From the NCBI RefSeq assembly GCF_023715895.1, contig NZ_JAMBOO010000018.1, forward strand, positions 1 to 64,000: 64,000 nt of DNA. The letters run 5' to 3'. Of this stretch, positions 1 to 64,000 are shown piece by piece. The translations under genes and the position numbers were made by a program. The notes below the pieces were generated by a model. That model was not told the DNA's origin and did no database searches. It worked only from the letters and a program-made list of their open reading frames with translations. Source of the DNA: Domibacillus indicus (GTDB taxonomy: Bacteria; Bacillota; Bacilli; Bacillales; Domibacillaceae). Within the stretch, counting starts at the first letter, position 1. The number at the start of each line of letters is the position of its first letter.

Positions 1-9
1 AACTTCATA

Positions 10-126
<117 letters not shown>

Positions 127-145
127 AGCATAATGATCTGTATTG

Positions 146-193
146 AAAACACGCTCATTCAAATGTAAAATTTGAATGAGCGTGTTTTTTTAT
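146..193 (+). terminator. Intrinsic terminator of the rRNA operon
   Basis: A perfect 15-bp stem (positions 149-163 with 171-185, acacgctcattcaaa and its complement) around a 7-nt loop is followed directly by a long T-rich run. It sits 20 nt after the 5S gene. Confidence 0.9.
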
Positions 194-234
194 TTTTTTT
201 GTAAGATAATGGGTGTGTTTTCAAAGGGATAAAC

Positions 235-260
235 GTTTTAACCTAATAAGGGCAGGGTAG
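235..260 (+). promoter_or_regulatory. Possible sigma-B type promoter upstream of the csbB operon
   Basis: GTTTTA (235-240) and GGGTAG (255-260) are separated by 14 nt and each differs by one base from the B. subtilis sigma-B consensus (GTTTAA, GGGTAT). csbB of B. subtilis is known to be sigma-B controlled, which makes the match more interesting, but the site is about 335 nt from the start codon. Otherwise the 200-596 interval shows no recognised gene. Confidence 0.25.
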
Positions 261-386
261 AGTAAATTTGAATACATGTGAAAGTGACACTGCCTTCTTC
301 CTAGATTCCACTCATTTAAAGGAATCATTTCGTTTATCTTTTATTATGTCTAATCGGGGTGTAAAAAGCATAAAAGGTGGAGGTGG

Positions 387-482
387 ATGAAGCATAGGAG
401 TAATCCTCTTTTTTATTTTCCTTTTGATTTCTTTTCAAAAAGAATGTTCAAAGCATTTTTAGCTAATAATATAAGGAGTTGA
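387..482 (+). CDS. Candidate 31-aa small protein, unrecognised
   Basis: ATG at 387 follows a GGAGGTGG stretch closely, and the frame runs 31 codons to TGA at 480-482. The predicted peptide is Phe-rich in its first half (LFYFPFDFFSKRMF). It resembles no family I know. The Shine-Dalgarno spacing is short and there is no separate terminator, so it may be a chance ORF in the leader of the csbB operon. Confidence 0.2.
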   Translation: MKHRSNPLFYFPFDFFSKRMFKAFLANNIRS

Positions 483-596
483 TACCTATACCTTCACATC
501 GGATAAGGTCACCTAAATCATGAAGCGGGCGAGTGGACTATCCACCTGCTTGAAAAGAATGATGAATTAAGACGTAAAGAGACGGAGGATGACAGG

Positions 597-1565
597 ATGA
601 AACCAGTAAAAATTTCATATATTATTCCAGCTTACAATGAAGCTGAAAATATCCCTAAAGTACTTCAGGCCATCAATCAAGAAATGAATGGTCAATTCTA
701 CGCATATGAAGTTATTTTTGTTGATGACGGAAGTGCTGATGATACACTGGATGTTATAAAACAGCTGGCATTTCATTGTAAAGAAGTTCAATATATCTCC
801 TTTACCCGCAATTTTGGAAAAGAGTCTGCTATGCTGGCAGGTCTTCAGCATGCCCAGGGTGATGCGGTTATTTTGATGGATGCCGATTTGCAGCACCCGC
901 CTTCTCTTATTTCCCAGCTGTTAAAAGGATATGAAGAAGGGTATGACCAAGTTATTGCCAAGCGAAATCGAACTGGTGATTCTCCTGTTCGCTCTATTAT
1001 TTCCTCTTTCTTTTATCGACTTGTTAACCATACAGTCGACGTAAAACTGACAGATGGAGAAGGCGATTTCCGTCTTTTAAGCCGCAGAGCAGTGAATGCC
1101 TTGTTAACGCTAAGTGAAGGAAATCGATTTTCTAAGGGATTGTATTCATGGATCGGATATGGACAGAAAACCATATCTTATGAAAATGTAGCCAGAGAAT
1201 GTGGCGAAACAAAATGGTCTTTCCCAAAACTTCTGAATTACGCCATTGATGGGATTGTTTCGTTCAACCATAAGCCTCTTCGTGCCTGCTTTTACACAGG
1301 AGCGCTTGTGTTATTTATGTCGCTTGTTTATATAGCCATCACTTTTGTTCAGATCATGCGGACAGGGGTGGTCGTTCCTGGATACTTTACTCTTATCTCT
1401 GCTGTTCTTTTTTTAGGCGGGGTTCAGCTTGTTTGTATGGGTATTATCGGAGAATACATTGGAAGAATTTATAACGAAACGAAAAAGCGGCCTCATTATT
1501 TAATTCAGCATACGAGTATTGGGGCACCAAAAGAAAAGAGAGAAAAACATGCCATTTATTCCTAA
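597..1565 (+). CDS. csbB: Polyprenyl-phosphate glycosyltransferase, GT2 family (CsbB-like)
   Basis: 322 aa. An N-terminal GT-A fold of the DPM1/GtrB type has the YIIPAYNE start, DDGSADDT (metal/sugar-nucleotide binding, residues 43-50) and MDADLQHP (94-101). Two membrane helices follow near residues 232-255 and 268-290. Enzymes of this family load a sugar from a nucleotide donor onto undecaprenyl phosphate on the inner face of the membrane. The start has a GGAGG site at 584-588. The gene heads an operon with a GtrA-type flippase and a YfhO protein. In B. subtilis and Listeria this trio adds GlcNAc to lipoteichoic acid outside the cell (established for CsbB/GtcA/YfhO). The same role here is inferred from gene content. 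Confidence 0.88.
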   Translation: MKPVKISYIIPAYNEAENIPKVLQAINQEMNGQFYAYEVIFVDDGSADDTLDVIKQLAFHCKEVQYISFTRNFGKESAMLAGLQHAQGDAVILMDADLQHPPSLISQLLKGYEEGYDQVIAKRNRTGDSPVRSIISSFFYRLVNHTVDVKLTDGEGDFRLLSRRAVNALLTLSEGNRFSKGLYSWIGYGQKTISYENVARECGETKWSFPKLLNYAIDGIVSFNHKPLRACFYTGALVLFMSLVYIAITFVQIMRTGVVVPGYFTLISAVLFLGGVQLVCMGIIGEYIGRIYNETKKRPHYLIQHTSIGAPKEKREKHAIYS

Positions 1566-1965
1566 TGAATTTTTGAAATTTATTATTGTTGGTGTCATTA
1601 ACACCGGTCATTATTATGCGGTGTACATACTCATGCTGCATGGATTGGGATTACATTTTTTTGCCGCGCATATGATCGGTTTTCTCAGCAGTTTAATCGG
1701 CTCTTTTTTCTTAAACACGCTATATACGTATAAAGTAAAGCCGACTTGGTCCGCGTTTATCCGGTTTCCATTAACGCAGCTGTTTAATACAGGGATGACA
1801 GCTGTGTTATTATATCTGTTTGTTGAACAGTTTGGTATGAACAGTAGTATCGCGCCGCTTGTGGCCGTTTTCTTTACGCTGCCCGCTACGTTTATTCTGA
1901 CAGGGAGAATTTTAAAAAAGCCATGCAAAAAAGAGAAAACACATCTACATTCTTACATAAAATAA
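1549..1965 (+). CDS. GtrA family membrane protein, putative polyprenyl-phosphate-sugar flippase
   Basis: 138 aa from ATG 1549; an in-frame TTG at 1519 is less likely because no Shine-Dalgarno site precedes it. Four membrane helices and the FLKFIIVGVINTG start are typical of the GtrA/GtcA family (PF04138). Its start lies 17 nt inside the end of the glycosyltransferase gene and its end overlaps the next gene by 43 nt, so the three genes are tightly coupled. Family members move polyprenyl-phosphate-linked sugars across the membrane. B. subtilis splits csbB/yfhO from its gtcA homologue; here they are together. Confidence 0.85.
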   Translation: MPFIPNEFLKFIIVGVINTGHYYAVYILMLHGLGLHFFAAHMIGFLSSLIGSFFLNTLYTYKVKPTWSAFIRFPLTQLFNTGMTAVLLYLFVEQFGMNSSIAPLVAVFFTLPATFILTGRILKKPCKKEKTHLHSYIK

Positions 1966-4559
1966 GCCCTTCAGGAAAAAAGGCTTCTTTTTTCTTTTTA
2001 TTTTTATCGAGCTTAATTATGGCTCTTTTGAGTCATTTGTTTTTTATTGTGCAATGGTTTGATGGGCAGTACATGACAGGTATGAATGATGGCTTGTCAC
2101 AAATGCAGCCTTTTAAGGAACTGCTTTACAATGAATTTAAAAAAGGCGAATTTTTTTATTCTCCCGATTTTGGGCTGGGCGGGAGTATATATACACAGCT
2201 TAGTTATTATTTTTTTAATTCGATCGTTTTTCTTCTTACAGCAGGTGTAACATTTGTTCTGGAGAGTATAGGACTCATTGGAAAGCCGGATCTTTTTTAT
2301 TGGGCGGATGCCATTTTAGTTGTCAGCGTCCTTAGGCTGACCGTCATTTTGATGATAACGACGCTTTACTTTCGGTACATGACTCTCTCAGCACTACCTG
2401 CTTTTGTTGGTGCGGTTGTTTATGGTACAAGCATTATTTACTTTCGGTATGTGACCTACTGGGAATTTTTTTCGGATTCGATGATTTGGCTTCCACTGCT
2501 TTTAATCGGTGTTGAAAAAGTAATACGGGAAGAAAAGCCATGGTTTTTTCTTGCGGCTGTTTCGATCAGCTTATTTGATAGCTTTTACTTTTCTTATGTT
2601 AACTTTTTGCTTGCAGGCATTTATATTTTATTCCGGTGGATTTTCAAGCTCTCAGAAGGAGAAACACCTGTAAAAAAACAAATTAAGCTGTTTTTGCTGA
2701 CCGGTATTGCGGGGTTTGGCATTAGTGCTTTTTCTTTTATTCCTGCTGTATATGGATTCTTAAATAATTACCGGCCGCCTTACACGGAGCAAATTCCTCT
2801 TATTGGTTTTACTGATAACTTTTTAATCAACGGCCTAATCGTATATATACCCGCTTTTGTCGTATTGAGTCTCATGCTTGTTTCTTTATACCAAAATCCG
2901 TTGTTCCGTTTTTTTGCTTTTATGACGATTCTTTTAGTCCTTTTACATATGAGCCCGTTTGCGGCCAGTGTTTTTAATGGTTTTTCAGCCCCGCAGTATC
3001 GATGGGAGCATCTTTTGTCTCTTACGGTGGGCGGTACAGCTGCGGCTGCACTCTCTATTCCGATTCAAATTAAACGAAAAAAGCTTATGATTGCTTTTGC
3101 CTGCGCAGCTGTGTTGTATATTCTTTTTTATGTGCTGGACCCTGTCATAACGTTCCAGCGTGCAAAAGATGCCTGGATGGGTGTTTCCGCATTTATAGTC
3201 GTGGCTGCCTTCTTTGTTCTTGTTATCCGGAAAAGCCGGCATATAAAATTAATAATGGCGCTGCTCATTCTTTTAACAAGTATAGGGGTGGCGAACGCTT
3301 ATCAGGAAAACCGCCTGTCGGTTTCAGGAACATCTTTTAACGTGTCCAAAGAGTATATGAATAGTGATCAATACCGAGGTGCTGACCAGCAAAAGGTGAT
3401 TGCCTTGATTCAGGAGCAGGAAACCGACCCGCTTGCCCGGATTGATTGGACACTTCAGCGTCGGAACAATACACCAATCATTCATGGCTTCAAAGGAATG
3501 AGTGCTTACTCAAGCATTTTAAATGAGCATCTTTTATTCTTTTACTTAAAAGATCTCTATATAGATATGGGCTGGGAAAGTGTCAGCCGGTATGGAACAC
3601 TTGGAGATCGTGCTAATTTAGAAAGTCTGTTAATGGGCAAATATTATATCAAGAAGAAAGAAAAAGAAGCTGTTCCGTATGGATTTAAGGAAGCTGCCTC
3701 TGCCGGCGAATACGTTGCATATCAAAATGAAAATCTCCTTCCGTTTGTCCGTACGACAAGTACCGTATTTTCAGAACGGGAATTAAAGAATGCTTCACCC
3801 GTGGCAAAAGAACATGCTATGCTCTCGGGAATTGTCCTCGATCGTAAAGAGCCGGGAGCTCCTATACCGGAGAGTGCATCCATTATGAAACGTACATCGG
3901 TCGAACCTGTTCATGCCACTTATGAGAAGGATATACTCAAGGTACCCGAAAAAGGCGGGATTGATGTAGTGGTCAATCAGCCCAATCCGTCTGTTAAAGA
4001 TTACTACCTTACCTTTACTTTAAGAGGAATCGATAATAAAGATTCGTATGTACTTCAAGTCAATGAGTATAAAACAACCCGAAAAGCGGCCCGTTCTATC
4101 TATAAGACGAATGTGGATCAGCTGGTGATAAGAGTAAAAGCGAACAGCCGCATTTCCCTTCGTGTGCCAAAAGGAACCTATGAACTAAAGGATGTGCAAC
4201 TGTACGAAGAAACATATGAAGTTCTGCAGGAAGCAAAAGCTGAAAGCCGTCAATCATCCGTCGAAGGGCTTCGCTGGGAAGGAAACCGCATTTCTTTTAC
4301 GTACAACAATACGAATCATAGTCAATACGCAGCCATACCGCTTCCTTACGAAAAAGGCTGGCGTTTAACGGTAAATGGTGAGAAGCAGGAAATCAAAAAA
4401 GCAAATTACGCATTTACAGGCATTGAACTAAAAGAGGGACAAAACAATGTCGAGCTCGTGTATTATCCGCCTTTCTTTTTCCCGCTTCTCGCTTTATCGG
4501 CTTGTACTCTTTTTCTTGTTCTTCTCTTGTTTTACCGAACAAAACGATCCGCTTCTTAA
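1923..4559 (+). CDS. yfhO: YfhO family membrane glycosyltransferase
   Basis: 878 aa. A long multi-helix N-terminal membrane part (about residues 20-460, roughly 12 or more helices) is followed by a large extracytoplasmic region and a last helix near the C-terminus (FFPLLALSACTLFLVLLLF). The N-terminal sequence TGMNDGLSQMQPF fits the YfhO family (PF09586), whose GT-C type members transfer the sugar from the flipped lipid carrier to teichoic acid. The C-terminal part (PYEKGWRLTVNGE, then the helix) matches the usual YfhO tail. It starts within gtrA, with GGGAG at about 1904. A terminator overlaps its stop. Confidence 0.88.
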   Translation: MQKRENTSTFLHKISPSGKKASFFFLFLSSLIMALLSHLFFIVQWFDGQYMTGMNDGLSQMQPFKELLYNEFKKGEFFYSPDFGLGGSIYTQLSYYFFNSIVFLLTAGVTFVLESIGLIGKPDLFYWADAILVVSVLRLTVILMITTLYFRYMTLSALPAFVGAVVYGTSIIYFRYVTYWEFFSDSMIWLPLLLIGVEKVIREEKPWFFLAAVSISLFDSFYFSYVNFLLAGIYILFRWIFKLSEGETPVKKQIKLFLLTGIAGFGISAFSFIPAVYGFLNNYRPPYTEQIPLIGFTDNFLINGLIVYIPAFVVLSLMLVSLYQNPLFRFFAFMTILLVLLHMSPFAASVFNGFSAPQYRWEHLLSLTVGGTAAAALSIPIQIKRKKLMIAFACAAVLYILFYVLDPVITFQRAKDAWMGVSAFIVVAAFFVLVIRKSRHIKLIMALLILLTSIGVANAYQENRLSVSGTSFNVSKEYMNSDQYRGADQQKVIALIQEQETDPLARIDWTLQRRNNTPIIHGFKGMSAYSSILNEHLLFFYLKDLYIDMGWESVSRYGTLGDRANLESLLMGKYYIKKKEKEAVPYGFKEAASAGEYVAYQNENLLPFVRTTSTVFSERELKNASPVAKEHAMLSGIVLDRKEPGAPIPESASIMKRTSVEPVHATYEKDILKVPEKGGIDVVVNQPNPSVKDYYLTFTLRGIDNKDSYVLQVNEYKTTRKAARSIYKTNVDQLVIRVKANSRISLRVPKGTYELKDVQLYEETYEVLQEAKAESRQSSVEGLRWEGNRISFTYNNTNHSQYAAIPLPYEKGWRLTVNGEKQEIKKANYAFTGIELKEGQNNVELVYYPPFFFPLLALSACTLFLVLLLFYRTKRSAS

Positions 4560-4577
4560 AAAAGCGGATCGTTTTTT
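4541..4577 (+). terminator. Intrinsic terminator of the csbB-gtrA-yfhO operon
   Basis: Stem aaaacgatccgctt / aagcggatcgtttt (4541-4554 with 4562-4575) followed by T's. The stop codon of yfhO (4557-4559) lies in the loop. Confidence 0.85.
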
Positions 4578-4643
4578 TGTATAAAAAAAGTATGGAATGG
4601 CAATGAAAAAGGGAGAGGGTTCCTGAAGGGAAGGAGGAGCGGC

Positions 4644-5360
4644 ATGAAAATGTTAAGCTTGGTATTGGCGATAGGCTTTGCTGTTCTTCACTTTTCAGCC
4701 AAGTATATGGTTTTTTTAAAACGTTTTCCAAGAAGCCGGTTTTTATCTTTTGCTGGCGGTATCGCCGTGTCATATGTATTTGTGCATCTTCTCCCGGATT
4801 TACATACGCATCAGCAGGTGCTGGAAAAAGCTCAGAATGGTCTGCTTCGTTTCATTGAGAATCATGCTTATTTGATGGCGCTTATGGGCCTGGCTCTTTT
4901 TTATGGCCTTGAAGAAGTAGTATCGCAGTCCACAAAGAAAAAGGAAACAAAGGCAAACTCAGGTATCTTCTGGCTTCATGTGGGCGTTTTCTTCTTTTAC
5001 AACATGCTGATTGGTTATTTGCTTATTCAAGAAACATTTGATCAAGTACTTGGAATGCTTTTTTATTTTCTTGCCCTGTCCGTTCATTTTATAACGATCG
5101 ACCAAAGTATGCGTGAAGCGCACCAGCATGTATATGACCAATATGGCCGCTGGATTTTAATTTTTGCCGTATTAGTCGGCTGGGCCCTGGGTGCTTTAAC
5201 GGAATTAAAAGAAGCGGCAGTGGCCACAATGTTGGCTTTTTTGTCGGGTGCGCTTATTTTAAATGTCTTAAAAGAAGAACTGCCAAAAGAAAGTGAAAGC
5301 AGCTTCGGCGCATTTGCTGCCGGATTGATTATTTATTCTGCGCTGCTGCTGGCCGTTTAA
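4644..5360 (+). CDS. Multi-helix membrane protein, ZIP-like
   Basis: 238 aa with about seven or eight hydrophobic helices. Two segments recall ZIP metal transporters: FAGGIAVSYVFVHLLPDL near the N-terminus and FLSGALILNVLKEELPKE near the C-terminus. A His-bearing loop (HTHQQ) follows the first of them. The start ATG has an excellent GGAGGAG site. It stands alone between two terminated units. The ZIP relation is suggested by these motifs only; substrate unknown. Confidence 0.6.
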   Translation: MKMLSLVLAIGFAVLHFSAKYMVFLKRFPRSRFLSFAGGIAVSYVFVHLLPDLHTHQQVLEKAQNGLLRFIENHAYLMALMGLALFYGLEEVVSQSTKKKETKANSGIFWLHVGVFFFYNMLIGYLLIQETFDQVLGMLFYFLALSVHFITIDQSMREAHQHVYDQYGRWILIFAVLVGWALGALTELKEAAVATMLAFLSGALILNVLKEELPKESESSFGAFAAGLIIYSALLLAV

Positions 5361-5464
5361 ACAAGCCTTGCTTTGCTTTTGTTTTGCGCTGTTCCAATCT
5401 GTGGCTAATTGTTTAAAAAAAGAAAGAGGGGGAAGGATAAACAAAAAAGAAAAGTGGGGTAAAT

Positions 5465-6553
5465 ATGCCGAGTATTGTTTCTGCCAGTACGTACCACCCT
5501 CCGCATATTGTTGAGCAGGGTCAAACTGCTGCTTTTGCCCGTGAATTATTCAAGGATGACTTCCGGGATATTGAGCGGCTTTTAACCGTTTTTCAAAATG
5601 GGCAAATTCAAAAGCGGCATTTTGCTATGCCGTTATCTTGGTTTGAGCGTGATCACAGTTTACAGGAACGAAATGATCTATATATTGAAAAAGCCGTTGA
5701 ATATGGAACCGAAGCTGTTAAACAGTGTCTGGATGACGAACGCTTTTTACAGCAATCGCTGACAGCAGGCGATATTGATGCCATTTTTTTTATTTCCAGC
5801 TCAGGCATGGCAACGCCAAGCATTGAAGCGAGAATTATGAACTGTCTGCCGTTTTCTGATGAAACAAAGCGGATTCCGATCTGGGGGCTTGGCTGTGCGG
5901 GCGGAGCGGCTGGGATCAGCCGGGCTTATGAATATTGCCTCGCCTTCCCACAGGCAAAGGTGCTCGTGTTAGCGATTGAATTATGCAGCTTAACGTTCCA
6001 GCGAAACGACCGGTCAAAAAGCAATTTGGTTGGAACGTCGCTGTTTGCGGACGGGACGGCTTGTGTGCTTATGACGGGAGACGAAGCTGGGATAGAAACA
6101 AAACGGCCTGTACCGTCTGTTTTAAAAACCGCATCTAAATTAATGCCTAATTCTGAAGATGTAATGGGCTGGGAGGTTAAAAACAGCGGTCTTCATGTCG
6201 TGTTTTCACGGGATATTCCTGTAATTGTCCGAGACTGGCTGGGAGGATTTGTAGATACTTTTTTAAAAAAGGAAGGGTTATCTATGAAGGAAATCACCCA
6301 CTTTGTTGCACATCCAGGCGGAAAAAAAGTGCTGGATGCATACGAAGAAACACTGAAGCTTTCAGCAGAAAAAACACTTCATGCCCGGAACGTTCTTTCA
6401 TCGTTTGGCAATATGTCATCTCCGACTGTTTTGTATGTGCTAGAACAATTTATGCTTGGCAATGTGGAGCAGGGAGACTACGGATTGATGACTGCTTTAG
6501 GACCTGGCTTTTCCGGAGAATTGGTGCTGCTGAAGTGGGGAGAAACAGTATGA
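5465..6553 (+). CDS. bpsA: Type III polyketide synthase (alkylpyrone/alkylresorcinol synthase)
   Basis: 362 aa, normal length for the chalcone/stilbene synthase fold. The catalytic Cys lies in GLGCAGGAAG (around residue 143), the His in FVAHPGGKKVL (about 283) and the Asn in SSFGNMSSPT (about 316), completing the Cys-His-Asn triad. The C-terminal GPGFSGELVLLKW is the typical end. B. subtilis BpsA makes alkylpyrones and alkylresorcinols from long-chain acyl-CoA and malonyl-CoA. The methyltransferase gene overlaps its stop by 4 nt (ATGA), the same pairing as B. subtilis bpsA-bpsB. Confidence 0.92.
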   Translation: MPSIVSASTYHPPHIVEQGQTAAFARELFKDDFRDIERLLTVFQNGQIQKRHFAMPLSWFERDHSLQERNDLYIEKAVEYGTEAVKQCLDDERFLQQSLTAGDIDAIFFISSSGMATPSIEARIMNCLPFSDETKRIPIWGLGCAGGAAGISRAYEYCLAFPQAKVLVLAIELCSLTFQRNDRSKSNLVGTSLFADGTACVLMTGDEAGIETKRPVPSVLKTASKLMPNSEDVMGWEVKNSGLHVVFSRDIPVIVRDWLGGFVDTFLKKEGLSMKEITHFVAHPGGKKVLDAYEETLKLSAEKTLHARNVLSSFGNMSSPTVLYVLEQFMLGNVEQGDYGLMTALGPGFSGELVLLKWGETV

Positions 6554-7074
6554 GCGGCATTTTTTGGCTGTTTATTCTTTTTCTTTGTGTACAGCGAATT
6601 TCTGAGCTTTTTATCGCCAAACGAAATGAAAAGTGGATGCTCAGTCAGGGAGCCTATGAAGCGGGGACACGTCATTATCCATTTATTGTGGCACTTCACA
6701 CGCTTTTTTTCATCAGCTTAATTGCTGAAGTGACCATGATGGAAAAAACGCTCAGCTCAAACTGGCCGGTGTGGCTGACATTGTTTTTGGTTACGCAGCT
6801 TGGGCGGGTATGGACACTTCGCTCACTCGGCCCTTTTTGGAATACAAAAATTATCGTGCTTCCCGGTGCAAAAGTTGTTAAAAAAGGCCCTTATCGCTGG
6901 GTTCGCCATCCAAACTATATCATTGTTACACTTGAATTTATTGTGATACCGCTGCTGTTTCAAGCCTACTACACAGCAATCATTTTCACGCTCTTAAATG
7001 CATGGATGCTGTCCGTCCGCATCGCTGCAGAAGAGCAGGCTCTTACAGATGCTACCGATTTCGGGAAAAGCTAA
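6550..7074 (+). CDS. bpsB: Isoprenylcysteine carboxyl methyltransferase-family protein, phenolic-lipid methylase
   Basis: 174 aa from ATG 6550, with GGGGAG just upstream; the ATGA overlap with bpsA favours this start over one further upstream. Four or five membrane helices and the motif KKGPYRWVRHPNYI near residues 111-124 are the SAM/lipid-binding signature of the ICMT/YpbQ family. In B. subtilis the homologue methylates the phenolic products of BpsA. The same role is inferred from the coupling. Confidence 0.9.
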   Translation: MSGIFWLFILFLCVQRISELFIAKRNEKWMLSQGAYEAGTRHYPFIVALHTLFFISLIAEVTMMEKTLSSNWPVWLTLFLVTQLGRVWTLRSLGPFWNTKIIVLPGAKVVKKGPYRWVRHPNYIIVTLEFIVIPLLFQAYYTAIIFTLLNAWMLSVRIAAEEQALTDATDFGKS

Positions 7075-7079
7075 AGAAT

Positions 7080-7120
7080 AAACAGACGGCAAAGCAGCTG
7101 GCTCTGTCGTCTGTTTACCG
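7080..7120. terminator. Hairpin between convergent genes bpsB and the exonuclease gene
   Basis: aaacagacg (7080-7088) pairs with cgtctgttt (7108-7116), with further partial pairing inside. It could end transcripts from both sides. The U-run is weak, so efficiency is uncertain. Confidence 0.5.
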
Positions 7121-7816
7121 AATAACAGCGAGCCTTTCATAAACTTGTGACAGTGTAGTGATACCCATTTCTTGAAGTTTTTCAACGTACACCGCCCAAA
7201 GCGCCGCAGTAAGACGCGCATCACCAAGAGCATGGTGCCGGCCGGTTATAGGAATTTGATTGTGTTCACAGCAGTCCTCCAGGCGTACATAAGGATTGTC
7301 CGGTTCTGCAATCCGGTACATAAAGGATGTATCGATCAGCCGGTGGGAAAATGGCGTCCGAAAATATTTACGGCTCGCATACGTCATAAAAGCTTTTTCG
7401 TGGCTGGCGTGATGGGCAACGAGAGGAGAAGCCCCGGCAAATTTAAAAAATTGTGCCAGCACTTCAGCCGGCTCAGGAGCCTCTATTAATTCTAATTCCT
7501 CAAGTCCTGTTAATTCCTTTACAAGAGGCGGGAGTGGTTCAGTAAAACGGACCAATGAATAAAATTCATCTTCAACGTGTCTTCCGCATACTTTTACAGC
7601 GCCAATTGATAAAATTTGATCCCCTTTGTCTGGATGAAATCCGGTTGTCTCCAAGTCAAATACAACTACCTGCAATTTGTCGAGCGGGACCGAGGTTGCC
7701 TCCTTTGTTTTTAAATCTCGCTGCAGACTCCGCATAAAAGCGATATCATGACGGCCGCCCTGAAGGCCTGTAAAGCGGTTTCCACTTAAGTTTTTCATAA
7801 AATCATTAAAGCCCAT
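7115..7816 (-). CDS. DnaQ-like 3'-5' exonuclease
   Basis: 233 aa. The DEDDh exonuclease motifs are all visible: VVFDLETTGF (Exo I, residues 49-58), AHHASHEKAFM (Exo II) and HHALGDARLTA (Exo III with the catalytic His). This is the family of PolC/DnaQ epsilon domains. The gene lies 6 nt downstream of a DUF294-type nucleotidyltransferase gene on the same strand. A proofreading or RNA/DNA trimming role is likely, but the substrate is not known. Confidence 0.85.
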   Translation of the reverse strand: MGFNDFMKNLSGNRFTGLQGGRHDIAFMRSLQRDLKTKEATSVPLDKLQVVVFDLETTGFHPDKGDQILSIGAVKVCGRHVEDEFYSLVRFTEPLPPLVKELTGLEELELIEAPEPAEVLAQFFKFAGASPLVAHHASHEKAFMTYASRKYFRTPFSHRLIDTSFMYRIAEPDNPYVRLEDCCEHNQIPITGRHHALGDARLTAALWAVYVEKLQEMGITTLSQVYERLAVIR

Positions 7817-7822
7817 TCTGCA

Positions 7823-8803
7823 TCACCCTTTTGCTATGAATCGCTGTACATAATGATGAAGGGACTCTGCGGTTTTTAAAATATGGCGCAGTTCCCGCTT
7901 GCGGACCGGTCCGAGTGAATCAATGTTTATATAGTGAGAGCTGTCATAGTCGGGCGCGTTTCTCAAGACGCGCAGCCTGAATTCGAGCAGCAGCCGAAAT
8001 GCTTCCTCATATTCCTGCATGCGGCCGTTATGAGCAGAAACAGCTGTTAAAGCCTTCATGCGCAATAAAGTAGAAGAAGCATCAATTCCTTCTTTAACGG
8101 CAAGCACGCGAATGGCATTTACGTAAGGAAGAAAAGCGGATTGTTTTAAATTAAGTGACCCGGCATGCTGGCCGTTTTGTTCCGTGAAAATTTGTCCGAA
8201 AAGGCCAATTGATTTTTTCATAAATTGAATGTTTTCAAAAAAGCGCTTCAGCTTGTGCGGGTTTTTTTTCATGTTTGCAGCCACTTGTTGTTTCAAAGCG
8301 GAAACGGGTTCTTTGTCACCGTGAATCACACGGGCATCATAGATCATATGAAGAGAACGCATCGTATCCAGTGTTTCAGATTCAATCCATAAAGCGATTT
8401 GCTGCTTCCAATCCTCTGCTGATCGGCACCAGACTGGATTAGAACTCATGACTTTTCCTTCACAGTAAGGGTACCCAGCTGCATGTAATCCATCTGAAAA
8501 AGTTCGACCTAAATCTAAAAAATAAGCAGCAGCTTCATCGGTATGGGCCTCGAAGACGATACCATGATCTTGGTCGCTGATGGTGCCTTGTTCAGAACGG
8601 CCGGCGCTGCCAAGCAAAAAAAGGGAATAAGAACAGGGGGGAGAGCCATACTCGTGCTCGTGAATTTGCAGAGCGATCGTAAGAACCCGCTTCATAATTT
8701 CATCGTGGAAGGCATTCAAGCGCTGTGTGGAATGAAGGTGCCGATCTATTTTCGCTTCTTTTTCCTGGCGAATGTTTGCGTACGTTTGCTCCCGCGTTGT
8801 CAT
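7823..8803 (-). CDS. DUF294-type putative nucleotidyltransferase (GlnD-like)
   Basis: 326 aa. The nucleotidyltransferase signature LLGSAGRSEQGTISDQDHG (about residues 63-81) has the G-S and D-x-D elements of the GlnD/DUF294 superfamily. A helical C-terminal half (DUF294_C-like) follows. Such proteins resemble the uridylyltransferase part of GlnD, but substrate is unknown; the usual CBS domains are missing here. It is co-directional with the ammonium transporter gene, though a strong terminator separates them, and it overlaps nothing. The start ATG follows an AAAGGATG stretch. Confidence 0.8.
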   Translation of the reverse strand: MTTREQTYANIRQEKEAKIDRHLHSTQRLNAFHDEIMKRVLTIALQIHEHEYGSPPCSYSLFLLGSAGRSEQGTISDQDHGIVFEAHTDEAAAYFLDLGRTFSDGLHAAGYPYCEGKVMSSNPVWCRSAEDWKQQIALWIESETLDTMRSLHMIYDARVIHGDKEPVSALKQQVAANMKKNPHKLKRFFENIQFMKKSIGLFGQIFTEQNGQHAGSLNLKQSAFLPYVNAIRVLAVKEGIDASSTLLRMKALTAVSAHNGRMQEYEEAFRLLLEFRLRVLRNAPDYDSSHYINIDSLGPVRKRELRHILKTAESLHHYVQRFIAKG

Positions 8804-8825
8804 GATTTTTCACATCCTTTTAAAC

Positions 8826-8863
8826 AATAATACGCAAAGCGCTGCCGCTTTGCGTATTATTTA
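8826..8863 (-). terminator. Intrinsic terminator of the ammonium transporter gene
   Basis: A perfect 16-bp stem (8826-8841 with 8846-8861) around a 4-nt loop, just after the amt stop codon on the minus strand, ending in an A/T-rich tract. Confidence 0.85.
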
Positions 8864-8865
8864 TC

Positions 8866-10137
8866 TTATTTATCGCCTGCAGCTTTAGATTTTGTGTCAG
8901 CGAATACTTCTGGATAGCCGTATGTGCCGTGTTCACTGATATCAAGCCCCATAATTTCTTCTTCTTCTGAAACGCGGAGCCCGCCAAGAAGCTTCTTGAT
9001 GACGAAAAGAATGACGAACGAAGCAACAAACGCAAATGCGCCGGAGACAAATACACCCATCGCCTGCACCCCAAGCTGTTCGAAACCGCCGCCGTAGAAA
9101 AGACCCGGACGGCCAACGGTAGCAAGATCAGGTGTAGCGAAGAAACCAGTTGATAGTGTTCCCCAGATACCAGGAATACCGTGAACAGAAAGAGCAAAGA
9201 TCGGATCATCAATCCCCATTTTTTCCATCCATTTTGCCCCGTAGAATACGAGAACGCCGGCAATTAAGCCGATTACAACGGATGCCCATGTGTCAACGAA
9301 AGCACAAGATGCGGTGATGGCTACAAGACCAGCCAGAGCGCCGTTTAAAATAGTCGGAATATCCGATTTTCCAAGGGTTACCCAAGAGATAATCAATGCG
9401 GCAACAGCACCTGCACCAGCTGCAAGCTGTGTATTAAGGGCTACAAATCCGAAGAACCCAGCATCAACAGATACTGTACTTCCGGCGTTAAAGCCAAACC
9501 ATCCTACCCATAAAATCAATACGCCGAGTGATGTGAACACTTGGTTATGCCCATGAATGGCATTAGCAGAACCATCTTTATTAAAGCGGCCGATACGAGG
9601 TTTAAGAAGGATCGTAGCTGCCAGAGCTGCCATAGCGCCTGTTAAATGAACAACGGTTGAGCCGGCAAAATCCTGCTTGCCATGCTCCGCAAGCCAGCCG
9701 CCGCCCCAAATCCAATGTGCGACAACCGGATAAACAATTGCTGAGAAAAGAATGGTGAATAAAACGTATACAGATAACTTTGCACGTTCCGCGAAACCGC
9801 CCAGAGCGATTGTAATCGCGATCCCTGCGAATGCCAGCTGGAATACAAAGAATACAGTAGATGAAAGCCCTAAATCTAAGTCAGCGCCAGAGTAGAAAAA
9901 GTTCGACATTCCTACAAAGAAGTTCGCGTTATCACCGAAAATGAAAGCAAATCCGACAGCCCAGAAAACGAGGGAAGCGAGTCCAAATGTGAAAGCTGTC
10001 TTTCCGGCAATATGGCCAGCGTTTTTCATACGAGTTGATCCAGCCTCAAGCATAATGAATCCGGCAATCATGAAAATAACTAAAATAGCACTAACCATGA
10101 CCCAGAGGCTGTTCATTAAGTACAACATATCTTCCAT
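8866..10137 (-). CDS. amt: Ammonium transporter, Amt/MEP/Rh family
   Basis: 423 aa with about eleven membrane helices. Signature stretches include MLEAGSTRMKNAGHIAGK, VAHWIWGGGWLAE (twin pore region), DFAGSTVVHLTGA and FSVHGIPGIWGTLSTG-type His-containing segment (ALSVHGIPGIWG), which carry the twin pore histidines. The C-terminal GLDISEHGTYGYPE is the cytosolic tail that contacts GlnK in homologues. B. subtilis AmtB is the match. No glnK (nrgB) gene follows; the next gene is a GlnD-like nucleotidyltransferase. A GlnR/TnrA box lies 40 nt upstream, so nitrogen-limitation control is likely. Confidence 0.95.
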   Translation of the reverse strand: MEDMLYLMNSLWVMVSAILVIFMIAGFIMLEAGSTRMKNAGHIAGKTAFTFGLASLVFWAVGFAFIFGDNANFFVGMSNFFYSGADLDLGLSSTVFFVFQLAFAGIAITIALGGFAERAKLSVYVLFTILFSAIVYPVVAHWIWGGGWLAEHGKQDFAGSTVVHLTGAMAALAATILLKPRIGRFNKDGSANAIHGHNQVFTSLGVLILWVGWFGFNAGSTVSVDAGFFGFVALNTQLAAGAGAVAALIISWVTLGKSDIPTILNGALAGLVAITASCAFVDTWASVVIGLIAGVLVFYGAKWMEKMGIDDPIFALSVHGIPGIWGTLSTGFFATPDLATVGRPGLFYGGGFEQLGVQAMGVFVSGAFAFVASFVILFVIKKLLGGLRVSEEEEIMGLDISEHGTYGYPEVFADTKSKAAGDK

Positions 10138-10176
10138 GTTAAAACCCTCCCGAACGTTATTTTTACTAACTTATGA

Positions 10177-10193
10177 TGTTACTTTTTATAACA
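10177..10193 (-). promoter_or_regulatory. GlnR/TnrA operator upstream of amt
   Basis: The 17-mer tgttataaaaagtaaca (minus strand) fits the core TGTNA-N7-TNACA of the GlnR/TnrA consensus exactly. It sits 40 nt before the amt start codon, with AT-rich candidates for a -10 element between. TnrA activates nrgAB from such a site in B. subtilis. The rest of 10138-10464 shows no gene and should also hold the promoter of the next gene. Confidence 0.75.
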
Positions 10194-10464
10194 TGTACCT
10201 ATATTATGCGGAAAATTAAGATTCGTCAATAGATTTTTTAGGATTTTATTCTCTTGTGTAATAAAACATTACATAAGCAAGGCGAATAATATATAGAAAA
10301 ACTGGTTTTGATGTACGGATTCATAAGATTTTCAATAGGTAGTAGATATTTGGGCATGATAAAGAAGTTTCTTTCATAGAAATAAAACAAACAGAAAGAG
10401 AAATGACAAAAAAAGGATTTAGCAGCTGATGTATGATACACTCATTAAAAAAGGAGGCGTAACG

Positions 10465-11226
10465 ATGGGCTGGTTCGGCGGGAGCTATCAAAATTATGAC
10501 TTCACGATGTTTTCAGGAAGCCATTTTATTGTTGTGGCAGCCGTTAGTGCAGCACTGGCCGGATTATACGTCTTTCGCCAGCAGCTGGGCAGGTTGGTCG
10601 GGAGAAAGATGGAAATAGGTACAGCTTTCTTCTTATTATTAATAGAAGCCGTTTATCATGTCTGGATGATTACCACAAACAGCTGGAAGCTGAGTCACGC
10701 TATTCCGCTGGAGCTGTGCAGCATCAGCTTATTTTTGGCGGTTCTGCTCCTTATAACGAAACAAAAAGGTATTTATGACATTTTATTATTTACCGGTTTA
10801 CTTGGAGCTTCGCAGGCCTTATTAACTCCTTATTTGAATTTTGACTTTCCGCATTTTCGTTTTTTTCATTTTTTCACGGTACATGCTTTTCTACTAATTG
10901 TTCCTCTGTACTTTACCTGGGTAAAAGGATACAGGCCGACGCTTTATTCAGTTGGGAAAACATTGCTGTTTTTAAACTTGCTCATACCACCTGTAATGGT
11001 GATTAATAAGTGGACGGGCGGAAATTATCTTTATTTAAGCCACAAGCCGTCAAGCGCCAGTTTGCTGGATTTGCTTGGACCTTACCCGTGGTATATTGTA
11101 TCTCTTGAAGCGCTGGCACTTATGCTCAGTCTGCTGATTTGGGTGATGTTTCGCGAAAAGCCGTCAGGCCATCAAGCGGAAGGGCTGTTTCGGCGTAAAA
11201 CAGCAAAAAGAGCAGAATCGTCTTGA
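10465..11226 (+). CDS. YwaF/TIGR02206 family membrane protein
   Basis: 253 aa from ATG 10465, chosen because AAAAAGGAGGCG lies at the right distance; the upstream ATG at 10429 has none. Seven or so hydrophobic helices. MFSGSHFIVVAA, HVWMITTNSWKL and PLELCSISLFLAVLLL match the TIGR02206 family of B. subtilis YwaF. HFFTVHAFLLIVPLY and NYLYLSHKPSSASLLDLLGPYPWY are also typical. Function of the family is unknown. Confidence 0.8.
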   Translation: MGWFGGSYQNYDFTMFSGSHFIVVAAVSAALAGLYVFRQQLGRLVGRKMEIGTAFFLLLIEAVYHVWMITTNSWKLSHAIPLELCSISLFLAVLLLITKQKGIYDILLFTGLLGASQALLTPYLNFDFPHFRFFHFFTVHAFLLIVPLYFTWVKGYRPTLYSVGKTLLFLNLLIPPVMVINKWTGGNYLYLSHKPSSASLLDLLGPYPWYIVSLEALALMLSLLIWVMFREKPSGHQAEGLFRRKTAKRAESS

Positions 11227-11235
11227 TCTGCTCTT
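11208..11235 (+). terminator. First of two look-alike hairpins after the YwaF-like gene
   Basis: aagagcaga (11208-11216) pairs with tctgctctt (11227-11235) across the stop codon of the gene. It lacks a U-run on the + strand, so it may be a decayed or weak terminator. It closely resembles the hairpin at 11280-11309. Confidence 0.5.
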
Positions 11236-11279
11236 AGAGGAAAGACAAAGTAAGAAAGCGGGCGTTTGCGGGCAGCTCG

Positions 11280-11309
11280 AGAGCGGAATCATCCTGATCC
11301 GCTCTTTTT
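11280..11309 (+). terminator. Second look-alike hairpin, intrinsic terminator
   Basis: agagcgga (11280-11287) pairs with tccgctct (11298-11305) and is followed by T's. It overlaps the last codons of the convergent permease gene. Compared with the hairpin 70 nt before it, the differing stem bases are changed on both sides so that pairing is kept. Confidence 0.7.
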
Positions 11310-12176
11310 GCTGTGCGCAGTCTGCTGTTTTAACAGAAAGAAAAAAACACCTGCTAAAATAAAAATGCCGCCTGTTATCTGCCAGCTCGTCAGCCGTTCG
11401 TTCAGCAGGAGAACAGCGAGCAGGGTGGCACCGACTGGTTCACCGAGAATGCTCATTGAAATCGTTGTGGCATTCACGTAATTCATAAGCCAGTTGTTAA
11501 TGACATGGGCAATCGTCGGAACAATCGCAAGAAGAAGAAAAATACCCCATTCGTGTTTGCTGTAGCCGGTCATCTGCGTACTCGCTGCTAAGTTATAAAG
11601 AAACAGAAAAAGGGCAGCAAAAGAAAAAACACAAAAGCTGTAAATCCAATGAGACACTTTGCGCACGGTCTGCTGCCCAATGAGCAGATAACCGACAACG
11701 GCAATGACGCTTAAAAAAGAAAGCAAGTCCCCTAAAATAGCTTCTCTGCTTAATCCGAAGTCGCCCCAGCCAATCATTACTGCGCCAATAATAGCAATGC
11801 CCATCGTAGCAAGAGCTGCGGCATTTGTTCGTTCCCGAAACAGCAAAAAGCCGCCCGCCAGCGAGACGAGTGGCTGCAGAGCTAAAATAATCGTCGAGCT
11901 GGCAACAGTGGTCAGCTTTAACGAGCCGAACCACAGCACAAAATGAAAAGCCAGAAACAATCCGGAGAGAATTAAAAGCATCCAGTCTTTTCTTTGGATA
12001 CGCTCAAATTCGGATCTTTTTCTCCATACAATGGGCAGCAGGAAAAAGCTGGCCAGAATCATGCGGTACATACTTAAAATAGAGGCGGGGGCGTCTGACC
12101 ATTTAACAAAAATCGCTGAAAAGGAGATAGCGACAATCGCAATAAACAGGGGAAGCCCGATCGATCTGTTTGCCAT
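11289..12176 (-). CDS. EamA/DMT-family transporter
   Basis: 295 aa with ten predicted helices in two EamA repeats. SDAPASILSMYRMILASFFLL and FHFVLWFGSLKLTTVASSTI belong to the first; LGEPVGATLLAVLLLNE to the second. Family members export small metabolites such as amino acids. The ATG overlaps the stop of the upstream glyoxalase-fold gene by one base (TAATG), so the two are translated together. Substrate unknown. Confidence 0.85.
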   Translation of the reverse strand: MANRSIGLPLFIAIVAISFSAIFVKWSDAPASILSMYRMILASFFLLPIVWRKRSEFERIQRKDWMLLILSGLFLAFHFVLWFGSLKLTTVASSTIILALQPLVSLAGGFLLFRERTNAAALATMGIAIIGAVMIGWGDFGLSREAILGDLLSFLSVIAVVGYLLIGQQTVRKVSHWIYSFCVFSFAALFLFLYNLAASTQMTGYSKHEWGIFLLLAIVPTIAHVINNWLMNYVNATTISMSILGEPVGATLLAVLLLNERLTSWQITGGIFILAGVFFFLLKQQTAHSKKSGSG

Positions 12177-12559
12177 TACCGCTCAAACAGCTCAATCCAC
12201 TCGCCGTCCGGCCCGTAGAAAAAGACATATTTTGCTCCGTTCGGAAGTGTTGTAACAGTTTCATCAACAAAAACAACGTTATGTTCCTTTACACGAGCGA
12301 TTTCTTCTTTGATATTATCGACCGTAAAGGCGATGTGGTGCACCTTTCCTTCTGCCGGCAGATTTGGATTATAGCCTTCGATGATTTCAATTAACGTTTC
12401 ATCTGACTGCTTAAAGCCGAGAAATGCAATGCGGAGATTTGGATCAGGATGACCCTGCTTCTCAAGAAGCTCAAGCCCGAGAACCTTTGTGTAAAAATCA
12501 ATTGTTGCTTCTAAATCCTTTACTTGAATACCGACGTGTTCTAATTTTGAAATACCCAT
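12176..12559 (-). CDS. VOC-fold protein (glyoxalase / methylmalonyl-CoA epimerase-like)
   Basis: 127 aa from the ATG at 12559, set by an ideal AAAAAAGGAGG site; longer versions would translate that site. Metal ligands of the vicinal-oxygen-chelate fold are visible: the His in LEHVGIQVKDL, the Glu in LIEIIEG, the His in VHHIAFTVD and the Glu in WIELFE. Length and motifs suit lactoylglutathione lyase or methylmalonyl-CoA epimerase. Which reaction is not decidable here. Coupled with the EamA transporter. Confidence 0.8.
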   Translation of the reverse strand: MGISKLEHVGIQVKDLEATIDFYTKVLGLELLEKQGHPDPNLRIAFLGFKQSDETLIEIIEGYNPNLPAEGKVHHIAFTVDNIKEEIARVKEHNVVFVDETVTTLPNGAKYVFFYGPDGEWIELFER

Positions 12560-12595
12560 ATGTATACCTCCTTTTTTCTCCATTATCCCCCTGCC

Positions 12596-12624
12596 TTGAC
12601 AAATACGCCAGCAAAAATAAAGAT
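12596..12624 (+). promoter_or_regulatory. Likely promoter of the fluC pair
   Basis: A consensus -35 TTGACA (12596-12601) lies 55 nt before the start of the first fluC gene. A weak -10 (taaaga/aaagat) follows at 16-17 nt spacing. No fluoride-riboswitch signature was seen in the leader. Confidence 0.4.
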
Positions 12625-12655
12625 AAAAGAAAAGCAAATAGAGAGAAGGATTTTT

Positions 12656-13021
12656 TTGATTTATATATGGATTGGAATAGGGGGCGTTATGGGTGCACTG
12701 CTGCGATACGGTGTATCGGCCGTAATAGGCCACGGAGCGGCTGGCAGTTTTCCAATTGCGACTCTTTTTGTGAATTGCCTTGGCTGTTTTTTGCTTCCGT
12801 TTTTAAACGAAAAAGTAAAAGACCGTATTCCGGTACCGATACAAAAAGCTGTTACAGCCGGGGTTATCGGTTCCTTTACAACGTTTTCTGCTTTTAGCGT
12901 AGAAGTCATAACGCTCATCGAAGCAGGAAGGGCAGCTTCAGCTCTTTTATACATAGGTTTAAGCATAGGCGGCGGGCTTCTGTTTGTACGCCTCGGCCGT
13001 AAAGGGGCGAAAGCAGTATGA
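12656..13021 (+). CDS. crcB: Fluoride channel FluC/CrcB, subunit 1
   Basis: 121 aa from TTG 12656, which has AGAAGGA at ideal distance; the longer ORF to 12560 has no such site. Four helices. Family signs: GGVMGALLRYG, the channel Asn in TLFVNCLGCF, and the Phe-box GSFTTFSAFSVE. FluC channels expel fluoride as dual-topology dimers. The second fluC gene overlaps the stop by 4 nt, so the pair may form a heterodimer, as found in several Gram-positive bacteria. Confidence 0.9.
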   Translation: MIYIWIGIGGVMGALLRYGVSAVIGHGAAGSFPIATLFVNCLGCFLLPFLNEKVKDRIPVPIQKAVTAGVIGSFTTFSAFSVEVITLIEAGRAASALLYIGLSIGGGLLFVRLGRKGAKAV

Positions 13022-13329
13022 TACTGGTCGCGATTGGCGGTTTTTTCGGGGCGATAGCCCGTTTTTGGCTGAGCAGCCGGTTCAACAGCACGGCTTTTCC
13101 GTTTGGAACTTTGGGGGTCAATGTACTTGGTGCTCTTTTGCTTGGGCTGCTTATAGGCAGCGGGGCAGGAGGGAGCGCTCGTTTACTGTTTGGCACGGGG
13201 TTTCTTGGCGCCTTTACTACCTTTTCAACCTGGCTGTTTGAAGCGGAACAAATGAAAATGAAAAAAGCCTTTCTTTATATCTTCCTTACATGCGCGGCCG
13301 GTTTTTTTGGTGCATGGCTTGGCCTATAA
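13018..13329 (+). CDS. crcB: Fluoride channel FluC/CrcB, subunit 2
   Basis: 103 aa, four helices. GGFFGAIARFWL, GTLGVNVLGALLLG and FLGAFTTFSTWLFE are the FluC motifs including the Asn and the Phe-box. It starts in an ATGA overlap with the first subunit. It is shorter at both ends than subunit 1, as expected for the partner in two-gene FluC systems. Confidence 0.9.
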   Translation: MILVAIGGFFGAIARFWLSSRFNSTAFPFGTLGVNVLGALLLGLLIGSGAGGSARLLFGTGFLGAFTTFSTWLFEAEQMKMKKAFLYIFLTCAAGFFGAWLGL

Positions 13330-13409
13330 GTCGTTTCAAGGGAAATCCATATAAAGGATATGCTATACTTTCAACGTGAATAATTTATTTGATGAAGGGA
13401 TGCGGAAAC

Positions 13410-14234
13410 ATGCAATTTGTAACGTTAAACAACGGACTCAAAATGCCACAGCTTGGCTATGGTGTATGGCAGGTTGAAGACGAACAGGCAACACCGGCCG
13501 TTTTAAAAGCGATCGAAACAGGCTACCGCTCTATTGACACAGCTGCTGTCTACGGAAACGAACGCGGTGTTGGCAGAGCAATCAAGGAATGCGGTGTGCC
13601 TCGTGAGGAGTTGTTTATCACCACAAAAGTGTGGAACTCGGATCAAGGTTATGATGCTACGCTAAAAGCATTTGATACAAGCCTTGAGAAGCTGGGCCTT
13701 GATTACGTGGATTTATATTTAATCCATTGGCCGATGCCGCAGGAAGACACATATGTGGAAACCTACAAAGCGCTTGAAAAGCTGTATGCAGATGGGCGTG
13801 TAAAAGCAATCGGTGTCTGTAACTTTGATATCGACCACCTGCAGCGCCTGCTGGATGAGTGCGATGTAAAACCGGTTGTAAACCAGGTGGAATGCCACCC
13901 GCACCTCGTTCAAAAAGAACTTAAAGCGTTCTGTAAGAAGCATGACATCTACGTGGAAGCGTGGAGTCCGCTTATGCAGGGCGGTGTTGTGCTTGAAAAC
14001 AATATTGTAAAAGAAATTGCTGAAAAGCACGGCAAGACTCCGGCACAGGTTATTTTGCGCTGGCATTTGCAGAATGACTCGATCGTCATTCCAAAATCCG
14101 TTACACCATCTCGTATCGAAGAAAACTTCAATGTGTTTGACTTTGAACTTACACAGGAAGAAATCGATCAAATTACGGCTCTTGACCGTGGCGAGCGTAC
14201 AGGCCCGGTGCCAGCAGAGTTTAACCGTAAATAA
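13410..14234 (+). CDS. Aldo/keto reductase (YtbE/YvgN-like)
   Basis: 274 aa from ATG 13410; two earlier in-frame starts (13389, 13392) lack a Shine-Dalgarno site. The catalytic tetrad of AKR enzymes is visible: Asp and Tyr in SIDTAAVYGNE, Lys in FITTKVW and His in LIHWPMP. NADPH-binding IPKSVTPSRIEENF lies near the C-terminus. Close in pattern to B. subtilis YvgN/YtbE, which reduce methylglyoxal and other aldehydes. A bidirectional terminator follows. Confidence 0.9.
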   Translation: MQFVTLNNGLKMPQLGYGVWQVEDEQATPAVLKAIETGYRSIDTAAVYGNERGVGRAIKECGVPREELFITTKVWNSDQGYDATLKAFDTSLEKLGLDYVDLYLIHWPMPQEDTYVETYKALEKLYADGRVKAIGVCNFDIDHLQRLLDECDVKPVVNQVECHPHLVQKELKAFCKKHDIYVEAWSPLMQGGVVLENNIVKEIAEKHGKTPAQVILRWHLQNDSIVIPKSVTPSRIEENFNVFDFELTQEEIDQITALDRGERTGPVPAEFNRK

Positions 14235-14250
14235 TGAGTATAGGAACATC

Positions 14251-14286
14251 AAAAAAGACCGGCAGATTCAACTGCCGGTCTTTTTT
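14251..14286. terminator. Bidirectional terminator between the aldo/keto reductase and lacI-type genes
   Basis: Perfect stem aaaaaagaccggcag (14251-14265) with ctgccggtctttttt (14272-14286). A-run on one side and T-run on the other make it usable for both convergent genes. Confidence 0.9.
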
Positions 14287-14290
14287 ATGT

Positions 14291-15238
14291 TTATACACTG
14301 TCTCGTTCAATTAAGCGAAAGGACACTTCCTTGTGGGAAATGTTTGAAGAAATGACCTGTTCAAATGCTGTTTCCCCGAGCAGATGCAGCGGCAGTTCAA
14401 CGGTTGTAATGCCGAGTGCACCGGCAATGGGGTGATTATCAAAGCCGATAAGAGCCGCATCCTCCGGCACAGAAAAGCCAAGCCGCCTGCATTGGAGCAA
14501 AAAACCGGCTGCCACGAAATCGTTTGTAATCACCATGGCATCAGGCCGTTCGGAAAGCGCTGCCCATTCGCCGGCGATTCTGATGCCGTCATCAATGGTG
14601 AGTGCCTGGTTAAATACCCAGCCGCGCTTTACTTTGCCATATTGTTCTTCATACGCCTGCTTTCTTGCCAGGCTGCTTTTTCCCTCCGGCCGCAAAAGAG
14701 TGTAACCAACTTTCTGATGGCCTTTTTTCTTTAAGAAAGACAGAGCGGCCTGGAATGCTTTGTACTGGTCGACAAATACAGAGGAAAGGGACGGGTCAGC
14801 CAGTGCTTCGCACAAAACAATTTGTCCGTATTCACTGTAGTCCTTCACAATATCAATAGGACACTCGCGTGAAACGATAATCACTCCGTCAACTTGTTTT
14901 CTCTTCAGCATATCCAGCGCCTCTATTTCCTGACTCACCTGATAATTGCTTTGCGTAATCATCAGCTTGTAGCCGCTTTTTTCGGCAGCTGAAGCAATTC
15001 CGCTCAAAATCACACCGAAATAAGGATGGCTGACAAATGGCAGAATCACCCCGATGATCTTTGTTTTCCCCAGTGAAAGGTGAACAGCATTAATGTTTTT
15101 CACGTAACGAAGCTGTTCGGCTGCTTCAAGGACAGCTCTTCTTTTTTCCTCTTTTACGTAAGGATAGTTATTTAACACTCTTGAAACCGTAGAGGCAGAA
15201 ACACCAGCCATTCGAGCGATATCATGAATATTGCCCAT
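14291..15238 (-). CDS. LacI/GalR-family transcriptional regulator
   Basis: 315 aa from the ATG at 15238, where the classical N-terminal helix-turn-helix starts (MGNIHDIARMAGVSASTVSRV, with the hinge region after residue 45). The longer ORF adds 35 codons without support. The C-terminal periplasmic-binding-like domain has IIGVILPFVSHPYFGVILSGI and DAMVITNDFVAAGFL. The effector is unknown. A perfect palindrome 33 nt upstream of its start suggests self-regulation. No sugar gene cluster is adjacent, so the target genes are not obvious. Confidence 0.88.
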   Translation of the reverse strand: MGNIHDIARMAGVSASTVSRVLNNYPYVKEEKRRAVLEAAEQLRYVKNINAVHLSLGKTKIIGVILPFVSHPYFGVILSGIASAAEKSGYKLMITQSNYQVSQEIEALDMLKRKQVDGVIIVSRECPIDIVKDYSEYGQIVLCEALADPSLSSVFVDQYKAFQAALSFLKKKGHQKVGYTLLRPEGKSSLARKQAYEEQYGKVKRGWVFNQALTIDDGIRIAGEWAALSERPDAMVITNDFVAAGFLLQCRRLGFSVPEDAALIGFDNHPIAGALGITTVELPLHLLGETAFEQVISSNISHKEVSFRLIERDSV

Positions 15239-15270
15239 CTTTATCCCTCTTCCAAAAAAAGTGCTTGTTC

Positions 15271-15284
15271 TGAAACGCGTTTCA
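15271..15284. promoter_or_regulatory. Palindromic operator candidate for the LacI-type regulator
   Basis: tgaaacgcgtttca is a perfect 14-bp palindrome in the leader of the regulator gene. Size and TGAAA...TTTCA arms are typical of LacI-family operators. Its centre is GC rather than the CG found in CcpA cre sites, so it is unlikely to be a cre site. Confidence 0.55.
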
Positions 15285-15320
15285 TCCTTTACATTGTAAA
15301 AAAGAAGGGAAGGTGTGGCA

Positions 15321-15422
15321 ATGATGTGGGGGATTTTATCCATGATCTTTTTGTGTACAGTAGAACTTTTATTAGCGGGTGCGGCAGTAAAGGAACGGGA
15401 AAAGCATTCTTATTGGGAATAA
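15321..15422 (+). CDS. Candidate 33-aa single-helix membrane peptide
   Basis: ATG at 15321 follows GAAGGGAAGGTG at a workable distance and the frame is open for 33 codons to TAA. The first 23 residues form one hydrophobic helix (MMWGILSMIFLCTVELLLAG), followed by a charged tail (KEREKH). No family recognised. A hairpin with U-run lies 50 nt downstream. It is divergent from the LacI-type gene and might be its target, which is speculation. Confidence 0.4.
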   Translation: MMWGILSMIFLCTVELLLAGAAVKEREKHSYWE

Positions 15423-15469
15423 CACGGTTTTGATTAACGAATGGAAGGGAAGGAAATGACTAATGAAAA

Positions 15470-15497
15470 GAATCCGGCTTTAAAAGCCGGATTTTTC
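15470..15497 (+). terminator. Intrinsic terminator before the NAD-salvage operon
   Basis: aatccggctt (15471-15480) pairs with aagccggatt (15484-15493), followed by T's. It follows the small 33-codon ORF and insulates the nrtR promoter. Confidence 0.75.
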
Positions 15498-15537
15498 TTG
15501 CTAAATGGAAATACGTTTTATATAATTAGTAATTATA
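15498..15537 (+). promoter_or_regulatory. Promoter with overlapping palindrome of the NAD-salvage operon
   Basis: TTGCTA (15498-15503), a 17-nt spacer and a perfect TATAAT (15521-15526) form a good sigma-A promoter 30-70 nt before the nrtR-like gene. The -10 box lies within a perfect 17-bp palindrome, tataattagtaattata (15521-15537); a second related half-site run (ttaataatta) follows to 15550. A repressor bound there would block RNA polymerase. The Nudix-wHTH protein encoded just downstream is the obvious candidate. Confidence 0.6.
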
Positions 15538-15566
15538 CAATTAATAATTAGAAAGAAGGCGGAGCA

Positions 15567-16331
15567 ATGACAAGCTATGACTCCTCCAAATACCGGACAC
15601 CAGACGGTTATACAGCAGACATTGCGATCTTTACCATTTTATCGAAAAAAAGAGAAGAAAAAGCGCCTCCTGACATGAAGCTTTACATGATGCTTATTCA
15701 GCGCGCGGCAACAGACAGTGAAGGAAATCCCAATATCGAAGCTTTGAAGTGGGCAGTTCCTGGCGGGTTTATCCAGCCGGAAGAAACAGGCATTCAAGCC
15801 GCGCGGCGGGAGCTGCTAGAAGAAACAGGTGTCAGCGGTCTTCATATGCGTCATTTTGGCGTATACGATACACCAGGACGCGATCCGCGCGGCTGGATCG
15901 TTTCAAATGCCTTTTATGCCATTGTACCGGAATCGTCTCTTGTAAACCGGTCAGCGTCAGATGATGCGGCGGACGTACAGCTGTTTCCGATCGAAGAAGT
16001 GCTGAATCTAGACCTGGCTTTTGATCACAGGCAGATTGTTCAGGACGCGCTTGCATTGATCCGGTCAGACATGCTGAGAACAACGCTGGCGAAAAACTTT
16101 TTGCCGAAGGAATTTACACTTTCTGAATTGCAGCGGGTACTTCTGACTGTAACGGATGATGCGAAAATCGCTTCTGATCCGGTTTTCTTCGCTCGTGCAC
16201 CGAAGCTTCCATTTTTAGAGCTGGCACTGGATGAAGACGGACAGCCGAAAAAAACAACCCGTCACTCGTACCGGCCGTCCCGATTGTATATTTTTAATGA
16301 TTTAGATGTAATTGAATCCATTTACGGATAA
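15567..16331 (+). CDS. Nudix domain plus winged-helix protein, NrtR-like NAD-metabolism regulator
   Basis: 254 aa. The N-terminal Nudix domain has a complete Nudix box beginning at the Gly of GGFIQPEE and ending in RRELLEETGV (about residues 70-93), so hydrolase residues are not lost. The C-terminal part (LPKEFTLSELQRVLLTV, about residues 172-188) has the pattern of the winged-helix domain of NrtR regulators. NrtR repressors sense ADP-ribose or NAD-related compounds and control NAD genes. This one heads an operon with pncA (15 nt gap) and pncB, which supports the role. An ADP-ribose pyrophosphatase is the alternative. SD GAAGGCGGAG precedes ATG 15567. Confidence 0.75.
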   Translation: MTSYDSSKYRTPDGYTADIAIFTILSKKREEKAPPDMKLYMMLIQRAATDSEGNPNIEALKWAVPGGFIQPEETGIQAARRELLEETGVSGLHMRHFGVYDTPGRDPRGWIVSNAFYAIVPESSLVNRSASDDAADVQLFPIEEVLNLDLAFDHRQIVQDALALIRSDMLRTTLAKNFLPKEFTLSELQRVLLTVTDDAKIASDPVFFARAPKLPFLELALDEDGQPKKTTRHSYRPSRLYIFNDLDVIESIYG

Positions 16332-16346
16332 GAAAGGCGGATGTGT

Positions 16347-16901
16347 ATGAAAGCATTGCTGAATATTGATTATACGTATGATTTTGTTGCAGATGATGGA
16401 AAATTAACGTGCGGAAAGCCAGGCCAGGCTCTTGAAGGAGCGATTGTCGATATAACAGAGCAATTTATCCAAAACGGCGACTATGTTGTTTTTGCGATTG
16501 ACGTGCATGATGAGCGCGACCCTTATCACCCGGAAACAGGGCTGTTTCCGCCGCATAATATTCGCGGTACGAAAGGGCGCGACCTGTATGGCTCTCTTCA
16601 ATCCGTGTACGATCAAAACAAAGACCGGGATAACGTCTATTACATGGATAAAACGCGTTACTCTGCTTTTGCCGGAACAGACCTTGATATGAAATTAAAA
16701 GCGCGGGAAATTACAGAGGTGCATCTTGTCGGCGTATGTACAGATATATGTATTTTGCATACAGCAGTGGATGCGTACAATAAAGGATACAAAATTGTTG
16801 TGTATGATCACGCGGTAGCGTCTTTTAACCAGGCAGGCCATGAATGGGCACTTGGGCATTTTGTAGATACACTTGGCGCCAAAAGGAGGAAAGAATTATG
16901 A
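16347..16901 (+). CDS. pncA: Nicotinamidase
   Basis: 184 aa from ATG 16347; the ATG at 16341 touches the AAAGGCGG site, so the second one is preferred. Catalytic Asp in NIDYTYDF, Lys in KTRYSAFAGTD and Cys in GVCTDICILHTAVDAY form the Asp-Lys-Cys triad. Metal-binding residues lie in VHDERDPYHPETGLFPPHN. It converts nicotinamide to nicotinate for the next enzyme, PncB. Pattern matches B. subtilis PncA (YueJ) closely along its length. The pncB start overlaps its stop (ATGA). Confidence 0.95.
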   Translation: MKALLNIDYTYDFVADDGKLTCGKPGQALEGAIVDITEQFIQNGDYVVFAIDVHDERDPYHPETGLFPPHNIRGTKGRDLYGSLQSVYDQNKDRDNVYYMDKTRYSAFAGTDLDMKLKAREITEVHLVGVCTDICILHTAVDAYNKGYKIVVYDHAVASFNQAGHEWALGHFVDTLGAKRRKEL

Positions 16902-18349
16902 TGAAGCATCCAGATGACAGCTTTATGCTGCATACCGATTTGTATCAAATTAATATGGCGGAAACATATTGGAGAGACGGCATTCACGACCGGAATGCGG
17001 TTTTTGATCTTTATTTTCGCCGGCTTCCCTTTGGGAACGGCTATGGCGTTTTCGCTGGTCTCGAGCGCATTATTTCGTTTATCCAAAAATTCGGCTTCAC
17101 AGACAGCGATATCGACTATTTGCGTAAACTTGGCTACGGAGAAGATTATTTAGCTTTTTTAAAGAATATGAAGTTTACGGGAACGATCCGCTCCATGCAG
17201 GAGGGAGAAATCGTTTTTGGAAACGAGCCTATCATGCGGATCAAAGCACCGCTTGCACAGGCGCAGCTGCTTGAAACACTGCTTTTAAATGTGGTGAACT
17301 ACCAGACCCTTATTGCGACGAAAGCATCACGTATGATGCAGGTTGTAGGTGATGGAACGGCACTTGAATTCGGAACACGGCGGGCGCAGGAAACCGATGC
17401 CGCTATTTGGGGAGCACGGGCGGCTTACCTAACTGGTTTTTCAGGCACCAGCAATGTGCGGGCAGGCAAACTGTTCGACATTCCGGTATCCGGAACGCAT
17501 GCCCATGCTATGGTGCAGGCGTACCAGGATGAACATACAGCATTCACAAAATACGCTGAGACGCATGAGGATTGTGTATTCCTGGTCGATACATATGACA
17601 CGCTGCGTTCTGGCGTGCCGAATGCAATCCGGGTTGCCAAGGAATTTGGCGATGCCATCAACTTTATTGGTATCCGTCTTGACAGCGGCGACCTTGCGTA
17701 TTTATCTAAAAAAGCCCGCACGATGCTTGATGAAGCGGGCTTCCCGGATGCGAAAATTATCGCTTCCAATGATCTTGATGAAGAAACGATCATGAGCTTG
17801 AATGCACAGGGTGCAAAAATTGATGTGTGGGGCATCGGCACAAAGCTGATTACCGCTTTTGACCAGCCGGCTCTTGGCGCCGTGTTTAAGCTTGTCGCAA
17901 TTGAGAACAATCAAGGAGAAATGGTGGATACCATTAAAATCTCCGGCAACCCGGAAAAAGTGACAACACCGGGGAAAAAGAACGTTTATCGTATCATTAA
18001 CAATGCAAATGGAAAAGCGGAAGGAGATTATATCGCACTCCAGGAAGAAAAGCCGCAGGAAGAAAAAAAGCTGAAAATGTTTCATCCTGTTCACACGTAT
18101 ATCAGCAAATTTGTCACTGATTTTACCGCTGTTGATTTGCATAAAGATGTTTTTGTAAACGGAAAGTTTATGTACCATCAGCCGTCGCTTGCCGATATAC
18201 GAGAACATGTGAAAAAGGGGTTATCGGTTTTATGGGATGAATACAAGCGTCCCATTAATCCAGAACAGTACCCTGTCGATTTAAGTCCAGCCTGCTGGGA
18301 GCACAAAATGAAGAAAATTGAAGAAATGATGCCGCCATCTGCGCGTTAA
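16898..18349 (+). CDS. pncB: Nicotinate phosphoribosyltransferase
   Basis: 483 aa from ATG 16898, placed by AAAAGGAGG at 16881-16890; a further upstream ORF start is inside pncA. Typical blocks: LHTDLYQINMAETYW at the N-terminus, LEFGTRRAQ with the His-loop region SGTHAHAMVQAY, and FIGIRLDSGDLAYLSKKAR for phosphoribosyl binding. It makes nicotinate mononucleotide from nicotinate, PRPP and ATP. In B. subtilis pncA-pncB also lie just before the comQ region, so local gene order is conserved. Confidence 0.95.
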   Translation: MMKHPDDSFMLHTDLYQINMAETYWRDGIHDRNAVFDLYFRRLPFGNGYGVFAGLERIISFIQKFGFTDSDIDYLRKLGYGEDYLAFLKNMKFTGTIRSMQEGEIVFGNEPIMRIKAPLAQAQLLETLLLNVVNYQTLIATKASRMMQVVGDGTALEFGTRRAQETDAAIWGARAAYLTGFSGTSNVRAGKLFDIPVSGTHAHAMVQAYQDEHTAFTKYAETHEDCVFLVDTYDTLRSGVPNAIRVAKEFGDAINFIGIRLDSGDLAYLSKKARTMLDEAGFPDAKIIASNDLDEETIMSLNAQGAKIDVWGIGTKLITAFDQPALGAVFKLVAIENNQGEMVDTIKISGNPEKVTTPGKKNVYRIINNANGKAEGDYIALQEEKPQEEKKLKMFHPVHTYISKFVTDFTAVDLHKDVFVNGKFMYHQPSLADIREHVKKGLSVLWDEYKRPINPEQYPVDLSPACWEHKMKKIEEMMPPSAR

Positions 18350-18380
18350 GAAAAAGCCTGCTCTTAAGCAGGCTTTTTTA
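18350..18380 (+). terminator. Intrinsic terminator of the NAD-salvage operon
   Basis: aaagcctgct pairs with agcaggcttt around cttaa-type loop (18353-18362 with 18367-18376), followed by T's directly after pncB. The interval to comQ (to 18502) shows no degQ-like ORF. Confidence 0.85.
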
Positions 18381-18502
18381 AGTAGTACATTTTAAGCAGG
18401 AGGCAGCGCGCGTATCGTAAAAGTTTGTCCGGTATTTTATGCCAATTATCGTTTCTTTTTACCTATTGACTGGTAAGATTAATAGAAAAGGAGCAAAGGT
18501 AT

Positions 18503-19420
18503 ATGACAAATAGCCTGATGAATATTGCTTGTGAGTATATTCGTACCTATTTTAAAGAAGCCGCTTTGCAGGAGAAAACACTTGTGTATGTAAGATACAC
18601 GTTTGAGAAAACCGGTTTTTTTGCGAAGCTGTCCGGCCTTCATTATGACGTTTTCTGGCAAAGAAAGAGGACGGGAGAAAAAGAGCAGCTTATGGTGATC
18701 GTAGAGCTGCTTTTTTTAGCACTCGACATTATGGATGATATTCAAGATGGAGACGGACATGAACATCCATGGGGAGAGGTGGATACCGCACAAAATTTAA
18801 ATATATTGACAGGCCTGCTGATGGTTTGCTTTTTAGAAGTAAACCGTCTGCAGATGGACGAAACGATTAAGGGTGGGGTTCTTCATATGATTCAAGCCAA
18901 TGTAGTCAAAGCGATCAACGGCCAGGCAGCTGATTTGCAAAATCGCTTGGAAACCGAAGAAGACTACTTAAACATGGTATCTATGAAGTCCGGCTCTTTG
19001 ATCGAAATAGCCTGCCTGCTCGGAGCGGGAGAGGTAAAGCCTGCCATCGAAAAAGAAATGAAGGTGTACGCCCATTATCTCGGCATTGTTGAGCAGCTTC
19101 GAAATGATGTGTACGATCTGTTTCAGCCGGAGAAAAAAAGTGATCTATATCATAAGAAAAAAACATTACCCGTGCTGTTTTGTTTAAACAGCGAACAGTC
19201 AAAATACGAAGCAGTAAAAAGGTATTACCAGAGTGGAAGAGAGGAGTCATCAACAGAAGAAGAAAGGGCTGCGGTGCAGTCGCTGCTTATTGAAGGAGAT
19301 GCCCTTTCCTATTGCAGTGTAATCGAAAAGCTGTATCTTTATAAAATTCGAACCTCTGTCACTCGGATGCCAATCAGTGAAAAACAAAAGAAGCAATTAA
19401 TGGCGGGCTTATTTTCATAA
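18503..19420 (+). CDS. comQ: ComQ-like isoprenyl transferase for the competence pheromone
   Basis: 305 aa of the polyprenyl synthase fold. The first Asp-rich motif reads DIMDDIQDGDGHEHPW (about residues 75-90), very like DIMDDLEDEDNHHALW of B. subtilis ComQ. The second is QLRNDVYDLF (about 198-207). KSGSLIEIACLLGAG and KKKTLPVLFCL also fit. ComQ attaches a farnesyl or geranyl group to a Trp of ComX and helps export it. SD AAAGGAGC precedes ATG 18503. comP and comA follow on the same strand; the comX position is discussed under 19422-19580. Confidence 0.88.
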   Translation: MTNSLMNIACEYIRTYFKEAALQEKTLVYVRYTFEKTGFFAKLSGLHYDVFWQRKRTGEKEQLMVIVELLFLALDIMDDIQDGDGHEHPWGEVDTAQNLNILTGLLMVCFLEVNRLQMDETIKGGVLHMIQANVVKAINGQAADLQNRLETEEDYLNMVSMKSGSLIEIACLLGAGEVKPAIEKEMKVYAHYLGIVEQLRNDVYDLFQPEKKSDLYHKKKTLPVLFCLNSEQSKYEAVKRYYQSGREESSTEEERAAVQSLLIEGDALSYCSVIEKLYLYKIRTSVTRMPISEKQKKQLMAGLFS

Positions 19421-19421
19421 C

Positions 19422-19580
19422 TTATCTCCATCCTTGAGGATGAATAGGCTGATGCTCAATAGATTCAAAGATAACGGCTAGTTCTGACTCTGAATAGGTT
19501 TCGAGCAGACGGCGTTCTTCTTCGCTCCAATTCGAAAGCGATGGTTTTGCCAGCAGCAGCTCGACTAGTTTCATTGTCAT
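19422..19580 (-). CDS. Candidate ComX-like pheromone precursor, encoded antisense
   Basis: 52 aa, complete ORF in the only sizeable gap between comQ and comP, but on the opposite strand. AAAGGAG lies 13 nt before its ATG (a little far). The start MKLVELLLAKPSLSNW recalls the ComX N-terminal pattern (B. subtilis LINYFLNYPEAL), an acidic helix follows (SESELAVIFESIE), and the end is PIHPQGWR. ComX peptides carry the prenylated Trp 3-4 residues from the end; here it is second to last. The stop lies one base from the comQ stop, so both transcripts would overlap. It diverges from comP. Identity as ComX is inferred from position, size and C-terminal Trp, not from strong similarity. Confidence 0.5.
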   Translation of the reverse strand: MTMKLVELLLAKPSLSNWSEEERRLLETYSESELAVIFESIEHQPIHPQGWR

Positions 19581-19607
19581 ATTTCTCTTTCGTCTCCTTT
19601 CTTGGTG

Positions 19608-19613
19608 TATAAT
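19608..19613 (+). promoter_or_regulatory. Likely -10 element of the comPA transcript
   Basis: A perfect TATAAT lies 62 nt before the comP start, in the intergenic region shared with the divergent comX-like ORF. No good -35 is at the standard distance (ctcttt), so an activator may be needed. It implies that comP is not simply read through from comQ. Confidence 0.4.
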
Positions 19614-19674
19614 GATATATATTACAAAAAATTGAAATAATCGTCACTTATTAAGCAATATGGGGAGAAAACAT

Positions 19675-21717
19675 ATGTTAAAACATTATTGGCAGCTGGT
19701 TGTTGCTTTTGCCGTTTACATTGTAAGTCACGCTTACCTTATGATAAAAATGGCGGCAGAGAAACAAAGCTTTTCATCGGATATGATCGAGTTATACATA
19801 CCTGGCTTGTTTTCACTGCTGTCCCTTATTTTAATTGCACCGATTATTGGCAAGCAAACGACATCCGCCCGCCGGTTTATTTTATTCCTGCTTGCAGTGT
19901 CCCTCAGCTTGTTTGCTTCTAAAGAGTCTGGTGAAGGAGATCCTGTATCCGTCACCATCTTAACGGTTGCTTTTCAACTGGCTGCTCTTTATTTTCTTCT
20001 TTTTGTAGAAGCGATTTTAAAGGAAAAACAGCTTGATCTCGGTTCTCTCTCTGCGTGGCTGTCCGTATTCATGTGGGTAACCCTTTTGTTTATCGGGTTT
20101 AATGTTGGCAATTATTTTGTATCGTGGGTCCCATCTTATGTAGTGAATAACAGTATGCTCGTTCACTTTAGTTTTTCTATTTTTGCTGCTTTAGGTATCA
20201 TCGCCTGGCAATACAATCGGACAGAAAACACGGAGCACAAAAGCTTTTTGAAGTGGATGATGATTGTGCCGGCTATTGCGTTTGTCCCTTTTATTGTGAT
20301 TTATGTTCTTCCATATGTGGCGGCTGGAGTGGATGGGCTGGATCGAATCGCCGTCTTTTCTCTTTTTGCACTTCCATATGGCTATACACGCCTTTTGATG
20401 AACCGTCAGCTGTTTGATTTCGATTTTGTCCTCAGCCGTTTTTTCTACTATAGCGTGCAATCCGTTATTCCGGCTTTTTTATTAGCGGTGATCATATACA
20501 GCGTCGCGGGGAAGTTTATCATTCCTTTTGCTGCTGCTCTCTTGATCATGGCTCTTTCTTTTTTAATGAAAGAGCAGTTTGATTTTTTTATTCGGAACAG
20601 CTTGTTTCAAGATCGAAAAAATATGGTGCAGGGCATTGAGATTCTAGCAGGGAAGCTGTCGGCTGTCATGAAAACGGATGAGCTGGAGCGTATGTTTGTA
20701 CTGGAAGTTCTTCATGCCCTGCATCCGTCTGCCTTGTTTATTACCGAAAAAAGAAACGGAGAGTGGCTGATCCGGCACGCGGAAGGAGTGGTTCCGGCTG
20801 TACCATCAGAAGCGCATCGCCTGTTAATGGCAAGAGACCGTGAAAAAGGGCTGCTGGTTCATCAGCAGTGGCTTGGCATTCAGCTGTTTGAGCGGTCAGA
20901 GCAAAATATTTATCTATGGATTGGTCCGAAAAAAAACGGATTAAGGTGGAATATCAGTGAAAAAGCATGGCTGCTTGCTGGAGTTCCCTATGTCCGGCTC
21001 GTAGCCGATAATTTGCAGGTGGCCCAAAAGAAAATGGAGGAATTAGAAGTGCAGGCGATGAATCACTCACCGGGCACGATTCGGCTTCTTTTAGCGATTT
21101 CTGAAAAAGAAAGACGGAGGCTCGCTGCTGATCTCCACGACTCAGTGCTCCAGGAGCAGTTCGTTGTACAGCGGAAATTAGAGCGCCTTGCCCGGTCAGA
21201 GCATCTGAAACACACGCTTTTAAAAGATGTAAAAGAGATTCAGAGGGACATGAAACAAGTGACTCGCCATATTCGGGAAACGTGCCAGGAGCTGCGTCCG
21301 TTTTTTCTTCAGGAGGAAGGGCTGCGCGGTACATTAGAGGAGCTGTTTTCCCGGTTTAAGCTAACATCCGATATTTATTTGCAATGTGATATTGATCTGC
21401 CGTCCCATTACAGATCGGACCAGGACAAAGAACTTGCTGTCTATCGGATTGTACAGGAGCTTTTGCATAATGCCCGCAAGCATTCAAAAGCATCCCGTCT
21501 GTCTATTTCCGTGTGGGAGGAAAGCGAAACCTTATTTTTGGATTATCTGGATAATGGGATTGGGTTTGACATGAGCTGTATGGATGAGCAGGGAAACCAG
21601 ATGGGGATATCCGGGATAAAGGAGAGAGTGGCCATGCTTTCAGGATATGTAGAGTGGATGACATCGCCTAACAGCGGTGTGCAGGTTCAAATGACACTGC
21701 CGGGGTGGAGAGAATGA
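19675..21717 (+). CDS. comP: ComP-like membrane sensor histidine kinase
   Basis: 680 aa from ATG 19675, supported by GGGGAG at 19662-19667. The N-terminal ~300 residues hold about eight to ten membrane helices, as in pheromone-sensing ComP. A GAF-like linker follows. The HisKA_3 box RRRLAADLHDSVLQ has the phospho-acceptor His near residue 488, and the HATPase part has ELLHNARKHSKA and LDNGIGFD, then MGISGIKERV. B. subtilis ComP is longer (about 769 aa). It overlaps comA by 4 nt. It should sense the modified ComX and phosphorylate ComA. Confidence 0.87.
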   Translation: MLKHYWQLVVAFAVYIVSHAYLMIKMAAEKQSFSSDMIELYIPGLFSLLSLILIAPIIGKQTTSARRFILFLLAVSLSLFASKESGEGDPVSVTILTVAFQLAALYFLLFVEAILKEKQLDLGSLSAWLSVFMWVTLLFIGFNVGNYFVSWVPSYVVNNSMLVHFSFSIFAALGIIAWQYNRTENTEHKSFLKWMMIVPAIAFVPFIVIYVLPYVAAGVDGLDRIAVFSLFALPYGYTRLLMNRQLFDFDFVLSRFFYYSVQSVIPAFLLAVIIYSVAGKFIIPFAAALLIMALSFLMKEQFDFFIRNSLFQDRKNMVQGIEILAGKLSAVMKTDELERMFVLEVLHALHPSALFITEKRNGEWLIRHAEGVVPAVPSEAHRLLMARDREKGLLVHQQWLGIQLFERSEQNIYLWIGPKKNGLRWNISEKAWLLAGVPYVRLVADNLQVAQKKMEELEVQAMNHSPGTIRLLLAISEKERRRLAADLHDSVLQEQFVVQRKLERLARSEHLKHTLLKDVKEIQRDMKQVTRHIRETCQELRPFFLQEEGLRGTLEELFSRFKLTSDIYLQCDIDLPSHYRSDQDKELAVYRIVQELLHNARKHSKASRLSISVWEESETLFLDYLDNGIGFDMSCMDEQGNQMGISGIKERVAMLSGYVEWMTSPNSGVQVQMTLPGWRE

Positions 21718-22358
21718 CACGAATTTTGCTGCTGGATGACCATCAAATTGTCGGGCTGGAAACGAAAAGCATGATTGAAGCGTATTCGGATTTTCAAGTC
21801 ACATGTGTATCCGATCATCAAACAGCTATTGAGATGAGCGAAAGCGAGCCGTTTGATCTGTACCTGCTCGATATGAATGTTTCTGAAGAAGTGTGTGGTG
21901 TAAAGGTAGCCGAAAACATTCGTGAATACCAGCCAGGAGCGAAGATTATTATTTATACGGGATTTGATTATACGAACCGAATCGATTTAATCGTCTCATC
22001 TGGTGTTGGCGCCATTATTAATAAAGATGCACCCGCAGCAGAGTTAATGACGGCGATCCATGCTGTGCTCAGCGGGTACGCCATCGTGCCGCTTGCTGCG
22101 TTGAAGCGGCTGTCATTAAAACAAAGCAGCAGCCGGTCAGATCAAAAGCAGGATACCTCTTATACATTAACAGAACAAGAGCTTCAACTGCTAACGGCTC
22201 TGGCAGGCGGAAAGAAAACCGAGGAGCTGGCAGAACAATTTTTTACAAGCAGCCGGACGATCGAGTACTGGTTGTCCAAGCTATTAAACAAAATGCAGGT
22301 ACAAACAACGTCTCAAGCTGTTACTGAAGCGGTTCGATACAATCTTATTAGTCTTTAA
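21714..22358 (+). CDS. comA: ComA-like response regulator, NarL/LuxR type
   Basis: 214 aa, the same length as B. subtilis ComA. The receiver domain has acidic residues in LLLDDH, phospho-acceptor Asp53 in YLLDMNV, Thr in IIIYTGFD and Lys in INKDAP. A LuxR-type helix-turn-helix ends the protein (LTEQELQLLTALAGGKKTEE, then SSRTIEYWLSKLLNKMQV). It starts in the ATGA overlap with comP. In B. subtilis, phosphorylated ComA turns on srfA and other cell-density genes; targets here are unknown. Confidence 0.88.
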   Translation: MTRILLLDDHQIVGLETKSMIEAYSDFQVTCVSDHQTAIEMSESEPFDLYLLDMNVSEEVCGVKVAENIREYQPGAKIIIYTGFDYTNRIDLIVSSGVGAIINKDAPAAELMTAIHAVLSGYAIVPLAALKRLSLKQSSSRSDQKQDTSYTLTEQELQLLTALAGGKKTEELAEQFFTSSRTIEYWLSKLLNKMQVQTTSQAVTEAVRYNLISL

Positions 22359-22362
22359 TCTG

Positions 22363-22392
22363 CACGCTTTCTTGATGGAAGCGTGTTTTTCT
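22363..22392 (+). terminator. Intrinsic terminator after comA
   Basis: cacgctt (22363-22369) pairs with aagcgtg (22379-22385), followed by a T-run. Confidence 0.8.
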
Positions 22393-22395
22393 TTT

Positions 22396-22430
22396 GAAAA
22401 AATAAAAGACCTGTCCTGCAGGCCTTTTGT
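22396..22430 (-). terminator. Intrinsic terminator after the orphan kinase gene
   Basis: On the minus strand aaaaggcctg pairs with caggtctttt, followed by a U-rich tract. It faces the comA terminator. Confidence 0.65.
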
Positions 22431-22436
22431 CATTCA

Positions 22437-24056
22437 TTATTCGTTTTGCTTGAGCGTTTCTTCTTTTTTGACTGGAAAACGAAGCGTAATCGTTGTTCCT
22501 TTTCCTTTTGTGCTTTGTATATCAAGGGAGCCGTCGTGCTGTTTTAAAATACGCTGTGTAATCATAAGGCCAAGCCCTGTCCCGTCTTTTTTTGTTGTGT
22601 AAAAAGGAGTGCCCAGCTGCCCGAGCTGTTCATTCGTCATGCCGACGCCTTTATCAGTCACCACTGCTACAGCTTCTCCCTGTACGTTCATATGAACGTC
22701 AACCGAAAGGGTCCCGCCGCCCGGCATGGCGTCCATGCTGTTTTTAAACAAGTTAATAAACACCTGTTTCAGCTGGTTTCCATCTCCATGTATAAAAATA
22801 GGAGAGGGATCATCAAAGCACTTTTCAATCTGCACATTGCTCATGCTCGCCTGCGGCTGTGATAGGGCAATCGTATCATGAAGAATCTGTATTAAGTTTT
22901 GTTCGCCGAAACAAGTGGCCTGCGGCTTTGATAGAATAAGAAACTCGCTAATAATCAAGTTAATTCGGTCAATTTCCTCCAAAACGAGATTGAAATGCTC
23001 CTGGTCGAAAAACGATGGCTTCAGCAGCTGAATAAAGCCCCGAATCGTTGTTAAAGGATTACGGATTTCATGGGCAGCGCTGGCAGCCATTTGACCGACA
23101 GCAGCGAGTTTTTCAGTGTTAAGCAGCATCTGTTCCGTTTCTTTTCGCTGGGTAATGTCACGGAGCTGCGCGAAGGCACCGGCCAGTGTATCTGTTTGAT
23201 CGAAAATCGGCAGCGCATCCAGCAAGTACGTTGTTTCACGGCCTGATGTGCTTTTAAATGTTCTTTCAATGTCTGTAGAAGGAAGTCCTTTTGACAGCGC
23301 CCGCTCAAGATAATCGCCAACGAATGGGCAGTTCGCAGCCGTTTCGGAGAGCAGTGACTGTTTATCTTGCTTCACCATCCGTTCTGCGGCCTTGTTAACG
23401 TTAATAATATTGCCTTCCTTGTCAGAGACAATCAAGCCGCTCGTGGTAGTCTCCATAATAAGCTCATTAAGGAGGCGCAGATTCTCGTTTTGCTTCATTA
23501 ACTGAAGTTCACGCTCGATGGATTCCTTCATTGTCATAAGCAATGATAGAAAGAGAGGGTGGGCAAAATCAACAGCCGTCATAAATGAAAGTGTGCCGAT
23601 TTCTTCATTTTGAGTTCTGTTCCAAATAGGGATGCTGTAGCATGCAGCATTATGCAGATAATGATGATAATGCTGCGAGCCGACTATACCGACTGGCTGC
23701 TGGTAATCCAGCGCTAGGCAGGCAGAATTAATACCATTGTATTCATTTGTCATTTGAACTCCGTTTTGAATTCCTAGTTTCATAACCATTTCTTTAATGC
23801 TGCTGTCCCCAATCATATGAAGAACGTAGCCATGCTTATCCGTTGCTGTGGCAAGAATAGGAATGCCAGGCAGTGAAGCAATAAATTTATCAAAAAAGTA
23901 CGTAACCGCATGAATGAATTCAGCGTGTTGGCGCTGTCTTGCCGCTAATGCCTCTGCATCTAATATATGGTTAAAAGAAGGAATGCTCTTTGGATCAAGT
24001 CCCCTCGCTGCACATTCCTTTTTTAATGTATCAAAACAAATATTGTTTTGCTTCAT
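22437..24056 (-). CDS. Orphan sensor histidine kinase (GAF-PAS-HisKA-HATPase)
   Basis: 539 aa, no membrane helix. Residues 50-190 look like the GAF-type sensor of AcoR-like proteins (ILATATDKHGYVLHMIGD, NEYNGINSACLALDYQQPV). A PAS domain (about 210-310, IVSDKEGNIINVNKAAERMV) and HisKA box AASAAHEIRNPLTTIRGFIQ (His near 332) follow, then HATPase motifs NLFKNSMDAMPGGG and GTGLGLMI. The HisKA box resembles that of KinA-KinE sporulation kinases, and no response regulator gene is adjacent. Feeding the Spo0F/Spo0A relay is a reasonable inference, not shown. Confidence 0.85.
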   Translation of the reverse strand: MKQNNICFDTLKKECAARGLDPKSIPSFNHILDAEALAARQRQHAEFIHAVTYFFDKFIASLPGIPILATATDKHGYVLHMIGDSSIKEMVMKLGIQNGVQMTNEYNGINSACLALDYQQPVGIVGSQHYHHYLHNAACYSIPIWNRTQNEEIGTLSFMTAVDFAHPLFLSLLMTMKESIERELQLMKQNENLRLLNELIMETTTSGLIVSDKEGNIINVNKAAERMVKQDKQSLLSETAANCPFVGDYLERALSKGLPSTDIERTFKSTSGRETTYLLDALPIFDQTDTLAGAFAQLRDITQRKETEQMLLNTEKLAAVGQMAASAAHEIRNPLTTIRGFIQLLKPSFFDQEHFNLVLEEIDRINLIISEFLILSKPQATCFGEQNLIQILHDTIALSQPQASMSNVQIEKCFDDPSPIFIHGDGNQLKQVFINLFKNSMDAMPGGGTLSVDVHMNVQGEAVAVVTDKGVGMTNEQLGQLGTPFYTTKKDGTGLGLMITQRILKQHDGSLDIQSTKGKGTTITLRFPVKKEETLKQNE

Positions 24057-24170
24057 TTGTTGTTATCTCCTCGCTATTTTCCTTCGTATTCCCATCTATT
24101 TCTATTATAAACGAAACAGGCCTATACGAAAGGAGGGAAGGAGAAAACTGGTTTAGGGAAAATATTTTTC

Positions 24171-25187
24171 TTAAAGCCTGTGATACGCTTGTTCATTGCA
24201 GATGATAAATAATGGAGCATGTTGAGGAATATACTCGTCCAGTTTTTCCATAATAGAGAGGTCGTGGCGGCTGGCGACAAGAAGGATCCCTTTTTCATCT
24301 AACGCCTGCTTAGCTTCACGATACGTCTGCCAACCAAATGTATTTTCAATCCGGTAAAGATCGTATCCATCACTGCATGTTAACTGACGGATAATCTCAC
24401 TGGATCCGTTAAACAAAATGGAACGTGCAGCTAAATGAGCTGCTGTATCATTTGGCGTAATAAACTCTTCTACATTTGCATGTGAAAAAGCGGGCAGGTT
24501 AGCTGAATCCGCCACTTCGCAAATTGTGTACACATTTTGCTCCTGTCTTTGAGCAGCAGCTTCAATACTTGAAGCGATCAATAGAGTCAGGCCGTCAGCC
24601 GTCGAAGCGTTCGGCGCATGATCCGGTGAAAAAATCATAATGGATTTAGCTTTTAAAAAGTTTGCCTGCCGAAGCGTTTGCTCAGAAGCTGGAGCCCCTT
24701 TAACAAAATCGACACGTTCATGGAGGAAAGGCGTTTTCGCTTCTGTTTCATCCATAATAATGATGCAGATGTCGGGAAAGGTGTCGAGCAGTTCTAGTAA
24801 AGTAATCCGTGCCCGGTTCGTCCAATTAATCAATATAATGTGCTGTTCACGTGTAATCGTCAATCGTCCTTCCTCCTTCAAGCGTTTTCGCGCACTAAGT
24901 GTGTCAATGGCTTTTCCGATCAATACGGTCATGAGGCCAATGCCGAATACGTACAGCAGCATGGCAAAAATCTTTCCATAAACAGATACTGGCGATAAGT
25001 CACCGTAGCCGACTGTCGCAACGGTTGTCATCGTCCACCATAGTCCGTCAAAAGGGGAAGTGAACGTTTCAGGTTCTATATAATACATAAAAAAGCTGCT
25101 GAACAGCACAAGGGACATGGTGGCGAAAAAAAGTGTCCAGCTGCTCATGTGCATGGCTTTAAAGAAAAGTCTTCGAAAAAAAATCAT
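24171..25187 (-). CDS. Two-helix potassium channel with RCK/TrkA-N domain (YugO-like)
   Basis: 338 aa from the ATG at 25187, which has AAAGGAGGAACC upstream; the longer ORF start at 25250 lacks one. Two membrane helices flank the pore with selectivity filter TVATVGYGDL (about residues 53-62). The cytosolic part is a regulator-of-K+-conductance-like Rossmann domain (HIILINWTNRARITLLELL), lacking the usual GxGxxG. Resembles B. subtilis YugO and archaeal MthK. It lies upstream of the orphan kinase gene on the same strand (114-nt gap). Confidence 0.85.
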   Translation of the reverse strand: MIFFRRLFFKAMHMSSWTLFFATMSLVLFSSFFMYYIEPETFTSPFDGLWWTMTTVATVGYGDLSPVSVYGKIFAMLLYVFGIGLMTVLIGKAIDTLSARKRLKEEGRLTITREQHIILINWTNRARITLLELLDTFPDICIIIMDETEAKTPFLHERVDFVKGAPASEQTLRQANFLKAKSIMIFSPDHAPNASTADGLTLLIASSIEAAAQRQEQNVYTICEVADSANLPAFSHANVEEFITPNDTAAHLAARSILFNGSSEIIRQLTCSDGYDLYRIENTFGWQTYREAKQALDEKGILLVASRHDLSIMEKLDEYIPQHAPLFIICNEQAYHRL

Positions 25188-25375
25188 CTGCAGGTTCCTC
25201 CTTTCAGAATAAATCTTCTGTATAAGATACGAGTGGAAATAGGACGGCATACTATAAATCGTTTATTTCGCCAATAATCGAGGGCATTCCTCCAAATTCG
25301 GTCTATTAACCGATTTACATTTCGGCCAATTGCCGGTATTTTGAACATAATCCATGAAAGCGGGAGGGTAAGAAT

Positions 25376-25909
25376 ATGCTGTTTCGAAAAGGAAAGCTGT
25401 CTGTCCGAAAGCTGAAAGATAGAGATGAAGGCCGGCTTGTTAAATGGTTATCAGATCCGGTCGTACTGGAATTTTACGAAGGCAGAGACAACCCGTTTGA
25501 TGCGGAAAAAGTCCGAAAAGAATTTTACACAGACGAAGAGGGACTGGTTCGCGGCATCATTGAATTTGATCAAAATGAGATCGGTTACATTCAATATTAT
25601 CCACTTGGAGAAGAAGAAAGAGTGTTATATGGCTATGAAGCAGATGAAGTGGTTTATGGAACAGACCAGATGATCGGAGAAGTACATTATTGGAACAAGG
25701 GTGTTGGCAAAGTGCTTGTTAAAGCACTAGTAGAGCATTTGATCCATACGAAACAGGCACAAAAAGTGGTAATGGATCCGCAGGAATGGAATGTGCGGGC
25801 GATCCGCTGCTATGAAAAATGCGGGTTCCGGAAAGTGAAGCTGCTGCCAGAGCGGGAATGGCACGAAGGAAAATACCATAATTGCTGGCTGTTGGAATAT
25901 AAAAAATAA
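25376..25909 (+). CDS. GNAT-family N-acetyltransferase, AAC(6')-like
   Basis: 177 aa. VRKLKDRDEGRLVKWLSDPVV at the start and EVHYWNKGVGKVLVKALVEH (acetyl-CoA loop) in the middle fit the aminoglycoside 6'-acetyltransferase-like branch of GNAT, as does MDPQEWNVRAIRCYEKCGF near the C-terminus. Many chromosomal members have no known drug substrate, so resistance should not be assumed. Stands alone between divergent and convergent genes. Confidence 0.82.
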   Translation: MLFRKGKLSVRKLKDRDEGRLVKWLSDPVVLEFYEGRDNPFDAEKVRKEFYTDEEGLVRGIIEFDQNEIGYIQYYPLGEEERVLYGYEADEVVYGTDQMIGEVHYWNKGVGKVLVKALVEHLIHTKQAQKVVMDPQEWNVRAIRCYEKCGFRKVKLLPEREWHEGKYHNCWLLEYKK

Positions 25910-25939
25910 AAAGCGGAGCCAGAGGGCCCCGCTTTTTTA
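25908..25939. terminator. Bidirectional terminator between the GNAT gene and dctP
   Basis: aaaaagcggagcc pairs with ggccccgctttttt with one mismatch. Overlaps both stop codons and ends in T's on each strand. Confidence 0.8.
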
Positions 25940-27202
25940 ATTGATCATTTTATTTGGCGGCGGTGTTATAGTAAGGTCAGCCGGCGGATGAAATTCATTT
26001 TCCATCTTAGATACTACAACCGTTGCTACGCCATTTCCGATTAAGTTTGTAATAGCGCGTGCTTCAGACATAAAGCGGTCTACACCAAGAAGAAGGGCGA
26101 TTCCTTCCACCGGAATCATTGGGAAAGCTGCCAGTGTAGCGGCTAGTGTAATAAATCCAGAGCCTGTTACGCCGGCCGCGCCTTTAGAAGTCAGCATCAA
26201 TACGCCAAGCAGTGTCAGCTCCTGCCAAATCGTTAAATCTACTCCGTAAGCCTGGGCGATAAAGATCGCGGCCATAGAAAGATAGATTGAAGTGCCATCC
26301 AGGTTAAACGAGTAGCCAGTCGGCACAACCAGCCCGACAACCGGCTTTGAACAGCCGTAATCTTCAAGCTTTTTCATTAGCTTTGGCAGGGCAGATTCAG
26401 AAGAAGATGTTCCAAGAACAAGTAAAATTTCCTCTTTAATATACGCGATAAATTTAAAAATGTTGAATCCGTAGAATTTGGCAATACCGCCTAAGATGAC
26501 GATAACGAAAAGAGCACATGTAATGTATACACCCAGCATCAGCTGGCCAAGTGACACGAGGGAGCCAAGTCCAAATTTTCCAATTGTGTAAGCCATCGCT
26601 CCGAATGCAGCGATTGGAGAAACCTTCATAATCATGTTGACGATTCCAAAGAAAATATCTGTTAAGCGTTCAAACAAGTCTACAACCGGTTTGCCGCGCT
26701 CTCCAAGAGCGGCCAGTGAAAGGCCGAAGAAAATCGCAAAGAACAAGATTGGCAGCAATTCGCCGCCTGCAAGAGCAGCCATTGCATTGTCAGGCACGAT
26801 TCCAAGAACAAAATCCATAAAGCTGTGACTGGATTCTTCTGCTCCTTTTGTATATTCAGAAATATCACCGCCATCTACAGAACCAGTATTAAAACCTGAA
26901 CCCGGCTGAAGAAGGTTGACGACTAAGATACCGATTGCTAAAGCAAAAGTGGTTACGATTTCAAAATACAAAAGGGCTTTTCCGCCGATCCGGCCAACTT
27001 TCTTTAAATCACCCATGCTGCCGATTCCAATGACAACTGTGAGGAAGATAATCGGTGCGATGACCATTTTAATCATTTTAATAAAAATGTCCGCCAGTAC
27101 TTTCAGCTGCTCCCCGAAAGCAGGAAAAGCCAAGCCTACTGCGATCCCTAGAAGAATACCGATGATAACACGAACCGTTAAGTTATTTAACGCTTTCTTC
27201 AT
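25937..27202 (-). CDS. dctP: C4-dicarboxylate:cation symporter, DAACS family
   Basis: 421 aa. The serine-rich hairpin [14 protein letters not shown], the [19 protein letters not shown] segment and the hairpin-2 / helix-8 region ending [18 protein letters not shown] are DctA/GltP features. Eight membrane helices expected. Among the DAACS family it fits the dicarboxylate (succinate/fumarate/malate) branch, supported by the dctB-dctSR genes next to it. A good cre site lies just before its start, implying carbon catabolite control. In B. subtilis dctP follows dctR on the same strand; here it is on the opposite strand. Confidence 0.87.
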
Positions 27203-27224
27203 ATGAAAACCTCCTTTAATAAAT

Positions 27225-27240
27225 TTGATAGCGTTTTCAT
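27225..27240 (-). promoter_or_regulatory. Catabolite-responsive element (cre) before dctP
   Basis: ttgatagcgttttcat matches the cre consensus WTGNAARCGNWWWCAW with one mismatch. It is 23 nt before the dctP start, a place where CcpA binding would block transcription. Confidence 0.6.
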
Positions 27241-27314
27241 TTCCTTGATAGAATCATATCAGACTCCAACAGGAATAAATATTTTTGGTTTTAATGGTTT
27301 TTTTGGTCTTTTTG

Positions 27315-27345
27315 GTCAAAAAAAGAACGCTTATTCAGCGTTCTT
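27315..27345 (-). terminator. Intrinsic terminator after dctB
   Basis: On the minus strand aagaacgc pairs with gcgttctt around a 7-nt loop and a run of seven T's follows (27323-27345). It overlaps the dctB stop codon and separates dctB from dctP. Confidence 0.8.
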
Positions 27346-28390
27346 CATCAGGAGGAAATTGAATTCGTTTGATTAAGTCAGAGCCGACTTCGTTTTCAAC
27401 CTGTTGATACAAAGGGTTGAAAAGACGAAGCCACTTTTTCTGCTGTTCGGCTGTCAAGAAATGAATAGTAATCGGAGAAGTCCGCTTAATTTCTTCGAGC
27501 TGCTCCGCATTCATCTGGCCTGCTTTTTTCATGTTCCACTCGGTCGTTTCGTTCATGGCTTCCGTGATCTTTTCCTGAATTTCCTTTGGAAGCTCGTCCC
27601 AAAATTCCTGATTAATCATGACTGCGTAACCAAGATAGCCGTGGTTGCTGATCGTCAGATGCCTTTGTACTTTATAAAGTCGTTTAGAATAAATATTGGA
27701 AATCGTGTTTTCCTGCCCGTCAATTTGTCCGGATTCAAGCGCCTGATACACATCGTTGAACGGCATGACGGCAGTATCGGCTTCCAAAAGACGAAACTGT
27801 TCCGCGATAATTGGACCTGGCATTACACGAAATGTCTGGCCGCGAAAATCATCCGGCTCAAGCAGCGCATTTTGGCTGCTGGTCATCTGCTTAAATCCGT
27901 TCACCCAAAAGCTAAGCCCCTTCACCTGCGGATCCTGGATCATCGAAAGAAGCTCTTTGCTCGTTTGTCCGGTAAATACCGCTTCCGCCTGGCTTTCACG
28001 CTTGAAAATAAACGGAAGATCGAGTACCTTCCATTGGGGAACGGTATCAATCAGCTTCGGGAATGAAGCCGCTATCATTTCTACTTTTCCGTTTTGCAGC
28101 GCTTCATATTCATTATCATCCGAATAAAGAATACCGTTCGGATAAATTTCAACTTTCACCTGGCCTTTTGTTTTTTCTTCTACAAGATCGGCAAATTTCC
28201 GAACTGTCAATCCTTTTGGCGTGTTTTCCGCTACTACATGCGAAAAGCGAATCGTAATGCTTGTCCCGAGCTTTTCCTGTTCATCATCATATGAAAGCAA
28301 TTGTGTTTTGGCGGCTTCATTGTATTGGTAAAAATAATAGCCGGTCAGTATAAGGAGAGTAAAAAGGCAGAAGCTGATGTATTTGGCCAT
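27335..28390 (-). CDS. dctB: DctP-family (TRAP-type) dicarboxylate-binding protein, DctB-like
   Basis: 351 aa from ATG 28390 with AGGTGG upstream. One N-terminal anchor helix (ISFCLFTLLILTGYYFYQY) without a lipobox, then an extracellular DctP-type solute-binding domain (IRFSHVVAENTPKGLTVRKF; the binding-site Arg in FRVMPGPI). No TRAP membrane subunit genes are nearby. In B. subtilis DctB binds C4-dicarboxylates and works with the DctS sensor rather than in transport. That role is likely here since dctS is divergent from it. Confidence 0.85.
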   Translation of the reverse strand: MAKYISFCLFTLLILTGYYFYQYNEAAKTQLLSYDDEQEKLGTSITIRFSHVVAENTPKGLTVRKFADLVEEKTKGQVKVEIYPNGILYSDDNEYEALQNGKVEMIAASFPKLIDTVPQWKVLDLPFIFKRESQAEAVFTGQTSKELLSMIQDPQVKGLSFWVNGFKQMTSSQNALLEPDDFRGQTFRVMPGPIIAEQFRLLEADTAVMPFNDVYQALESGQIDGQENTISNIYSKRLYKVQRHLTISNHGYLGYAVMINQEFWDELPKEIQEKITEAMNETTEWNMKKAGQMNAEQLEEIKRTSPITIHFLTAEQQKKWLRLFNPLYQQVENEVGSDLIKRIQFPPDEER

Positions 28391-28511
28391 AGGCACCACC
28401 TGTTTTAAACATCTTTTTTCTTATCATATCACGTTTTGACCGTCCGGTTTGTTTTCTTTAACATGGTAAAATACATATACACGAGAATCTTTTAGAATGG
28501 CGGCGTTATGA

Positions 28512-30116
28512 ATGGTGCGTATTCCAATTCAGTGGAAAATAACAGGGCTGATCATATTTATACTTCTTTTCTCTTTTTTTGCACTTGGCATTGCCCTAAC
28601 CGGCAATTATCTTCAGACGAGAGAGAGCGAGCTGCGGGACCGGGCCATTTTAACGGCACGCACAGTCGCTGAACTGCCTGGTGTACCGGGCGAACTCGCT
28701 TCGTCGGGCAGTGTCACGGAAGAAGCGGTGGAGGCAGTGGAAGAACTGCGGGTAATTAATGGAGCGGATTATATCGTTATTTTAAACATGAACCGTATCA
28801 GGCTTACTCATCCGATCAACAGCCAGATTGGTAAGGTATCGGAAGGGGAAGATGAAGGGCCTGCTTTTGCTGAGCATGCATATGTATCAAGAGGAAAAGG
28901 TGAAACGGGTACGATGATCCGGGCCTTTGTGCCAATCATGGATGCATCACACAATCAAGTTGGCGTTGTAATCGCAGGATACAAACTGCCAGAAATTGTA
29001 GATATGCTGCTGTCTGTAAAAAAAGAGATATTCATTGCGACTGGTATCGCATTGTTTATTGCCCTGTGGGGAGCGTATATGATGGCAAGGGACATCAAGC
29101 GGCAGATGTTTCAGCTTGAGCCGCATGAAATTGCACAGCTCGTTGTGGAAAGAACCGAAGCATTCAATGCGATGCATGAAGGAATCATCGCAATTGACAG
29201 GGATGAACAGATTACTATCTTTAATCATAAAGCAAAAGAAATGCTTGGTATCAGTGGAGAAGTGATTGGCCGCAAGATCAGGGACGTGCTTCCGGATACC
29301 TACTTGCCGGAAATTCTTATGCTGGACCGTCCTATTTTAAATAAGCAGCTGCATATAAGCGATAGAGTCATTGTCTCCAATCGGATTCCCATTCGGGTAA
29401 AAAAAGTTACCGTTGGGGCCATTGCCATCTTCCAGGATCGAACACAGGTCACAAAGCTTGCGGAAGAGCTGACCGGAGTGAAGGCTTTTGTGAGTGCCCT
29501 CCGTGTGCAAAACCATGAGCATATGAACAAGCTTCACACGATTGCCGGCTTGATTCAGCTCGGGAACCGGGAAAAAGCGCTGGAATATGTGTTTCAAGTA
29601 TCGGAGGAGCAGGAAGAATTAACCCGTTTTTTAACAAAGAACATCCGCGATGACAGCGTGTCGGGGCTGCTGCTCAGCAAAGTAAGCCGGGGAAAAGAAC
29701 TTGGGGTTCAGGTGACCATTGACCGAAACAGCTCACTGCATACGTTTCCGCCCCACATGGATCATCATGATTTTGTACTCATACTTGGCAATTTGATTGA
29801 AAATGCTTTTGACTCGTTTGAAGATCCTAAAGAAGACAATGAAATTTATGTAAGTATTCAGCAAACAAGTGATATTGTTTCGCTTTTAGTTGAAGACAAC
29901 GGGTCGGGGATCAAGGAAGAAGATCAGCCATTCATCTTTAAACAGGGTTTTTCAACGAAAGCGCATACAGGAAGAGGGATTGGCCTGCATTTAGTGAGCG
30001 AAATCACCGCTAAAGGAAGTGGGCGCATTCATATTGAGTCTGCGCCGGGTGAAGGAACAACTTTTTCTCTTGTATTTCCAATGAACCCAAAAAAGGATAG
30101 GGGGACTGAAATGTGA
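28512..30116 (+). CDS. dctS: Sensor histidine kinase of the CitA/DcuS family, DctS-like
   Basis: 534 aa. Two membrane helices (about residues 11-32 and 173-192) enclose a PASp/Cache-like sensor of the CitA family (YIVILNMNRIRLTHP). A cytosolic PAS (AMHEGIIAIDRDEQITIFN), the phospho-acceptor His in VQNHEHMNKLHTIAG, and HATPase motifs NLIENAFDSF, VEDNGSGI and GRGIGLHL follow. The response regulator gene overlaps by GTGA. Likely senses C4-dicarboxylates with DctB. Confidence 0.88.
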   Translation: MVRIPIQWKITGLIIFILLFSFFALGIALTGNYLQTRESELRDRAILTARTVAELPGVPGELASSGSVTEEAVEAVEELRVINGADYIVILNMNRIRLTHPINSQIGKVSEGEDEGPAFAEHAYVSRGKGETGTMIRAFVPIMDASHNQVGVVIAGYKLPEIVDMLLSVKKEIFIATGIALFIALWGAYMMARDIKRQMFQLEPHEIAQLVVERTEAFNAMHEGIIAIDRDEQITIFNHKAKEMLGISGEVIGRKIRDVLPDTYLPEILMLDRPILNKQLHISDRVIVSNRIPIRVKKVTVGAIAIFQDRTQVTKLAEELTGVKAFVSALRVQNHEHMNKLHTIAGLIQLGNREKALEYVFQVSEEQEELTRFLTKNIRDDSVSGLLLSKVSRGKELGVQVTIDRNSSLHTFPPHMDHHDFVLILGNLIENAFDSFEDPKEDNEIYVSIQQTSDIVSLLVEDNGSGIKEEDQPFIFKQGFSTKAHTGRGIGLHLVSEITAKGSGRIHIESAPGEGTTFSLVFPMNPKKDRGTEM

Positions 30117-30787
30117 TCAAGGTGCTGCTTATTGAAGATGATTTAATGGTTCAAGAAGTAAACAAGGAGTTTATCAACAAAGTAGACGGATTTGAGGTAA
30201 TCGGCATTGCGGGCAACGGAAGAGAAGGAATGGAGCTGATCCGCCGCTTGTCTCCGGATCTTATTATTATTGATTTATATATGCCGTTAATGGGCGGGCT
30301 AGAGACGCTTCATTTACTGCGGCAGGAAAACATTCAAGTAGACGTAATTGTGATCACGGCCGCAAGTGATATAGATACCGTCCGCCAGGTGATCCAGCAC
30401 GGCGCATTTGATTATATTATGAAGCCGTTTAAATTTGAGCGGATGAAGCAGGCACTTGAACATTATCAATCTGTGCAAAATCGATTAAGTGAAAAAGGAA
30501 GAATCAGCCAGGAAGAGCTTGACAGCCTTTTGTTTCAAAAAGCAGGCGGACCGGATGAAGCGGAGCAGCTTCCGAAAGGACTGAATGCTGTTACATTGCA
30601 AAAAATTGTTTCGCACTTGCAGAAAACGGACAAGCCTTTGTCAGCGGAAGAAGTCGCAGAAGGAGTGGGTGCTGCCCGGGTTACCGTGCGCCGCTACTTA
30701 GATTATTTAGAGAAAAGCGGAAAGGTGAAAATTGATATTCAATACGGCGTGATTGGCCGGCCTATCAACCGTTATAAGCTGGCATAA
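30113..30787 (+). CDS. dctR: CitB/DcuR-family response regulator, DctR-like
   Basis: 224 aa, GTG start in the GTGA overlap with dctS. Receiver domain with DD in LLIEDDLMV, phospho-acceptor Asp in LIIIDLYMPLMGG (about residue 56), Thr/Ser in VVITAASDID and Lys in YIMKPFKFER. The C-terminal helix-turn-helix (SAEEVAEGVGAARVTVRRYL) is of the CitB/DcuR type. Expected to activate dctP. Confidence 0.88.
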   Translation: MIKVLLIEDDLMVQEVNKEFINKVDGFEVIGIAGNGREGMELIRRLSPDLIIIDLYMPLMGGLETLHLLRQENIQVDVIVITAASDIDTVRQVIQHGAFDYIMKPFKFERMKQALEHYQSVQNRLSEKGRISQEELDSLLFQKAGGPDEAEQLPKGLNAVTLQKIVSHLQKTDKPLSAEEVAEGVGAARVTVRRYLDYLEKSGKVKIDIQYGVIGRPINRYKLA

Positions 30788-30854
30788 CCTGATGCGCCGA
30801 ATTCTTTTCATAATGATACAATAGAAGCAAACAAAAAGAATGGAGTTCCTTTGT

Positions 30855-31805
30855 ATGCTTCGAGCGATGAACATATTTTTAACGCGGTGGATGCCGCTTT
30901 TAACACCTGTGAGTGTTCTTGCCGGCGTTTTATTAGCGGAATGGATTCACTCATGGGTTTTTATTGTGCCATGGGTCTTTGCTTTTATGACGTTTACCGG
31001 CAGTTTAAATTCAAATTTTCGGATGCTGCATCGTACGATGACTCATCCGTTTCCTGTTTTTCTAGCGCTTGTGATTCTTCACATGATTACGCCGCTGTTT
31101 GCCTGGACGGCCGGACATCTTTTATTTCCTGATGATCCGCTGATTGTTACAGGCTTTACACTTGCGCTTGTGATTCCGACCGGAATTACAAGTGTAATCT
31201 GGGTAACGATGTACCGGGGCAGCGTACCGCTTGCGCTTGTGATTATTTTACTTGATACGATTCTGTCACCCATTATCGTGCCGTTCAGCATGTCTGTGCT
31301 GGCCGGAAGTAAAGTGGAAATGGATGTTTTCGAGATGATGAGCGGGCTGTTTTGGATGATTGTACTGCCGTCTTTGCTTGGCATGCTCGTGAACGAGTGG
31401 GTAAAATCAGAAAAAGCAAGCCGGATCAGCCAGACGCTGTCCCCTTTTTCAAAGTTGTCGCTTCCACTTGTTATTGCGATTAACAGTGCTGTGGTCGCCC
31501 CTTATTTACGTGATATTGATTTGAAATTTATTCAGATTCTCACGACTATTTTATTTGTCGTGTTGTGCGGTTATCTGCTTTCCTGGGCCCTTGCCGTGGC
31601 GTGCAGACAGCCGCATGAAACCATCGTGACGCTTATTTACACAGGCGGTATGCGCAATATCAGCGCAGGTGCCGTCATCGCCGTTAATTTTTTTCCGCCG
31701 CAGGCAGCAGTGCCGGTTGTGGTATGCATGCTCTTTCAGCAAATGCTCGCGGCATTTCATGGGTTTCTGCTTAAAAGAGCATACCCTAGGGAGGTCAGGG
31801 CATGA
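30855..31805 (+). CDS. Bile acid:sodium symporter (BASS) superfamily transporter
   Basis: 316 aa from ATG 30855; an earlier ATG at 30840 would contain the TGGAG site. Nine or ten helices. PTGITSVIWVTMYRGSVPLA and TLIYTGGMRNISAGAVIAV match the two crossover motifs of BASS proteins. The family carries organic anions (bile acids, pyruvate, sulphate conjugates) and also includes arsenite carriers. It overlaps the following sensor kinase by ATGA, so it belongs to that two-component operon. An organic acid substrate is inferred. Confidence 0.75.
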   Translation: MLRAMNIFLTRWMPLLTPVSVLAGVLLAEWIHSWVFIVPWVFAFMTFTGSLNSNFRMLHRTMTHPFPVFLALVILHMITPLFAWTAGHLLFPDDPLIVTGFTLALVIPTGITSVIWVTMYRGSVPLALVIILLDTILSPIIVPFSMSVLAGSKVEMDVFEMMSGLFWMIVLPSLLGMLVNEWVKSEKASRISQTLSPFSKLSLPLVIAINSAVVAPYLRDIDLKFIQILTTILFVVLCGYLLSWALAVACRQPHETIVTLIYTGGMRNISAGAVIAVNFFPPQAAVPVVVCMLFQQMLAAFHGFLLKRAYPREVRA

Positions 31806-33379
31806 GAAAAGGAAGATGGAAGCTGCAGACCGTTATTATTGCTTTTGTTTGTGCAGTCGTTGCTTTTTCTCTGCTTGTCACAGATATTTTAGTTACAAAA
31901 ACCGTTACCGATTCGGTTGAAGCAGGACAAGCAGAAAAAGCGCAAAGTGCATCGCGCATGGTGGCGCATACGCCGCTTGTCGCTCAGGCGCTTACAGGCG
32001 CACGAAGTGAAGAGGACATTCAAGCCTTTGCTAGCGATATTCGCAGGGAAACCGGTGTTCAGTTTGTTGTTGTCATGGATATGAATGGGGTACGCAAGTC
32101 GCATCCAGACCCCGATAAAATCGGCCAGCCTTTTACCGGTGGTGATGAGGAACATGTACTCGCCGGTGAGGAATATGTGTCTACAGCTGAAGGGACACTG
32201 GGACCCTCTGTCCGCTCGTTTACCCCTGTCTTCGATCAAGATGGGAAACAAGTTGGGGCAGTGGCCGTCGGCATTTCATTGGAAAGTGTTCAAAATGCGG
32301 TTGCCAGCAGCCGAAACAATATTCTGGCAGGAACAGCTGCTGGTATTTTGGCTGGTGTTCTCGGCGCTGTACTGCTGGCTCGTTACATCAAAAAAGTGCT
32401 GCTTGGCCTGGAGCCTTTTGCGATTGCCCGGCTCGTTGAAGAACGTGATGCCATCCTTCAATCCGTGCATGAAGGCATTATTGCAGTGGACCGCGATTCG
32501 ACGATTACGCTCATGAACAGGGCAGCCATGTCCCTTTTTAAAGAGGGGAAAACAGAATCGATTCCGCTTCATTCTCTGCAGCGCGTAATGGAAACAGAGC
32601 AGCAGGAAATTGACAGGGAGCAGCGGATCAATGGGGTTGAGCTTCTCGTAAACAGCGTACCGATTCACGTGGATGGAATGCTTGCCGGAGCAGTTGCTAC
32701 ATACCGTGATAAAACAGAAGTGAAACTGCTGGCGGAGCAGCTGACAGGGGTTCGTTTATACGCAGACGCACTTCGGGCGCAGACACATGAATTCATGAAC
32801 AAGCTTCATGTAATCCTGGGAATGGTTCAAATGAAGTCATACGAGGAGCTTGCCTTGTTTATTCAAGAGACGGTTGATTTTAAAAGCAATGAGATTCAAA
32901 TGATGACAGAAAAAATAAAAGATCCGGTACTGGCCGGCTTTCTCGTCGGCAAGCTAAGCTATGCGCGTGAATCAGGTGCTTCTTTGCACCTGAAAAGCGA
33001 TTTTCCGATTCCGCAGCCGGAAGATCCAGCGCTTACACATGATTTGATTACGGTCGTTGGCAATTTAATTGATAATGCGATCGACGCGGTACAAAAAAGC
33101 CGGAAAAAAATCATTCATGTTGCGTTCAGCTATGGAGATGATATTCTAACAGTCGAAGTCGCCGACTCCGGTACCGGCATTGAAGAAGAAAAACAGCATC
33201 TCTTATTTGAAAAAGGGTTTTCGACGAAAGGAGCCGGCCGCGGGATTGGGCTGTCACTAGTGCAAGATATTCTTGCCCAGCGGGACGGTGAGTTTGATTT
33301 GTTATCAGAACCAGGCAAAGGAACAAAATTAACCGTTTATATACCATTCCAGGAGAAAGGAGAGGAAAGGAAAGCATGA
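31802..33379 (+). CDS. Sensor histidine kinase of the CitA/DcuS family, malate/citrate type
   Basis: 525 aa. Two membrane helices (about 11-32 and 176-198) around a CitA-type sensor domain (VVVMDMNGVRKSHPDPDKIG). PAS domain (SVHEGIIAVDRDSTITLMN), His in AQTHEFMNKLHVILG, and HATPase motifs NLIDNAIDAV, VADSGTGI and GRGIGLSL follow. It differs clearly from the DctS-like kinase 1.7 kb upstream. Its regulator gene overlaps by ATGA and a 2HCT transporter gene follows, the arrangement of B. subtilis malK-malR/maeN. Malate or citrate sensing is therefore likely. Confidence 0.87.
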   Translation: MRKGRWKLQTVIIAFVCAVVAFSLLVTDILVTKTVTDSVEAGQAEKAQSASRMVAHTPLVAQALTGARSEEDIQAFASDIRRETGVQFVVVMDMNGVRKSHPDPDKIGQPFTGGDEEHVLAGEEYVSTAEGTLGPSVRSFTPVFDQDGKQVGAVAVGISLESVQNAVASSRNNILAGTAAGILAGVLGAVLLARYIKKVLLGLEPFAIARLVEERDAILQSVHEGIIAVDRDSTITLMNRAAMSLFKEGKTESIPLHSLQRVMETEQQEIDREQRINGVELLVNSVPIHVDGMLAGAVATYRDKTEVKLLAEQLTGVRLYADALRAQTHEFMNKLHVILGMVQMKSYEELALFIQETVDFKSNEIQMMTEKIKDPVLAGFLVGKLSYARESGASLHLKSDFPIPQPEDPALTHDLITVVGNLIDNAIDAVQKSRKKIIHVAFSYGDDILTVEVADSGTGIEEEKQHLLFEKGFSTKGAGRGIGLSLVQDILAQRDGEFDLLSEPGKGTKLTVYIPFQEKGEERKA

Positions 33380-34080
33380 TACGCGTTTTATTAGTAGAAG
33401 ACGAACAGCGGGTGGCTGCTCTGCACGCAAAGTATGTAGAAAGCATCAGCGGGTTTTCACTAGCCGCATCGGCTGGAACCGTGGAAGAAGCTATTTCGGT
33501 TATAGAAAACCAGGAAATTGATCTTATTCTGCTCGATATTTTCATGCCGGGTCCACACGGATTATCATTGCTTACGTATGTAAGGGAAAAGGAAAAAGAA
33601 ATAGATGTAATCGTCATATCTGCTGCTTCCGATATGGAACGGGTACAAAAAGCGATTCGCTATGGCGCAGTTGATTATTTAATTAAACCGTTTCAATTTG
33701 ACCGGTTTGAAGAAGCATTAAAAGAATATCGTGATAAACGAGCATTTATGACACAATCTCGCCAGGTCAGCCAGGAAGAATTGGACCGCCAGCTGCTTGG
33801 CAGGGGAGAACAGGATATGCCGAAGGATATTCCAAAAGGGCTGACGAAAGCTACACTCAATCAAGTGTGGGAAGAGATTCAAAAAATAGAGGATGCTTTT
33901 TCAACAGAAGACATTGTTAAAAGAGTTGGCATTTCCGGTGTGTCTGCACGCAAGTATTTAAAGTTTCTCGCAGATATCGAAGTGCTTGATGTAAGGGTGG
34001 TTTATGGCACGGTAGGACGCCCGGTTTATCAGCATACACGCAACTTTTCCAAGGAGTATATAATGAAAAACTTTCTGTAA
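33376..34080 (+). CDS. CitB/DcuR-family response regulator, MalR/CitT-like
   Basis: 234 aa. Receiver: acidic pocket LLVEDEQRV, phospho-acceptor Asp in LILLDIFMPGPHG (about 54), Ser/Thr in VVISAASDME (VIVISAASD) and Lys in YLIKPFQFDR. The C-terminal helix-turn-helix reads STEDIVKRVGISGVSARKYL. Starts in the ATGA overlap with its kinase and ends 117 nt before the 2HCT transporter gene, its likely target. Confidence 0.87.
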   Translation: MIRVLLVEDEQRVAALHAKYVESISGFSLAASAGTVEEAISVIENQEIDLILLDIFMPGPHGLSLLTYVREKEKEIDVIVISAASDMERVQKAIRYGAVDYLIKPFQFDRFEEALKEYRDKRAFMTQSRQVSQEELDRQLLGRGEQDMPKDIPKGLTKATLNQVWEEIQKIEDAFSTEDIVKRVGISGVSARKYLKFLADIEVLDVRVVYGTVGRPVYQHTRNFSKEYIMKNFL

Positions 34081-34139
34081 GCAGTTTAAAACTGCTTACT
34101 TTTTTTAATTAAAAAACAATTTAAAAAAATAAATAATCT

Positions 34140-34155
34140 ATGATAACGCTTTAAT
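34140..34155 (+). promoter_or_regulatory. Weak cre-like site before the 2HCT transporter
   Basis: tgataacgctttaat resembles the cre consensus with two mismatches and lies 43-58 nt before the transporter start. The surrounding leader (34081-34197) is AT-rich and should carry the promoter and regulator sites. Confidence 0.3.
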
Positions 34156-34197
34156 TCCGGATAAGATGAAGCAAGAAACAAACAGGAGGTTATCACC

Positions 34198-35532
34198 ATG
34201 GGAGCAGAACGAAAATTGGAAACGTTTCCTTCAAACGAGCAAAAGCCATCTTTTTTTCAAAAATTAAATAGTATTACTGTAGGACCAGTTCCACTGCCGC
34301 TTTATGTGGTGCTGGCTGCTGTGATTTATGCAGCGTCTGTATACAATCAGCTGCCGCCGGACATGATTGGCGGGTTTGCCGTTATTATGATTATGGGTAT
34401 GCTGATGGGCGACCTTGGAATGAAAATTCCCATTTTAAAAGACATTGGCGGTCCAGCCATTTTAGCACTTCTTGTTCCATCTATTTTAGTTTTCTTTGAT
34501 TTAATTAACCCTAGCGCAACAGAAGCTGTTACAACGCTTATGAAAACATCGAACTTTTTATATTTATATATTTCGGTGCTTGTTGCCGGAAGTATTCTTG
34601 GGATGAACCGCAAAGTATTGATCCAAGGGTTTACACGCATGTTTATCCCGCTTGTATTAGGGACGCTGGCATCTGTTGTGGCAGGCTGCCTTGTCGGCAT
34701 GTTGTTTGGCTACAGCATTAAGCATACGTTCTTTTACATTGTTGTGCCAATTATTGGCGGCGGTATTGGCGAAGGTATTCTGCCGTTGTCGCTTGCTTAC
34801 GCGCAAATTTCTGGCGGTGCAGCTGAATCATTTGTTTCTCAAATGATCCCTGCAGCAGTAATCGGAAATATCGTCGCCGTTGTATGTGCCGGCCTTATGA
34901 TGCGTCTTGGAGAGAAAAAACCTGAATTAACAGGAAACGGTGTCCTTGTTAAATCAAAAGAAGGGGACCAGATCTCCTCAGAAACAACGATTAACAAACC
35001 AGTTGATTTCTCGTTAATGGGTGCGGGACTGTTAATTGCCTGCAGTTTCTTTATCTTCGGAAGCTTTGCCCACTTGTTCCTTGGTATTCCGGGACCTGTA
35101 TTGATGATTGTCGGGGCAACGTTAGTAAAAATCTTTCAGGTTATGCCGGCACGAATGGAACAAGGCGCTTATCACTTGTACAAATTCGTTTCAACAAGCT
35201 TAACATGGCCTTTAATGGTCGGTCTTGGCATGCTGTACATTCCGCTTGAGGATGTAGTGAAAATTGTAACACCGGCTTACGTGATCGTATGTGCAGCCGT
35301 TGTCATTTCAATGGTTGCAACAGGCTACTTTGTCGGAAAGTTCATGAAAATGCATCCAATTGATGCAGCAATCGTAACAGGCTGCCACAGCGGTCTTGGC
35401 GGAACGGGTGACGTCGCGATTCTCTCAGCTTCAAATCGTATGTCACTGATGCCATTCGCGCAGGTAGCAACACGCTTAGGCGGCGCCTCTACGGTTATTT
35501 TAGCGACATTGCTAATGAAAATGTTTGGTTAA
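34198..35532 (+). CDS. 2-hydroxycarboxylate transporter (MaeN/CimH-like)
   Basis: 444 aa. About eleven helices with the two GGxG reentrant motifs of the 2HCT family: IIGGGIGEGILPLS (about residues 182-195) and CHSGLGGTGDVAIL (about 397-410). The Arg near the C-terminus (VATRLGGA) binds substrate in homologues. MaeN imports malate with sodium; CimH carries malate or citrate with protons. The neighbour kinase supports malate/citrate uptake, but the exact substrate is open. SD CAGGAGG precedes ATG 34198. Confidence 0.87.
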   Translation: MGAERKLETFPSNEQKPSFFQKLNSITVGPVPLPLYVVLAAVIYAASVYNQLPPDMIGGFAVIMIMGMLMGDLGMKIPILKDIGGPAILALLVPSILVFFDLINPSATEAVTTLMKTSNFLYLYISVLVAGSILGMNRKVLIQGFTRMFIPLVLGTLASVVAGCLVGMLFGYSIKHTFFYIVVPIIGGGIGEGILPLSLAYAQISGGAAESFVSQMIPAAVIGNIVAVVCAGLMMRLGEKKPELTGNGVLVKSKEGDQISSETTINKPVDFSLMGAGLLIACSFFIFGSFAHLFLGIPGPVLMIVGATLVKIFQVMPARMEQGAYHLYKFVSTSLTWPLMVGLGMLYIPLEDVVKIVTPAYVIVCAAVVISMVATGYFVGKFMKMHPIDAAIVTGCHSGLGGTGDVAILSASNRMSLMPFAQVATRLGGASTVILATLLMKMFG

Positions 35533-35533
35533 G

Positions 35534-35568
35534 AAAAACGCTTGTCTCAATCGAGACAAGCGTTTTTT
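35534..35568 (+). terminator. Intrinsic terminator after the 2HCT transporter gene
   Basis: Perfect 15-bp stem (35534-35548 with 35553-35567) around aatc, followed by T's. The convergent small gene ends against it. Confidence 0.9.
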
Positions 35569-35791
35569 ACTTTTTTCTTCTGTTTTGGCGATCCCGGTGG
35601 GCGGCAGCCAGCTCTTCTGCATCACCTTTTAGTAAGAAAAATGAAATCACACCGGAGAAAAGGGCCGCTCCCGCTGAAATAAGCAGGCGGGTATCACGTG
35701 CAATCATTGCATAATCCTTGTTTAACATCCAGGTGGCAATGGAAAAAACAATCACCATAACAGGAACGACAAAAACAAATCGCTTCAGCAT
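35567..35791 (-). CDS. Small two-helix membrane protein, unrecognised
   Basis: 74 aa with hydrophobic helices at about residues 5-22 and 35-54 and a basic tail ending RDRQNRRKK. The ATG lies after a GGACGCGGCC stretch that is only a poor Shine-Dalgarno site. Pattern is like the small uncharacterised membrane proteins (DUF-type, e.g. YkyA-size) found in Bacillaceae, but I cannot name the family. Confidence 0.6.
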   Translation of the reverse strand: MLKRFVFVVPVMVIVFSIATWMLNKDYAMIARDTRLLISAGAALFSGVISFFLLKGDAEELAAAHRDRQNRRKK

Positions 35792-35956
35792 TCTGGCCGC
35801 GTCCTTTCCGCTTTTTTCTTAGTGTAGCATATTCTTTTCCAAAAAGCGGGCCGCGCTGAGCTAATGCAGAGAAAGAAAAGTCCGCCTAAAATTTCGTGAC
35901 ACGAAGTTTTTTGTTATAATAGTGGAACAGAATAAATAGAAATCAGGTGTAAGAAC

Positions 35957-37366
35957 GTGGAAGGAAAAAAAGAGACGCCCTTTTGGTCGATTATTTTTGC
36001 GGTTTTCTTCGGCAATTTTTTAGCTGTGATGAATACTTCTACTGTAAATGTAGCTGTCCCGGCGTTTATGAATCAATTTCATGCGGATCTGCCGGCAGCA
36101 CAATGGACGGTAACAGGATTTATGCTGGCAGCCGGAGCAGTAGCGCCGGCGGCAGGCTGGTTCGGTGCGCGCTTTGGCTTTAAGCGTGTGTATTTGGCTG
36201 CACTTATTGGCTTTTTTGTTTGTTCACTGATCAGTGTATTTGCCTGGAGTATTGAAAGCTTGATTGTGCTGCGTATTCTGCAGGGGATATTCAGCGGCAT
36301 GATTATGCCGTCAACGATGACACTTGTTTATAAAACGATTGAAAGAAAAAAACAGGCATACGGTATCAGCTTATGGAGTTTGTCTGCTGTACTTGCTCCG
36401 GCTCTTGGCCCGGTACTGGCCGGCTTTTTTATCGATGCCGCGGGCTGGCCGGCTCTGTTTTATGTAAACCTTCCGATTGCAGCGGCAGCTATCTGGGCAG
36501 CTGCGGTATTTATTCCCGGGACTGATGCAGGAGCGAAAATGCCATTTGATCTGCCCGGGCTCCTTTTGTCTTTTATCGGCAGTATTCTTCTTTTAACCGC
36601 TTTTGCTGAAGGGGAATCATGGGGGTTCACGAGTGCAAAAACGCTCGGCGTTGCCGGAATCGCACTCGTTTTGCTGTTTTTATTTGTGCGGCGCGAGCTC
36701 CGTATCCAGTTTCCACTGCTGAACTTTGAAGTGCTGACGCACCGCCGTTATGCTTACAGTCTTTTGCTTAGTGCCGTTATGTCTATTGGGCTGTACGCAG
36801 GGGCATTTCTCGTGCCGATTTTTCTCCAAAGCTCACTTGGATTTGGGGGCCTTGAAACAGGACTGATTATGATGCCCGGTGCGCTTGTGATGGCGCTGTT
36901 TACACCGGTAACCGGCAGGCTGTATGACAAAACAGGCCCGGCTCCTCTTATATTATCAGGCCTCGTCATTATGATTATTGGCAGTTATATGATGGGGAAT
37001 TTGGATATCGAGACAACGATCGCTTATGTCATCATCTGGACATCGGTGCGCTATCTTGGAATCGCTCTTTGTAATATGCCTATCACCAATGCGGGCATGT
37101 CCGCCATCCCAGTGGAGATTGCCGGGTATGCCTCTGCACTCAATAACTGGGCACGCCAGTCAATTGCTTCTTTGTCTATCGCTTTGTTTTCAGCTCTGCT
37201 TGCTTTTCGTTCTTCGATTTATGCAGGAGAAGGAACAGAGGCTCACGCTTCTTCTGCGATGGCAGCAGGGGATGTGTTTGTATACTCGCTCGTTCCGCTT
37301 GTAGTAGCATTGCCGCTGTCGTTTTTGTTAAAAGAAAAACGCGCTTTGGCTGAGAAAAGAGGCTAG
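35957..37366 (+). CDS. MFS transporter, DHA2 (EmrB/QacA) subfamily
   Basis: 469 aa with 13-14 helices. AVMNTSTVNVAVPAFMNQF is the motif-D1-like start of 14-helix drug efflux carriers. Motif C is seen in LAPALGPVLAGFF. GWFGARFGFKRVYLAALIGF corresponds to motif A. Start is a GTG at 35957 after AGGTGTAAGAAC. Drug or lipid-linked substrate export is possible; no regulator gene sits beside it. Confidence 0.83.
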   Translation: MEGKKETPFWSIIFAVFFGNFLAVMNTSTVNVAVPAFMNQFHADLPAAQWTVTGFMLAAGAVAPAAGWFGARFGFKRVYLAALIGFFVCSLISVFAWSIESLIVLRILQGIFSGMIMPSTMTLVYKTIERKKQAYGISLWSLSAVLAPALGPVLAGFFIDAAGWPALFYVNLPIAAAAIWAAAVFIPGTDAGAKMPFDLPGLLLSFIGSILLLTAFAEGESWGFTSAKTLGVAGIALVLLFLFVRRELRIQFPLLNFEVLTHRRYAYSLLLSAVMSIGLYAGAFLVPIFLQSSLGFGGLETGLIMMPGALVMALFTPVTGRLYDKTGPAPLILSGLVIMIIGSYMMGNLDIETTIAYVIIWTSVRYLGIALCNMPITNAGMSAIPVEIAGYASALNNWARQSIASLSIALFSALLAFRSSIYAGEGTEAHASSAMAAGDVFVYSLVPLVVALPLSFLLKEKRALAEKRG

Positions 37367-37437
37367 TTATTGGAACAGCTGAAAAACGAGAGAGCAGGCT
37401 TTTCATCCTTGGCGGGTTGAGATTGTTTATTGAAGAT

Positions 37438-37472
37438 AAAAAACGATCCGGGGCTTCCGGATCGTTTTTTTT
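37438..37472. terminator. Bidirectional terminator between the DHA2 gene and thiF
   Basis: aaacgatccgg (37441-37451) pairs with ccggatcgttt (37457-37467), with A and T runs on the two sides. It ends the thiazole operon on the minus strand. Confidence 0.85.
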
Positions 37473-38496
37473 ATTGGAAATATTGATAATAAACCCGCTT
37501 GCTTTCTTCAACAGAAGACACCCCTTGAATCAAAACGCGGCCGTCGCGGAAAGCCGTAACCGTATAAGGTGTTTGCTGAAAAGAAAGCAAAAAGCCATTT
37601 TGGTGCGTAATCGTGGTTGTTTGTTTAATATGATCCGCCAGCTTGGCCAGGTTTCGCTTCGTTACATCAGCTGGCCGGATTTGTACCGTGTCGCGTCCGC
37701 ACAAAACCGCAAACTTGGTTGTCCGCTCGTACGATAAAAACGGGTAAACAGGTTCTGTGCCGCAGGAAGGGCAGTCTTGTTTTTTCATACGCTGCACATC
37801 AACCGACGAAAATTGGTTTTTCCATAAATCAAAAGAAAAAATGGTTCCGCGCAGTGCCTCTATGTTTCCTGAAAGCCATTTGAGCGCTTCCGCCGTTTGA
37901 ACAGACGCAGTCATTTGCACAGCGGGCGAAATAATGCCAGCGGTGTCGCAGGTGGCGCCTGTTCCCGGCATCGTATCCATCAAGCAGTGGAGGCAGGGTG
38001 TTTCGCCCGGTACGATAAGCATGGATAAGCCGCCTGATGCTACACAAGCTCCATACACCCAGGGAATGCGCTTTTTTTGGGCGACATCGTTTAAGATAAA
38101 ACGCACATCAAAATTATCGGTGCCATCCACAATCAAATCGATATGGTATCGAGCTGTGATCTGCTCCAAAAAGGCCGCGTCGACGTCCTGGGTAAGGGCG
38201 GTGATGTGAACGTCAGAATTAACTTCAGCCAGTCTTTTTCGCGCTGCTTCTGCTTTAGGCATCCGGTCTACAGCATCTTGCTCGGTGTACAAATTCTGCC
38301 GCTGTAAGTTAGAAAAATCTACGTAATCCCGGTCTACAATCGTTACCTGCCCGACACCAGCGCGGACAATCATTTCTGCATTAGCCGCACCAAGAGCCCC
38401 AGCGCCAATGATCAGCACATGTTTTGTCCGCAGCGAATCCTGTCCGCTTCGTCCAATGCCTGGAAACAGCACCTGTCTTGAGTACCGGTCCGTCAA
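37471..38496 (-). CDS. thiF: ThiF/MoeB-family adenylyltransferase for ThiS
   Basis: 341 aa. ATP-binding [19 protein letters not shown], and the catalytic Asp/Asn region [15 protein letters not shown]. The zinc site is formed by CLHC (about 176-179) and CPSC (about 242-245). It adenylates the C-terminal Gly of ThiS. It is the last gene of the tenI-thiO-thiS-thiG-thiF operon and overlaps thiG by 4 nt. The C-terminal ~80 residues after the second CxxC extend beyond minimal ThiF (usually about 250 aa). Confidence 0.9.
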
Positions 38497-39260
38497 AGCA
38501 CGCTCATTCCTTCAAGCGGGCTTGAAGCGTTCGCATGAAGTTTTTTCGGAATCCGTCCCGCCTGGAATCCGCCCCGTCCGGCAAGCACCGCGTATTTCAT
38601 TGCTTCGGCCATTTGAACCGGGTCCGCTGCGCCGGAAACCGCTGTGTTAAGCAGTACACCATCCGCCCCAAGCTCCATCGCTTTGGCTGCGTCAGATGGT
38701 GTGCCGATGCCAGCATCCACAATAACGGGTACATTCGCCTGCTCGATAATGTAATGAATATTGAGCGGATTGACAATTCCAAGGCCGGTGCCAATAGGGG
38801 ATGCGCCCGGCATAATCGCATGGCATCCAAGGTCTTCGAGCCGCTTGGCCAGAAGTACGTCATCTGATGTATACGGAAGAACAATAAATCCTTCTTCTAA
38901 AAGCATTTCAGATGCACGCAGGGTTTCAACGGGGTCAGGCAGCAACGTTTTGTCGCAGCCAATGACTTCTACTTTAATCATGTCACATAAACCGGATGCT
39001 TTCGCGAGCTTGGCGATCCGTACTGCTTCTTCCGCCGTTTTGGCGCCCGCTGTATTTGGCAGAAGGGTATATTTTTTAACGTCAATTTTTTCTAAAAAGT
39101 TCGGCTGATTCGGCTCGAAAATGTTCATCCGCCGTACCGCAAACGTTAAAATTTCCGTTTCAGACGCTTCAACCGCCGCTTTTTGTATATCAAAATCAGG
39201 GAATTTGCCCGTGCCGAGCAACAGCCGGGATTCAAATGAGTAAGGTCCAATCTTTAACAT
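38493..39260 (-). CDS. thiG: Thiazole synthase
   Basis: 255 aa, TIM-barrel. Schiff-base Lys in [10 protein letters not shown] (about residue 97). [36 protein letters not shown] and [20 protein letters not shown] are the family blocks. It joins deoxyxylulose phosphate, dehydroglycine and the sulphur of ThiS thiocarboxylate into the thiazole ring. Lies 2 nt after thiS. Confidence 0.95.
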
Positions 39261-39262
39261 AT

Positions 39263-39466
39263 TTATCCGCCTCCTACAAATTGTACAATTTCCACACGGT
39301 CGCCATTTGCCAGCTTTTGATCGTCCCGCGTTGTTTTATCTAAAATAGACTGATTCAATTCCACAATGGCCAGATCTTTATTTAAACCAAAGTGATCCAG
39401 CAGGTCGCGTACCGTTCTTACATTTTCCGGTACATCTACTTCGCGTCCGTTTACAGTCATTTTCAT
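39263..39466 (-). CDS. thiS: Sulfur carrier protein ThiS
   Basis: 67 aa from the ATG at 39466, which follows AAAGGAGG at good distance; the ORF can be extended upstream but only through thiO. The beta-grasp protein begins [14 protein letters not shown] and ends in Val-Gly-Gly-Gly, so the terminal Gly-Gly needed for adenylation and thiocarboxylation is present. Start overlaps the thiO stop. Confidence 0.93.
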
Positions 39467-40599
39467 ACAGATGCTGCCTCCTTTTGGGGTAAAAAGCGCG
39501 CCGGAGAAAACGACGCAAGACGCGCCGCCGTTCTTGAACAGCCGCTCAAATATTTTTCCATTAACAGCCCAGTGGCAGGGCTCAGCAGGATGCCGTTTCG
39601 GTAATGCCCGGTGCATATGTATAAGCCGTCAATAAAAGGGTGCGCACCGATAACAGGAAGATGGTCTGCCGCCTGGGGGCGGACTCCGGACCAGGTGCGT
39701 TCGATCATGCCCGTATCTAAAACCGGGAGCAGGCGGGCTGCGCGATTTAACAGCGAGCGAATGCCGCCGGCTGTAACAGACGGATCAAACGTATTTGGCG
39801 TGGAGGTCGCACCGATCAGCATTTCATTGTTTCTTTTTGGCACGATGTAGCAGCCATCAACTGCAAATACCGTTTTAACAGGCGCTTTTTCTGTCAGCTT
39901 CACGGATATACATTCGCCTTTTACAGGAATAACGGGCAGAGAGAAGCCGGTATCTGAAAGAAGAGAAGAACTCCACGCACCCGCTGCGTTAATGACACGA
40001 TTCGCGTAGACATCACCCGATTTTGTTTGGACTCCGAGAACTTGTCCATCTTTTATTAGCAGCTTTTGAACAGCCGTGTGCTCATAAACGTGAACGCCTG
40101 CATTGGCTGCTGAACGAAGCAATGCAAGCGCAAGCAGCGGCGCTTTTACTTGATTGTCTTTTTCTAAATAAATCGCACCGGCTGTATGGCCCGTTAACTG
40201 AGGTTCTATTTTGGGAATCTCTTCAGGCTCAAGCCAGGCAACAGTTGGATCTTTTTCCGACAAAAAACGGTATTGAGCTGCTAAAGCGTCCCGATCTTCT
40301 TCGGATGCGGCTACTTTTAGCAGGCCGGCTTTTCTGAGCTCAATGTCGACACCGGACTCTTCAAAAAGCTCATCACGCAGGTCGGGGAACAAATCCCTGC
40401 TCTCAAGAGCGATTTCCATAAGCGGGTTTTCACACTCAAATTCATTTTGCGCTCCAAGCATACCGCCTGCAGCCATCGACGCTTTCCCAGCAGCGCCCGA
40501 ATCAAACAGTGCAACTGAATAACCTGCTTTGGCAAGACGGTAGGCAATGGAACAGCCAATGACACCGCCGCCAATTAAAATATACTCATACTTGTTCAT
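39463..40599 (-). CDS. thiO: Glycine oxidase
   Basis: 378 aa from ATG 40599 (AAAGGTG 11 nt upstream); a GTG at 40611 would touch that site. FAD-binding ILIGGGVIGCSIAYRLAKAG at the N-terminus, and the ATG-type motif RTWSGVRPQAADHLPVIG with the substrate Arg near the C-terminus. It oxidises glycine to the imine used by ThiG. Confidence 0.92.
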   Translation of the reverse strand: MNKYEYILIGGGVIGCSIAYRLAKAGYSVALFDSGAAGKASMAAGGMLGAQNEFECENPLMEIALESRDLFPDLRDELFEESGVDIELRKAGLLKVAASEEDRDALAAQYRFLSEKDPTVAWLEPEEIPKIEPQLTGHTAGAIYLEKDNQVKAPLLALALLRSAANAGVHVYEHTAVQKLLIKDGQVLGVQTKSGDVYANRVINAAGAWSSSLLSDTGFSLPVIPVKGECISVKLTEKAPVKTVFAVDGCYIVPKRNNEMLIGATSTPNTFDPSVTAGGIRSLLNRAARLLPVLDTGMIERTWSGVRPQAADHLPVIGAHPFIDGLYICTGHYRNGILLSPATGLLMEKYLSGCSRTAARLASFSPARFLPQKEAASV

Positions 40600-40607
40600 A
40601 TACGGTT

Positions 40608-41168
40608 TCACACCTTTCTGTTGAAAAAAGCCGAAATCATTGCAACACCGGAAGCACCTGCCTGCCGGACTGCTGGAATATTGCTCTGATCAATTCCGCC
40701 AATAGCGATGACCGGAATGGCAACAGACTCGGTTACTTTGCGAAGAGCGTCGAGTCCTCGTCCAGGCAGGTTTTTTTTGGAGTTTGTGGCAAACACATGT
40801 CCAAAGTAAAGGTAATCAGCTCCGTCGGCTTCCGCTTTTTGGGCAGAAGAAACAGAATGAACGGACCGGCCGGCAAGCTTGTCAGGATGCTTCTGTTTAA
40901 AATGTGTCAGCCGTTCATCATATTCAGAAAAGTGAACGCCTAATACCGGCAGAAAGGGCACCAGATCGGGTGATGAGTGAAGAATCAGTTTTTCGGGCGG
41001 CATTCCCCGCTCAATCAAGCCGGTCAGGTGAGTGAAAAGCTGTTGTGCAGACAATCCTTTTTCCCGGATACAAACAGCATTGATTTCTGGAAAAAGAGAA
41101 AGCAGCTTTGTTTGTACATGATCCGGCAGGCCGGCTCCATCAGTTACAGCATGAATCAGCTGCCTCAC
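40608..41168 (-). CDS. tenI: Thiazole tautomerase TenI
   Basis: 186 aa as drawn. TIM-barrel related to ThiE: VCIREKGLSAQQLF, LAGRSVHSVSSAQKAEADGA and YLYFGHVFATNSK; VIAIGGIDQSNIPAV closes the phosphate site. It aromatises the thiazole product of ThiG. The start is unclear: the GTG at 41168 touches the AGGAGG site, while a CTG at 41159 lies 8 nt from it and lines up with the usual TenI start. First gene after the riboswitch. Confidence 0.88.
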   Translation of the reverse strand: MRQLIHAVTDGAGLPDHVQTKLLSLFPEINAVCIREKGLSAQQLFTHLTGLIERGMPPEKLILHSSPDLVPFLPVLGVHFSEYDERLTHFKQKHPDKLAGRSVHSVSSAQKAEADGADYLYFGHVFATNSKKNLPGRGLDALRKVTESVAIPVIAIGGIDQSNIPAVRQAGASGVAMISAFFNRKV

Positions 41169-41177
41169 CTCCTAAAA

Positions 41178-41219
41178 CAAAATAAAAAGCGCTGCTTTCT
41201 TATAGAAGAAAGCAGCGCT
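41178..41219 (-). terminator. Terminator of the TPP riboswitch (attenuator)
   Basis: A perfect 14-bp stem (41188-41201 with 41206-41219, minus strand) with a 4-nt loop is followed by a U-rich tract. It lies between the TPP aptamer and tenI, so it is the expression platform that stops transcription when TPP is bound. I did not work out the antiterminator pairing. Confidence 0.85.
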
Positions 41220-41254
41220 GAATGCATAAAGATGAACGGTTAAAAAGGTTTTCG

Positions 41255-41348
41255 CCACTTTCCTACGCCAGTATGAACTGGATCAGGTTCCAGGAATCCC
41301 AAAGTCACTCACTTTGATCTCAGCCTTTTTAAAAGGCACCTCCAGTGG
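41255..41348 (-). ncRNA. TPP (THI-box) riboswitch
   Basis: Minus strand. The conserved THI-box pieces are in order: ggaggtgcc, ggctgagatc, acctgatccagttcatactg and ggcgtaggaaagtgg. P1 closes between ccact (41344-41348) and agtgg (41255-41259). The long P3 stem (caaagtgagtgactttg) is variable. It lies upstream of tenI-thiO-thiS-thiG-thiF and senses thiamine pyrophosphate. Confidence 0.95.
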
Positions 41349-41520
41349 AAGAATATTCAGTTTTTTTTAGGATAGCACAAATGAAAACAGGTGTCACGAT
41401 AAATTCGTAAACTAAAAAAGCGGTCTCTTTTTCTTGTCCTTATTTGTCGCAAAGTATGTTTCATAAAGTTTATTTCGGGGGAATAAAATAAAGGCAACAA
41501 GAAAAAAGGGGAAGAACACC

Positions 41521-41667
41521 ATGAACACGACAGAAAATGAACAAATGATCTGGATTGAAAAGCTGATGGCTCAAGGGATTTTCAAGTATGGCGACCGCCA
41601 GCTTTATGAATTATCAATGGAAGAATTAATGCATTTAAGCGACCAAAGTGAATCAATAGATAATTAA
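41521..41667 (+). CDS. FbpA-like small protein
   Basis: 48 aa; GGGGAAG precedes ATG 41521 and the frame ends with TAA, followed by a terminator. The core WIEKLMAQGIFKYGDRQLYE and LSMEELMHL agree with the pattern of the Fur-regulated basic protein FbpA family (short helical hairpin with a Q-L-Y-E-L stretch). Family members help adapt to iron limitation with the FsrA sRNA in B. subtilis. Unlike FbpA, this one is acidic, and no clear Fur box was seen upstream, so the iron link is only inferred. Confidence 0.65.
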   Translation: MNTTENEQMIWIEKLMAQGIFKYGDRQLYELSMEELMHLSDQSESIDN

Positions 41668-41706
41668 AAACCGTTCAAGCGTTTCCATGCGCTTGAGCGG
41701 TTTTGT
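41667..41706. terminator. Bidirectional terminator after the FbpA-like and MFS genes
   Basis: aaaaccgttcaagcg (about 41667-41681) pairs with cgcttgagcggtttt (41690-41704) with one G-U pair, then T's on the + strand and A/T on the other. Confidence 0.8.
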
Positions 41707-42907
41707 TTTTCCAGATGCAATAAACACCGGGCTGTTTGTGTTCAGCATAGAAAATAAGAGGGATTGACCCGGCCAGAAGGGAAAGAATAAAGCCAATAAC
41801 ACCGATCCAATTGAAATGTGACCAAAACCAGCCGCCGAATGATCCAACAACACTGGAGCCAAGATAATAAAGAAGTAAGTACATAGAAGACGCTTGTGTT
41901 TTGTTAAATCCCGCATATTCTCCTACCCATGTGCTTGCGATCGAATGAGCGGCAAAAAAACCGAACGTAAAAACAGCAATGCCGATAATTTTCATGAAAA
42001 GAGAAGGGAAAAGCGTCAATACGGCACCGGATGCCATGATGCCAATCGACCATTTCAGCAAAAGCGGAATTCCATACTTGTCTGCTTTTTTGCCCATATA
42101 AACCGCACTGAACGTCCCTGTTAAAAAAACAACAAAAATAAATCCAATCAGCGTCTGGCTAAGCGAATAGGGAGGAGTAATCAGTAAAAAACCAATATAG
42201 TTATACAGCGTAACGAAGCTGCCCATTAACAAGAAACCAAGCGAGACAACAGCCAATAAGGGGCGATTATACAAATGAATTCGGTATGTGAATGCCATTT
42301 CTTTGAAAGAAGGCTGCTTCTTTACGGAATGGCGCGGGTTTGGCAGTGAAGTTAAAAAGAGAACACTGGCTGACAGCGCCGTCAGTCCAATCAACAGCAA
42401 AGCGATTCGCCAGTTGAAGAAATCGGTTAAAAGCCCCGTTAAGATACGTCCCGACATTCCGCCAATGGTTGTGCCGCTAATATAAAGTCCCATAGCCGAT
42501 CCAACGGCTTTCGGATTGAATTCTTCCGCTACATATGCCATTGCAATAGCCGGTACACCCGCTAAAAAAAGACCGAGCAGTGCCCGGAAAGACAGCAGCG
42601 TCCAAAAGTTTGGGCTCAAAGCTGTCAAGATCCCGATGATAGAGGCTGCAAACATCGAAACGGCCATCAGCTTTTTTTTTCCGTAGGCATCAGAAAGCGC
42701 GCCTGCTCCGATCATGGAAAGTGCCAAAACACCGGTAGACAGGGACAGAGCGAGACTTGCAGTTGAAGCAGAAACACCAAATTGCTCCGAAAACAGCGGC
42801 ATAAGCGGCTGTGTGGTATACAGCGTCGCAAAGGTAACGAAGCCTCCTAAAAACAAAGCAAAGCTCGCTTTTTTTTGTTCCACGGTTCCTTTTTCAATAA
42901 ATGACAT
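41675..42907 (-). CDS. MFS transporter, YnfM/YybF-like
   Basis: 410 aa from ATG 42907 (AAGAAGGA 6 nt upstream). Twelve helices. LYTTQPLMPLFSEQFGVS near the start and GALSDAYGKKKLMAVSMF (motif A) are typical of the YnfM branch. A LysR-family gene diverges from it 110 nt away, the common set-up in which the regulator controls the carrier. Substrate unknown. Confidence 0.83.
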   Translation of the reverse strand: MSFIEKGTVEQKKASFALFLGGFVTFATLYTTQPLMPLFSEQFGVSASTASLALSLSTGVLALSMIGAGALSDAYGKKKLMAVSMFAASIIGILTALSPNFWTLLSFRALLGLFLAGVPAIAMAYVAEEFNPKAVGSAMGLYISGTTIGGMSGRILTGLLTDFFNWRIALLLIGLTALSASVLFLTSLPNPRHSVKKQPSFKEMAFTYRIHLYNRPLLAVVSLGFLLMGSFVTLYNYIGFLLITPPYSLSQTLIGFIFVVFLTGTFSAVYMGKKADKYGIPLLLKWSIGIMASGAVLTLFPSLFMKIIGIAVFTFGFFAAHSIASTWVGEYAGFNKTQASSMYLLLYYLGSSVVGSFGGWFWSHFNWIGVIGFILSLLAGSIPLIFYAEHKQPGVYCIWKNKTAQAHGNA

Positions 42908-43017
42908 GTGCATCCTTCTTTCCTCATCATCCTATGTTTTACTATACGCTTCTGAAAATGATAGTTCCAATTTATAATTAACATAGGAACAATGCGTTTT
43001 AGTTATGGAGGGATTCG

Positions 43018-43914
43018 ATGGAATGGCATCAAATTGAAAATGCCGCAGCCGTGGCGCAAACGCGCAACTTTACAAGAGCAGCGAAAAAGCAGGCAATTTC
43101 CCAGCCCGCCCTCAGCCGGTCGATCATGAAATTAGAAGAAGAGCTTGGTGCACCTCTTTTTTTGCGCGGACAAAAAGAGGTTCAGCTGACGCAGGCAGGT
43201 GTCATTTTTGTTCAGAAAGCGCAGCAGGCTCTTCAACTTATGAAAGAAGCAAAGGAAGGCATTCAAGAAATTGTATCTCCCGATAAAGGCCATATATCGA
43301 TTGCTTTTTTGCCGACGTTTGGGCCGCACGTGCTGCCAAATTTAATTGCAGAGTACAAGCGGCTCTACCCGAACGTAACTTTTCAGCTTTCTCAGGGAGC
43401 AGGAGAAGTCAATATGAAAAAAGTACAGGAAGAAGAAGCAGATTTATGCATTACCGCACCGCCTTATAAACGCCAGGATATCGAGTGGACGGTTGTTCGG
43501 GAAGAGCAGTTGTATATAACCGTTCCCGCGAATCATCCATTTGCAAAACGGCCGTATCTTTCATTCCATGAAGCAGCGGCTGAACCTTTCGTTACCTTTA
43601 AAAAGGGGTTTGGCCTCCGATTTATGTTTGATGAGATGTGTGAAGAGCTGGGAATCGAGCCGCAGATCACATTTGAAGGAGAGGAGGTTCCGACCATTGC
43701 CGGCTTTGTCGCGGCAGGGCTGGGCCTTTGTGTGCTTCCAAAAAAACCGGAAATTGCTCATGAGCCGCTTGTTTTTATCGAGATCAGCGATTATTCTCTT
43801 GTTCGAAAAATAGCGATCGGCGTAAAAAAGTGTGGAGCCTTATCACCGGCTGCCCGCCAGTTTAAAACATTTGCAGAAAAATATCTGCAACAAAATCATG
43901 GCGGCCAGGTATGA
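43018..43914 (+). CDS. LysR-family transcriptional regulator
   Basis: 298 aa. N-terminal winged HTH with RNFTRAAKKQAISQPALSRS (about residues 17-36) and the substrate-binding domain from about residue 90 (GHISIAFLPTFGPHVLPNLI). Divergent from the MFS gene; B. subtilis yybE-yybF is a similar pair. Effector unknown. The T-N11-A type site should lie in 42908-43017 but I could not define it. Confidence 0.87.
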   Translation: MEWHQIENAAAVAQTRNFTRAAKKQAISQPALSRSIMKLEEELGAPLFLRGQKEVQLTQAGVIFVQKAQQALQLMKEAKEGIQEIVSPDKGHISIAFLPTFGPHVLPNLIAEYKRLYPNVTFQLSQGAGEVNMKKVQEEEADLCITAPPYKRQDIEWTVVREEQLYITVPANHPFAKRPYLSFHEAAAEPFVTFKKGFGLRFMFDEMCEELGIEPQITFEGEEVPTIAGFVAAGLGLCVLPKKPEIAHEPLVFIEISDYSLVRKIAIGVKKCGALSPAARQFKTFAEKYLQQNHGGQV

Positions 43915-43976
43915 AAAAGAAAAAGACGGGGTAATAAGAAGAAATAGAATGAAACCGTAAATGGAGGGATTAGCTG

Positions 43977-44981
43977 GTGAACCACACACTCTGGGCAGGC
44001 AGTTATGCCAAAAAAGAAGAGCCGGGTATTTACAAAGTAATCGTAGACACGGAGTCGGAAACGCTGACGATCACAAACCGTTTCAGCGGCGTAGAAAATC
44101 CGTCTTTCCTGGCAGAAGCAGATAGTTTTTTATATGCAGCGTCTGAATCAATGGATGGAAAAGCGGTTCTTTTTAGTATTGAGCCTGATGATCTCATTTT
44201 GAAAGCAGAAGCTGACGCAGGAGAAATGGCTCCCTGCCATATTTATGCAGAAGATACATATGCATGGACAGCGAATTACGGGGGATCTGTAACGAAATAC
44301 GAACGCAACGGTGATACCCTTCAAAAAACCGCTTTTTCAAAACATGAAGGAAGCGGTCCAAACGAAGAAAGACAGGATGCGCCGCACGTTCATTCGGTTA
44401 CGCCTTTTCCAGATGGGCGTCACTTGCTTGTCTGCGATCTTGGAACAGATACGCTTGTGGTTTACGACAAACATAAACTGGAGATTATAAAGGAAGTTAA
44501 AGCGGCACCCGGAGCAGGGCCGCGCATGGCTTTTTTTCATCCAGAGCAGCCCGTTGTTTATGTGATGAATGAGCTGGATTCTACGGTTTCCGTTTATAAA
44601 GTCGGAGATGGGGGCGCCATTACGCATCTCGATACACTTGCCGGGCTGCCGGCCGGTTACAGCGGCGAGCATACAGGAGCGGATGTGCAAATAAGTTCCG
44701 ACCGCCGATTTTTATATGGGGCCATACGGGGCTGGGATGGGCTGGCGGTTTTTGATATCGGCCCAGACGGCACCTTATCTGAACCGCGTCATGTAAAAGT
44801 GGATGGAAAAACGCCGCGCAGTTTTTATGCATTGCCGGATGAGCCTTTTTTAGTGGTGGCTTTCCAAGATTCGGATGAAATCTGCTTGTTTAAAATTCAG
44901 CCAAATGGTCTGCCTGTGTTTACAGGGGGAAGAGCCGCTGTCACAAAGCCAGTTTGTGTTATTAAGAGAGGAGAGAGGTAA
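43977..44981 (+). CDS. Lactonase family beta-propeller protein (6-phosphogluconolactonase-like)
   Basis: 334 aa from GTG 43977, with GGAGGGAT upstream. Repeating propeller blades with VENPSFLAEAD, HVHSVTPFPDGRHLLVCDLG and YGAIRGWDGLAVFDI fit the PF10282 family of B. subtilis YkgB/Pgl. The active-site-like residues Glu and His (GEHTGADVQISSDRRFLY) are present. It lies one base before an SDR dehydrogenase gene, so the two may act on sugar lactone/alcohol metabolism. Confidence 0.8.
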   Translation: MNHTLWAGSYAKKEEPGIYKVIVDTESETLTITNRFSGVENPSFLAEADSFLYAASESMDGKAVLFSIEPDDLILKAEADAGEMAPCHIYAEDTYAWTANYGGSVTKYERNGDTLQKTAFSKHEGSGPNEERQDAPHVHSVTPFPDGRHLLVCDLGTDTLVVYDKHKLEIIKEVKAAPGAGPRMAFFHPEQPVVYVMNELDSTVSVYKVGDGGAITHLDTLAGLPAGYSGEHTGADVQISSDRRFLYGAIRGWDGLAVFDIGPDGTLSEPRHVKVDGKTPRSFYALPDEPFLVVAFQDSDEICLFKIQPNGLPVFTGGRAAVTKPVCVIKRGER

Positions 44982-44982
44982 G

Positions 44983-45762
44983 ATGAATACATCCTTATCA
45001 GGTAAAACAGCACTTATCACAGGAGCGGGGTCAGGAATTGGCAGAGCCACCGTGATTAAAATGGCGGAAGCTGGTGCGAACATTATCCTGCTCGACCGCA
45101 GCCGGGAAGATTCAGACGAGCTTGTGAGTGAAATCGGCGAAGACCGCGCTTTTCACGTAACAGCTGATGTATCAAAAGCGGATCAGATGGAAAAAGCCAT
45201 TCGAGAAGGCGCAGAAAGATTTGGCGGAATCGATATTGTTTTTGCCAATGCAGGGCAAAATGGCACTTTTACGCCGCTTGAGCATTTGGAGCCGGACGAT
45301 TGGAATTCCGTGATGATGACCAATTTAACCGGCACCTTTTTAACATTAAAATACACCATTCCTTACTTGAAAAAGCAGGGCGGCAGCATTATTATCACGT
45401 CGTCCATCAACGGGACACGTACGTTTAAAAACTTTGGATTTTCAGCTTACGCGACTACGAAAGCAGGACAGGTGGGTCTTGGTAAAATGGCTGCGGTCGA
45501 GCTTGCACAGTTTAAAATCCGTGTTAATGTCGTCTGCCCGGGAGCCATTGATACGAACATTGACGCCAGTACAAACAAAGAAGAAGAAAAACTGAAAGAA
45601 ATTACGATTCCGATTGAATACCCAGAAGGCAATCAGCCGCTTGCCGGAGGGTCCGGGCAGCCGGAGCAGGTAGCAGACCTTGTTCATTATCTGGCTAGTG
45701 ACGCGGCCAGTCACGTAACAGGATCTGTTGTGTATGTTGATGGGGTTGAATCGCTTCTGTAA
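44983..45762 (+). CDS. SDR-family oxidoreductase
   Basis: 259 aa from ATG 44983 (GGAGAGAGG site); the longer ORF lies within the lactonase gene. NAD(P)-binding TGAGSGIG (about 13-20), NAG in FANAGQNG, the catalytic Ser in ITSSINGTR, and Tyr-x3-Lys in SAYATTKAG are complete. VVCPGAIDT is the usual loop. Substrate unknown; forms an operon with the lactonase. Confidence 0.87.
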   Translation: MNTSLSGKTALITGAGSGIGRATVIKMAEAGANIILLDRSREDSDELVSEIGEDRAFHVTADVSKADQMEKAIREGAERFGGIDIVFANAGQNGTFTPLEHLEPDDWNSVMMTNLTGTFLTLKYTIPYLKKQGGSIIITSSINGTRTFKNFGFSAYATTKAGQVGLGKMAAVELAQFKIRVNVVCPGAIDTNIDASTNKEEEKLKEITIPIEYPEGNQPLAGGSGQPEQVADLVHYLASDAASHVTGSVVYVDGVESLL

Positions 45763-45783
45763 AGGACTTCAGTCATATTTCTA

Positions 45784-45822
45784 TAAAAAAGAAAAACCGG
45801 TGCATGCTGGTTTTTCTTTTTT
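45784..45822 (+). terminator. Intrinsic terminator after the SDR gene
   Basis: aaaaagaaaaacc pairs with ggtttttcttttt around gcatgc-type loop, followed by T's. Confidence 0.8.
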
Positions 45823-45915
45823 TGTGGTCCTTTTTTACTTATTAGGAATTTTTCTGGAACTTTTTTCTTCTTCCTCCGTATGTAGGGTGAGAACCGATGA
45901 AAAGGAGAGAAAAAA

Positions 45916-46785
45916 ATGAAAAAGTGGGCTCAGCTGACCGCAGCGGGTTTTCTGACAATGGGTCTTGCAGCATGTGGACAGACAGCGGAACCAACACCGG
46001 AAACAACGAAGGAACAAACAAGTGATATGACGCTTGGCGAAGTCTTCGATAAGTCGATGGAGGTTTCAAACGAAACGAAAAGCTTAAGTGCTAAAGTCGA
46101 TATGACCCAGCAATTGGAGCAGCCGTCCCAAGATTTAAAAATGAAAACCGATTCTGTCATGGATATGAATATTACGACCGATCCGCTCGCTATTTATCAA
46201 AAAGGAACAACGAATATGAATATGGGTGGCACAGAAGAGGGCCAGAAGATGGATATGGAGATGTACATGACAGAGCAGGGCTTTTTTATGAAGGATTCAG
46301 CAAGCGGACAGTGGATGAAAATGCCGTCTGAAATGTACGATCAAATTACGCAAATGACCGAGCAGCAGTCCGACCCGTCCCAGCAGCTGAAGCAGCTCGA
46401 AGCATTTAAAGATGATTTTACTTTTGAACAGACAGAGGATGCTTACATCCTAAAGCTGTCGGCTTCCGGTGACAAATTTAATAAGCTCATTCAAGACCAA
46501 ATGAAGCAGTTTGTCCCGCAGCTTGAAGGAGAGGAAGACCAGGCGGCCATTGACGAAATGATGAAAGGCATGAACATTGAAAAAGTGGACTACACGATCA
46601 ATGTAGACAAAGAAACCTTTCAGACTACAGCGGTTGATATGATCATGGATATGACGATGGAAATGGAAGGAGAGTCCATGAAAGTTAATCAAGTAATGAA
46701 CGCGGACTACAGCAACTACAACAAAGTAAAAGCGATCACTGTTCCAGAAGATATTGTGAAAAACGCACAGGAAATACAGATGTAA
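45916..46785 (+). CDS. Lipoprotein of the DUF6612 type
   Basis: 289 aa. Signal peptide with lipobox LAAC (cleavage before Cys20), then a Thr/Glu-rich linker. The body is very Met-rich (MDMNITTDP, MNMGGTEEGQKMDMEMYM, MIMDMTMEMEGESM) and has the outline of LolA/LppX-like lipid-binding lipoproteins common in Bacillaceae. Role unknown. Own transcription unit closed by a terminator. Confidence 0.75.
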   Translation: MKKWAQLTAAGFLTMGLAACGQTAEPTPETTKEQTSDMTLGEVFDKSMEVSNETKSLSAKVDMTQQLEQPSQDLKMKTDSVMDMNITTDPLAIYQKGTTNMNMGGTEEGQKMDMEMYMTEQGFFMKDSASGQWMKMPSEMYDQITQMTEQQSDPSQQLKQLEAFKDDFTFEQTEDAYILKLSASGDKFNKLIQDQMKQFVPQLEGEEDQAAIDEMMKGMNIEKVDYTINVDKETFQTTAVDMIMDMTMEMEGESMKVNQVMNADYSNYNKVKAITVPEDIVKNAQEIQM

Positions 46786-46788
46786 AAG

Positions 46789-46818
46789 AAACCCGCCCTT
46801 AAAGGCGGGTTTTTCTTT
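46789..46818 (+). terminator. Intrinsic terminator after the lipoprotein gene
   Basis: aaacccgcc (46789-46797) pairs with ggcgggttt (46804-46812), followed by T's. Confidence 0.85.
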
Positions 46819-46834
46819 TAGGGAAAAGGGAAAA

Positions 46835-47506
46835 ATGAGTAAAAAAGAAAGAAGCGATCGTATGAGAATTCCCGAAGAGCTTGCTGAGCTCGGCAAAAAA
46901 AGAATCGAGCCGTATCCGGTCGAAGGATTTGTCTACGGAAGCGGGCCGGAGCACCCAAAGCTTATGCTTGTTGGAGAAGCACCCGGTGAAACCGAAATTG
47001 GAAACGGCATTCCGTTCAGCGGCCGGGCAGGAAAAGAGTTAATGAAATTTCTAGAGATGGCAGGGGTTGGCCGGGAAGAGGTGTATATTACAAGTGCCGT
47101 ACGAAGCCGCCCGTACAAATGGGGTGAAAAAAAGGGGCCGGACGGTGCGACTGTAAAAAGAAAATACAACCGTGCCCCGACCAGCCGTGAAATTCTTGCG
47201 CACGCACCGCTGCTTGATTATGAGATTGAGCATGTAAAAGCGCCAATTATTGTCACATTGGGCAACATCGGCTTAAAACGGCTGGTCGGAAATGACAAAA
47301 AAGTATCCGATCTTCATGGGGAACTGCTCGTACAGCCAGTACTGCAGCTAAAAGAAGAACAGTTTGAATGGACTAAAAAGAACTATCGTGTTTTCCCCAC
47401 TTTTCATCCAGCGTCCATCTTTTATAATCGCCGCCTGCTTGAGCTTATTCATGAAGACATGGAAAAGCTTCGCCTGCTACGCCGGGATTTTCCGATGTAC
47501 GATTAA
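46835..47506 (+). CDS. Uracil-DNA glycosylase superfamily protein without Fe-S cysteines
   Basis: 223 aa. The UDG fold motifs GEAPGETEIGNGIPFSGRAG (motif A of families 4/5) and FPTFHPASIF (motif B with His) are clear. Family 4 and 5 enzymes normally hold a 4Fe-4S cluster by four Cys; this protein has no Cys at all. It may be an active variant, a family of its own, or a protein with altered function. Ends 30 nt inside the convergent MFS gene. Confidence 0.78.
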   Translation: MSKKERSDRMRIPEELAELGKKRIEPYPVEGFVYGSGPEHPKLMLVGEAPGETEIGNGIPFSGRAGKELMKFLEMAGVGREEVYITSAVRSRPYKWGEKKGPDGATVKRKYNRAPTSREILAHAPLLDYEIEHVKAPIIVTLGNIGLKRLVGNDKKVSDLHGELLVQPVLQLKEEQFEWTKKNYRVFPTFHPASIFYNRRLLELIHEDMEKLRLLRRDFPMYD

Positions 47507-48748
47507 GCCAATTAACACAAACAGCATCAATGATGAAAGAGCTGCCCGGCTGGCAATGTCGCCATGGTCAGCGAGCAAGAGCGTGATTGTGCCATACATA
47601 AGCGGGCCGACAATAGCGGACAGCTTGCCGGAAAAAGCAAACAGCCCAAAAAACTGGCCTCGCTTGTTTTCAGGAGAAAGCTCGATAATCAGCACGCGGG
47701 ACGTGACCCAAACTGCGCCGAGTGCCACGCCGAATAAGCTGCCTGTTATCCAAAACATCGGCTGATTGATGGCAAAGGTCCCGAGCAAAAGGGCGGCGAA
47801 CAAAATGATCCCAACGTAAAAAACAGCTTGTCTTGCACCGGCTGACCGCGTAACATAGCCGAAAATAAATGAACCGATGATGCTCGAAATGGTTGAAACA
47901 AGGTAAAGTAAAATAAATTCGCCCGATGAAAAACCGACAATGGCTTTTGCATACACGGCCATCATGGCGATGGCAGTGGCAATGGCATCATTGAGGAAGA
48001 AGTAAACGATCATAAACAAAAAGATTGGGCGGTAGCTTTTCATATCTTTAAATGTTTCCCACACATCCCGGTAACCGGCGAAAAAAGGCCGTTTTGCCTG
48101 CACAGGGCGCGGCGTTTCTTTGTAAAACAGAACAAGCGGCAGAGTGAAAAGTAAAAACAAGCCTGCAGTCGGTAAAAAAGCATCCGCATACGTACCGCCG
48201 CTGGCGAACGGATAAACAGCCAGGCCGACAAGTGTACCCATATAACCGATGGCCACTCCGAACCCTGACAGAAGCGGCATCGTTTCTTTTGTACTGATGT
48301 CAGGCAGCATCGCATCATAAAAAATTAAGCTGGACTGGTAGAAAAACTTGGCCGCCACAAACAATACAACAACCACCATAAAAGCTGCCGGCAGCCCGTG
48401 CCAGTTTCCAAAGTTCTGCGGGGCGGCCAGCCCCATAAGAGCAGTGGACAAAATGGCAGCAAAAGCAAAAAACATGACGCAGCGCTTTTTACGTCCGCTT
48501 TGATCAATCCATACACCGAACAAAGGAGAGAAAACAACGAGGAAAAAACTTGAAACAGCATTGGCATAAGACAAGAAGGTACTGGCAATTTGATCAAGCC
48601 GTTCGCTTCCGCCCGCGATTTCTTGTACATAAAAAGGGAAGAAAATCGTTGTAATATTCGATGAAAAAATCGTATTAGCGAAATCATATAAAGCCCAGGA
48701 AAGAATGGGCATGGTAAAAAACCATTTCCAGCCCCCTTTGTTTCGCAT
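47477..48748 (-). CDS. MFS transporter, UMF1/Atg22-like
   Basis: 423 aa from the ATG at 48748 with GGAGGTG. Starts SWALYDFANTIFSSNITTIF, the signature of the Atg22/UMF1 branch of MFS, with twelve helices. YTVAIL-type amino acid export from vacuoles is known only in fungi; bacterial roles are unknown. Overlaps the UDG-like gene tail to tail, with no clear terminator between them. Confidence 0.8.
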   Translation of the reverse strand: MRNKGGWKWFFTMPILSWALYDFANTIFSSNITTIFFPFYVQEIAGGSERLDQIASTFLSYANAVSSFFLVVFSPLFGVWIDQSGRKKRCVMFFAFAAILSTALMGLAAPQNFGNWHGLPAAFMVVVVLFVAAKFFYQSSLIFYDAMLPDISTKETMPLLSGFGVAIGYMGTLVGLAVYPFASGGTYADAFLPTAGLFLLFTLPLVLFYKETPRPVQAKRPFFAGYRDVWETFKDMKSYRPIFLFMIVYFFLNDAIATAIAMMAVYAKAIVGFSSGEFILLYLVSTISSIIGSFIFGYVTRSAGARQAVFYVGIILFAALLLGTFAINQPMFWITGSLFGVALGAVWVTSRVLIIELSPENKRGQFFGLFAFSGKLSAIVGPLMYGTITLLLADHGDIASRAALSSLMLFVLIGLIVHRKIPA

Positions 48749-48942
48749 AGAAACACCTCCATAGTAATATAATTCCAATCCGCGTTCTTTCATTCCTGCT
48801 CTTTACAATAATTTAACGTTTAAACCAATTAATCTTATAGGTTTTTAAAATCATTTCCGCTATACTGTAATTAAAGCGGGACACTTTTTTCGTTTTACGT
48901 TAAAATGAAACGGAATACTCTACATAAAGCGAGGGAAAACAA

Positions 48943-49875
48943 TTGGGAAAAACATTTATTTTTGGCCACAAAAACCCGGATACGGATTCAATCTGCTCAG
49001 CAATCGTTTATGCTGACTTGAAAACGAAGCTTGGCTTTGACGTGGAAGCGGTTCGCCTTGGTGATATCAACGATGAAACGGCTTTTGCGTTAAAAACATT
49101 TAATGCGGAAGCGCCGCGTTTAATTGAAAAAGCGTCACCAGAAGTAGACTCTGTTATTTTAGTGGACCACAATGAGCGTCAGCAAAGTGTAGATGACATT
49201 GATGACGTACATGTTCTTGAAGTTATCGACCACCACCGGATTGCTAACTTTGAAACAACAGATCCGCTTTACTACCGTGCGGAGCCAGTTGGCTGCACCA
49301 CGACTATCCTAAACAAGCTTTACAAAGAGCATGGTGTGGAAATCGAAAAAGAGATTGCCGGCTTGATGCTGTCAGCGATCATTTCTGATTCTCTTTTGTT
49401 TAAATCACCAACATGCACAGAGCAGGATGTAAAAGCTGCGCAGGAACTGGCCCAAATTGCTGGGATAGATGCGAATGAATACGGCCTTAATATGCTGAAA
49501 GCGGGCGCGGATTTAAGCGGCAAAACAGCAGAAGAGCTTATCGGTATCGACGCGAAAGTATTCCCGATGGGCAGCAAAAAAGTAGAAATCGCACAAATTA
49601 ACGCTATTGATCCAGCTGACGTGTTAGCACTGAAAGCGGAGCTTGAGCAAGCTGTAACAGATGCGATCGTAGAAAAAACACTTGATCTATTCCTTGTAGT
49701 CATTACGGATATCTTAAACAGCGACTCTGTAGCTATCGCGATTGGTGCAGAAACTTCAGCTGTGGAAGAAGCGTTCAATGTAAAACTTGACGACAACCAG
49801 GCGCTTTTAAAAGGCGTTGTATCCCGTAAAAAACAAATCGTTCCTGTATTAACGGAAATTCTTCAAAATCGTTAA
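48943..49875 (+). CDS. ppaC: Manganese-dependent inorganic pyrophosphatase
   Basis: 310 aa from TTG 48943 (GAGGG upstream). [15 protein letters not shown] carries the first His/Asp metal ligands, VDHNE and [10 protein letters not shown] (DHH motif) the next, and the DHHA2-type C-terminal part has [14 protein letters not shown]. Same length as B. subtilis PpaC. Cytosolic; hydrolyses PPi to drive biosynthesis. Confidence 0.93.
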
Positions 49876-49913
49876 GTTCAAATGCCCTTGTTATGCAGGG
49901 CGTTAACGAACAG

Positions 49914-49943
49914 AAAAGCGTCTCTTTTCAAGAGGCGCTTTTT
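49914..49943 (+). terminator. Intrinsic terminator after ppaC
   Basis: aaagcgtctctt pairs with aagaggcgcttt (one G-U), loop ttc, followed by T's. Confidence 0.85.
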
Positions 49944-50002
49944 TTGCTTTGGGGAACTTGCTATAATAGAAAGAATAAATATAGGAATAAAGGGGTGAGT
50001 GG

Positions 50003-50905
50003 ATGGAACAGCTGCAAGCAGCACCACAAGAACCGAATCGTCAAAGGCAGCATCAAAAAGCAGGGCCGAGGCGCTTATTGAAACGAACATTATTTATTTT
50101 TATCGGCGCTATATTAATGGCTATTGGCATTGAAATTTTTCTGGTACCCAACTCGATTATGGACGGTGGTATTGTAGGGATTTCGATTATTTTATCTAGT
50201 ATAACTGGTGTCAAGATAGGTCTTTTTTTATTTTTACTGAATATTCCGTTCTTTTTCCTCGGCTATAAACAAATCGGCAAAACCTTTGCGCTTTCAACGA
50301 TTTTTGGGATTACCGTGTTAGCGATTTTCTCCACGTTCCTGCATCCAGTAGCAGCCTTTACAAGCGATATTCTGTTGGCTTCTGTGTTTGGCGGCATTGC
50401 GCTTGGAGCGGGAGTAGGAACAGTCATCCGGTATGGGGGCTCTCTCGACGGCACGGAAATTTTAGCGATTTTGATTAACAAGAGGCTGCCATTTTCAGTT
50501 GGTGAAATTGTCATGTTTTTTAACGTGTTTATTTTCTTATGGGGCGGCTTCGTATTCGGCTGGGACCGGGCTATGTATTCTGTGCTCGCGTACTTTGTAG
50601 CTTTTAAAACAATTGACGTAGTAATTCAAGGGCTGGATGAGTCGAAATCAGCCTGGATTATCTCTGATCAGTACAAAGAAATTGGTGAAGCGATTATCGC
50701 CCGCCTTGGTCGCGGTGTTACGTATTTAGATGGAGAAGGTGCTTATACTGGCGAAGACAAAAAAGTCATTTTCTGTGTCATTACCAGGCTTGAAGAAGCG
50801 AAATTAAAATCCATTGTAGAAGATTTGGATGAAGGAGCATTTCTTGCAGTGGCAGATATTGCGGAAGTGCGAGGCGGACGCTTTAAGAAAAAAGATATTC
50901 ACTAA
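50003..50905 (+). CDS. YitT family membrane protein with DUF2179 domain
   Basis: 300 aa; AAAGGGGTGAG precedes ATG 50003. Five or six helices in the first 200 residues with FLVPNSIMDGGIVGISIILS and RYGGSLDGTEILAI, typical of YitT/DUF161. A cytosolic DUF2179 (GVTYLDGEGAYTGEDKKVIF) ends the protein. Function unknown; several paralogues per genome are usual in Bacillus. Confidence 0.85.
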   Translation: MEQLQAAPQEPNRQRQHQKAGPRRLLKRTLFIFIGAILMAIGIEIFLVPNSIMDGGIVGISIILSSITGVKIGLFLFLLNIPFFFLGYKQIGKTFALSTIFGITVLAIFSTFLHPVAAFTSDILLASVFGGIALGAGVGTVIRYGGSLDGTEILAILINKRLPFSVGEIVMFFNVFIFLWGGFVFGWDRAMYSVLAYFVAFKTIDVVIQGLDESKSAWIISDQYKEIGEAIIARLGRGVTYLDGEGAYTGEDKKVIFCVITRLEEAKLKSIVEDLDEGAFLAVADIAEVRGGRFKKKDIH

Positions 50906-50940
50906 GCCAAAGGCTCGGCCAATGCCGAGGCTTTTTTTAT
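50906..50940 (+). terminator. Intrinsic terminator after the YitT gene
   Basis: ctcggc (50914-50919) pairs with gccgag (50924-50929) around a caat loop, followed by ctttttttat. Confidence 0.75.
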
Positions 50941-51035
50941 GGAAAAAAATTGTGCTATTATCTTGAATTCGAAATATATATAATGTATAGTAAAGTTACA
51001 AAGTTACTTTTGTGAATTAATGGGGGGTATGCAAA

Positions 51036-51566
51036 ATGGCAGTATTAACATTTGACCAGGTACACAGCGGGATTGCGTTTCAAGTAAAACATATGATGGT
51101 ATCAAAAACAAAAGGTGAATTTACAAGCTTTGATGTGCAAATTGATGGTGATGTCAATCAATTAGAAGCTGCAAAATGGACAGTATCGATTGATACGGCA
51201 TCAATTGATACAAATAACGCAGATCGGGACAACCACCTTCGTTCAGGTGATTTCTTTAATGCGGAACAGCATCCGGAAATCACATTTATCAGCGATACGA
51301 TCCAAAAGGTATCCGAAAATGAATACGAGGTAACTGGCCAGCTCACATTAAAAGGTGTTACAAATACAGAGACATTTACCGTTGAATACAACGGAACATC
51401 AAAAAGCCCAATGGATGGCAGCACAATTGCCGGTTTTGATGCAGAAGGCAAAATAAACCGTGAGGCATACGGTTTAACATGGAATGCTCCGCTTGAAACA
51501 GGTGGCGTTCTTGTAGGAAAAGACGTGAAATTCAGCGCGAATTTTGAATTTGTCGTTGGTGAGTAA
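51036..51566 (+). CDS. YceI family protein
   Basis: 176 aa, no signal peptide. FDQVHSGIAFQVKHMMVSKTKG, RDNHLRSGDFFNAEQHPEITF and REAYGLTWNAPLETGGVLVG are the YceI lipocalin-like motifs that bind isoprenoids such as ubiquinone precursors in homologues. GGGGGGTATG region gives the Shine-Dalgarno site. Single gene with its own terminator. Confidence 0.92.
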   Translation: MAVLTFDQVHSGIAFQVKHMMVSKTKGEFTSFDVQIDGDVNQLEAAKWTVSIDTASIDTNNADRDNHLRSGDFFNAEQHPEITFISDTIQKVSENEYEVTGQLTLKGVTNTETFTVEYNGTSKSPMDGSTIAGFDAEGKINREAYGLTWNAPLETGGVLVGKDVKFSANFEFVVGE

Positions 51567-51569
51567 AAA

Positions 51570-51612
51570 AGAAAAAGCATACCTCTCAAACAGGGGTATG
51601 CTTTTTCTTTAG
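51570..51612 (+). terminator. Intrinsic terminator after the yceI-type gene
   Basis: aaagaaaaagcatacc pairs with ggtatgctttttcttt around cctcaaacag-type loop. Confidence 0.85.
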
Positions 51613-51952
51613 CAGTCAGCACCGTTATTACAATTTAGGACTGTTTTCTGAATGTGAAAAAATGTATCGATGTATAAACAGGACTGAACGAAATAGTTGC
51701 GGATAAATGATGTTAGACACTGGCTTATAACACCAAACATATGGAAGCCTGGGACAGATAATCCCAAATCGAAATGGCCCGCTTATCGTCATGAATTATT
51801 TTTAACCGTTAAAATGCCCTGCTGGTGAATAATTGAACTCTTTCTTGAGTAAAAATAGTTTGTCGTGAAAGGGCCCTCCAAAAAAGTGAAACCTTTAGCG
51901 AGAGAATAGCGTATGCATTTATATACTTCGTTATAAAAGGAGCTGGTATATT
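51613..51952. other. 340-nt stretch without a gene
   Basis: Stops in all frames and no convincing ORF. It has a small inverted repeat (tgggacagataatccca, 51750-51766). Text such as gcctgggacagataatccca resembles the ends of some Bacillus insertion sequences, so it may be a decayed mobile element, though no transposase fragment is readable. The last 60 nt should hold the promoter of the yvbH-like gene, whose Shine-Dalgarno site is AAAAGGAGC. Confidence 0.35.
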
Positions 51953-52567
51953 GTGTTTGGAAAAGTAGCAGCAGACGTATTAGGATTGAGTGATGTCGGA
52001 GCGGTTATTAAGCCTGCAGATTATGACAAGGTCGATGCAGACGATTACATTATGCATGAAGACGATGAGAAAATTTATTTTCTGATCAAATCAAAAGCAG
52101 ATGAATATTGCTTTACCAATCTTGGGCTTGTTCACGTAGATGGAGCGAACGCAGTCAGTAAAAAGCGGCTGCTTCGCCGGTATAACTATGTGGCAAACCG
52201 TGTTTCAAATGTGTACCTTGAAACAGCAGGTACTGTCGATCTGGATGTGGAAATCAAGTTTACGCTTGGAACCCAGACGTATTCGATTGATGTGCATAAA
52301 AAGCACCTGGAAGAGCTAAAGGATTTATACAAAGCGCTATTGAAAATTGCTGAAATGCAGCAAGAAAACGAAATGAATTTTGGCTATGCGCAGCAAAGCT
52401 TAGAAATGTCCGCCAATTCTATTAAAAACATTACAAAAACACAAATTGATTTGGCTGCCGAGTTTGAAAAAGTGAATGTATACGCTTTTGACTGGCTGAA
52501 AAAATCGAGTGATACGTACCGGGTAAAAGACTTCGGTGCCGTATTTGAAAAATATATCAACAATTAA
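51953..52567 (+). CDS. PH-domain protein, YvbH-like
   Basis: 204 aa, GTG start with AAAAGGAG at good distance. A bacterial PH-like domain occupies about residues 20-130 (DDYIMHEDDEKIYFLIKSKA, KRLLRRYNYVANRVSNVYLE), followed by a helical tail (EMSANSIKNITKTQIDLAAEF) that matches the oligomerisation region of B. subtilis YvbH. Function unknown. Confidence 0.78.
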   Translation: MFGKVAADVLGLSDVGAVIKPADYDKVDADDYIMHEDDEKIYFLIKSKADEYCFTNLGLVHVDGANAVSKKRLLRRYNYVANRVSNVYLETAGTVDLDVEIKFTLGTQTYSIDVHKKHLEELKDLYKALLKIAEMQQENEMNFGYAQQSLEMSANSIKNITKTQIDLAAEFEKVNVYAFDWLKKSSDTYRVKDFGAVFEKYINN

Positions 52568-52603
52568 AAAATACCCCGCCGGTTACAGGCGGGGTATTTT
52601 TTA
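52567..52603 (+). terminator. Intrinsic terminator after the yvbH-like gene
   Basis: aaaataccccgcc (52568-52580) pairs with ggcggggtatttt (52588-52600). Confidence 0.9.
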
Positions 52604-52606
52604 ATA

Positions 52607-52732
52607 CAGGCTGTTGACAAACGCCCGCTTTCGGCGTCACTTGCCGTCTGCGAATGCTCATGACCCCCAAAAGGTCACTCCGCTTCCCAGCCGGCGGCGT
52701 TCCTAGGAGAGCAGACGTTTTCAATCAGCCTG
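52607..52732. repeat. Structured repeat with inverted ends
   Basis: 126 nt. The ends caggctg and cagcctg are inverted. Inside are cgtctgc and gcagacg (inverted), cgcccgctttcggcg and tgacccccaaaaggtca hairpins. The whole could fold into one long branched stem. Such sequences occur in many copies in Bacillaceae (memory, not checked). It follows a terminator and does not interrupt a gene. Confidence 0.6.
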
Positions 52733-52757
52733 CTTTCTTACTTTGTCTATACTCTCT

Positions 52758-53183
52758 TTAATACTCTACAGTCACATTTTGCAGGTCAGCTTCTTCACAC
52801 GGAAGAATTGTATAGCCGAGCTCTTTCACTTTCTCTTTCATGCTGGCAGAGCAATCCGGCCCGAGCACAAGAAACGTCCGGTCGCGCTGTACGTTTTTGC
52901 GAAAAGACGACAGCATGCCAAACAGGGCAGATGCTTTTTCTTCTGACAGGGACTGAGTAAAAGAGGAAGTGGACTCTATTACGGGAACAATCCATAATTC
53001 ACATGCGTTTTCCGTTTGAAGAAGCTGTTCAAATACATCTGCTTTTTCAAGCGGTGTGCGCATCGTATCGTCCCGAAGCTCATACACTTCTTTATTGTCT
53101 AATGAAGCCTCCGCGAACGGGCGGCTGTTTTTTTTATCAAAAATTTTAATATCCAGCTTGGATGGTTCAAGATGCTTTTCCAT
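52758..53183 (-). CDS. Hypothetical protein, 141 aa
   Basis: No family recognised. Starts MEKHLEPSKLDIKIFDKKN with GAGGAGAGAC upstream. A central ACELWIVPVIESTSSF and a final TFLVLGPDCSASMKEKVKEL look like a Rossmann-like or VWA/HAD-like strand-helix pattern. Soluble. Alone between the repeat and a HAD gene. Confidence 0.6.
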   Translation of the reverse strand: MEKHLEPSKLDIKIFDKKNSRPFAEASLDNKEVYELRDDTMRTPLEKADVFEQLLQTENACELWIVPVIESTSSFTQSLSEEKASALFGMLSSFRKNVQRDRTFLVLGPDCSASMKEKVKELGYTILPCEEADLQNVTVEY

Positions 53184-53253
53184 TTAAGTCTCTCCTCTTA
53201 ACAGGTAACTGTTTCTTTTCAACATTATTTACCCGTTTTTCGTTAGGATAAAC

Positions 53254-54039
53254 CTATTCGATCAGTGAAAGAATATCTTTTAACCGGCTGAGTGTGTGTA
53301 CAGGATTTGCTCCTTCAACGATTTTTCCTTCTCCGCCATGGTTAATCCAGGCTGATTCGATGCCGGTGCGAGTCGCACCTAAAATGTCCGTGCCTTGATT
53401 ATCGCCTACCATTAGCACATCACCCGGCTCCAGGTCCATTAAGCGGAGGGCGTGGTCAAAAATTGCTTTTTCCGGTTTTCCAAACCCAAAATGTCCGGAG
53501 ATAAGCACGTGCTCAAAATACGGGACAAGTTCCGGCGTCATCGTCAGCTTTTCCAATTGAAGCGAAGGAGCTCCATTAGTTAAAAGCAGGAGGCGGATGC
53601 CTTTATCGCGCAATGTGTTTAAAACATCAAAGGTTTCTTCGTATACAAAAGCAGATTTGCGGCGGACGTTACGGAAACGCTCGCGTGCCCATTCTGCTTC
53701 GGACGCAGGGATCCCGGCTTGTTTCAAGCCATTTTCCCAGGCTTTTAATTGATAATCGGCAATTTGATCTCCCATAGACCGGAAGCCGTTATGGTGCACG
53801 TCACCGAAATTACCCCAAAGACCTTCGAACGGATTGATTCCAATGGAAAGAGTGACCGGGTAAAAGTCATATGTTTGATATTGCGCATGAGCAGCCGTAC
53901 GGACGTGTTTTTCTATCTCGGCTGCATCCTTTTCATATTTCTCCGCCAGCTCGCCGCAAGTTACATCAAATGCGGTTTGGATGCTTTTTCTATCATCCAG
54001 CAGTGTATCATCAAGATCAAAAAAAACAGCTTTTTTCAA
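53254..54039 (-). CDS. HAD-superfamily hydrolase (YsaA-like)
   Basis: 261 aa. Motif I FFDLDDTLLDD (Asp nucleophile and acid), motif II LLLTNGAP, motif III Lys in FGFGKPEKAIF and motif IV MVGDNQGTD are all intact. A C1 cap lies between motifs I and II. Length and pattern resemble B. subtilis YsaA and pyrimidine 5'-nucleotidase YjjG. Substrate not determined. Confidence 0.85.
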   Translation of the reverse strand: MKKAVFFDLDDTLLDDRKSIQTAFDVTCGELAEKYEKDAAEIEKHVRTAAHAQYQTYDFYPVTLSIGINPFEGLWGNFGDVHHNGFRSMGDQIADYQLKAWENGLKQAGIPASEAEWARERFRNVRRKSAFVYEETFDVLNTLRDKGIRLLLLTNGAPSLQLEKLTMTPELVPYFEHVLISGHFGFGKPEKAIFDHALRLMDLEPGDVLMVGDNQGTDILGATRTGIESAWINHGGEGKIVEGANPVHTLSRLKDILSLIE

Positions 54040-54075
54040 CGTAACGTTCTCCTTCTTTTTAGCATAGTTCTTTAC

Positions 54076-54489
54076 CTATTTCGACAAAAAATTCAAAAAT
54101 CCTGCTTTTCGGCGCGGCAAAAGAAAAAAAGAAGGCGGTGAATAATCAGGAATATGGTGGGCAGGCAGGCGTGCGAGCTGGGAAGAAAGGTTATCGTATA
54201 AATGAATTAAATGCTCCTGACGTTGTTCGATGGCAGACAAGCGGTCTTCAATCAAAGACAGATAGGCGGTTTGTCCAATCATATTGGCTGCCTGGCCGGG
54301 AGGAAGGTCTTCGGAGGCGGCGGTTTCGATCATCTGGCGCAGCGTAGCCATTTCTTTTTCATCAAACATCCGGACATTCCGTTTTCCAGACTCGAACCGG
54401 AAGCCAGCTCCCTCAAGAGCGATTACATATTTGCTTAAGGTTGTTGGACTGATGTTTAAAGCAGCGGCCGCTTCTTTTGTAGTATGCAC
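54076..54489 (-). CDS. MerR-like helix-turn-helix protein with DUF3967-type tail
   Basis: 137 aa from GTG 54489, because AAAGGAGGG lies 7 nt upstream; the ATG at 54522 would translate it. The N-terminal helix-turn-helix TTKEAAAALNISPTTLSKYV and FESGKRNVRMFDEKEMATL resemble MerR/RacA-like readers. A coiled-coil (IEDRLSAIEQRQEHLIHLYD) follows. Could bind DNA as a nucleoid or plasmid-like protein. Divergent from the lipid kinase gene. Confidence 0.68.
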   Translation of the reverse strand: MHTTKEAAAALNISPTTLSKYVIALEGAGFRFESGKRNVRMFDEKEMATLRQMIETAASEDLPPGQAANMIGQTAYLSLIEDRLSAIEQRQEHLIHLYDNLSSQLARLPAHHIPDYSPPSFFLLPRRKAGFLNFLSK

Positions 54490-54626
54490 AGAAAATCCCT
54501 CCTTTGTTCTTTTTAAACTCATTCTTCACCGGACGCTGATTTCCTTTCACTAGTTTTGGCGAAAAAGGGCAGCCAGCTATGTTCTTTTCGTCAAAATCCG
54601 GGTATACAAGCGGTAGGTGACTTATT

Positions 54627-54878
54627 ATGAAATTAATCAGCTGGACGTATACAAAGCGGTATAACGTGAAAGCCGTATTTGATCGGTTTCCGCAATCGAA
54701 TGTGATTTTTCGGCTTATAAACAAATATTATTTTATTTATATTGTGAACTGGTCGGAGCAGGATCCGCCGGTTCGTAAGCAGGATTTGGAGAGGATGGAA
54801 CTGCTGTTGAACGATAAACTTGGAACCGGGCAGTTTTACCGGAATCGCCGATCGAGTAAACAAGGAGGCAAAGGAAGC
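54627..54878 (+). other. In-frame 84-codon extension ahead of the lipid kinase
   Basis: An ATG at 54627 with AGGTGA upstream opens a frame that runs without stop into the lipid kinase start at 54879. The 84 residues (KRYNVKAVFDRFPQSN, NKYYFIYIVNWSEQDPP) look like a real small protein. At 54861-54863 codon CAA precedes the GGAGG of the kinase; TAA there would separate the two genes. It is either a fusion by stop loss or an independent reading frame that lacks its stop. Confidence 0.45.
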
Positions 54879-55757
54879 ATGAAAAGAGCCATGATTATTG
54901 CGAATCCTTCTTCTGGAAAAGAACAGGCGGAGGAATACATTGACTCTATTTATAAACAGCTCCAGGTGTCAGGATATGAGGTGGAAACCCGTTTAACCAG
55001 AGGGGAAGGAGACGCCATGCTTTTTGCAAAAGAAGCCTGTGAACGGCATTTGGATGCAGTGATTGCAATGGGCGGAGATGGAACGATGAACGAAACTGTA
55101 AACGGTCTGGCTGAACAGCCGCACCGCCCTGTTATGGGGGTTGTTCCGCTCGGTACCGTAAATGATTTTGCGCGTGCGCTGCATATTCCGCTCGAGCCGG
55201 AGGAGGCTATTCGGGTATTAGGAGGCAGAACAAAGCCTGCTGATATTGGCAAAGTAAATGGCCGTTATTTTTTAAATATTTTAGCCATTGGCGGGATTGC
55301 AGAAGCAACCGGTGAAGTAACGTCGGCTCAAAAAACGACGCTGGGCGCGCTCGCTTATTTCGTAGAAGGCTTTAAAACCCTGCGGGATAAAACACCATTT
55401 CCCCTGACAATTGAAACGAAGGACCGGACATTTGAAGAAGAAGCCCTTATTTTTCTGGCCGCTCTTACAAATTCAGTGGGCGGATTTGAAAAGCTTGCAC
55501 CTGAGGCAAAATCGGCAGATGGCTTTTTTCATTGCTTTATCGTTAAAGATGTAGCACTGCCAAAATTGATACGTATCGGTGCGAATTTATTAAAAGGAGA
55601 CCTGGGAGAAGACCCGGATGTTTTATATTTCCGGTCCCAAAAATTGAATGTCCGCTCTACAACGGAATTAAAAGCAAATGTAGACGGCGATATGGGGGAT
55701 GCTGTTCCGCTGAGCCTCGAAGTACTGCAGGGCCATATTAAGGTGTTCATTCCATAA
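54879..55757 (+). CDS. Diacylglycerol kinase family lipid kinase
   Basis: 292 aa from ATG 54879, with AAGGAGG at good distance. The DAGK catalytic pattern is clear: RAMIIANPSSGK at the start, GGDGTMNETVNGLAEQ (about 67-82) and PLGTVNDFARAL (about 97-108). Length agrees with the YegS/BmrU/DgkB group. Such enzymes recycle diacylglycerol from lipoteichoic acid synthesis into phosphatidate. Translation from the upstream ATG at 54627 would add 84 residues. Confidence 0.88.
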   Translation: MKRAMIIANPSSGKEQAEEYIDSIYKQLQVSGYEVETRLTRGEGDAMLFAKEACERHLDAVIAMGGDGTMNETVNGLAEQPHRPVMGVVPLGTVNDFARALHIPLEPEEAIRVLGGRTKPADIGKVNGRYFLNILAIGGIAEATGEVTSAQKTTLGALAYFVEGFKTLRDKTPFPLTIETKDRTFEEEALIFLAALTNSVGGFEKLAPEAKSADGFFHCFIVKDVALPKLIRIGANLLKGDLGEDPDVLYFRSQKLNVRSTTELKANVDGDMGDAVPLSLEVLQGHIKVFIP

Positions 55758-55881
55758 GCGATGTCTTTTAACAAAAGACGCCTGTTTCCGTTTATCGCTA
55801 AAAATGACTTTTTCTTCGTTATAGTTAAAAAAGTGAAACGATTCTGCCATCAGTCCGTACATAAAAGTGAGGTGAGTAAAG

Positions 55882-56391
55882 ATGGGGTTTTGGAAGAAGC
55901 TTTTTGGAAGCACTGCAGAAACCGTACCGGAAACAAAAGAGCGGACTCTGTTGAATTTACGAGTTGGCGATTTTGTCACGTATGACTTAGCCGATTATGA
56001 AGTAACGGGAAAAATCCATTACAATGACAGCGGTTATACGTGGGATGCTTATCAGCTTGCTGCATCTGGTAAAACCCTTTGGCTGAGCGTAGAGCTCGAT
56101 GATGAGCTGGAAGTTGGCATGTATGAAAAGGTACGGGTCCCCGGATTGGAGCCGGGAGCGAAAAAAGTAACGCATGATGGGCGCACATACTACCTTGAAG
56201 AAAGCGGACGTGCTTATGTAAAAGCAGAAGGCCGAAGTGAAAACGTCCATGGCAGAAACGTTGATTACTACGATTATACAGATGATTCGGAAGAACACTT
56301 TTTGTCTGTGGAAGTATGGGGTGGCGATGTGGAAGTCAGCTATGGATACGGAATTGAAGAATATGAAATCACTATTTTAGCGGGAAGCTAA
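55882..56391 (+). CDS. DUF4178 domain protein
   Basis: 169 aa. After a short start (MGFWKKLFGSTAETV) the single DUF4178 domain runs from about residue 26 (LRVGDFVTYDLADYEVTGKI) to the end (WGGDVEVSYGYGIEEYEI). Soluble. It begins a run of five closely spaced genes including pspA and a membrane aminopropyltransferase; DUF4178 proteins are found beside PspA and polyamine genes in other bacteria. Function unknown. Confidence 0.82.
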   Translation: MGFWKKLFGSTAETVPETKERTLLNLRVGDFVTYDLADYEVTGKIHYNDSGYTWDAYQLAASGKTLWLSVELDDELEVGMYEKVRVPGLEPGAKKVTHDGRTYYLEESGRAYVKAEGRSENVHGRNVDYYDYTDDSEEHFLSVEVWGGDVEVSYGYGIEEYEITILAGS

Positions 56392-56411
56392 CCAACATTG
56401 GAGGAGAGAAT

Positions 56412-57083
56412 ATGTTTCAATTTTTTAAACGTGTACAAACATACGTAGGTTCCGAGCTGAATGCGGCACTTGATAAAGCGGAAGACCCGGTGAAAATGCT
56501 TGATCAGTTTATGAGGGAAATGTCAGCAGATATTCGTGACGCGGAAACAGCTGTTGCCAAGCAGCTTGCCAACGAAAAAATGCTGAAAAAGAAATATGAC
56601 GACGCAAACAGCATGGTGGAAAAGCGCCAGCAGCAGGCCATTGACGCACTTGAAGCAGGAAATGAGGATCTGGCACGCCGTGCGCTTGAGGATAAAAACA
56701 ATCATGCGAAGCAAGCGGAGTCTATGAAAGAAGCACATAAGCAGGCGGCAGAGGATGTGGCTGTTCTTCGTGAAAAGCTGGCAGAAATGAAGCGTGAATA
56801 TGAAGAAATGCAGATGAGAAAAGATTCATTAAAAGCGCGCGCTGAATCGGCCAAAACGCGCACAAAGATGAACCGCGCCATGTCTTCTATCGGCGGGGAT
56901 GAATCAAGACGCGGCTTTGAGCGGATGGAAGAAAAAGTGATGCAGTATGAAGCAGAAGCTGAAACGTCAGAGGATTTGCGTGCGGGTTCGCGAAGCCTTG
57001 ATGATGAACTTGCTGCTTTAAAGAAAAACAGCGCAGTAGATGACGAACTCGCCGCTCTTAAGCAAAAACTCGGAAAAGAATAA
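56412..57083 (+). CDS. pspA: PspA/IM30 family protein
   Basis: 223 aa, almost wholly coiled coil, beginning MFQFFKRVQTYVGSELNAAL with the amphipathic N-terminal helix used for membrane binding. AEDPVKMLDQFMREM is the conserved PspA sequence. An ESCRT-III-related membrane-remodelling protein that protects leaky membranes. Lies 20 nt after the DUF4178 gene with GGAGGAGAG. Confidence 0.92.
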   Translation: MFQFFKRVQTYVGSELNAALDKAEDPVKMLDQFMREMSADIRDAETAVAKQLANEKMLKKKYDDANSMVEKRQQQAIDALEAGNEDLARRALEDKNNHAKQAESMKEAHKQAAEDVAVLREKLAEMKREYEEMQMRKDSLKARAESAKTRTKMNRAMSSIGGDESRRGFERMEEKVMQYEAEAETSEDLRAGSRSLDDELAALKKNSAVDDELAALKQKLGKE

Positions 57084-57140
57084 GGAACCGCGGTCCGCCT
57101 GTTGCGGCGGGCCGTTTCTGTTCATTTGGAGTGTTTTCAT

Positions 57141-57701
57141 ATGAAAATAAAAAAATGGATGATTGTCACCACTGCATCGGTTTTTCTTTTTGCTGCCTGT
57201 GGCCTGCAGGAAGCAGATGACTATGTTGATGAAAATTATACATTTGTTGATGCTGTGCAAAACAATACAAACACAAACGACCAGGCGATGCTTTACCGCA
57301 CGAATCAAAGCTTGCAGGAAACGGCCGCTGAGCTGATTGATGTAGAGCAGCCAGAAAAAATCGGCCAGGAAGTGGACGGCCGCCAGGTGCTTGTCTATGA
57401 CAATGAATTTATTATTTTAACGGAAGATCTGGAAAATCCAGGCTCCACGCTTGTGGAAGTAGCAGAAGATGAATTTGTCCGTACGCATTACAATCCCGGC
57501 TTTTTCTCAGGCATGCTGCTCGGTTCATTGCTGAATGGGCGTTTTGGTTCAAATTGGGAGCGGACACAAACGAACCGGTGCCGGTATAACGATGGCGGCT
57601 GCTATTCAGGCGGCGGTTATTACGGAGGCGGGACGTTTTCTAATGGCTCTTATGGCCGTGGCTCGACATTCCGCGGCGGCGGACCGGGAGAAGGAAAATA
57701 A
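57141..57701 (+). CDS. DUF4247 family lipoprotein
   Basis: 186 aa from ATG 57141 (TTTGGAGTG upstream). Lipobox LFAACGL in the signal peptide (Cys20). The middle (VLVYDNEFIILTEDLENPGS) fits DUF4247. The C-terminus is Gly/Ser/Tyr-rich (GGCYSGGGYYGGGTF, then FRGGGPGEGK). Outer-face membrane protein of the PspA cluster; role unknown. Confidence 0.8.
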   Translation: MKIKKWMIVTTASVFLFAACGLQEADDYVDENYTFVDAVQNNTNTNDQAMLYRTNQSLQETAAELIDVEQPEKIGQEVDGRQVLVYDNEFIILTEDLENPGSTLVEVAEDEFVRTHYNPGFFSGMLLGSLLNGRFGSNWERTQTNRCRYNDGGCYSGGGYYGGGTFSNGSYGRGSTFRGGGPGEGK

Positions 57702-57726
57702 TGAAACGAAATGAGGGAATGAAGCT

Positions 57727-58122
57727 GTGAATCCATTTTTACTGACATTTTTGTATTTTATCGTAGCCATTGCAGTGGTTGTGGTTGGGCTAATTGTTTT
57801 TGAACAAATTACAAGAAAGTATAAAGACTGGGATGAAATAAGAGGAAACAATACAGCCGTTGCCCTGTCAATCGGCGGGAAAATTATCGGCATCTGTATT
57901 ATTATTACTTTTTCTATTTTTCACAACGATACAATTACAGAAACGATTATATGGGGTTTATTCGGTATGGTGCTGCAGCTTGCAGCGTATATCTTATTTG
58001 AGCTGATGACAAGAAGCTTTTCTGTAGAAGAACAGCTGAAATCAGGCAATCTTGCGGTAGGAATTGTTTCCTTTTCTGTTTCAGTCGGACTGGCGTTTGT
58101 TATTGGCGCTTCGATTTCATAA
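57727..58122 (+). CDS. DUF350 family membrane protein
   Basis: 131 aa with four membrane helices, GTG start. IRGNNTAVALSIGGKIIGI and LKSGNLAVGIVSFSVSVGL are the two repeats of the YjfL/DUF350 family. Located 10 nt before the aminopropyltransferase gene and 26 nt after the lipoprotein gene. YjfL-like proteins accompany PspA (YjfJ) also in E. coli. Confidence 0.85.
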   Translation: MNPFLLTFLYFIVAIAVVVVGLIVFEQITRKYKDWDEIRGNNTAVALSIGGKIIGICIIITFSIFHNDTITETIIWGLFGMVLQLAAYILFELMTRSFSVEEQLKSGNLAVGIVSFSVSVGLAFVIGASIS

Positions 58123-58134
58123 GGCGGTGTTTTG

Positions 58135-59676
58135 ATGACTGAACAGCATTCCATCCGGCAAAGCCGGTCGATTTATTATGCATCGGGCATTGTCTCGATA
58201 TGCGGCATTATCTTTGAAGTACTGTTCGGCGCACTCGGTTCGTACATTTTAGGAGATGGAGTGAAGCAGTATACACTCACCATCTCCCTTTTTTTAACCG
58301 GAATGGGCATCGGCGCATACATAAGCGAGAAAGTAACCCGCCGTTTAATTGCTTCGTTTATTTGGATTGAATACGGCATTGGTATCGTTGGCGGATTTTC
58401 AGCTCTTCTTCTATTTGGCGTAACGGCTTATTTGCCGGAGGGAACAGACGCTTTATTTTTATACAGTGTAACGCTGCTTGTTGGAACGTTAACGGGCGTG
58501 GAGCTGCCCATTTTAATCCGGAAAGCAAATGAAATCGGTGTGTCACTTCAAAAAAGTGCAGCTAAAGTGCTGTTTTCCGATTACGCCGGAGGTTTAATTG
58601 GCGGTCTATTGTTTTTATTTTTGCTTCGGCCATACTTTGGACTTGTGAAAACGTCTTTTCTTGTCGCTTTAATCAACATCGCTGTCGCACTGTGGATTGT
58701 TTTTCAATTTCGTTCTGAATTAAAGCGATTTAAGCTTCATGCGGCGTGCGGCATTGCGTTTTTAGGAATTTTAACAGCCGGGGCTCTTTTTGGTGAGGAA
58801 GCGGCATTTCACTTTGAGCAGAAATTATACAAAGATCCAGTCGTGTTTTCGGAACAAACAGCTTACCAAAAAATTGTTTTAACGAGGGAACAGGGAGATA
58901 CCCGTTTATACTTGGATGGACAGCTTCAATTCAGTTCGTCCGATGAGCACCGGTATCATGAAATTCTCGTCCATCCAACAATGGCAGCAGCTGCCCGCCA
59001 CGACCGTGTTTTAGTGCTTGGCGGAGGTGATGGACTGGCAGTAAGAGAGCTGCTGAAATATCAAGATCTTGGCCGTGTTACACTTGTGGACCTTGATCCT
59101 GCCATGACAGAAACCGCACGTACGAATCACTTGTTAACCGATTTAAATAAGCGATCACTTGATGATCCGCGTGTAGATATCGTCAATCAGGATGCTTTTC
59201 AGTTTTTAGAAAAAGCAGACGGGTTTTATGATGTCATCATTATCGATTTGCCGGATCCAAACAATGAATCACTGAACAAATTATATACCCAGGAGTTTTA
59301 CTCTCTCGCCCGCAATCACTTGCAGGCAGATGGTGCGATGATTGTCCAGGCAACAAGTCCCGTATTTGCACCACAAGTTTACTGGACCATTGACCGGACC
59401 ATCCGGGCAGCCGGATTGAAAACGGAAAACCTGCACGCGGACATTCCAAGCTTTGGCGGGTGGGGATATGTGCTGGCATCAAGAGAGGGCATGGATGTAG
59501 AAGGGCTGTCCTTAATAAAAGATACGCGCTATTTAACAGCTGACCTGCTGCCGGCTTTAACGAAATTCGGGAAGGACGAAGATGCAGAAATGGAAGACGG
59601 GGCCCAAATTGAGCCGAACACCCTTATTCGTCCAAATTTAATTGAAGTTTATGAAAAATCATGGCGCTATTATTAA
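58135..59676 (+). CDS. Membrane-anchored polyamine aminopropyltransferase (spermidine synthase-like)
   Basis: 513 aa from ATG 58135. The N-terminal 200 residues hold about seven membrane helices (ISLFLTGMGIGAYISEKVTR and others). The C-terminal part is a spermidine synthase fold: LYLDGQLQFSSSDEHRYHE (about 260-280), LGGGDGLAVRELLKY (nucleotide-binding), VDLDPAMTETAR and IIDLPDPNNE. The catalytic Asp lies in that last motif. It transfers aminopropyl groups from decarboxylated SAM. Last gene of the cluster; terminator follows. Confidence 0.88.
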   Translation: MTEQHSIRQSRSIYYASGIVSICGIIFEVLFGALGSYILGDGVKQYTLTISLFLTGMGIGAYISEKVTRRLIASFIWIEYGIGIVGGFSALLLFGVTAYLPEGTDALFLYSVTLLVGTLTGVELPILIRKANEIGVSLQKSAAKVLFSDYAGGLIGGLLFLFLLRPYFGLVKTSFLVALINIAVALWIVFQFRSELKRFKLHAACGIAFLGILTAGALFGEEAAFHFEQKLYKDPVVFSEQTAYQKIVLTREQGDTRLYLDGQLQFSSSDEHRYHEILVHPTMAAAARHDRVLVLGGGDGLAVRELLKYQDLGRVTLVDLDPAMTETARTNHLLTDLNKRSLDDPRVDIVNQDAFQFLEKADGFYDVIIIDLPDPNNESLNKLYTQEFYSLARNHLQADGAMIVQATSPVFAPQVYWTIDRTIRAAGLKTENLHADIPSFGGWGYVLASREGMDVEGLSLIKDTRYLTADLLPALTKFGKDEDAEMEDGAQIEPNTLIRPNLIEVYEKSWRYY

Positions 59677-59683
59677 TAAAGAA

Positions 59684-59713
59684 AAAGCCGGTTCCTATTT
59701 AGGAGCCGGCTTT
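59684..59713 (+). terminator. Intrinsic terminator after the aminopropyltransferase gene (left copy)
   Basis: aagccggttcct pairs with aggagccggctt around a short attt loop (59685-59712). A copy with one base difference lies at 60106-60132, beyond the inserted element. Confidence 0.85.
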
Positions 59714-60105
59714 CAGTGTGTAGACAAATGATATGGATGATCATGCACATGAATGGGATGGATCGGCGGCGTCCAGGCAGCTCCGCTTTCCGGGGGGGGG
59801 GGGCTCCCATAGGAGTCGGCGCTGCCCTCCCGCTGCCAAGTGGCTTGCGACAAGATGGTATAGAGCTCATAAGGTCGTATTTTTCTGTTTCAGAAAGAGA
59901 ACATTTCTATTCATTCCTTGCTTATTGCTCTTCAACACCACTTAGTGAAGCCTGCCGGACGAAGACTCCTGCGGGAAGTACAGTGAGTCGGGAGACCCCG
60001 CAGGCGCAGCCGAGGAGGCTCCCGCACTGCCCGTGGAACGCGAAGTCCGGCCGGCTTCACTTATCGGCTCTTTTTTTAAAAGCGAAAGACTTTGTCTACA
60101 CACTG
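59714..60105. mobile_element. 392-bp element with 15-bp terminal inverted repeats
   Basis: cagtgtgtagacaaa (59714-59728) and its exact complement (60091-60105) frame the element. It lies between two copies of a 27-nt terminator. It contains a run of 12 G's (59792-59803) and a nested palindrome module (59944-60061), whose ends agtgaagcctgccggac and gtccggccggcttcact are inverted with one mismatch. No protein is encoded. Looks like a non-autonomous (MITE-like) element whose transposase is elsewhere; the parent family is not identified. Confidence 0.6.
59944..60061. repeat. Nested Bacillaceae-type palindromic repeat
   Basis: Inverted ends (17 bp, one mismatch) enclose actcctgcgggaa, gaccccgcaggcgcag and gaggaggctcccg segments. 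I recognise this text from many Bacillaceae genomes where it recurs between genes; that is memory, not a search. Confidence 0.6.
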
Positions 60106-60132
60106 AGCCGGTTCCTGTTTAGGAGCCGGCTT
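60106..60132 (+). repeat. Right copy of the terminator repeat
   Basis: agccggttcctgtttaggag and the following ccggctt match 59686-59712 with a single A-to-G difference. The hairpin remains but no long U-run follows (gatctg). Confidence 0.8.
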
Positions 60133-60172
60133 GATCTGCTCTTAACTGTATGTATACAAAAGGAAGACCGTT

Positions 60173-60355
60173 TTACTTTTCCGCTTTTAAAAGCAGTTCA
60201 TTTAATTCTTTTAACTCTTTTTCCATTTCAACGAGTCTTTCTTCTGCTTTTGATACGCCGTGTCCGGTAGATTCTAGTTTTTCAATGTCGCCTTGTACAC
60301 GCATATAGTCCATTTTTAATTCTTGAATCTTATATTCAATTTGTGACTTGTTCAT
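60173..60355 (-). CDS. SE1832-like small coiled-coil protein
   Basis: 60 aa; AAGGCGG precedes the ATG. IEYKIQELKMDYMRVQGDIE and AEERLVEMEKELKELNELL form a helical hairpin or coiled coil. Pattern fits the short conserved SE1832 family of Firmicutes; function unknown. Confidence 0.75.
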   Translation of the reverse strand: MNKSQIEYKIQELKMDYMRVQGDIEKLESTGHGVSKAEERLVEMEKELKELNELLLKAEK

Positions 60356-60390
60356 GGATAAACCGCCTTTTTTCTTTTAGTTTACCAAAT

Positions 60391-60424
60391 GAAAAAGCTG
60401 CCTGCATAGAGCAGGCAGCTTTTA
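60391..60424 (-). terminator. Intrinsic terminator after the 35-aa ORF
   Basis: aaaagctgcctgc pairs with gcaggcagctttt around atag a-type loop. On the minus strand it follows the small ORF ending at 60429. Confidence 0.8.
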
Positions 60425-60428
60425 ATAT

Positions 60429-60536
60429 TTAGCGGGAAACCATAAATTCAACAGCGAGGTTTAAGAAAAACGCCGTATGGACCACCGCGAAAACGAGCCC
60501 GTGTTTATTTAACTGCCGCATAAGTACTTGATCCAT
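60429..60536 (-). CDS. Candidate 35-aa membrane peptide
   Basis: ATG at 60536 is preceded by CGAGGTGATTGAT, and the frame ends with TAA at 60429 just before a strong terminator. One hydrophobic helix (HGLVFAVVHTAFFLNLAVEF). A ribosome site and terminator around it favour a real gene. No family recognised. Confidence 0.55.
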   Translation of the reverse strand: MDQVLMRQLNKHGLVFAVVHTAFFLNLAVEFMVSR

Positions 60537-60621
60537 ATCAATCACCTCGTAATTAGTTTGTAAATATAATATATCATATGTTCACAGAACGTTCAAAACT
60601 TATTTACGAAATTTCAACAAA

Positions 60622-60652
60622 AAGAAAAAGAAGCGAATTTCGCTTCTTTAAA
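60622..60652 (-). terminator. Intrinsic terminator after the cardiolipin synthase gene
   Basis: aaagaagcgaa pairs with ttcgcttcttt (about 60627-60650), with a U-rich tract on the minus strand. Overlaps the cls stop. Confidence 0.8.
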
Positions 60653-62120
60653 GGATCGGCGATAGGAGCCGAGAAATAGATTCCTTGAATTTAATAGCAG
60701 GAGAGCGCTGCTGATATAGCTCAGGTGTTAATTCAAAACAGACCGTCATGTCATGACGGAAAATTTTTGCCAGCTGGCGGCCTGTTTCATAATCATACAT
60801 AAAGGCGTTCACTTCAAAGTTTAAACGGAAGCTGCGGACGTCAATATTTGCAGTGCCGACCGAGCTTAGCTTTTCATCTACGACAATGGTTTTAGCATGA
60901 ATAAAGCCGTCATCGTAAATATAAATTTTTGCTCCCGCTTTTAACAGTTCTCCGGCATAAGAATAGGTAGCCCAGTAGACAAAAGGGTGGTCCGGTTTAT
61001 TGGGCACCATAATTTTTACATCGATTCCAGACAAAGCGGCAATACGAAGTGCGTCTAAAATGCTCGCATCTGGAATAAAATAAGGAGTCTGGATATAAAT
61101 AGACTTTTTTGCTGTTGAGATAAGCTGAAGGTAGCCGCTTTTAATTTGATCCCATTCTGAATCCGGCCCGCTAGTCACAATTTGCATGGCGGTATCACCG
61201 GTTGTGGCCGGCACGGGGAACAGTCGTTCATCGTACATAAAATCATGCCGTTTAGATGCTTGGTTCCAGTCTAGAATAAACCGAGTCTGCAGTGCATGAA
61301 CGGCGCTGCCTTCAACACGCAGGTGAGTATCTCTCCAATAGCCGAAGGACGGGTCCTTTCCTAAGTATTCATCACCAACGTTAAAGCCGCCTACATAGCC
61401 GATCTGTCCATCAATGACAACAATTTTTCTATGATTTCGGTAATTCAGCCGTAGATTAATTAAGGGAATGCGGGAAGGGAAAAAGGTCTCTACCACACCG
61501 CCGGCTTCAATAAGCTTCCGAAAATGTTTGCGCCGAAGCGTTCTTGAACCCATATCATCATACAACACGCGTACCTCCACACCTGTCAGTGCTTTTTCCG
61601 TTAAAAGAGTAATAATCTCTTTGCCAAGCCGGTCATTTCGGAAAATATAGTACTGAACATGAATATGGTTTTTGGCTCTGCGCATATCGTTCATCAGAGA
61701 ATCAAATTTTTCAGCGCCATCTGTATAGATATAAACTTGATTATCTTCCGATAAAACTGCGTCATTATAGCTTAGCAGCATAGAAATAAGTTTCGTATTT
61801 TCTTTTGTATGAGGGTTGGCAAACGGATAAATGCCGCGTTTTATAGCTCTTTTTTGATGGCTGATTTGTTCTTCAAGTCCTATTTTTTTCTTGTCTTCCC
61901 AGTCAAATAACCGCTTTCTGCTTAAATTCTGCCCGAATATAAGATAAAGAACAAAACCAAGAAGCGGAAGGAAAAACAAGACCATCAGCCACGCCCATGT
62001 TGCGCCTGCATCGCGCCGCTCCATAAAAATAATGGCTGAAGCGAGCACTATGTTCAATGTGAAAAGCACGTAAGCAGCCCACGGGAAAAAATACAATTCA
62101 ATGATCACGTTCATCACCAT
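60648..62120 (-). CDS. cls: Cardiolipin synthase
   Basis: 490 aa. Two N-terminal helices (about residues 5-25 and 36-58), then two HKD phospholipase-D motifs: HRKIVVIDGQIGYVGGFN (about 225-242) and HAKTIVVDEKLSSVGTANID (about 405-424). It condenses two phosphatidylglycerols to cardiolipin. Start is ATG 62120 or 62114, both near a weak GGAACGG site. Monocistronic with terminator. Confidence 0.93.
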   Translation of the reverse strand: MVMNVIIELYFFPWAAYVLFTLNIVLASAIIFMERRDAGATWAWLMVLFFLPLLGFVLYLIFGQNLSRKRLFDWEDKKKIGLEEQISHQKRAIKRGIYPFANPHTKENTKLISMLLSYNDAVLSEDNQVYIYTDGAEKFDSLMNDMRRAKNHIHVQYYIFRNDRLGKEIITLLTEKALTGVEVRVLYDDMGSRTLRRKHFRKLIEAGGVVETFFPSRIPLINLRLNYRNHRKIVVIDGQIGYVGGFNVGDEYLGKDPSFGYWRDTHLRVEGSAVHALQTRFILDWNQASKRHDFMYDERLFPVPATTGDTAMQIVTSGPDSEWDQIKSGYLQLISTAKKSIYIQTPYFIPDASILDALRIAALSGIDVKIMVPNKPDHPFVYWATYSYAGELLKAGAKIYIYDDGFIHAKTIVVDEKLSSVGTANIDVRSFRLNFEVNAFMYDYETGRQLAKIFRHDMTVCFELTPELYQQRSPAIKFKESISRLLSPIL

Positions 62121-62280
62121 TCCGTTCCATTTAAATAGTCACTCTCACTATACACGAAAAAGTCATAAATATCCGGATTGAAAAAGGAAAAAAGGGGAAC
62201 ATAAAGAAGGATTATAAAAAAATGAAACGCTTTTGTATAAAGAACGTATAAACCATTAAACGTGAAAAGGATGGATGACC

Positions 62281-62439
62281 ATGAAGAGTGCGGATCGGAC
62301 GAGAAAAATTGTCGATAATCTTACCAGGCTGGGTGTAAAAGCAACCGTAACCAAATCAAGAACAGCGCTATGGACCGCTTTGCAATGCAGGGAAGCACAG
62401 AGCCAGTTGAAGGCGGTTACCTCCTGCCACTCTGGATAA
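62281..62439 (+). CDS. Candidate 52-aa protein, unrecognised
   Basis: AAAAGGATGG lies at good distance before ATG 62281; the frame ends with TAA at 62437. The peptide (RTRKIVDNLTRLGVKATVTK, Cys in LQCREAQ and at TSCH) is basic. Ends 18 nt before the second lipid kinase start, so it may be the first gene of that operon. No family known to me. Confidence 0.45.
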   Translation: MKSADRTRKIVDNLTRLGVKATVTKSRTALWTALQCREAQSQLKAVTSCHSG

Positions 62440-62457
62440 GAAGGGAGCGTGGCAACG

Positions 62458-63342
62458 GTGCGTTTTACAAAAGGGCTTTTTATACACAACGAGCATGCCG
62501 GAAGTCAAAGAGAACCGGTTATTGAACAAGTAATATCCGTTTTGAAGGAAGCGGTCGGGCACGTTGAGCGGAAAGTGATTACCGAACCCGGAGAAGGAGA
62601 AAAACTGTGCTATGAGACCGTTCAGGATTATGACATTGTCATCATTTATGGTGGTGACGGAACGGTTCATGAATGCATTAATGGAATCGCCCGATTGGAA
62701 AAAAGGCCTATTGTCGCTGTACTGCCAGGTGGAACCTGTAATGATTTCAGCCGTGCAATTGGAGTTCCGGAAGACTTGGACGCGGCCTGCCGACTCTTAA
62801 AAACAGGTGTTGTCCGTAAAGTGGACGTCTGTGCCATGAATGATCGTTTTTTTGCAAACTTCTGGGGGATTGGCATGATTACCGATACTTCCGAAAATAT
62901 CGATGAAAACAAAAAATCGATGATCGGCAAAATGAGTTACTATTTAAGTGCCCTTGAAACGGTCCGTCATCCATCTTTTTTTCATTATATGATTGAAGCG
63001 GACGGAAGGAAACATGAAGGGGAAGCGGCAATGGTTGTTGCGTTGAATGGAAATTATATCGGGACAGTTGACCTTCCTTTTCAAGCGAATCATGAAGACG
63101 GTTACTTAGAACTTATCATTGTAAAAGACTCGGGCTTTCCGCTTATAAAAGAAGTACTTCAAACAAAGAAAATTAAGGCAACAGGAGAACATGCCGCGAA
63201 TCTTGAACACTACCATGTTCAATCATTCACAATTCAAACCGATCATCCGATGCTTATCGACATGGATGGAGAAGTGTATGCTGTGACGCCGGCTGTCTGC
63301 AGCGTTAAAAAAGGGCATATTGACTGTCTTTGTTCCGCATAA
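62458..63342 (+). CDS. Second diacylglycerol kinase family lipid kinase
   Basis: 294 aa from GTG 62458; AAGGGAG is 10 nt upstream, while the GTG at 62449 nearly touches it. DAGK blocks: YGGDGTVHECINGIARLE (about 65-82), PGGTCNDFSRAIGV (about 95-108), and DGYLELIIVKDSGF in the C-terminal part. Similar to BmrU/YegS-type enzymes but distinct from the copy at 54879. Substrate lipid not known. Confidence 0.85.
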   Translation: MRFTKGLFIHNEHAGSQREPVIEQVISVLKEAVGHVERKVITEPGEGEKLCYETVQDYDIVIIYGGDGTVHECINGIARLEKRPIVAVLPGGTCNDFSRAIGVPEDLDAACRLLKTGVVRKVDVCAMNDRFFANFWGIGMITDTSENIDENKKSMIGKMSYYLSALETVRHPSFFHYMIEADGRKHEGEAAMVVALNGNYIGTVDLPFQANHEDGYLELIIVKDSGFPLIKEVLQTKKIKATGEHAANLEHYHVQSFTIQTDHPMLIDMDGEVYAVTPAVCSVKKGHIDCLCSA

Positions 63343-63380
63343 AAGCGCCCCGCCGAAGAAAGGCAGGACGCTTATTAAAA
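63342..63380. terminator. Hairpin between the lipid kinase and dedA genes
   Basis: aagcgccccgcc pairs imperfectly with ggcaggacgctt and is followed by an A/T-rich tract; may serve both convergent genes. Confidence 0.6.
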
Positions 63381-63399
63381 AAGATCCGAACATTCTATT

Positions 63400-64000
63400 T
63401 TAAGCAGAGCGGCTGCGGAACTTGCGGACAAACCAAATAACTGCTGCGATAAAAATAATGGCCAATATCGCATAAACGATATTTGAGTACACATCCATAT
63501 AGTCAACGATCGTATGCCATGAATCGGAGAAAGCGGCACCCAAGTTTACAAGAACAGTATTCCATATTAACGTTCCAGCAGTCGTAAACAAAACAAATAA
63601 AAGAAAATTCATATTGGACATGCCGGCAGGGATAGAAATTAAGCTTCGGATAAGAGGAACCATGCGGCAGAGAAAAACCGTCCAAACTCCATATTTATCA
63701 AACCAGGCATCCGCCCGGTGAATATCCTCGTTTTTCACACGAAGAAACTTGCCGTAACGGGCCACGACTTTCTCCATTGTTTGCACATCCAATATCAACC
63801 CGACACCGTATAGAATAATAGCACCTACAACCGATCCGGCTGTTGAAACGAGTATAACTCCCGTAACAGTCAAATCTGTCTGGCCGGTCATTACACCGCC
63901 AAAGGTAAGAATAACTTCAGACGGAATCGGAGGGAATATATTTTCAAGTGCAATCAAGAAAAAAATGCCCCAGAGTCCATACTGCTCCATCATCGAAATA
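63400..64000 (-). CDS. DedA family membrane protein, 5'-truncated by the window
   Basis: At least 197 aa. ENIFPPIPSEVILTFGG is the DedA N-terminal signature; GRYGKFLRVKNEDIHRADAW-type text and FLCRMVPLIRSLISIPAGMSNM carry the conserved Arg-Pro region. Frame stays open to the window edge, and usual DedA starts lie a few residues further up, so the true start is probably outside. DedA/YngC proteins act in lipid or undecaprenyl-phosphate recycling. Confidence 0.87.
   Translation of the reverse strand, partial: ISMMEQYGLWGIFFLIALENIFPPIPSEVILTFGGVMTGQTDLTVTGVILVSTAGSVVGAIILYGVGLILDVQTMEKVVARYGKFLRVKNEDIHRADAWFDKYGVWTVFLCRMVPLIRSLISIPAGMSNMNFLLFVLFTTAGTLIWNTVLVNLGAAFSDSWHTIVDYMDVYSNIVYAILAIIFIAAVIWFVRKFRSRSA

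Follow-up and report, generated by a model that had tools for sequence, protein, structure and literature searches.

The window, a 64,000-nucleotide stretch of Domibacillus indicus contig NZ_JAMBOO010000018.1, contains five intact genes between positions 55882 and 59676, all on the + strand. The first gene (55882..56391) codes for a DUF4178 protein of 169 amino acids (Pfam score 114 bits, cut-off 25). It is followed by the genes for a 223-residue PspA/IM30 (ESCRT-III-like) protein (56412..57083; PF04012, PspA_IM30, 159.4 bits, cut-off 33.9), a DUF4247 lipoprotein of 186 residues (57141..57701; 55.7 bits, cut-off 27, with lipobox and translation), a DUF350 membrane protein of 131 residues (57727..58122; 124.4 bits, cut-off 26) and a membrane aminopropyltransferase (58135..59676; Spermine_synth, 126.8 bits, cut-off 22.9; NF002956). 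Each of the five proteins exceeded the gathering score in a Pfam profile search, confirming the five co-directional genes described in an earlier note on this DNA. Its gene starts were slightly corrected for the lipoprotein (most likely ATG 57141) and the enzyme (most likely ATG 58135); enzyme residues are numbered here from a TTG at 58132.

Organization and promoter of the operon

The identical five genes were found in identical order at 70 of 101 loci examined, which include seven duplicates and thus comprise 94 non-duplicate enzyme loci. Lack of such co-occurrence, which would have spoken against the cluster according to the earlier note, was not observed. PspA is common but not universal among the enzyme loci; it was absent within 6 kb, for example, at L135-L138, L143-L146, L148 and L151-L159, some of which are short. 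The Domibacillus genome carries a second PspA. A downstream gene present at 27 loci (metallo-beta-lactamase-like by eye) was judged to be genomic neighbourhood outside the system, and a lipid kinase gene upstream was left out as it adjoins only part of the close relatives.

The gene set itself is not new. An operon of PspA, CesT-Tir, DUF350, DUF4178, a lipoprotein and a 7TM-fused spermidine-synthase, as well as a DUF4247/DUF2617 variant, is already in print (Ravi 2024, PMC11237479), and aminopropylation of other substrates is mentioned there with Li 2019 as the source. The Domibacillus operon shares PspA, DUF350, DUF4178, the lipoprotein and the fused enzyme with this type. It differs from the operon as presented in that paper in that PspA occurs together with DUF4247 and that none of the five genes codes for CesT/Tir (DUF2170). 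In the main text of PMC11237479 the words 'lysine' and 'glycine' occur 0 times, and its passages on this operon mention neither a C-terminal lysine tail nor a sigma-W promoter nor a change in the acceptor site. These three features, the Arg-rich ends in genomes without the enzyme and the Gly/Ser ends beside ligases are new with respect to that account.

A sigma-W-type promoter, TGAAAC-N16-CGTA, is located on the + strand at 55834..55859, with 22 nt separating it from the start codon of the DUF4178 gene, and matches exactly the published consensus TGAAACN16,17CGTA (PMC2375139). Exact sites were present upstream of 53 of 85 related operons as compared to 7 of 721 other ORFs from the same loci, and the motif was kept in relatives while the spacer sequences differed. 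The genome contains a sigW gene (307.4 bits, cut-off 243.1) preceded by an exact sigma-W site of its own. The promoter can be read from the sequence, and we infer that it is active and places the operon under sigma-W control. It also supports the link to envelope stress suggested in the earlier note. The situation resembles the B. subtilis sigma-W regulon in the promoter consensus (PMC2375139) and in that B. subtilis pspA itself is a regulon member (PMC3498285). In contrast, 'spermidine' occurs 0 times in PMC3498285, and the pspA operon of Domibacillus is not the one belonging to that regulon.

Between pspA and the DUF4247 gene, a terminator- or processing-like RNA hairpin (57090..57115, + strand) was kept in 10 aligned sequences with compensatory changes at 2 of 14 pairs. 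The DUF4178 protein is beta-rich, and neither a membrane helix nor a signal peptide was predicted by eye. Its AlphaFold model (pLDDT 91.0) consists entirely of strands. In a fold search no PDB entry reached E <= 0.001 (lowest value 0.038), and a likeness to the EF-P / eIF5A N-terminal domain (VIA-align Z 6.1 over 58 residues) was within the range typical of no clear match. Homology of DUF4178 to DUF2491 (hhalign 30.9%; YjfK alone 31.1%) and of DUF4247 to DUF1190 (33.5%) is not supported either, the alignments being confined to the lipobox or to the ~40 N-terminal residues.

Active site, acceptor pocket and topology of the enzyme

Membrane-bound spermidine-synthase fusions are reportedly widespread in bacteria, and we know of no substrate for them. 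The Domibacillus enzyme was assigned to the polyamine aminopropyltransferases by NCBIfam NF002956 (PRK03612, 522 positions; 609.8 bits, cut-off 472). It consists of an N-terminal membrane domain with seven helices, as judged from hydropathy, and a C-terminal spermidine-synthase-like domain. Structure comparison of the AlphaFold model (pLDDT 91.9) with 3anx_A revealed the fold of spermidine synthase (280 residues aligned with Z 34.9 and rmsd 2.9).

For residue conservation, 99 full-length homologues were aligned (length filter 470-560 aa, fragments excluded, plasmid members included). Loss of the catalytic aspartate, considered by the earlier note as evidence against its proposal, was not seen: D372 (59245-59247) is present in 99/99 homologues. 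Furthermore, Q246, Y275, E277, G299, D300, D322, D354, D372 and D375 were kept in 98-99 of the 99 sequences, and D320 in 97, being replaced by E in the others. In an alignment with 19 SpeE sequences, the donor and catalytic residues of the membrane enzyme matched the SpeE columns; we take their roles in catalysis and dcSAM binding from solved spermidine synthase structures. Thus, the membrane enzyme resembles soluble SpeE in its fold, dcSAM site and catalytic residues, which are intact. It differs by its membrane domain, by an NNExLxKLY loop in place of V-G-P and by two exchanges in the acceptor pocket. The acidic residue at SpeE position 190 (17/19 sequences; D in 14, E in 3), which presumably holds the far amine of the putrescine acceptor, is replaced by T408 (93/93 membrane enzymes; 98/99 with plasmid members). 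Y223 of SpeE (18/19) is replaced by F441 (93/93; 99/99 with plasmid members).

As regards the donor, a search of 50 genomes with the enzyme detected SpeD in 49, and a speD-type gene lies within the same-strand gene run at 8 loci. Together with the intact active site, this supports the aminopropyl chemistry at the membrane proposed in the earlier note. SpeE scored above cut-off in 37 of the 50 genomes, and SpeD was present in 12 of the 13 without such a SpeE. The Domibacillus genome itself contains a second spermidine-synthase-family gene.

According to the positive-inside rule, the N-terminus of the membrane domain is inside in 99/99 homologues. With seven helices, this predicts from the sequence an extracytoplasmic catalytic domain, next to the lipoprotein tail and far from cytosolic dcSAM. 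Such an arrangement would require an export route for dcSAM. In the AlphaFold model, helix 139-192 is drawn unbroken. If it crosses the membrane only once, the catalytic domain would be inside and modification of the tail would precede its export.

A C-terminal lysine tail beside the enzyme

The DUF4247 lipoprotein exhibits the lipobox ...LFAAC, a pattern present in 61 of 78 homologues, and a C-terminal tail rich in Gly, Ser and Arg. The tail ends with RGGGPGEGK (57672..57698, + strand), the proposed acceptor, whose terminal lysine is encoded by the codon at 57696-57698. GK forms the C-terminus of all 78 homologues, as compared to 23 of 1211 other ORFs of >=120 aa from the same loci, and GGG occurs within the last 12 residues of 77. 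The 78 tails are encoded by 73 different 24-nt sequences. A DNA pattern representing GGGxxxGK-stop has a single hit in the Domibacillus genome. Additional hits of the tail pattern in genomes of the family were rejected: those in G019, G020 and G023 lie in segments of only 25-30 codons after the preceding stop, and in G011 one is part of an ABC-ATPase-like protein and another ends in TGG and not in a stop codon.

The tail is coupled to the enzyme. A membrane-anchored ORF ending in GK was found on the same strand within <=4.5 kb at 93 of the 94 non-duplicate enzyme loci, the sole exception being L100, a truncated contig of 3.2 kb. The tail is also portable: its carriers comprise lipoproteins, 12 fusions in which DUF4178 is joined to the tail via one predicted TM, and short membrane peptides, of which four (49-79 aa) were seen, each starting with a helix. 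At each of the six plasmid loci inspected that have a full-length enzyme, K is the last residue of a lipoprotein or small TM protein, while the residues preceding it vary (HK, VK). Rhodovulum (L191) has a cut enzyme and was left out of the count. L156 and L160 show a weak tail match in which GGG is missing. Near a full-length enzyme relative on the viral contig L230, tail, DUF4178 and DUF350 were not found; this contig ends 150 nt past the enzyme. Phage records gave no match, and no further operon family member was seen in the stretch retrieved from a DUF350-bearing plasmid of Bacillus subtilis.

In a phylum sample of 299 genomes, the enzyme scored above cut-off in 9 and DUF4247 in 11, which include all 9. 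The two DUF4247 genomes without the enzyme keep PspA, DUF350 and DUF4178, and their tails end with GGGRIMRRR and GSGKIRKRGRR. The net charge of the last 15 residues is +7 in both, as compared to +1 to +4 (mean 2.7) in the 78 homologues. A single loss may account for both tails, which were found in the same family (f3). In the family genomes G020 and G022, which have no enzyme, no tail gene was detected by DNA pattern.

A related arrangement exists in E. coli, where peptide-spermidine ligase is the product name in NC_000913.3 (yjfIJKLM-yjfC, ygiB-ygiC; cf. the title of Pederick 2023). The yjf operon resembles that of Domibacillus in having a PspA relative, DUF350 and a lipoprotein whose tail is rich in Gly, Ser and Arg. 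The enzyme next to these genes attaches spermidine to peptides; ygiB-ygiC comprises lipoprotein and ligase only. In contrast, the E. coli systems use an ATP-grasp ligase, a domain that was not detected when the five genes and four neighbours flanking them were scanned, and the DUF1190 tails examined terminate in Gly or Ser and mostly contain an internal SRGGFG-like motif. Eight DUF1190 lipoproteins beside YjfC/YgiC-type ligases, six annotated among ten YjfC-type plasmid regions and two from E. coli, end in G (7) or S (1) and none in K. In two actinobacterial regions, which were not counted, the gene preceding the ligase codes for a similar tail, which is rich in Gly/Ser and has S as its last residue. 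The Azospirillum YjfC-type region contains an unrelated neighbour gene, and no readable DUF1190 gene was found in that of Photobacterium. A Vibrio hypothetical protein (L220, 4141-4500) adjoining an ATP-grasp ligase also ends in GK, which counts against the mechanism proposed below.

Candidate acceptors and proposed mechanism

With slightly better than even confidence, we propose that this sigma-W envelope-stress operon provides a membrane-anchored tail with a polyamine-like cap by aminopropylation of lysine. Sigma-W would turn the operon on, and the membrane aminopropyltransferase would take the aminopropyl group from decarboxylated SAM, the SpeD product. The acceptor would be the epsilon-amine of the C-terminal lysine on the DUF4247 lipoprotein tail (...GGGPGxGK-COOH). 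The lysine side chain, -(CH2)4-NH2, offers the same four-carbon amine as putrescine, the usual acceptor of the fold. The product N6-(3-aminopropyl)lysine (computed mass shift +57.058 Da) would increase the positive charge of the tail on the outer side of the membrane. PspA would guard the inner face with DUF350 as a membrane partner, and DUF4178, which at 12 loci forms a single protein with the tail via one membrane helix, is probably an inside component coupled to the tail protein.

The earlier note had considered a lipid substrate. The lipoprotein is the better acceptor candidate because its C-terminal lysine tail is conserved, and it appears rather improbable to us that the enzyme acts on the head group of a membrane lipid while the tail only docks to it or senses the product. 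The fusion to a membrane domain, a YegS-type lipid kinase gene just upstream in some close relatives and a nearby phospholipase-D-type (cardiolipin-synthase-like) gene are consistent with a lipid acceptor; it leaves unexplained, however, the conserved lysine on several carriers and its absence without the enzyme, and at the majority of the 101 loci a search of the surrounding 6 kb did not detect these lipid genes. Similarly low is the probability that the enzyme synthesizes spermidine or a different free polyamine at the membrane, with the GK tail serving to sense polyamine or dcSAM. The spermidine-synthase fold, the catalytic set and the NCBIfam name fit this explanation. Against it stand the far-amine residue altered in 98/99 homologues, the second spermidine-synthase-family gene and the frequent presence of SpeE (37/50); moreover, a fusion reportedly did not replace spermidine synthase in E. 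coli.

Braun's lipoprotein is joined to peptidoglycan via its C-terminal lysine, and a flexible tail with an exact terminal lysine follows the Lpp pattern. A covalent peptidoglycan anchor, with the aminopropyltransferase acting on another target in the same stress response, is nevertheless unlikely, as the lysine end tracks the presence of this enzyme. An ordinary PspA stress operon with an unmodified tail conserved for docking, e.g. to DUF350 or the enzyme, would agree with the ability of strictly conserved C-termini to serve as docking motifs and with the tie of PspA and sigma-W to envelope stress, but it is the least probable explanation, because the conserved catalytic residues and the speD-type gene in the run at 8 loci indicate that the enzyme probably acts on some substrate.

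More tentatively, and with somewhat less than an even chance, aminopropylation of the lysine might be an extracytoplasmic modification by which a membrane-embedded spermidine-synthase relative modifies a portable GGGxxGK tag of envelope proteins, the parallel ATP-grasp system capping Gly ends with whole spermidine and enzyme-losing lineages encoding the charge as Arg. Both systems would then convert lipoprotein tails into polyamines on demand in envelope stress. In hypusine and deoxyhypusine of eIF5A, a polyamine-derived group is likewise placed on a protein lysine; there, an aminobutyl group from spermidine is attached to an internal lysine of a cytosolic factor, whereas the proposed reaction would transfer an aminopropyl group from dcSAM to the C-terminal lysine of an envelope lipoprotein.

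The conserved lysine end beside the enzyme, missing in the sampled genomes without it, makes the question of the substrate addressable by mass spectrometry. If the proposal is correct, it would help to explain why SpeD is retained in genomes without SpeE. It would also represent a new type of protein modification and connect polyamine metabolism with PspA and sigma-W within a single response to envelope stress.

Conservation of the operon and of its GK tail

The genes for DUF4178, PspA, the DUF4247 lipoprotein, DUF350 and the membrane aminopropyltransferase (513-514 residues) are located at 55882-59676 on the + strand. Of 577 relatives, the best 80 entered the analysis; the closest named loci among them were four Domibacillus records (83-91% enzyme identity) and three Planococcus records (82-83%). 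These 80 loci were combined with the window and 20 others to a set of 101. The same order of all five genes was found in 70 of the 101 loci and two more differed merely by a split gene call. DUF4178-DUF350-enzyme and DUF4247-DUF350-enzyme sets occurred seven times each, duplicates counted. Same-strand runs also contained a short speD-type gene (8 loci), a K+-channel-type gene (8 loci; both from sequence clusters with Pfam on one member) or a DUF2617 gene (2 loci, one scanned). Removal of seven duplicates, judged by identical enzyme sequence, left 94 loci, many of them closely related.

The gap separating pspA from the lipoprotein gene contains a strong RNA hairpin (57090-57115, + strand). An alignment of ten Domibacillus-/Planococcus-type sequences showed it to be conserved, 2 of its 14 pairs having compensatory changes; it may determine how much PspA is made relative to the products encoded downstream. 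The lipid kinase gene at 54627-55757 (+) begins with approx. 84 codons whose counterpart in relatives is a small ORF of its own (e.g. 3205-3495 in locus L039, without a match in a Pfam scan), possibly reflecting an in-frame fusion or an overlapping gene pair. Two copies of a palindromic 27-nt repeat 3' of the enzyme gene lie on either side of a stretch of approx. 390 bp (59686-60132). With its perfect 16-nt terminal inverted repeats (59713-59728 and 60091-60106), this region looks like a small mobile element.

DUF4247 homologues are divergent (29% mean column identity, n=31). All 78 homologues end with GK, and 77 carry GGG within the last 12 residues, mostly as RGGGPGxGK. At the DNA level, the 78 tails correspond to 73 different 24-nt sequences, indicating that the peptide is under selection. 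Among 1211 other ORFs, 167 ended with K and 23 with GK. In the remaining loci, the GK end was found on DUF4178 proteins whose tail is preceded by a single predicted membrane helix (12 such proteins in total); the stretch in between appeared DUF4247-like by eye in most of them, and the DUF4247 profile scored only the one from locus L158. Other carriers were four ORFs called in this analysis, which start with a helix and are 49, 58, 77 and 79 residues long; GGG is present in those of loci L146 and L152 and absent from those of L156 and L160. Altogether, 93 of 94 loci had a membrane-anchored GK-ending ORF no more than 4.5 kb away on the same strand, the sole exception being L100, a 3.2-kb contig.

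The enzyme was also found in 13 plasmid records, seven of which were opened. Six of these, each from a different genus, encode the enzyme in full length, whereas in the seventh it is cut. All six full-length loci contained a K-ending small transmembrane protein or lipoprotein in the gene cluster (ESGK, GPSHK, NSNRVK, RFRHGK, PSSGK and, from a divergent operon of Burkholderia, YGSHK). As these ORFs were deliberately sought and four of the six were our own calls, two being annotated, they carry less weight than the 78 DUF4247 tails. No tail was seen on the enzyme-bearing viral contig L230, which stops 150 nt past the enzyme.

In an even sample of 299 Bacillota genomes, the enzyme exceeded the cut-off in nine and DUF4247, at the same settings, in eleven, which included all nine. 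The remaining two genomes (G085 and G122, one family) have PspA, DUF350, DUF4178 and DUF4247 genes adjacent in a row, with no enzyme there or over the cut-off genome-wide. Their lipoproteins end with GGGRIMRRR and GSGKIRKRGRR and carry a net charge of +7 in the last 15 residues, compared with a mean of 2.7 (range +1 to +4) for the 78 tails accompanied by the enzyme. Judged from these two genomes of one family, absence of the enzyme seems to go along with absence of the GK end and a higher encoded charge; a single ancestral loss could explain both cases. In the family of the source organism, 22 of 24 genomes possess the enzyme, and a DNA pattern search did not find the tail gene in the two exceptions (G020 and G022).

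Operons with YjfC/YgiC-type ligases differ in this respect. Seven of eight DUF1190 lipoproteins from such operons end with G and one with S, most with SRGGFG-like motifs near the end. The E. coli DUF1190 lipoproteins YjfM (HWGG; locus L184, 7388-8026) and YgiB (SMGG; L219, 1245-1916), encoded beside their peptide-spermidine ligases, are candidate substrates of YjfC and YgiC. A Vibrio plasmid (L220, 4141-4500) encodes a signal-peptide-like hypothetical protein with a GK end between DUF1190 and the ATP-grasp ligase.

Acceptor site, membrane orientation and donor supply

The AlphaFold model of the enzyme (pLDDT 91.9) displays a spermidine synthase fold in the C-terminal domain (against 3anx_A: Z 34.9, rmsd 2.9 over 280 residues). 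The sequence comparison covered 93 membrane enzymes and 19 of the 21 soluble SpeE proteins fetched, omitting a short one and that of the source genome, which gave no clean extraction. Q246, Y275, H281, G297, G299, D300, D322, D354, D372, P376, Q406 and W444 are common to both groups. In contrast, the acceptor side of the membrane enzymes is unlike SpeE, yet conserved among themselves: D/E190 of SpeE (17/19) is replaced by T408, Y223 (18/19) by F441 and the V-G-P loop by N-N-E. The N191/S409 difference is a weaker case, as five of the 19 SpeE proteins also have S there. In solved structures the SpeE acid grips the far amine of the polyamine. A lysine side chain offers the same (CH2)4-NH2 end without a far amine, which fits the neutral residue.

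A lipobox pattern at the N-terminus of 61 of the 78 DUF4247 tail carriers and a predicted membrane helix in the other carriers indicate that the tails should be outside. Enzyme loops 64-73, 128-145 and 191-202 are rich in K/R, with 9.45 per sequence over 40 residues, and loops 39-45, 98-106 and 164-174 are poor (2.36 over 26 residues), a bias favoring N-in in 99 of 99 sequences. Together with seven helices, this would place the catalytic domain outside as well, matching the side of the tail and raising the question of how decarboxylated SAM would reach it. The AlphaFold model has a single helix for residues 139-192; that this region probably crosses the membrane twice is suggested by two hydropathy peaks and by the basic loops at either end.

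The 5.08-Mb source genome encodes a short (126 aa) and a long (285 aa) SpeD, of class 1b and class 1a type, respectively. They lie at G000:C93:124109-124426 and G000:C104:430849-431046, and the short one is flanked by gapB-like and nrdR-like genes (by eye). A further spermidine-synthase-family gene is present on another contig. With this gene set the organism can probably make spermidine by the canonical route, the membrane enzyme being an addition to it. Among the 50 enzyme-bearing genomes searched, to which these counts are confined, SpeD was detected in 49 (the miss being the genome of locus L149) and SpeE over the cut-off in 37. Twelve of the 13 genomes without SpeE over the cut-off keep SpeD; in four of these, speD and the enzyme gene are at most about 4 kb apart, and one has speD as part of the operon. 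These counts agree with what Li 2019 reportedly found. The passage in Ravi 2024 citing that study (PMC11237479) agrees as well.

A predicted sigma-W promoter upstream of the operon

A TGAAAC-N16-CGTA site ends 22 nt upstream of the DUF4178 start codon and exactly matches the published sigma-W consensus TGAAACN16,17CGTA (PMC2375139). Among 85 non-duplicate DUF4178-headed loci, 53 had an exact site, five had one mismatch and 27 two or more; an exact site preceded 7 of 721 other ORFs (at least 150 aa) of the same loci. Differing spacers argue for a footprint rather than simple relatedness, with many loci not being independent. Loci with none or one mismatch were all Bacillales-type, and the site was absent from clostridial and other distant DUF4178-headed loci and from some Bacillales (e.g. 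L085, L132-L134).

The source genome contains sigW, preceded by its own exact site, and 44 of the 50 enzyme-bearing genomes searched have sigW over the cut-off. As 37 exact sites compare with 21 for the reversed pattern in the source genome, many single sites are due to chance. Six scanned genes behind other exact sites code for Spo0M, NfeD, DUF4097, EcsC, Band_7 and DUF975 proteins; sigma-W genes of B. subtilis include spo0M, yqeZ, yvlB and pspA (PMC3498285). The window holds two further exact sites: the one at 51887-51913 (+) precedes a bacterial PH-domain gene (51953), and the one at 62223-62248 (+) precedes a diacylglycerol-kinase-like ORF (62449) by approx. 200 nt.

Alternatives and proposed function

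The operon type and the notion that such enzymes aminopropylate other substrates are already published (Ravi 2024, PMC11237479). DUF4178 was mentioned in one paper of the open-licence literature searched. In the open-licence papers searched, we found no connection of SigW with this enzyme, nor any mention of the sigma-W promoter, the altered acceptor site, the tail or the link between tail and enzyme; the latter four appear to be new.

Alternatively, the enzyme might make free polyamine with the tail as sensor, or modify a lipid. The tail might also anchor to peptidoglycan as in Braun's lipoprotein, or purely dock. According to our proposal of tail modification, envelope stress would free sigma-W and the operon would be made. 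PspA would cover the inner face of the membrane and DUF4178 would connect the tail protein with the cell interior. The enzyme would cap the lysine tail with an aminopropyl group and thereby place more positive charge at the outer face, an idea suggested by the polybasic tail ends where the enzyme is absent.
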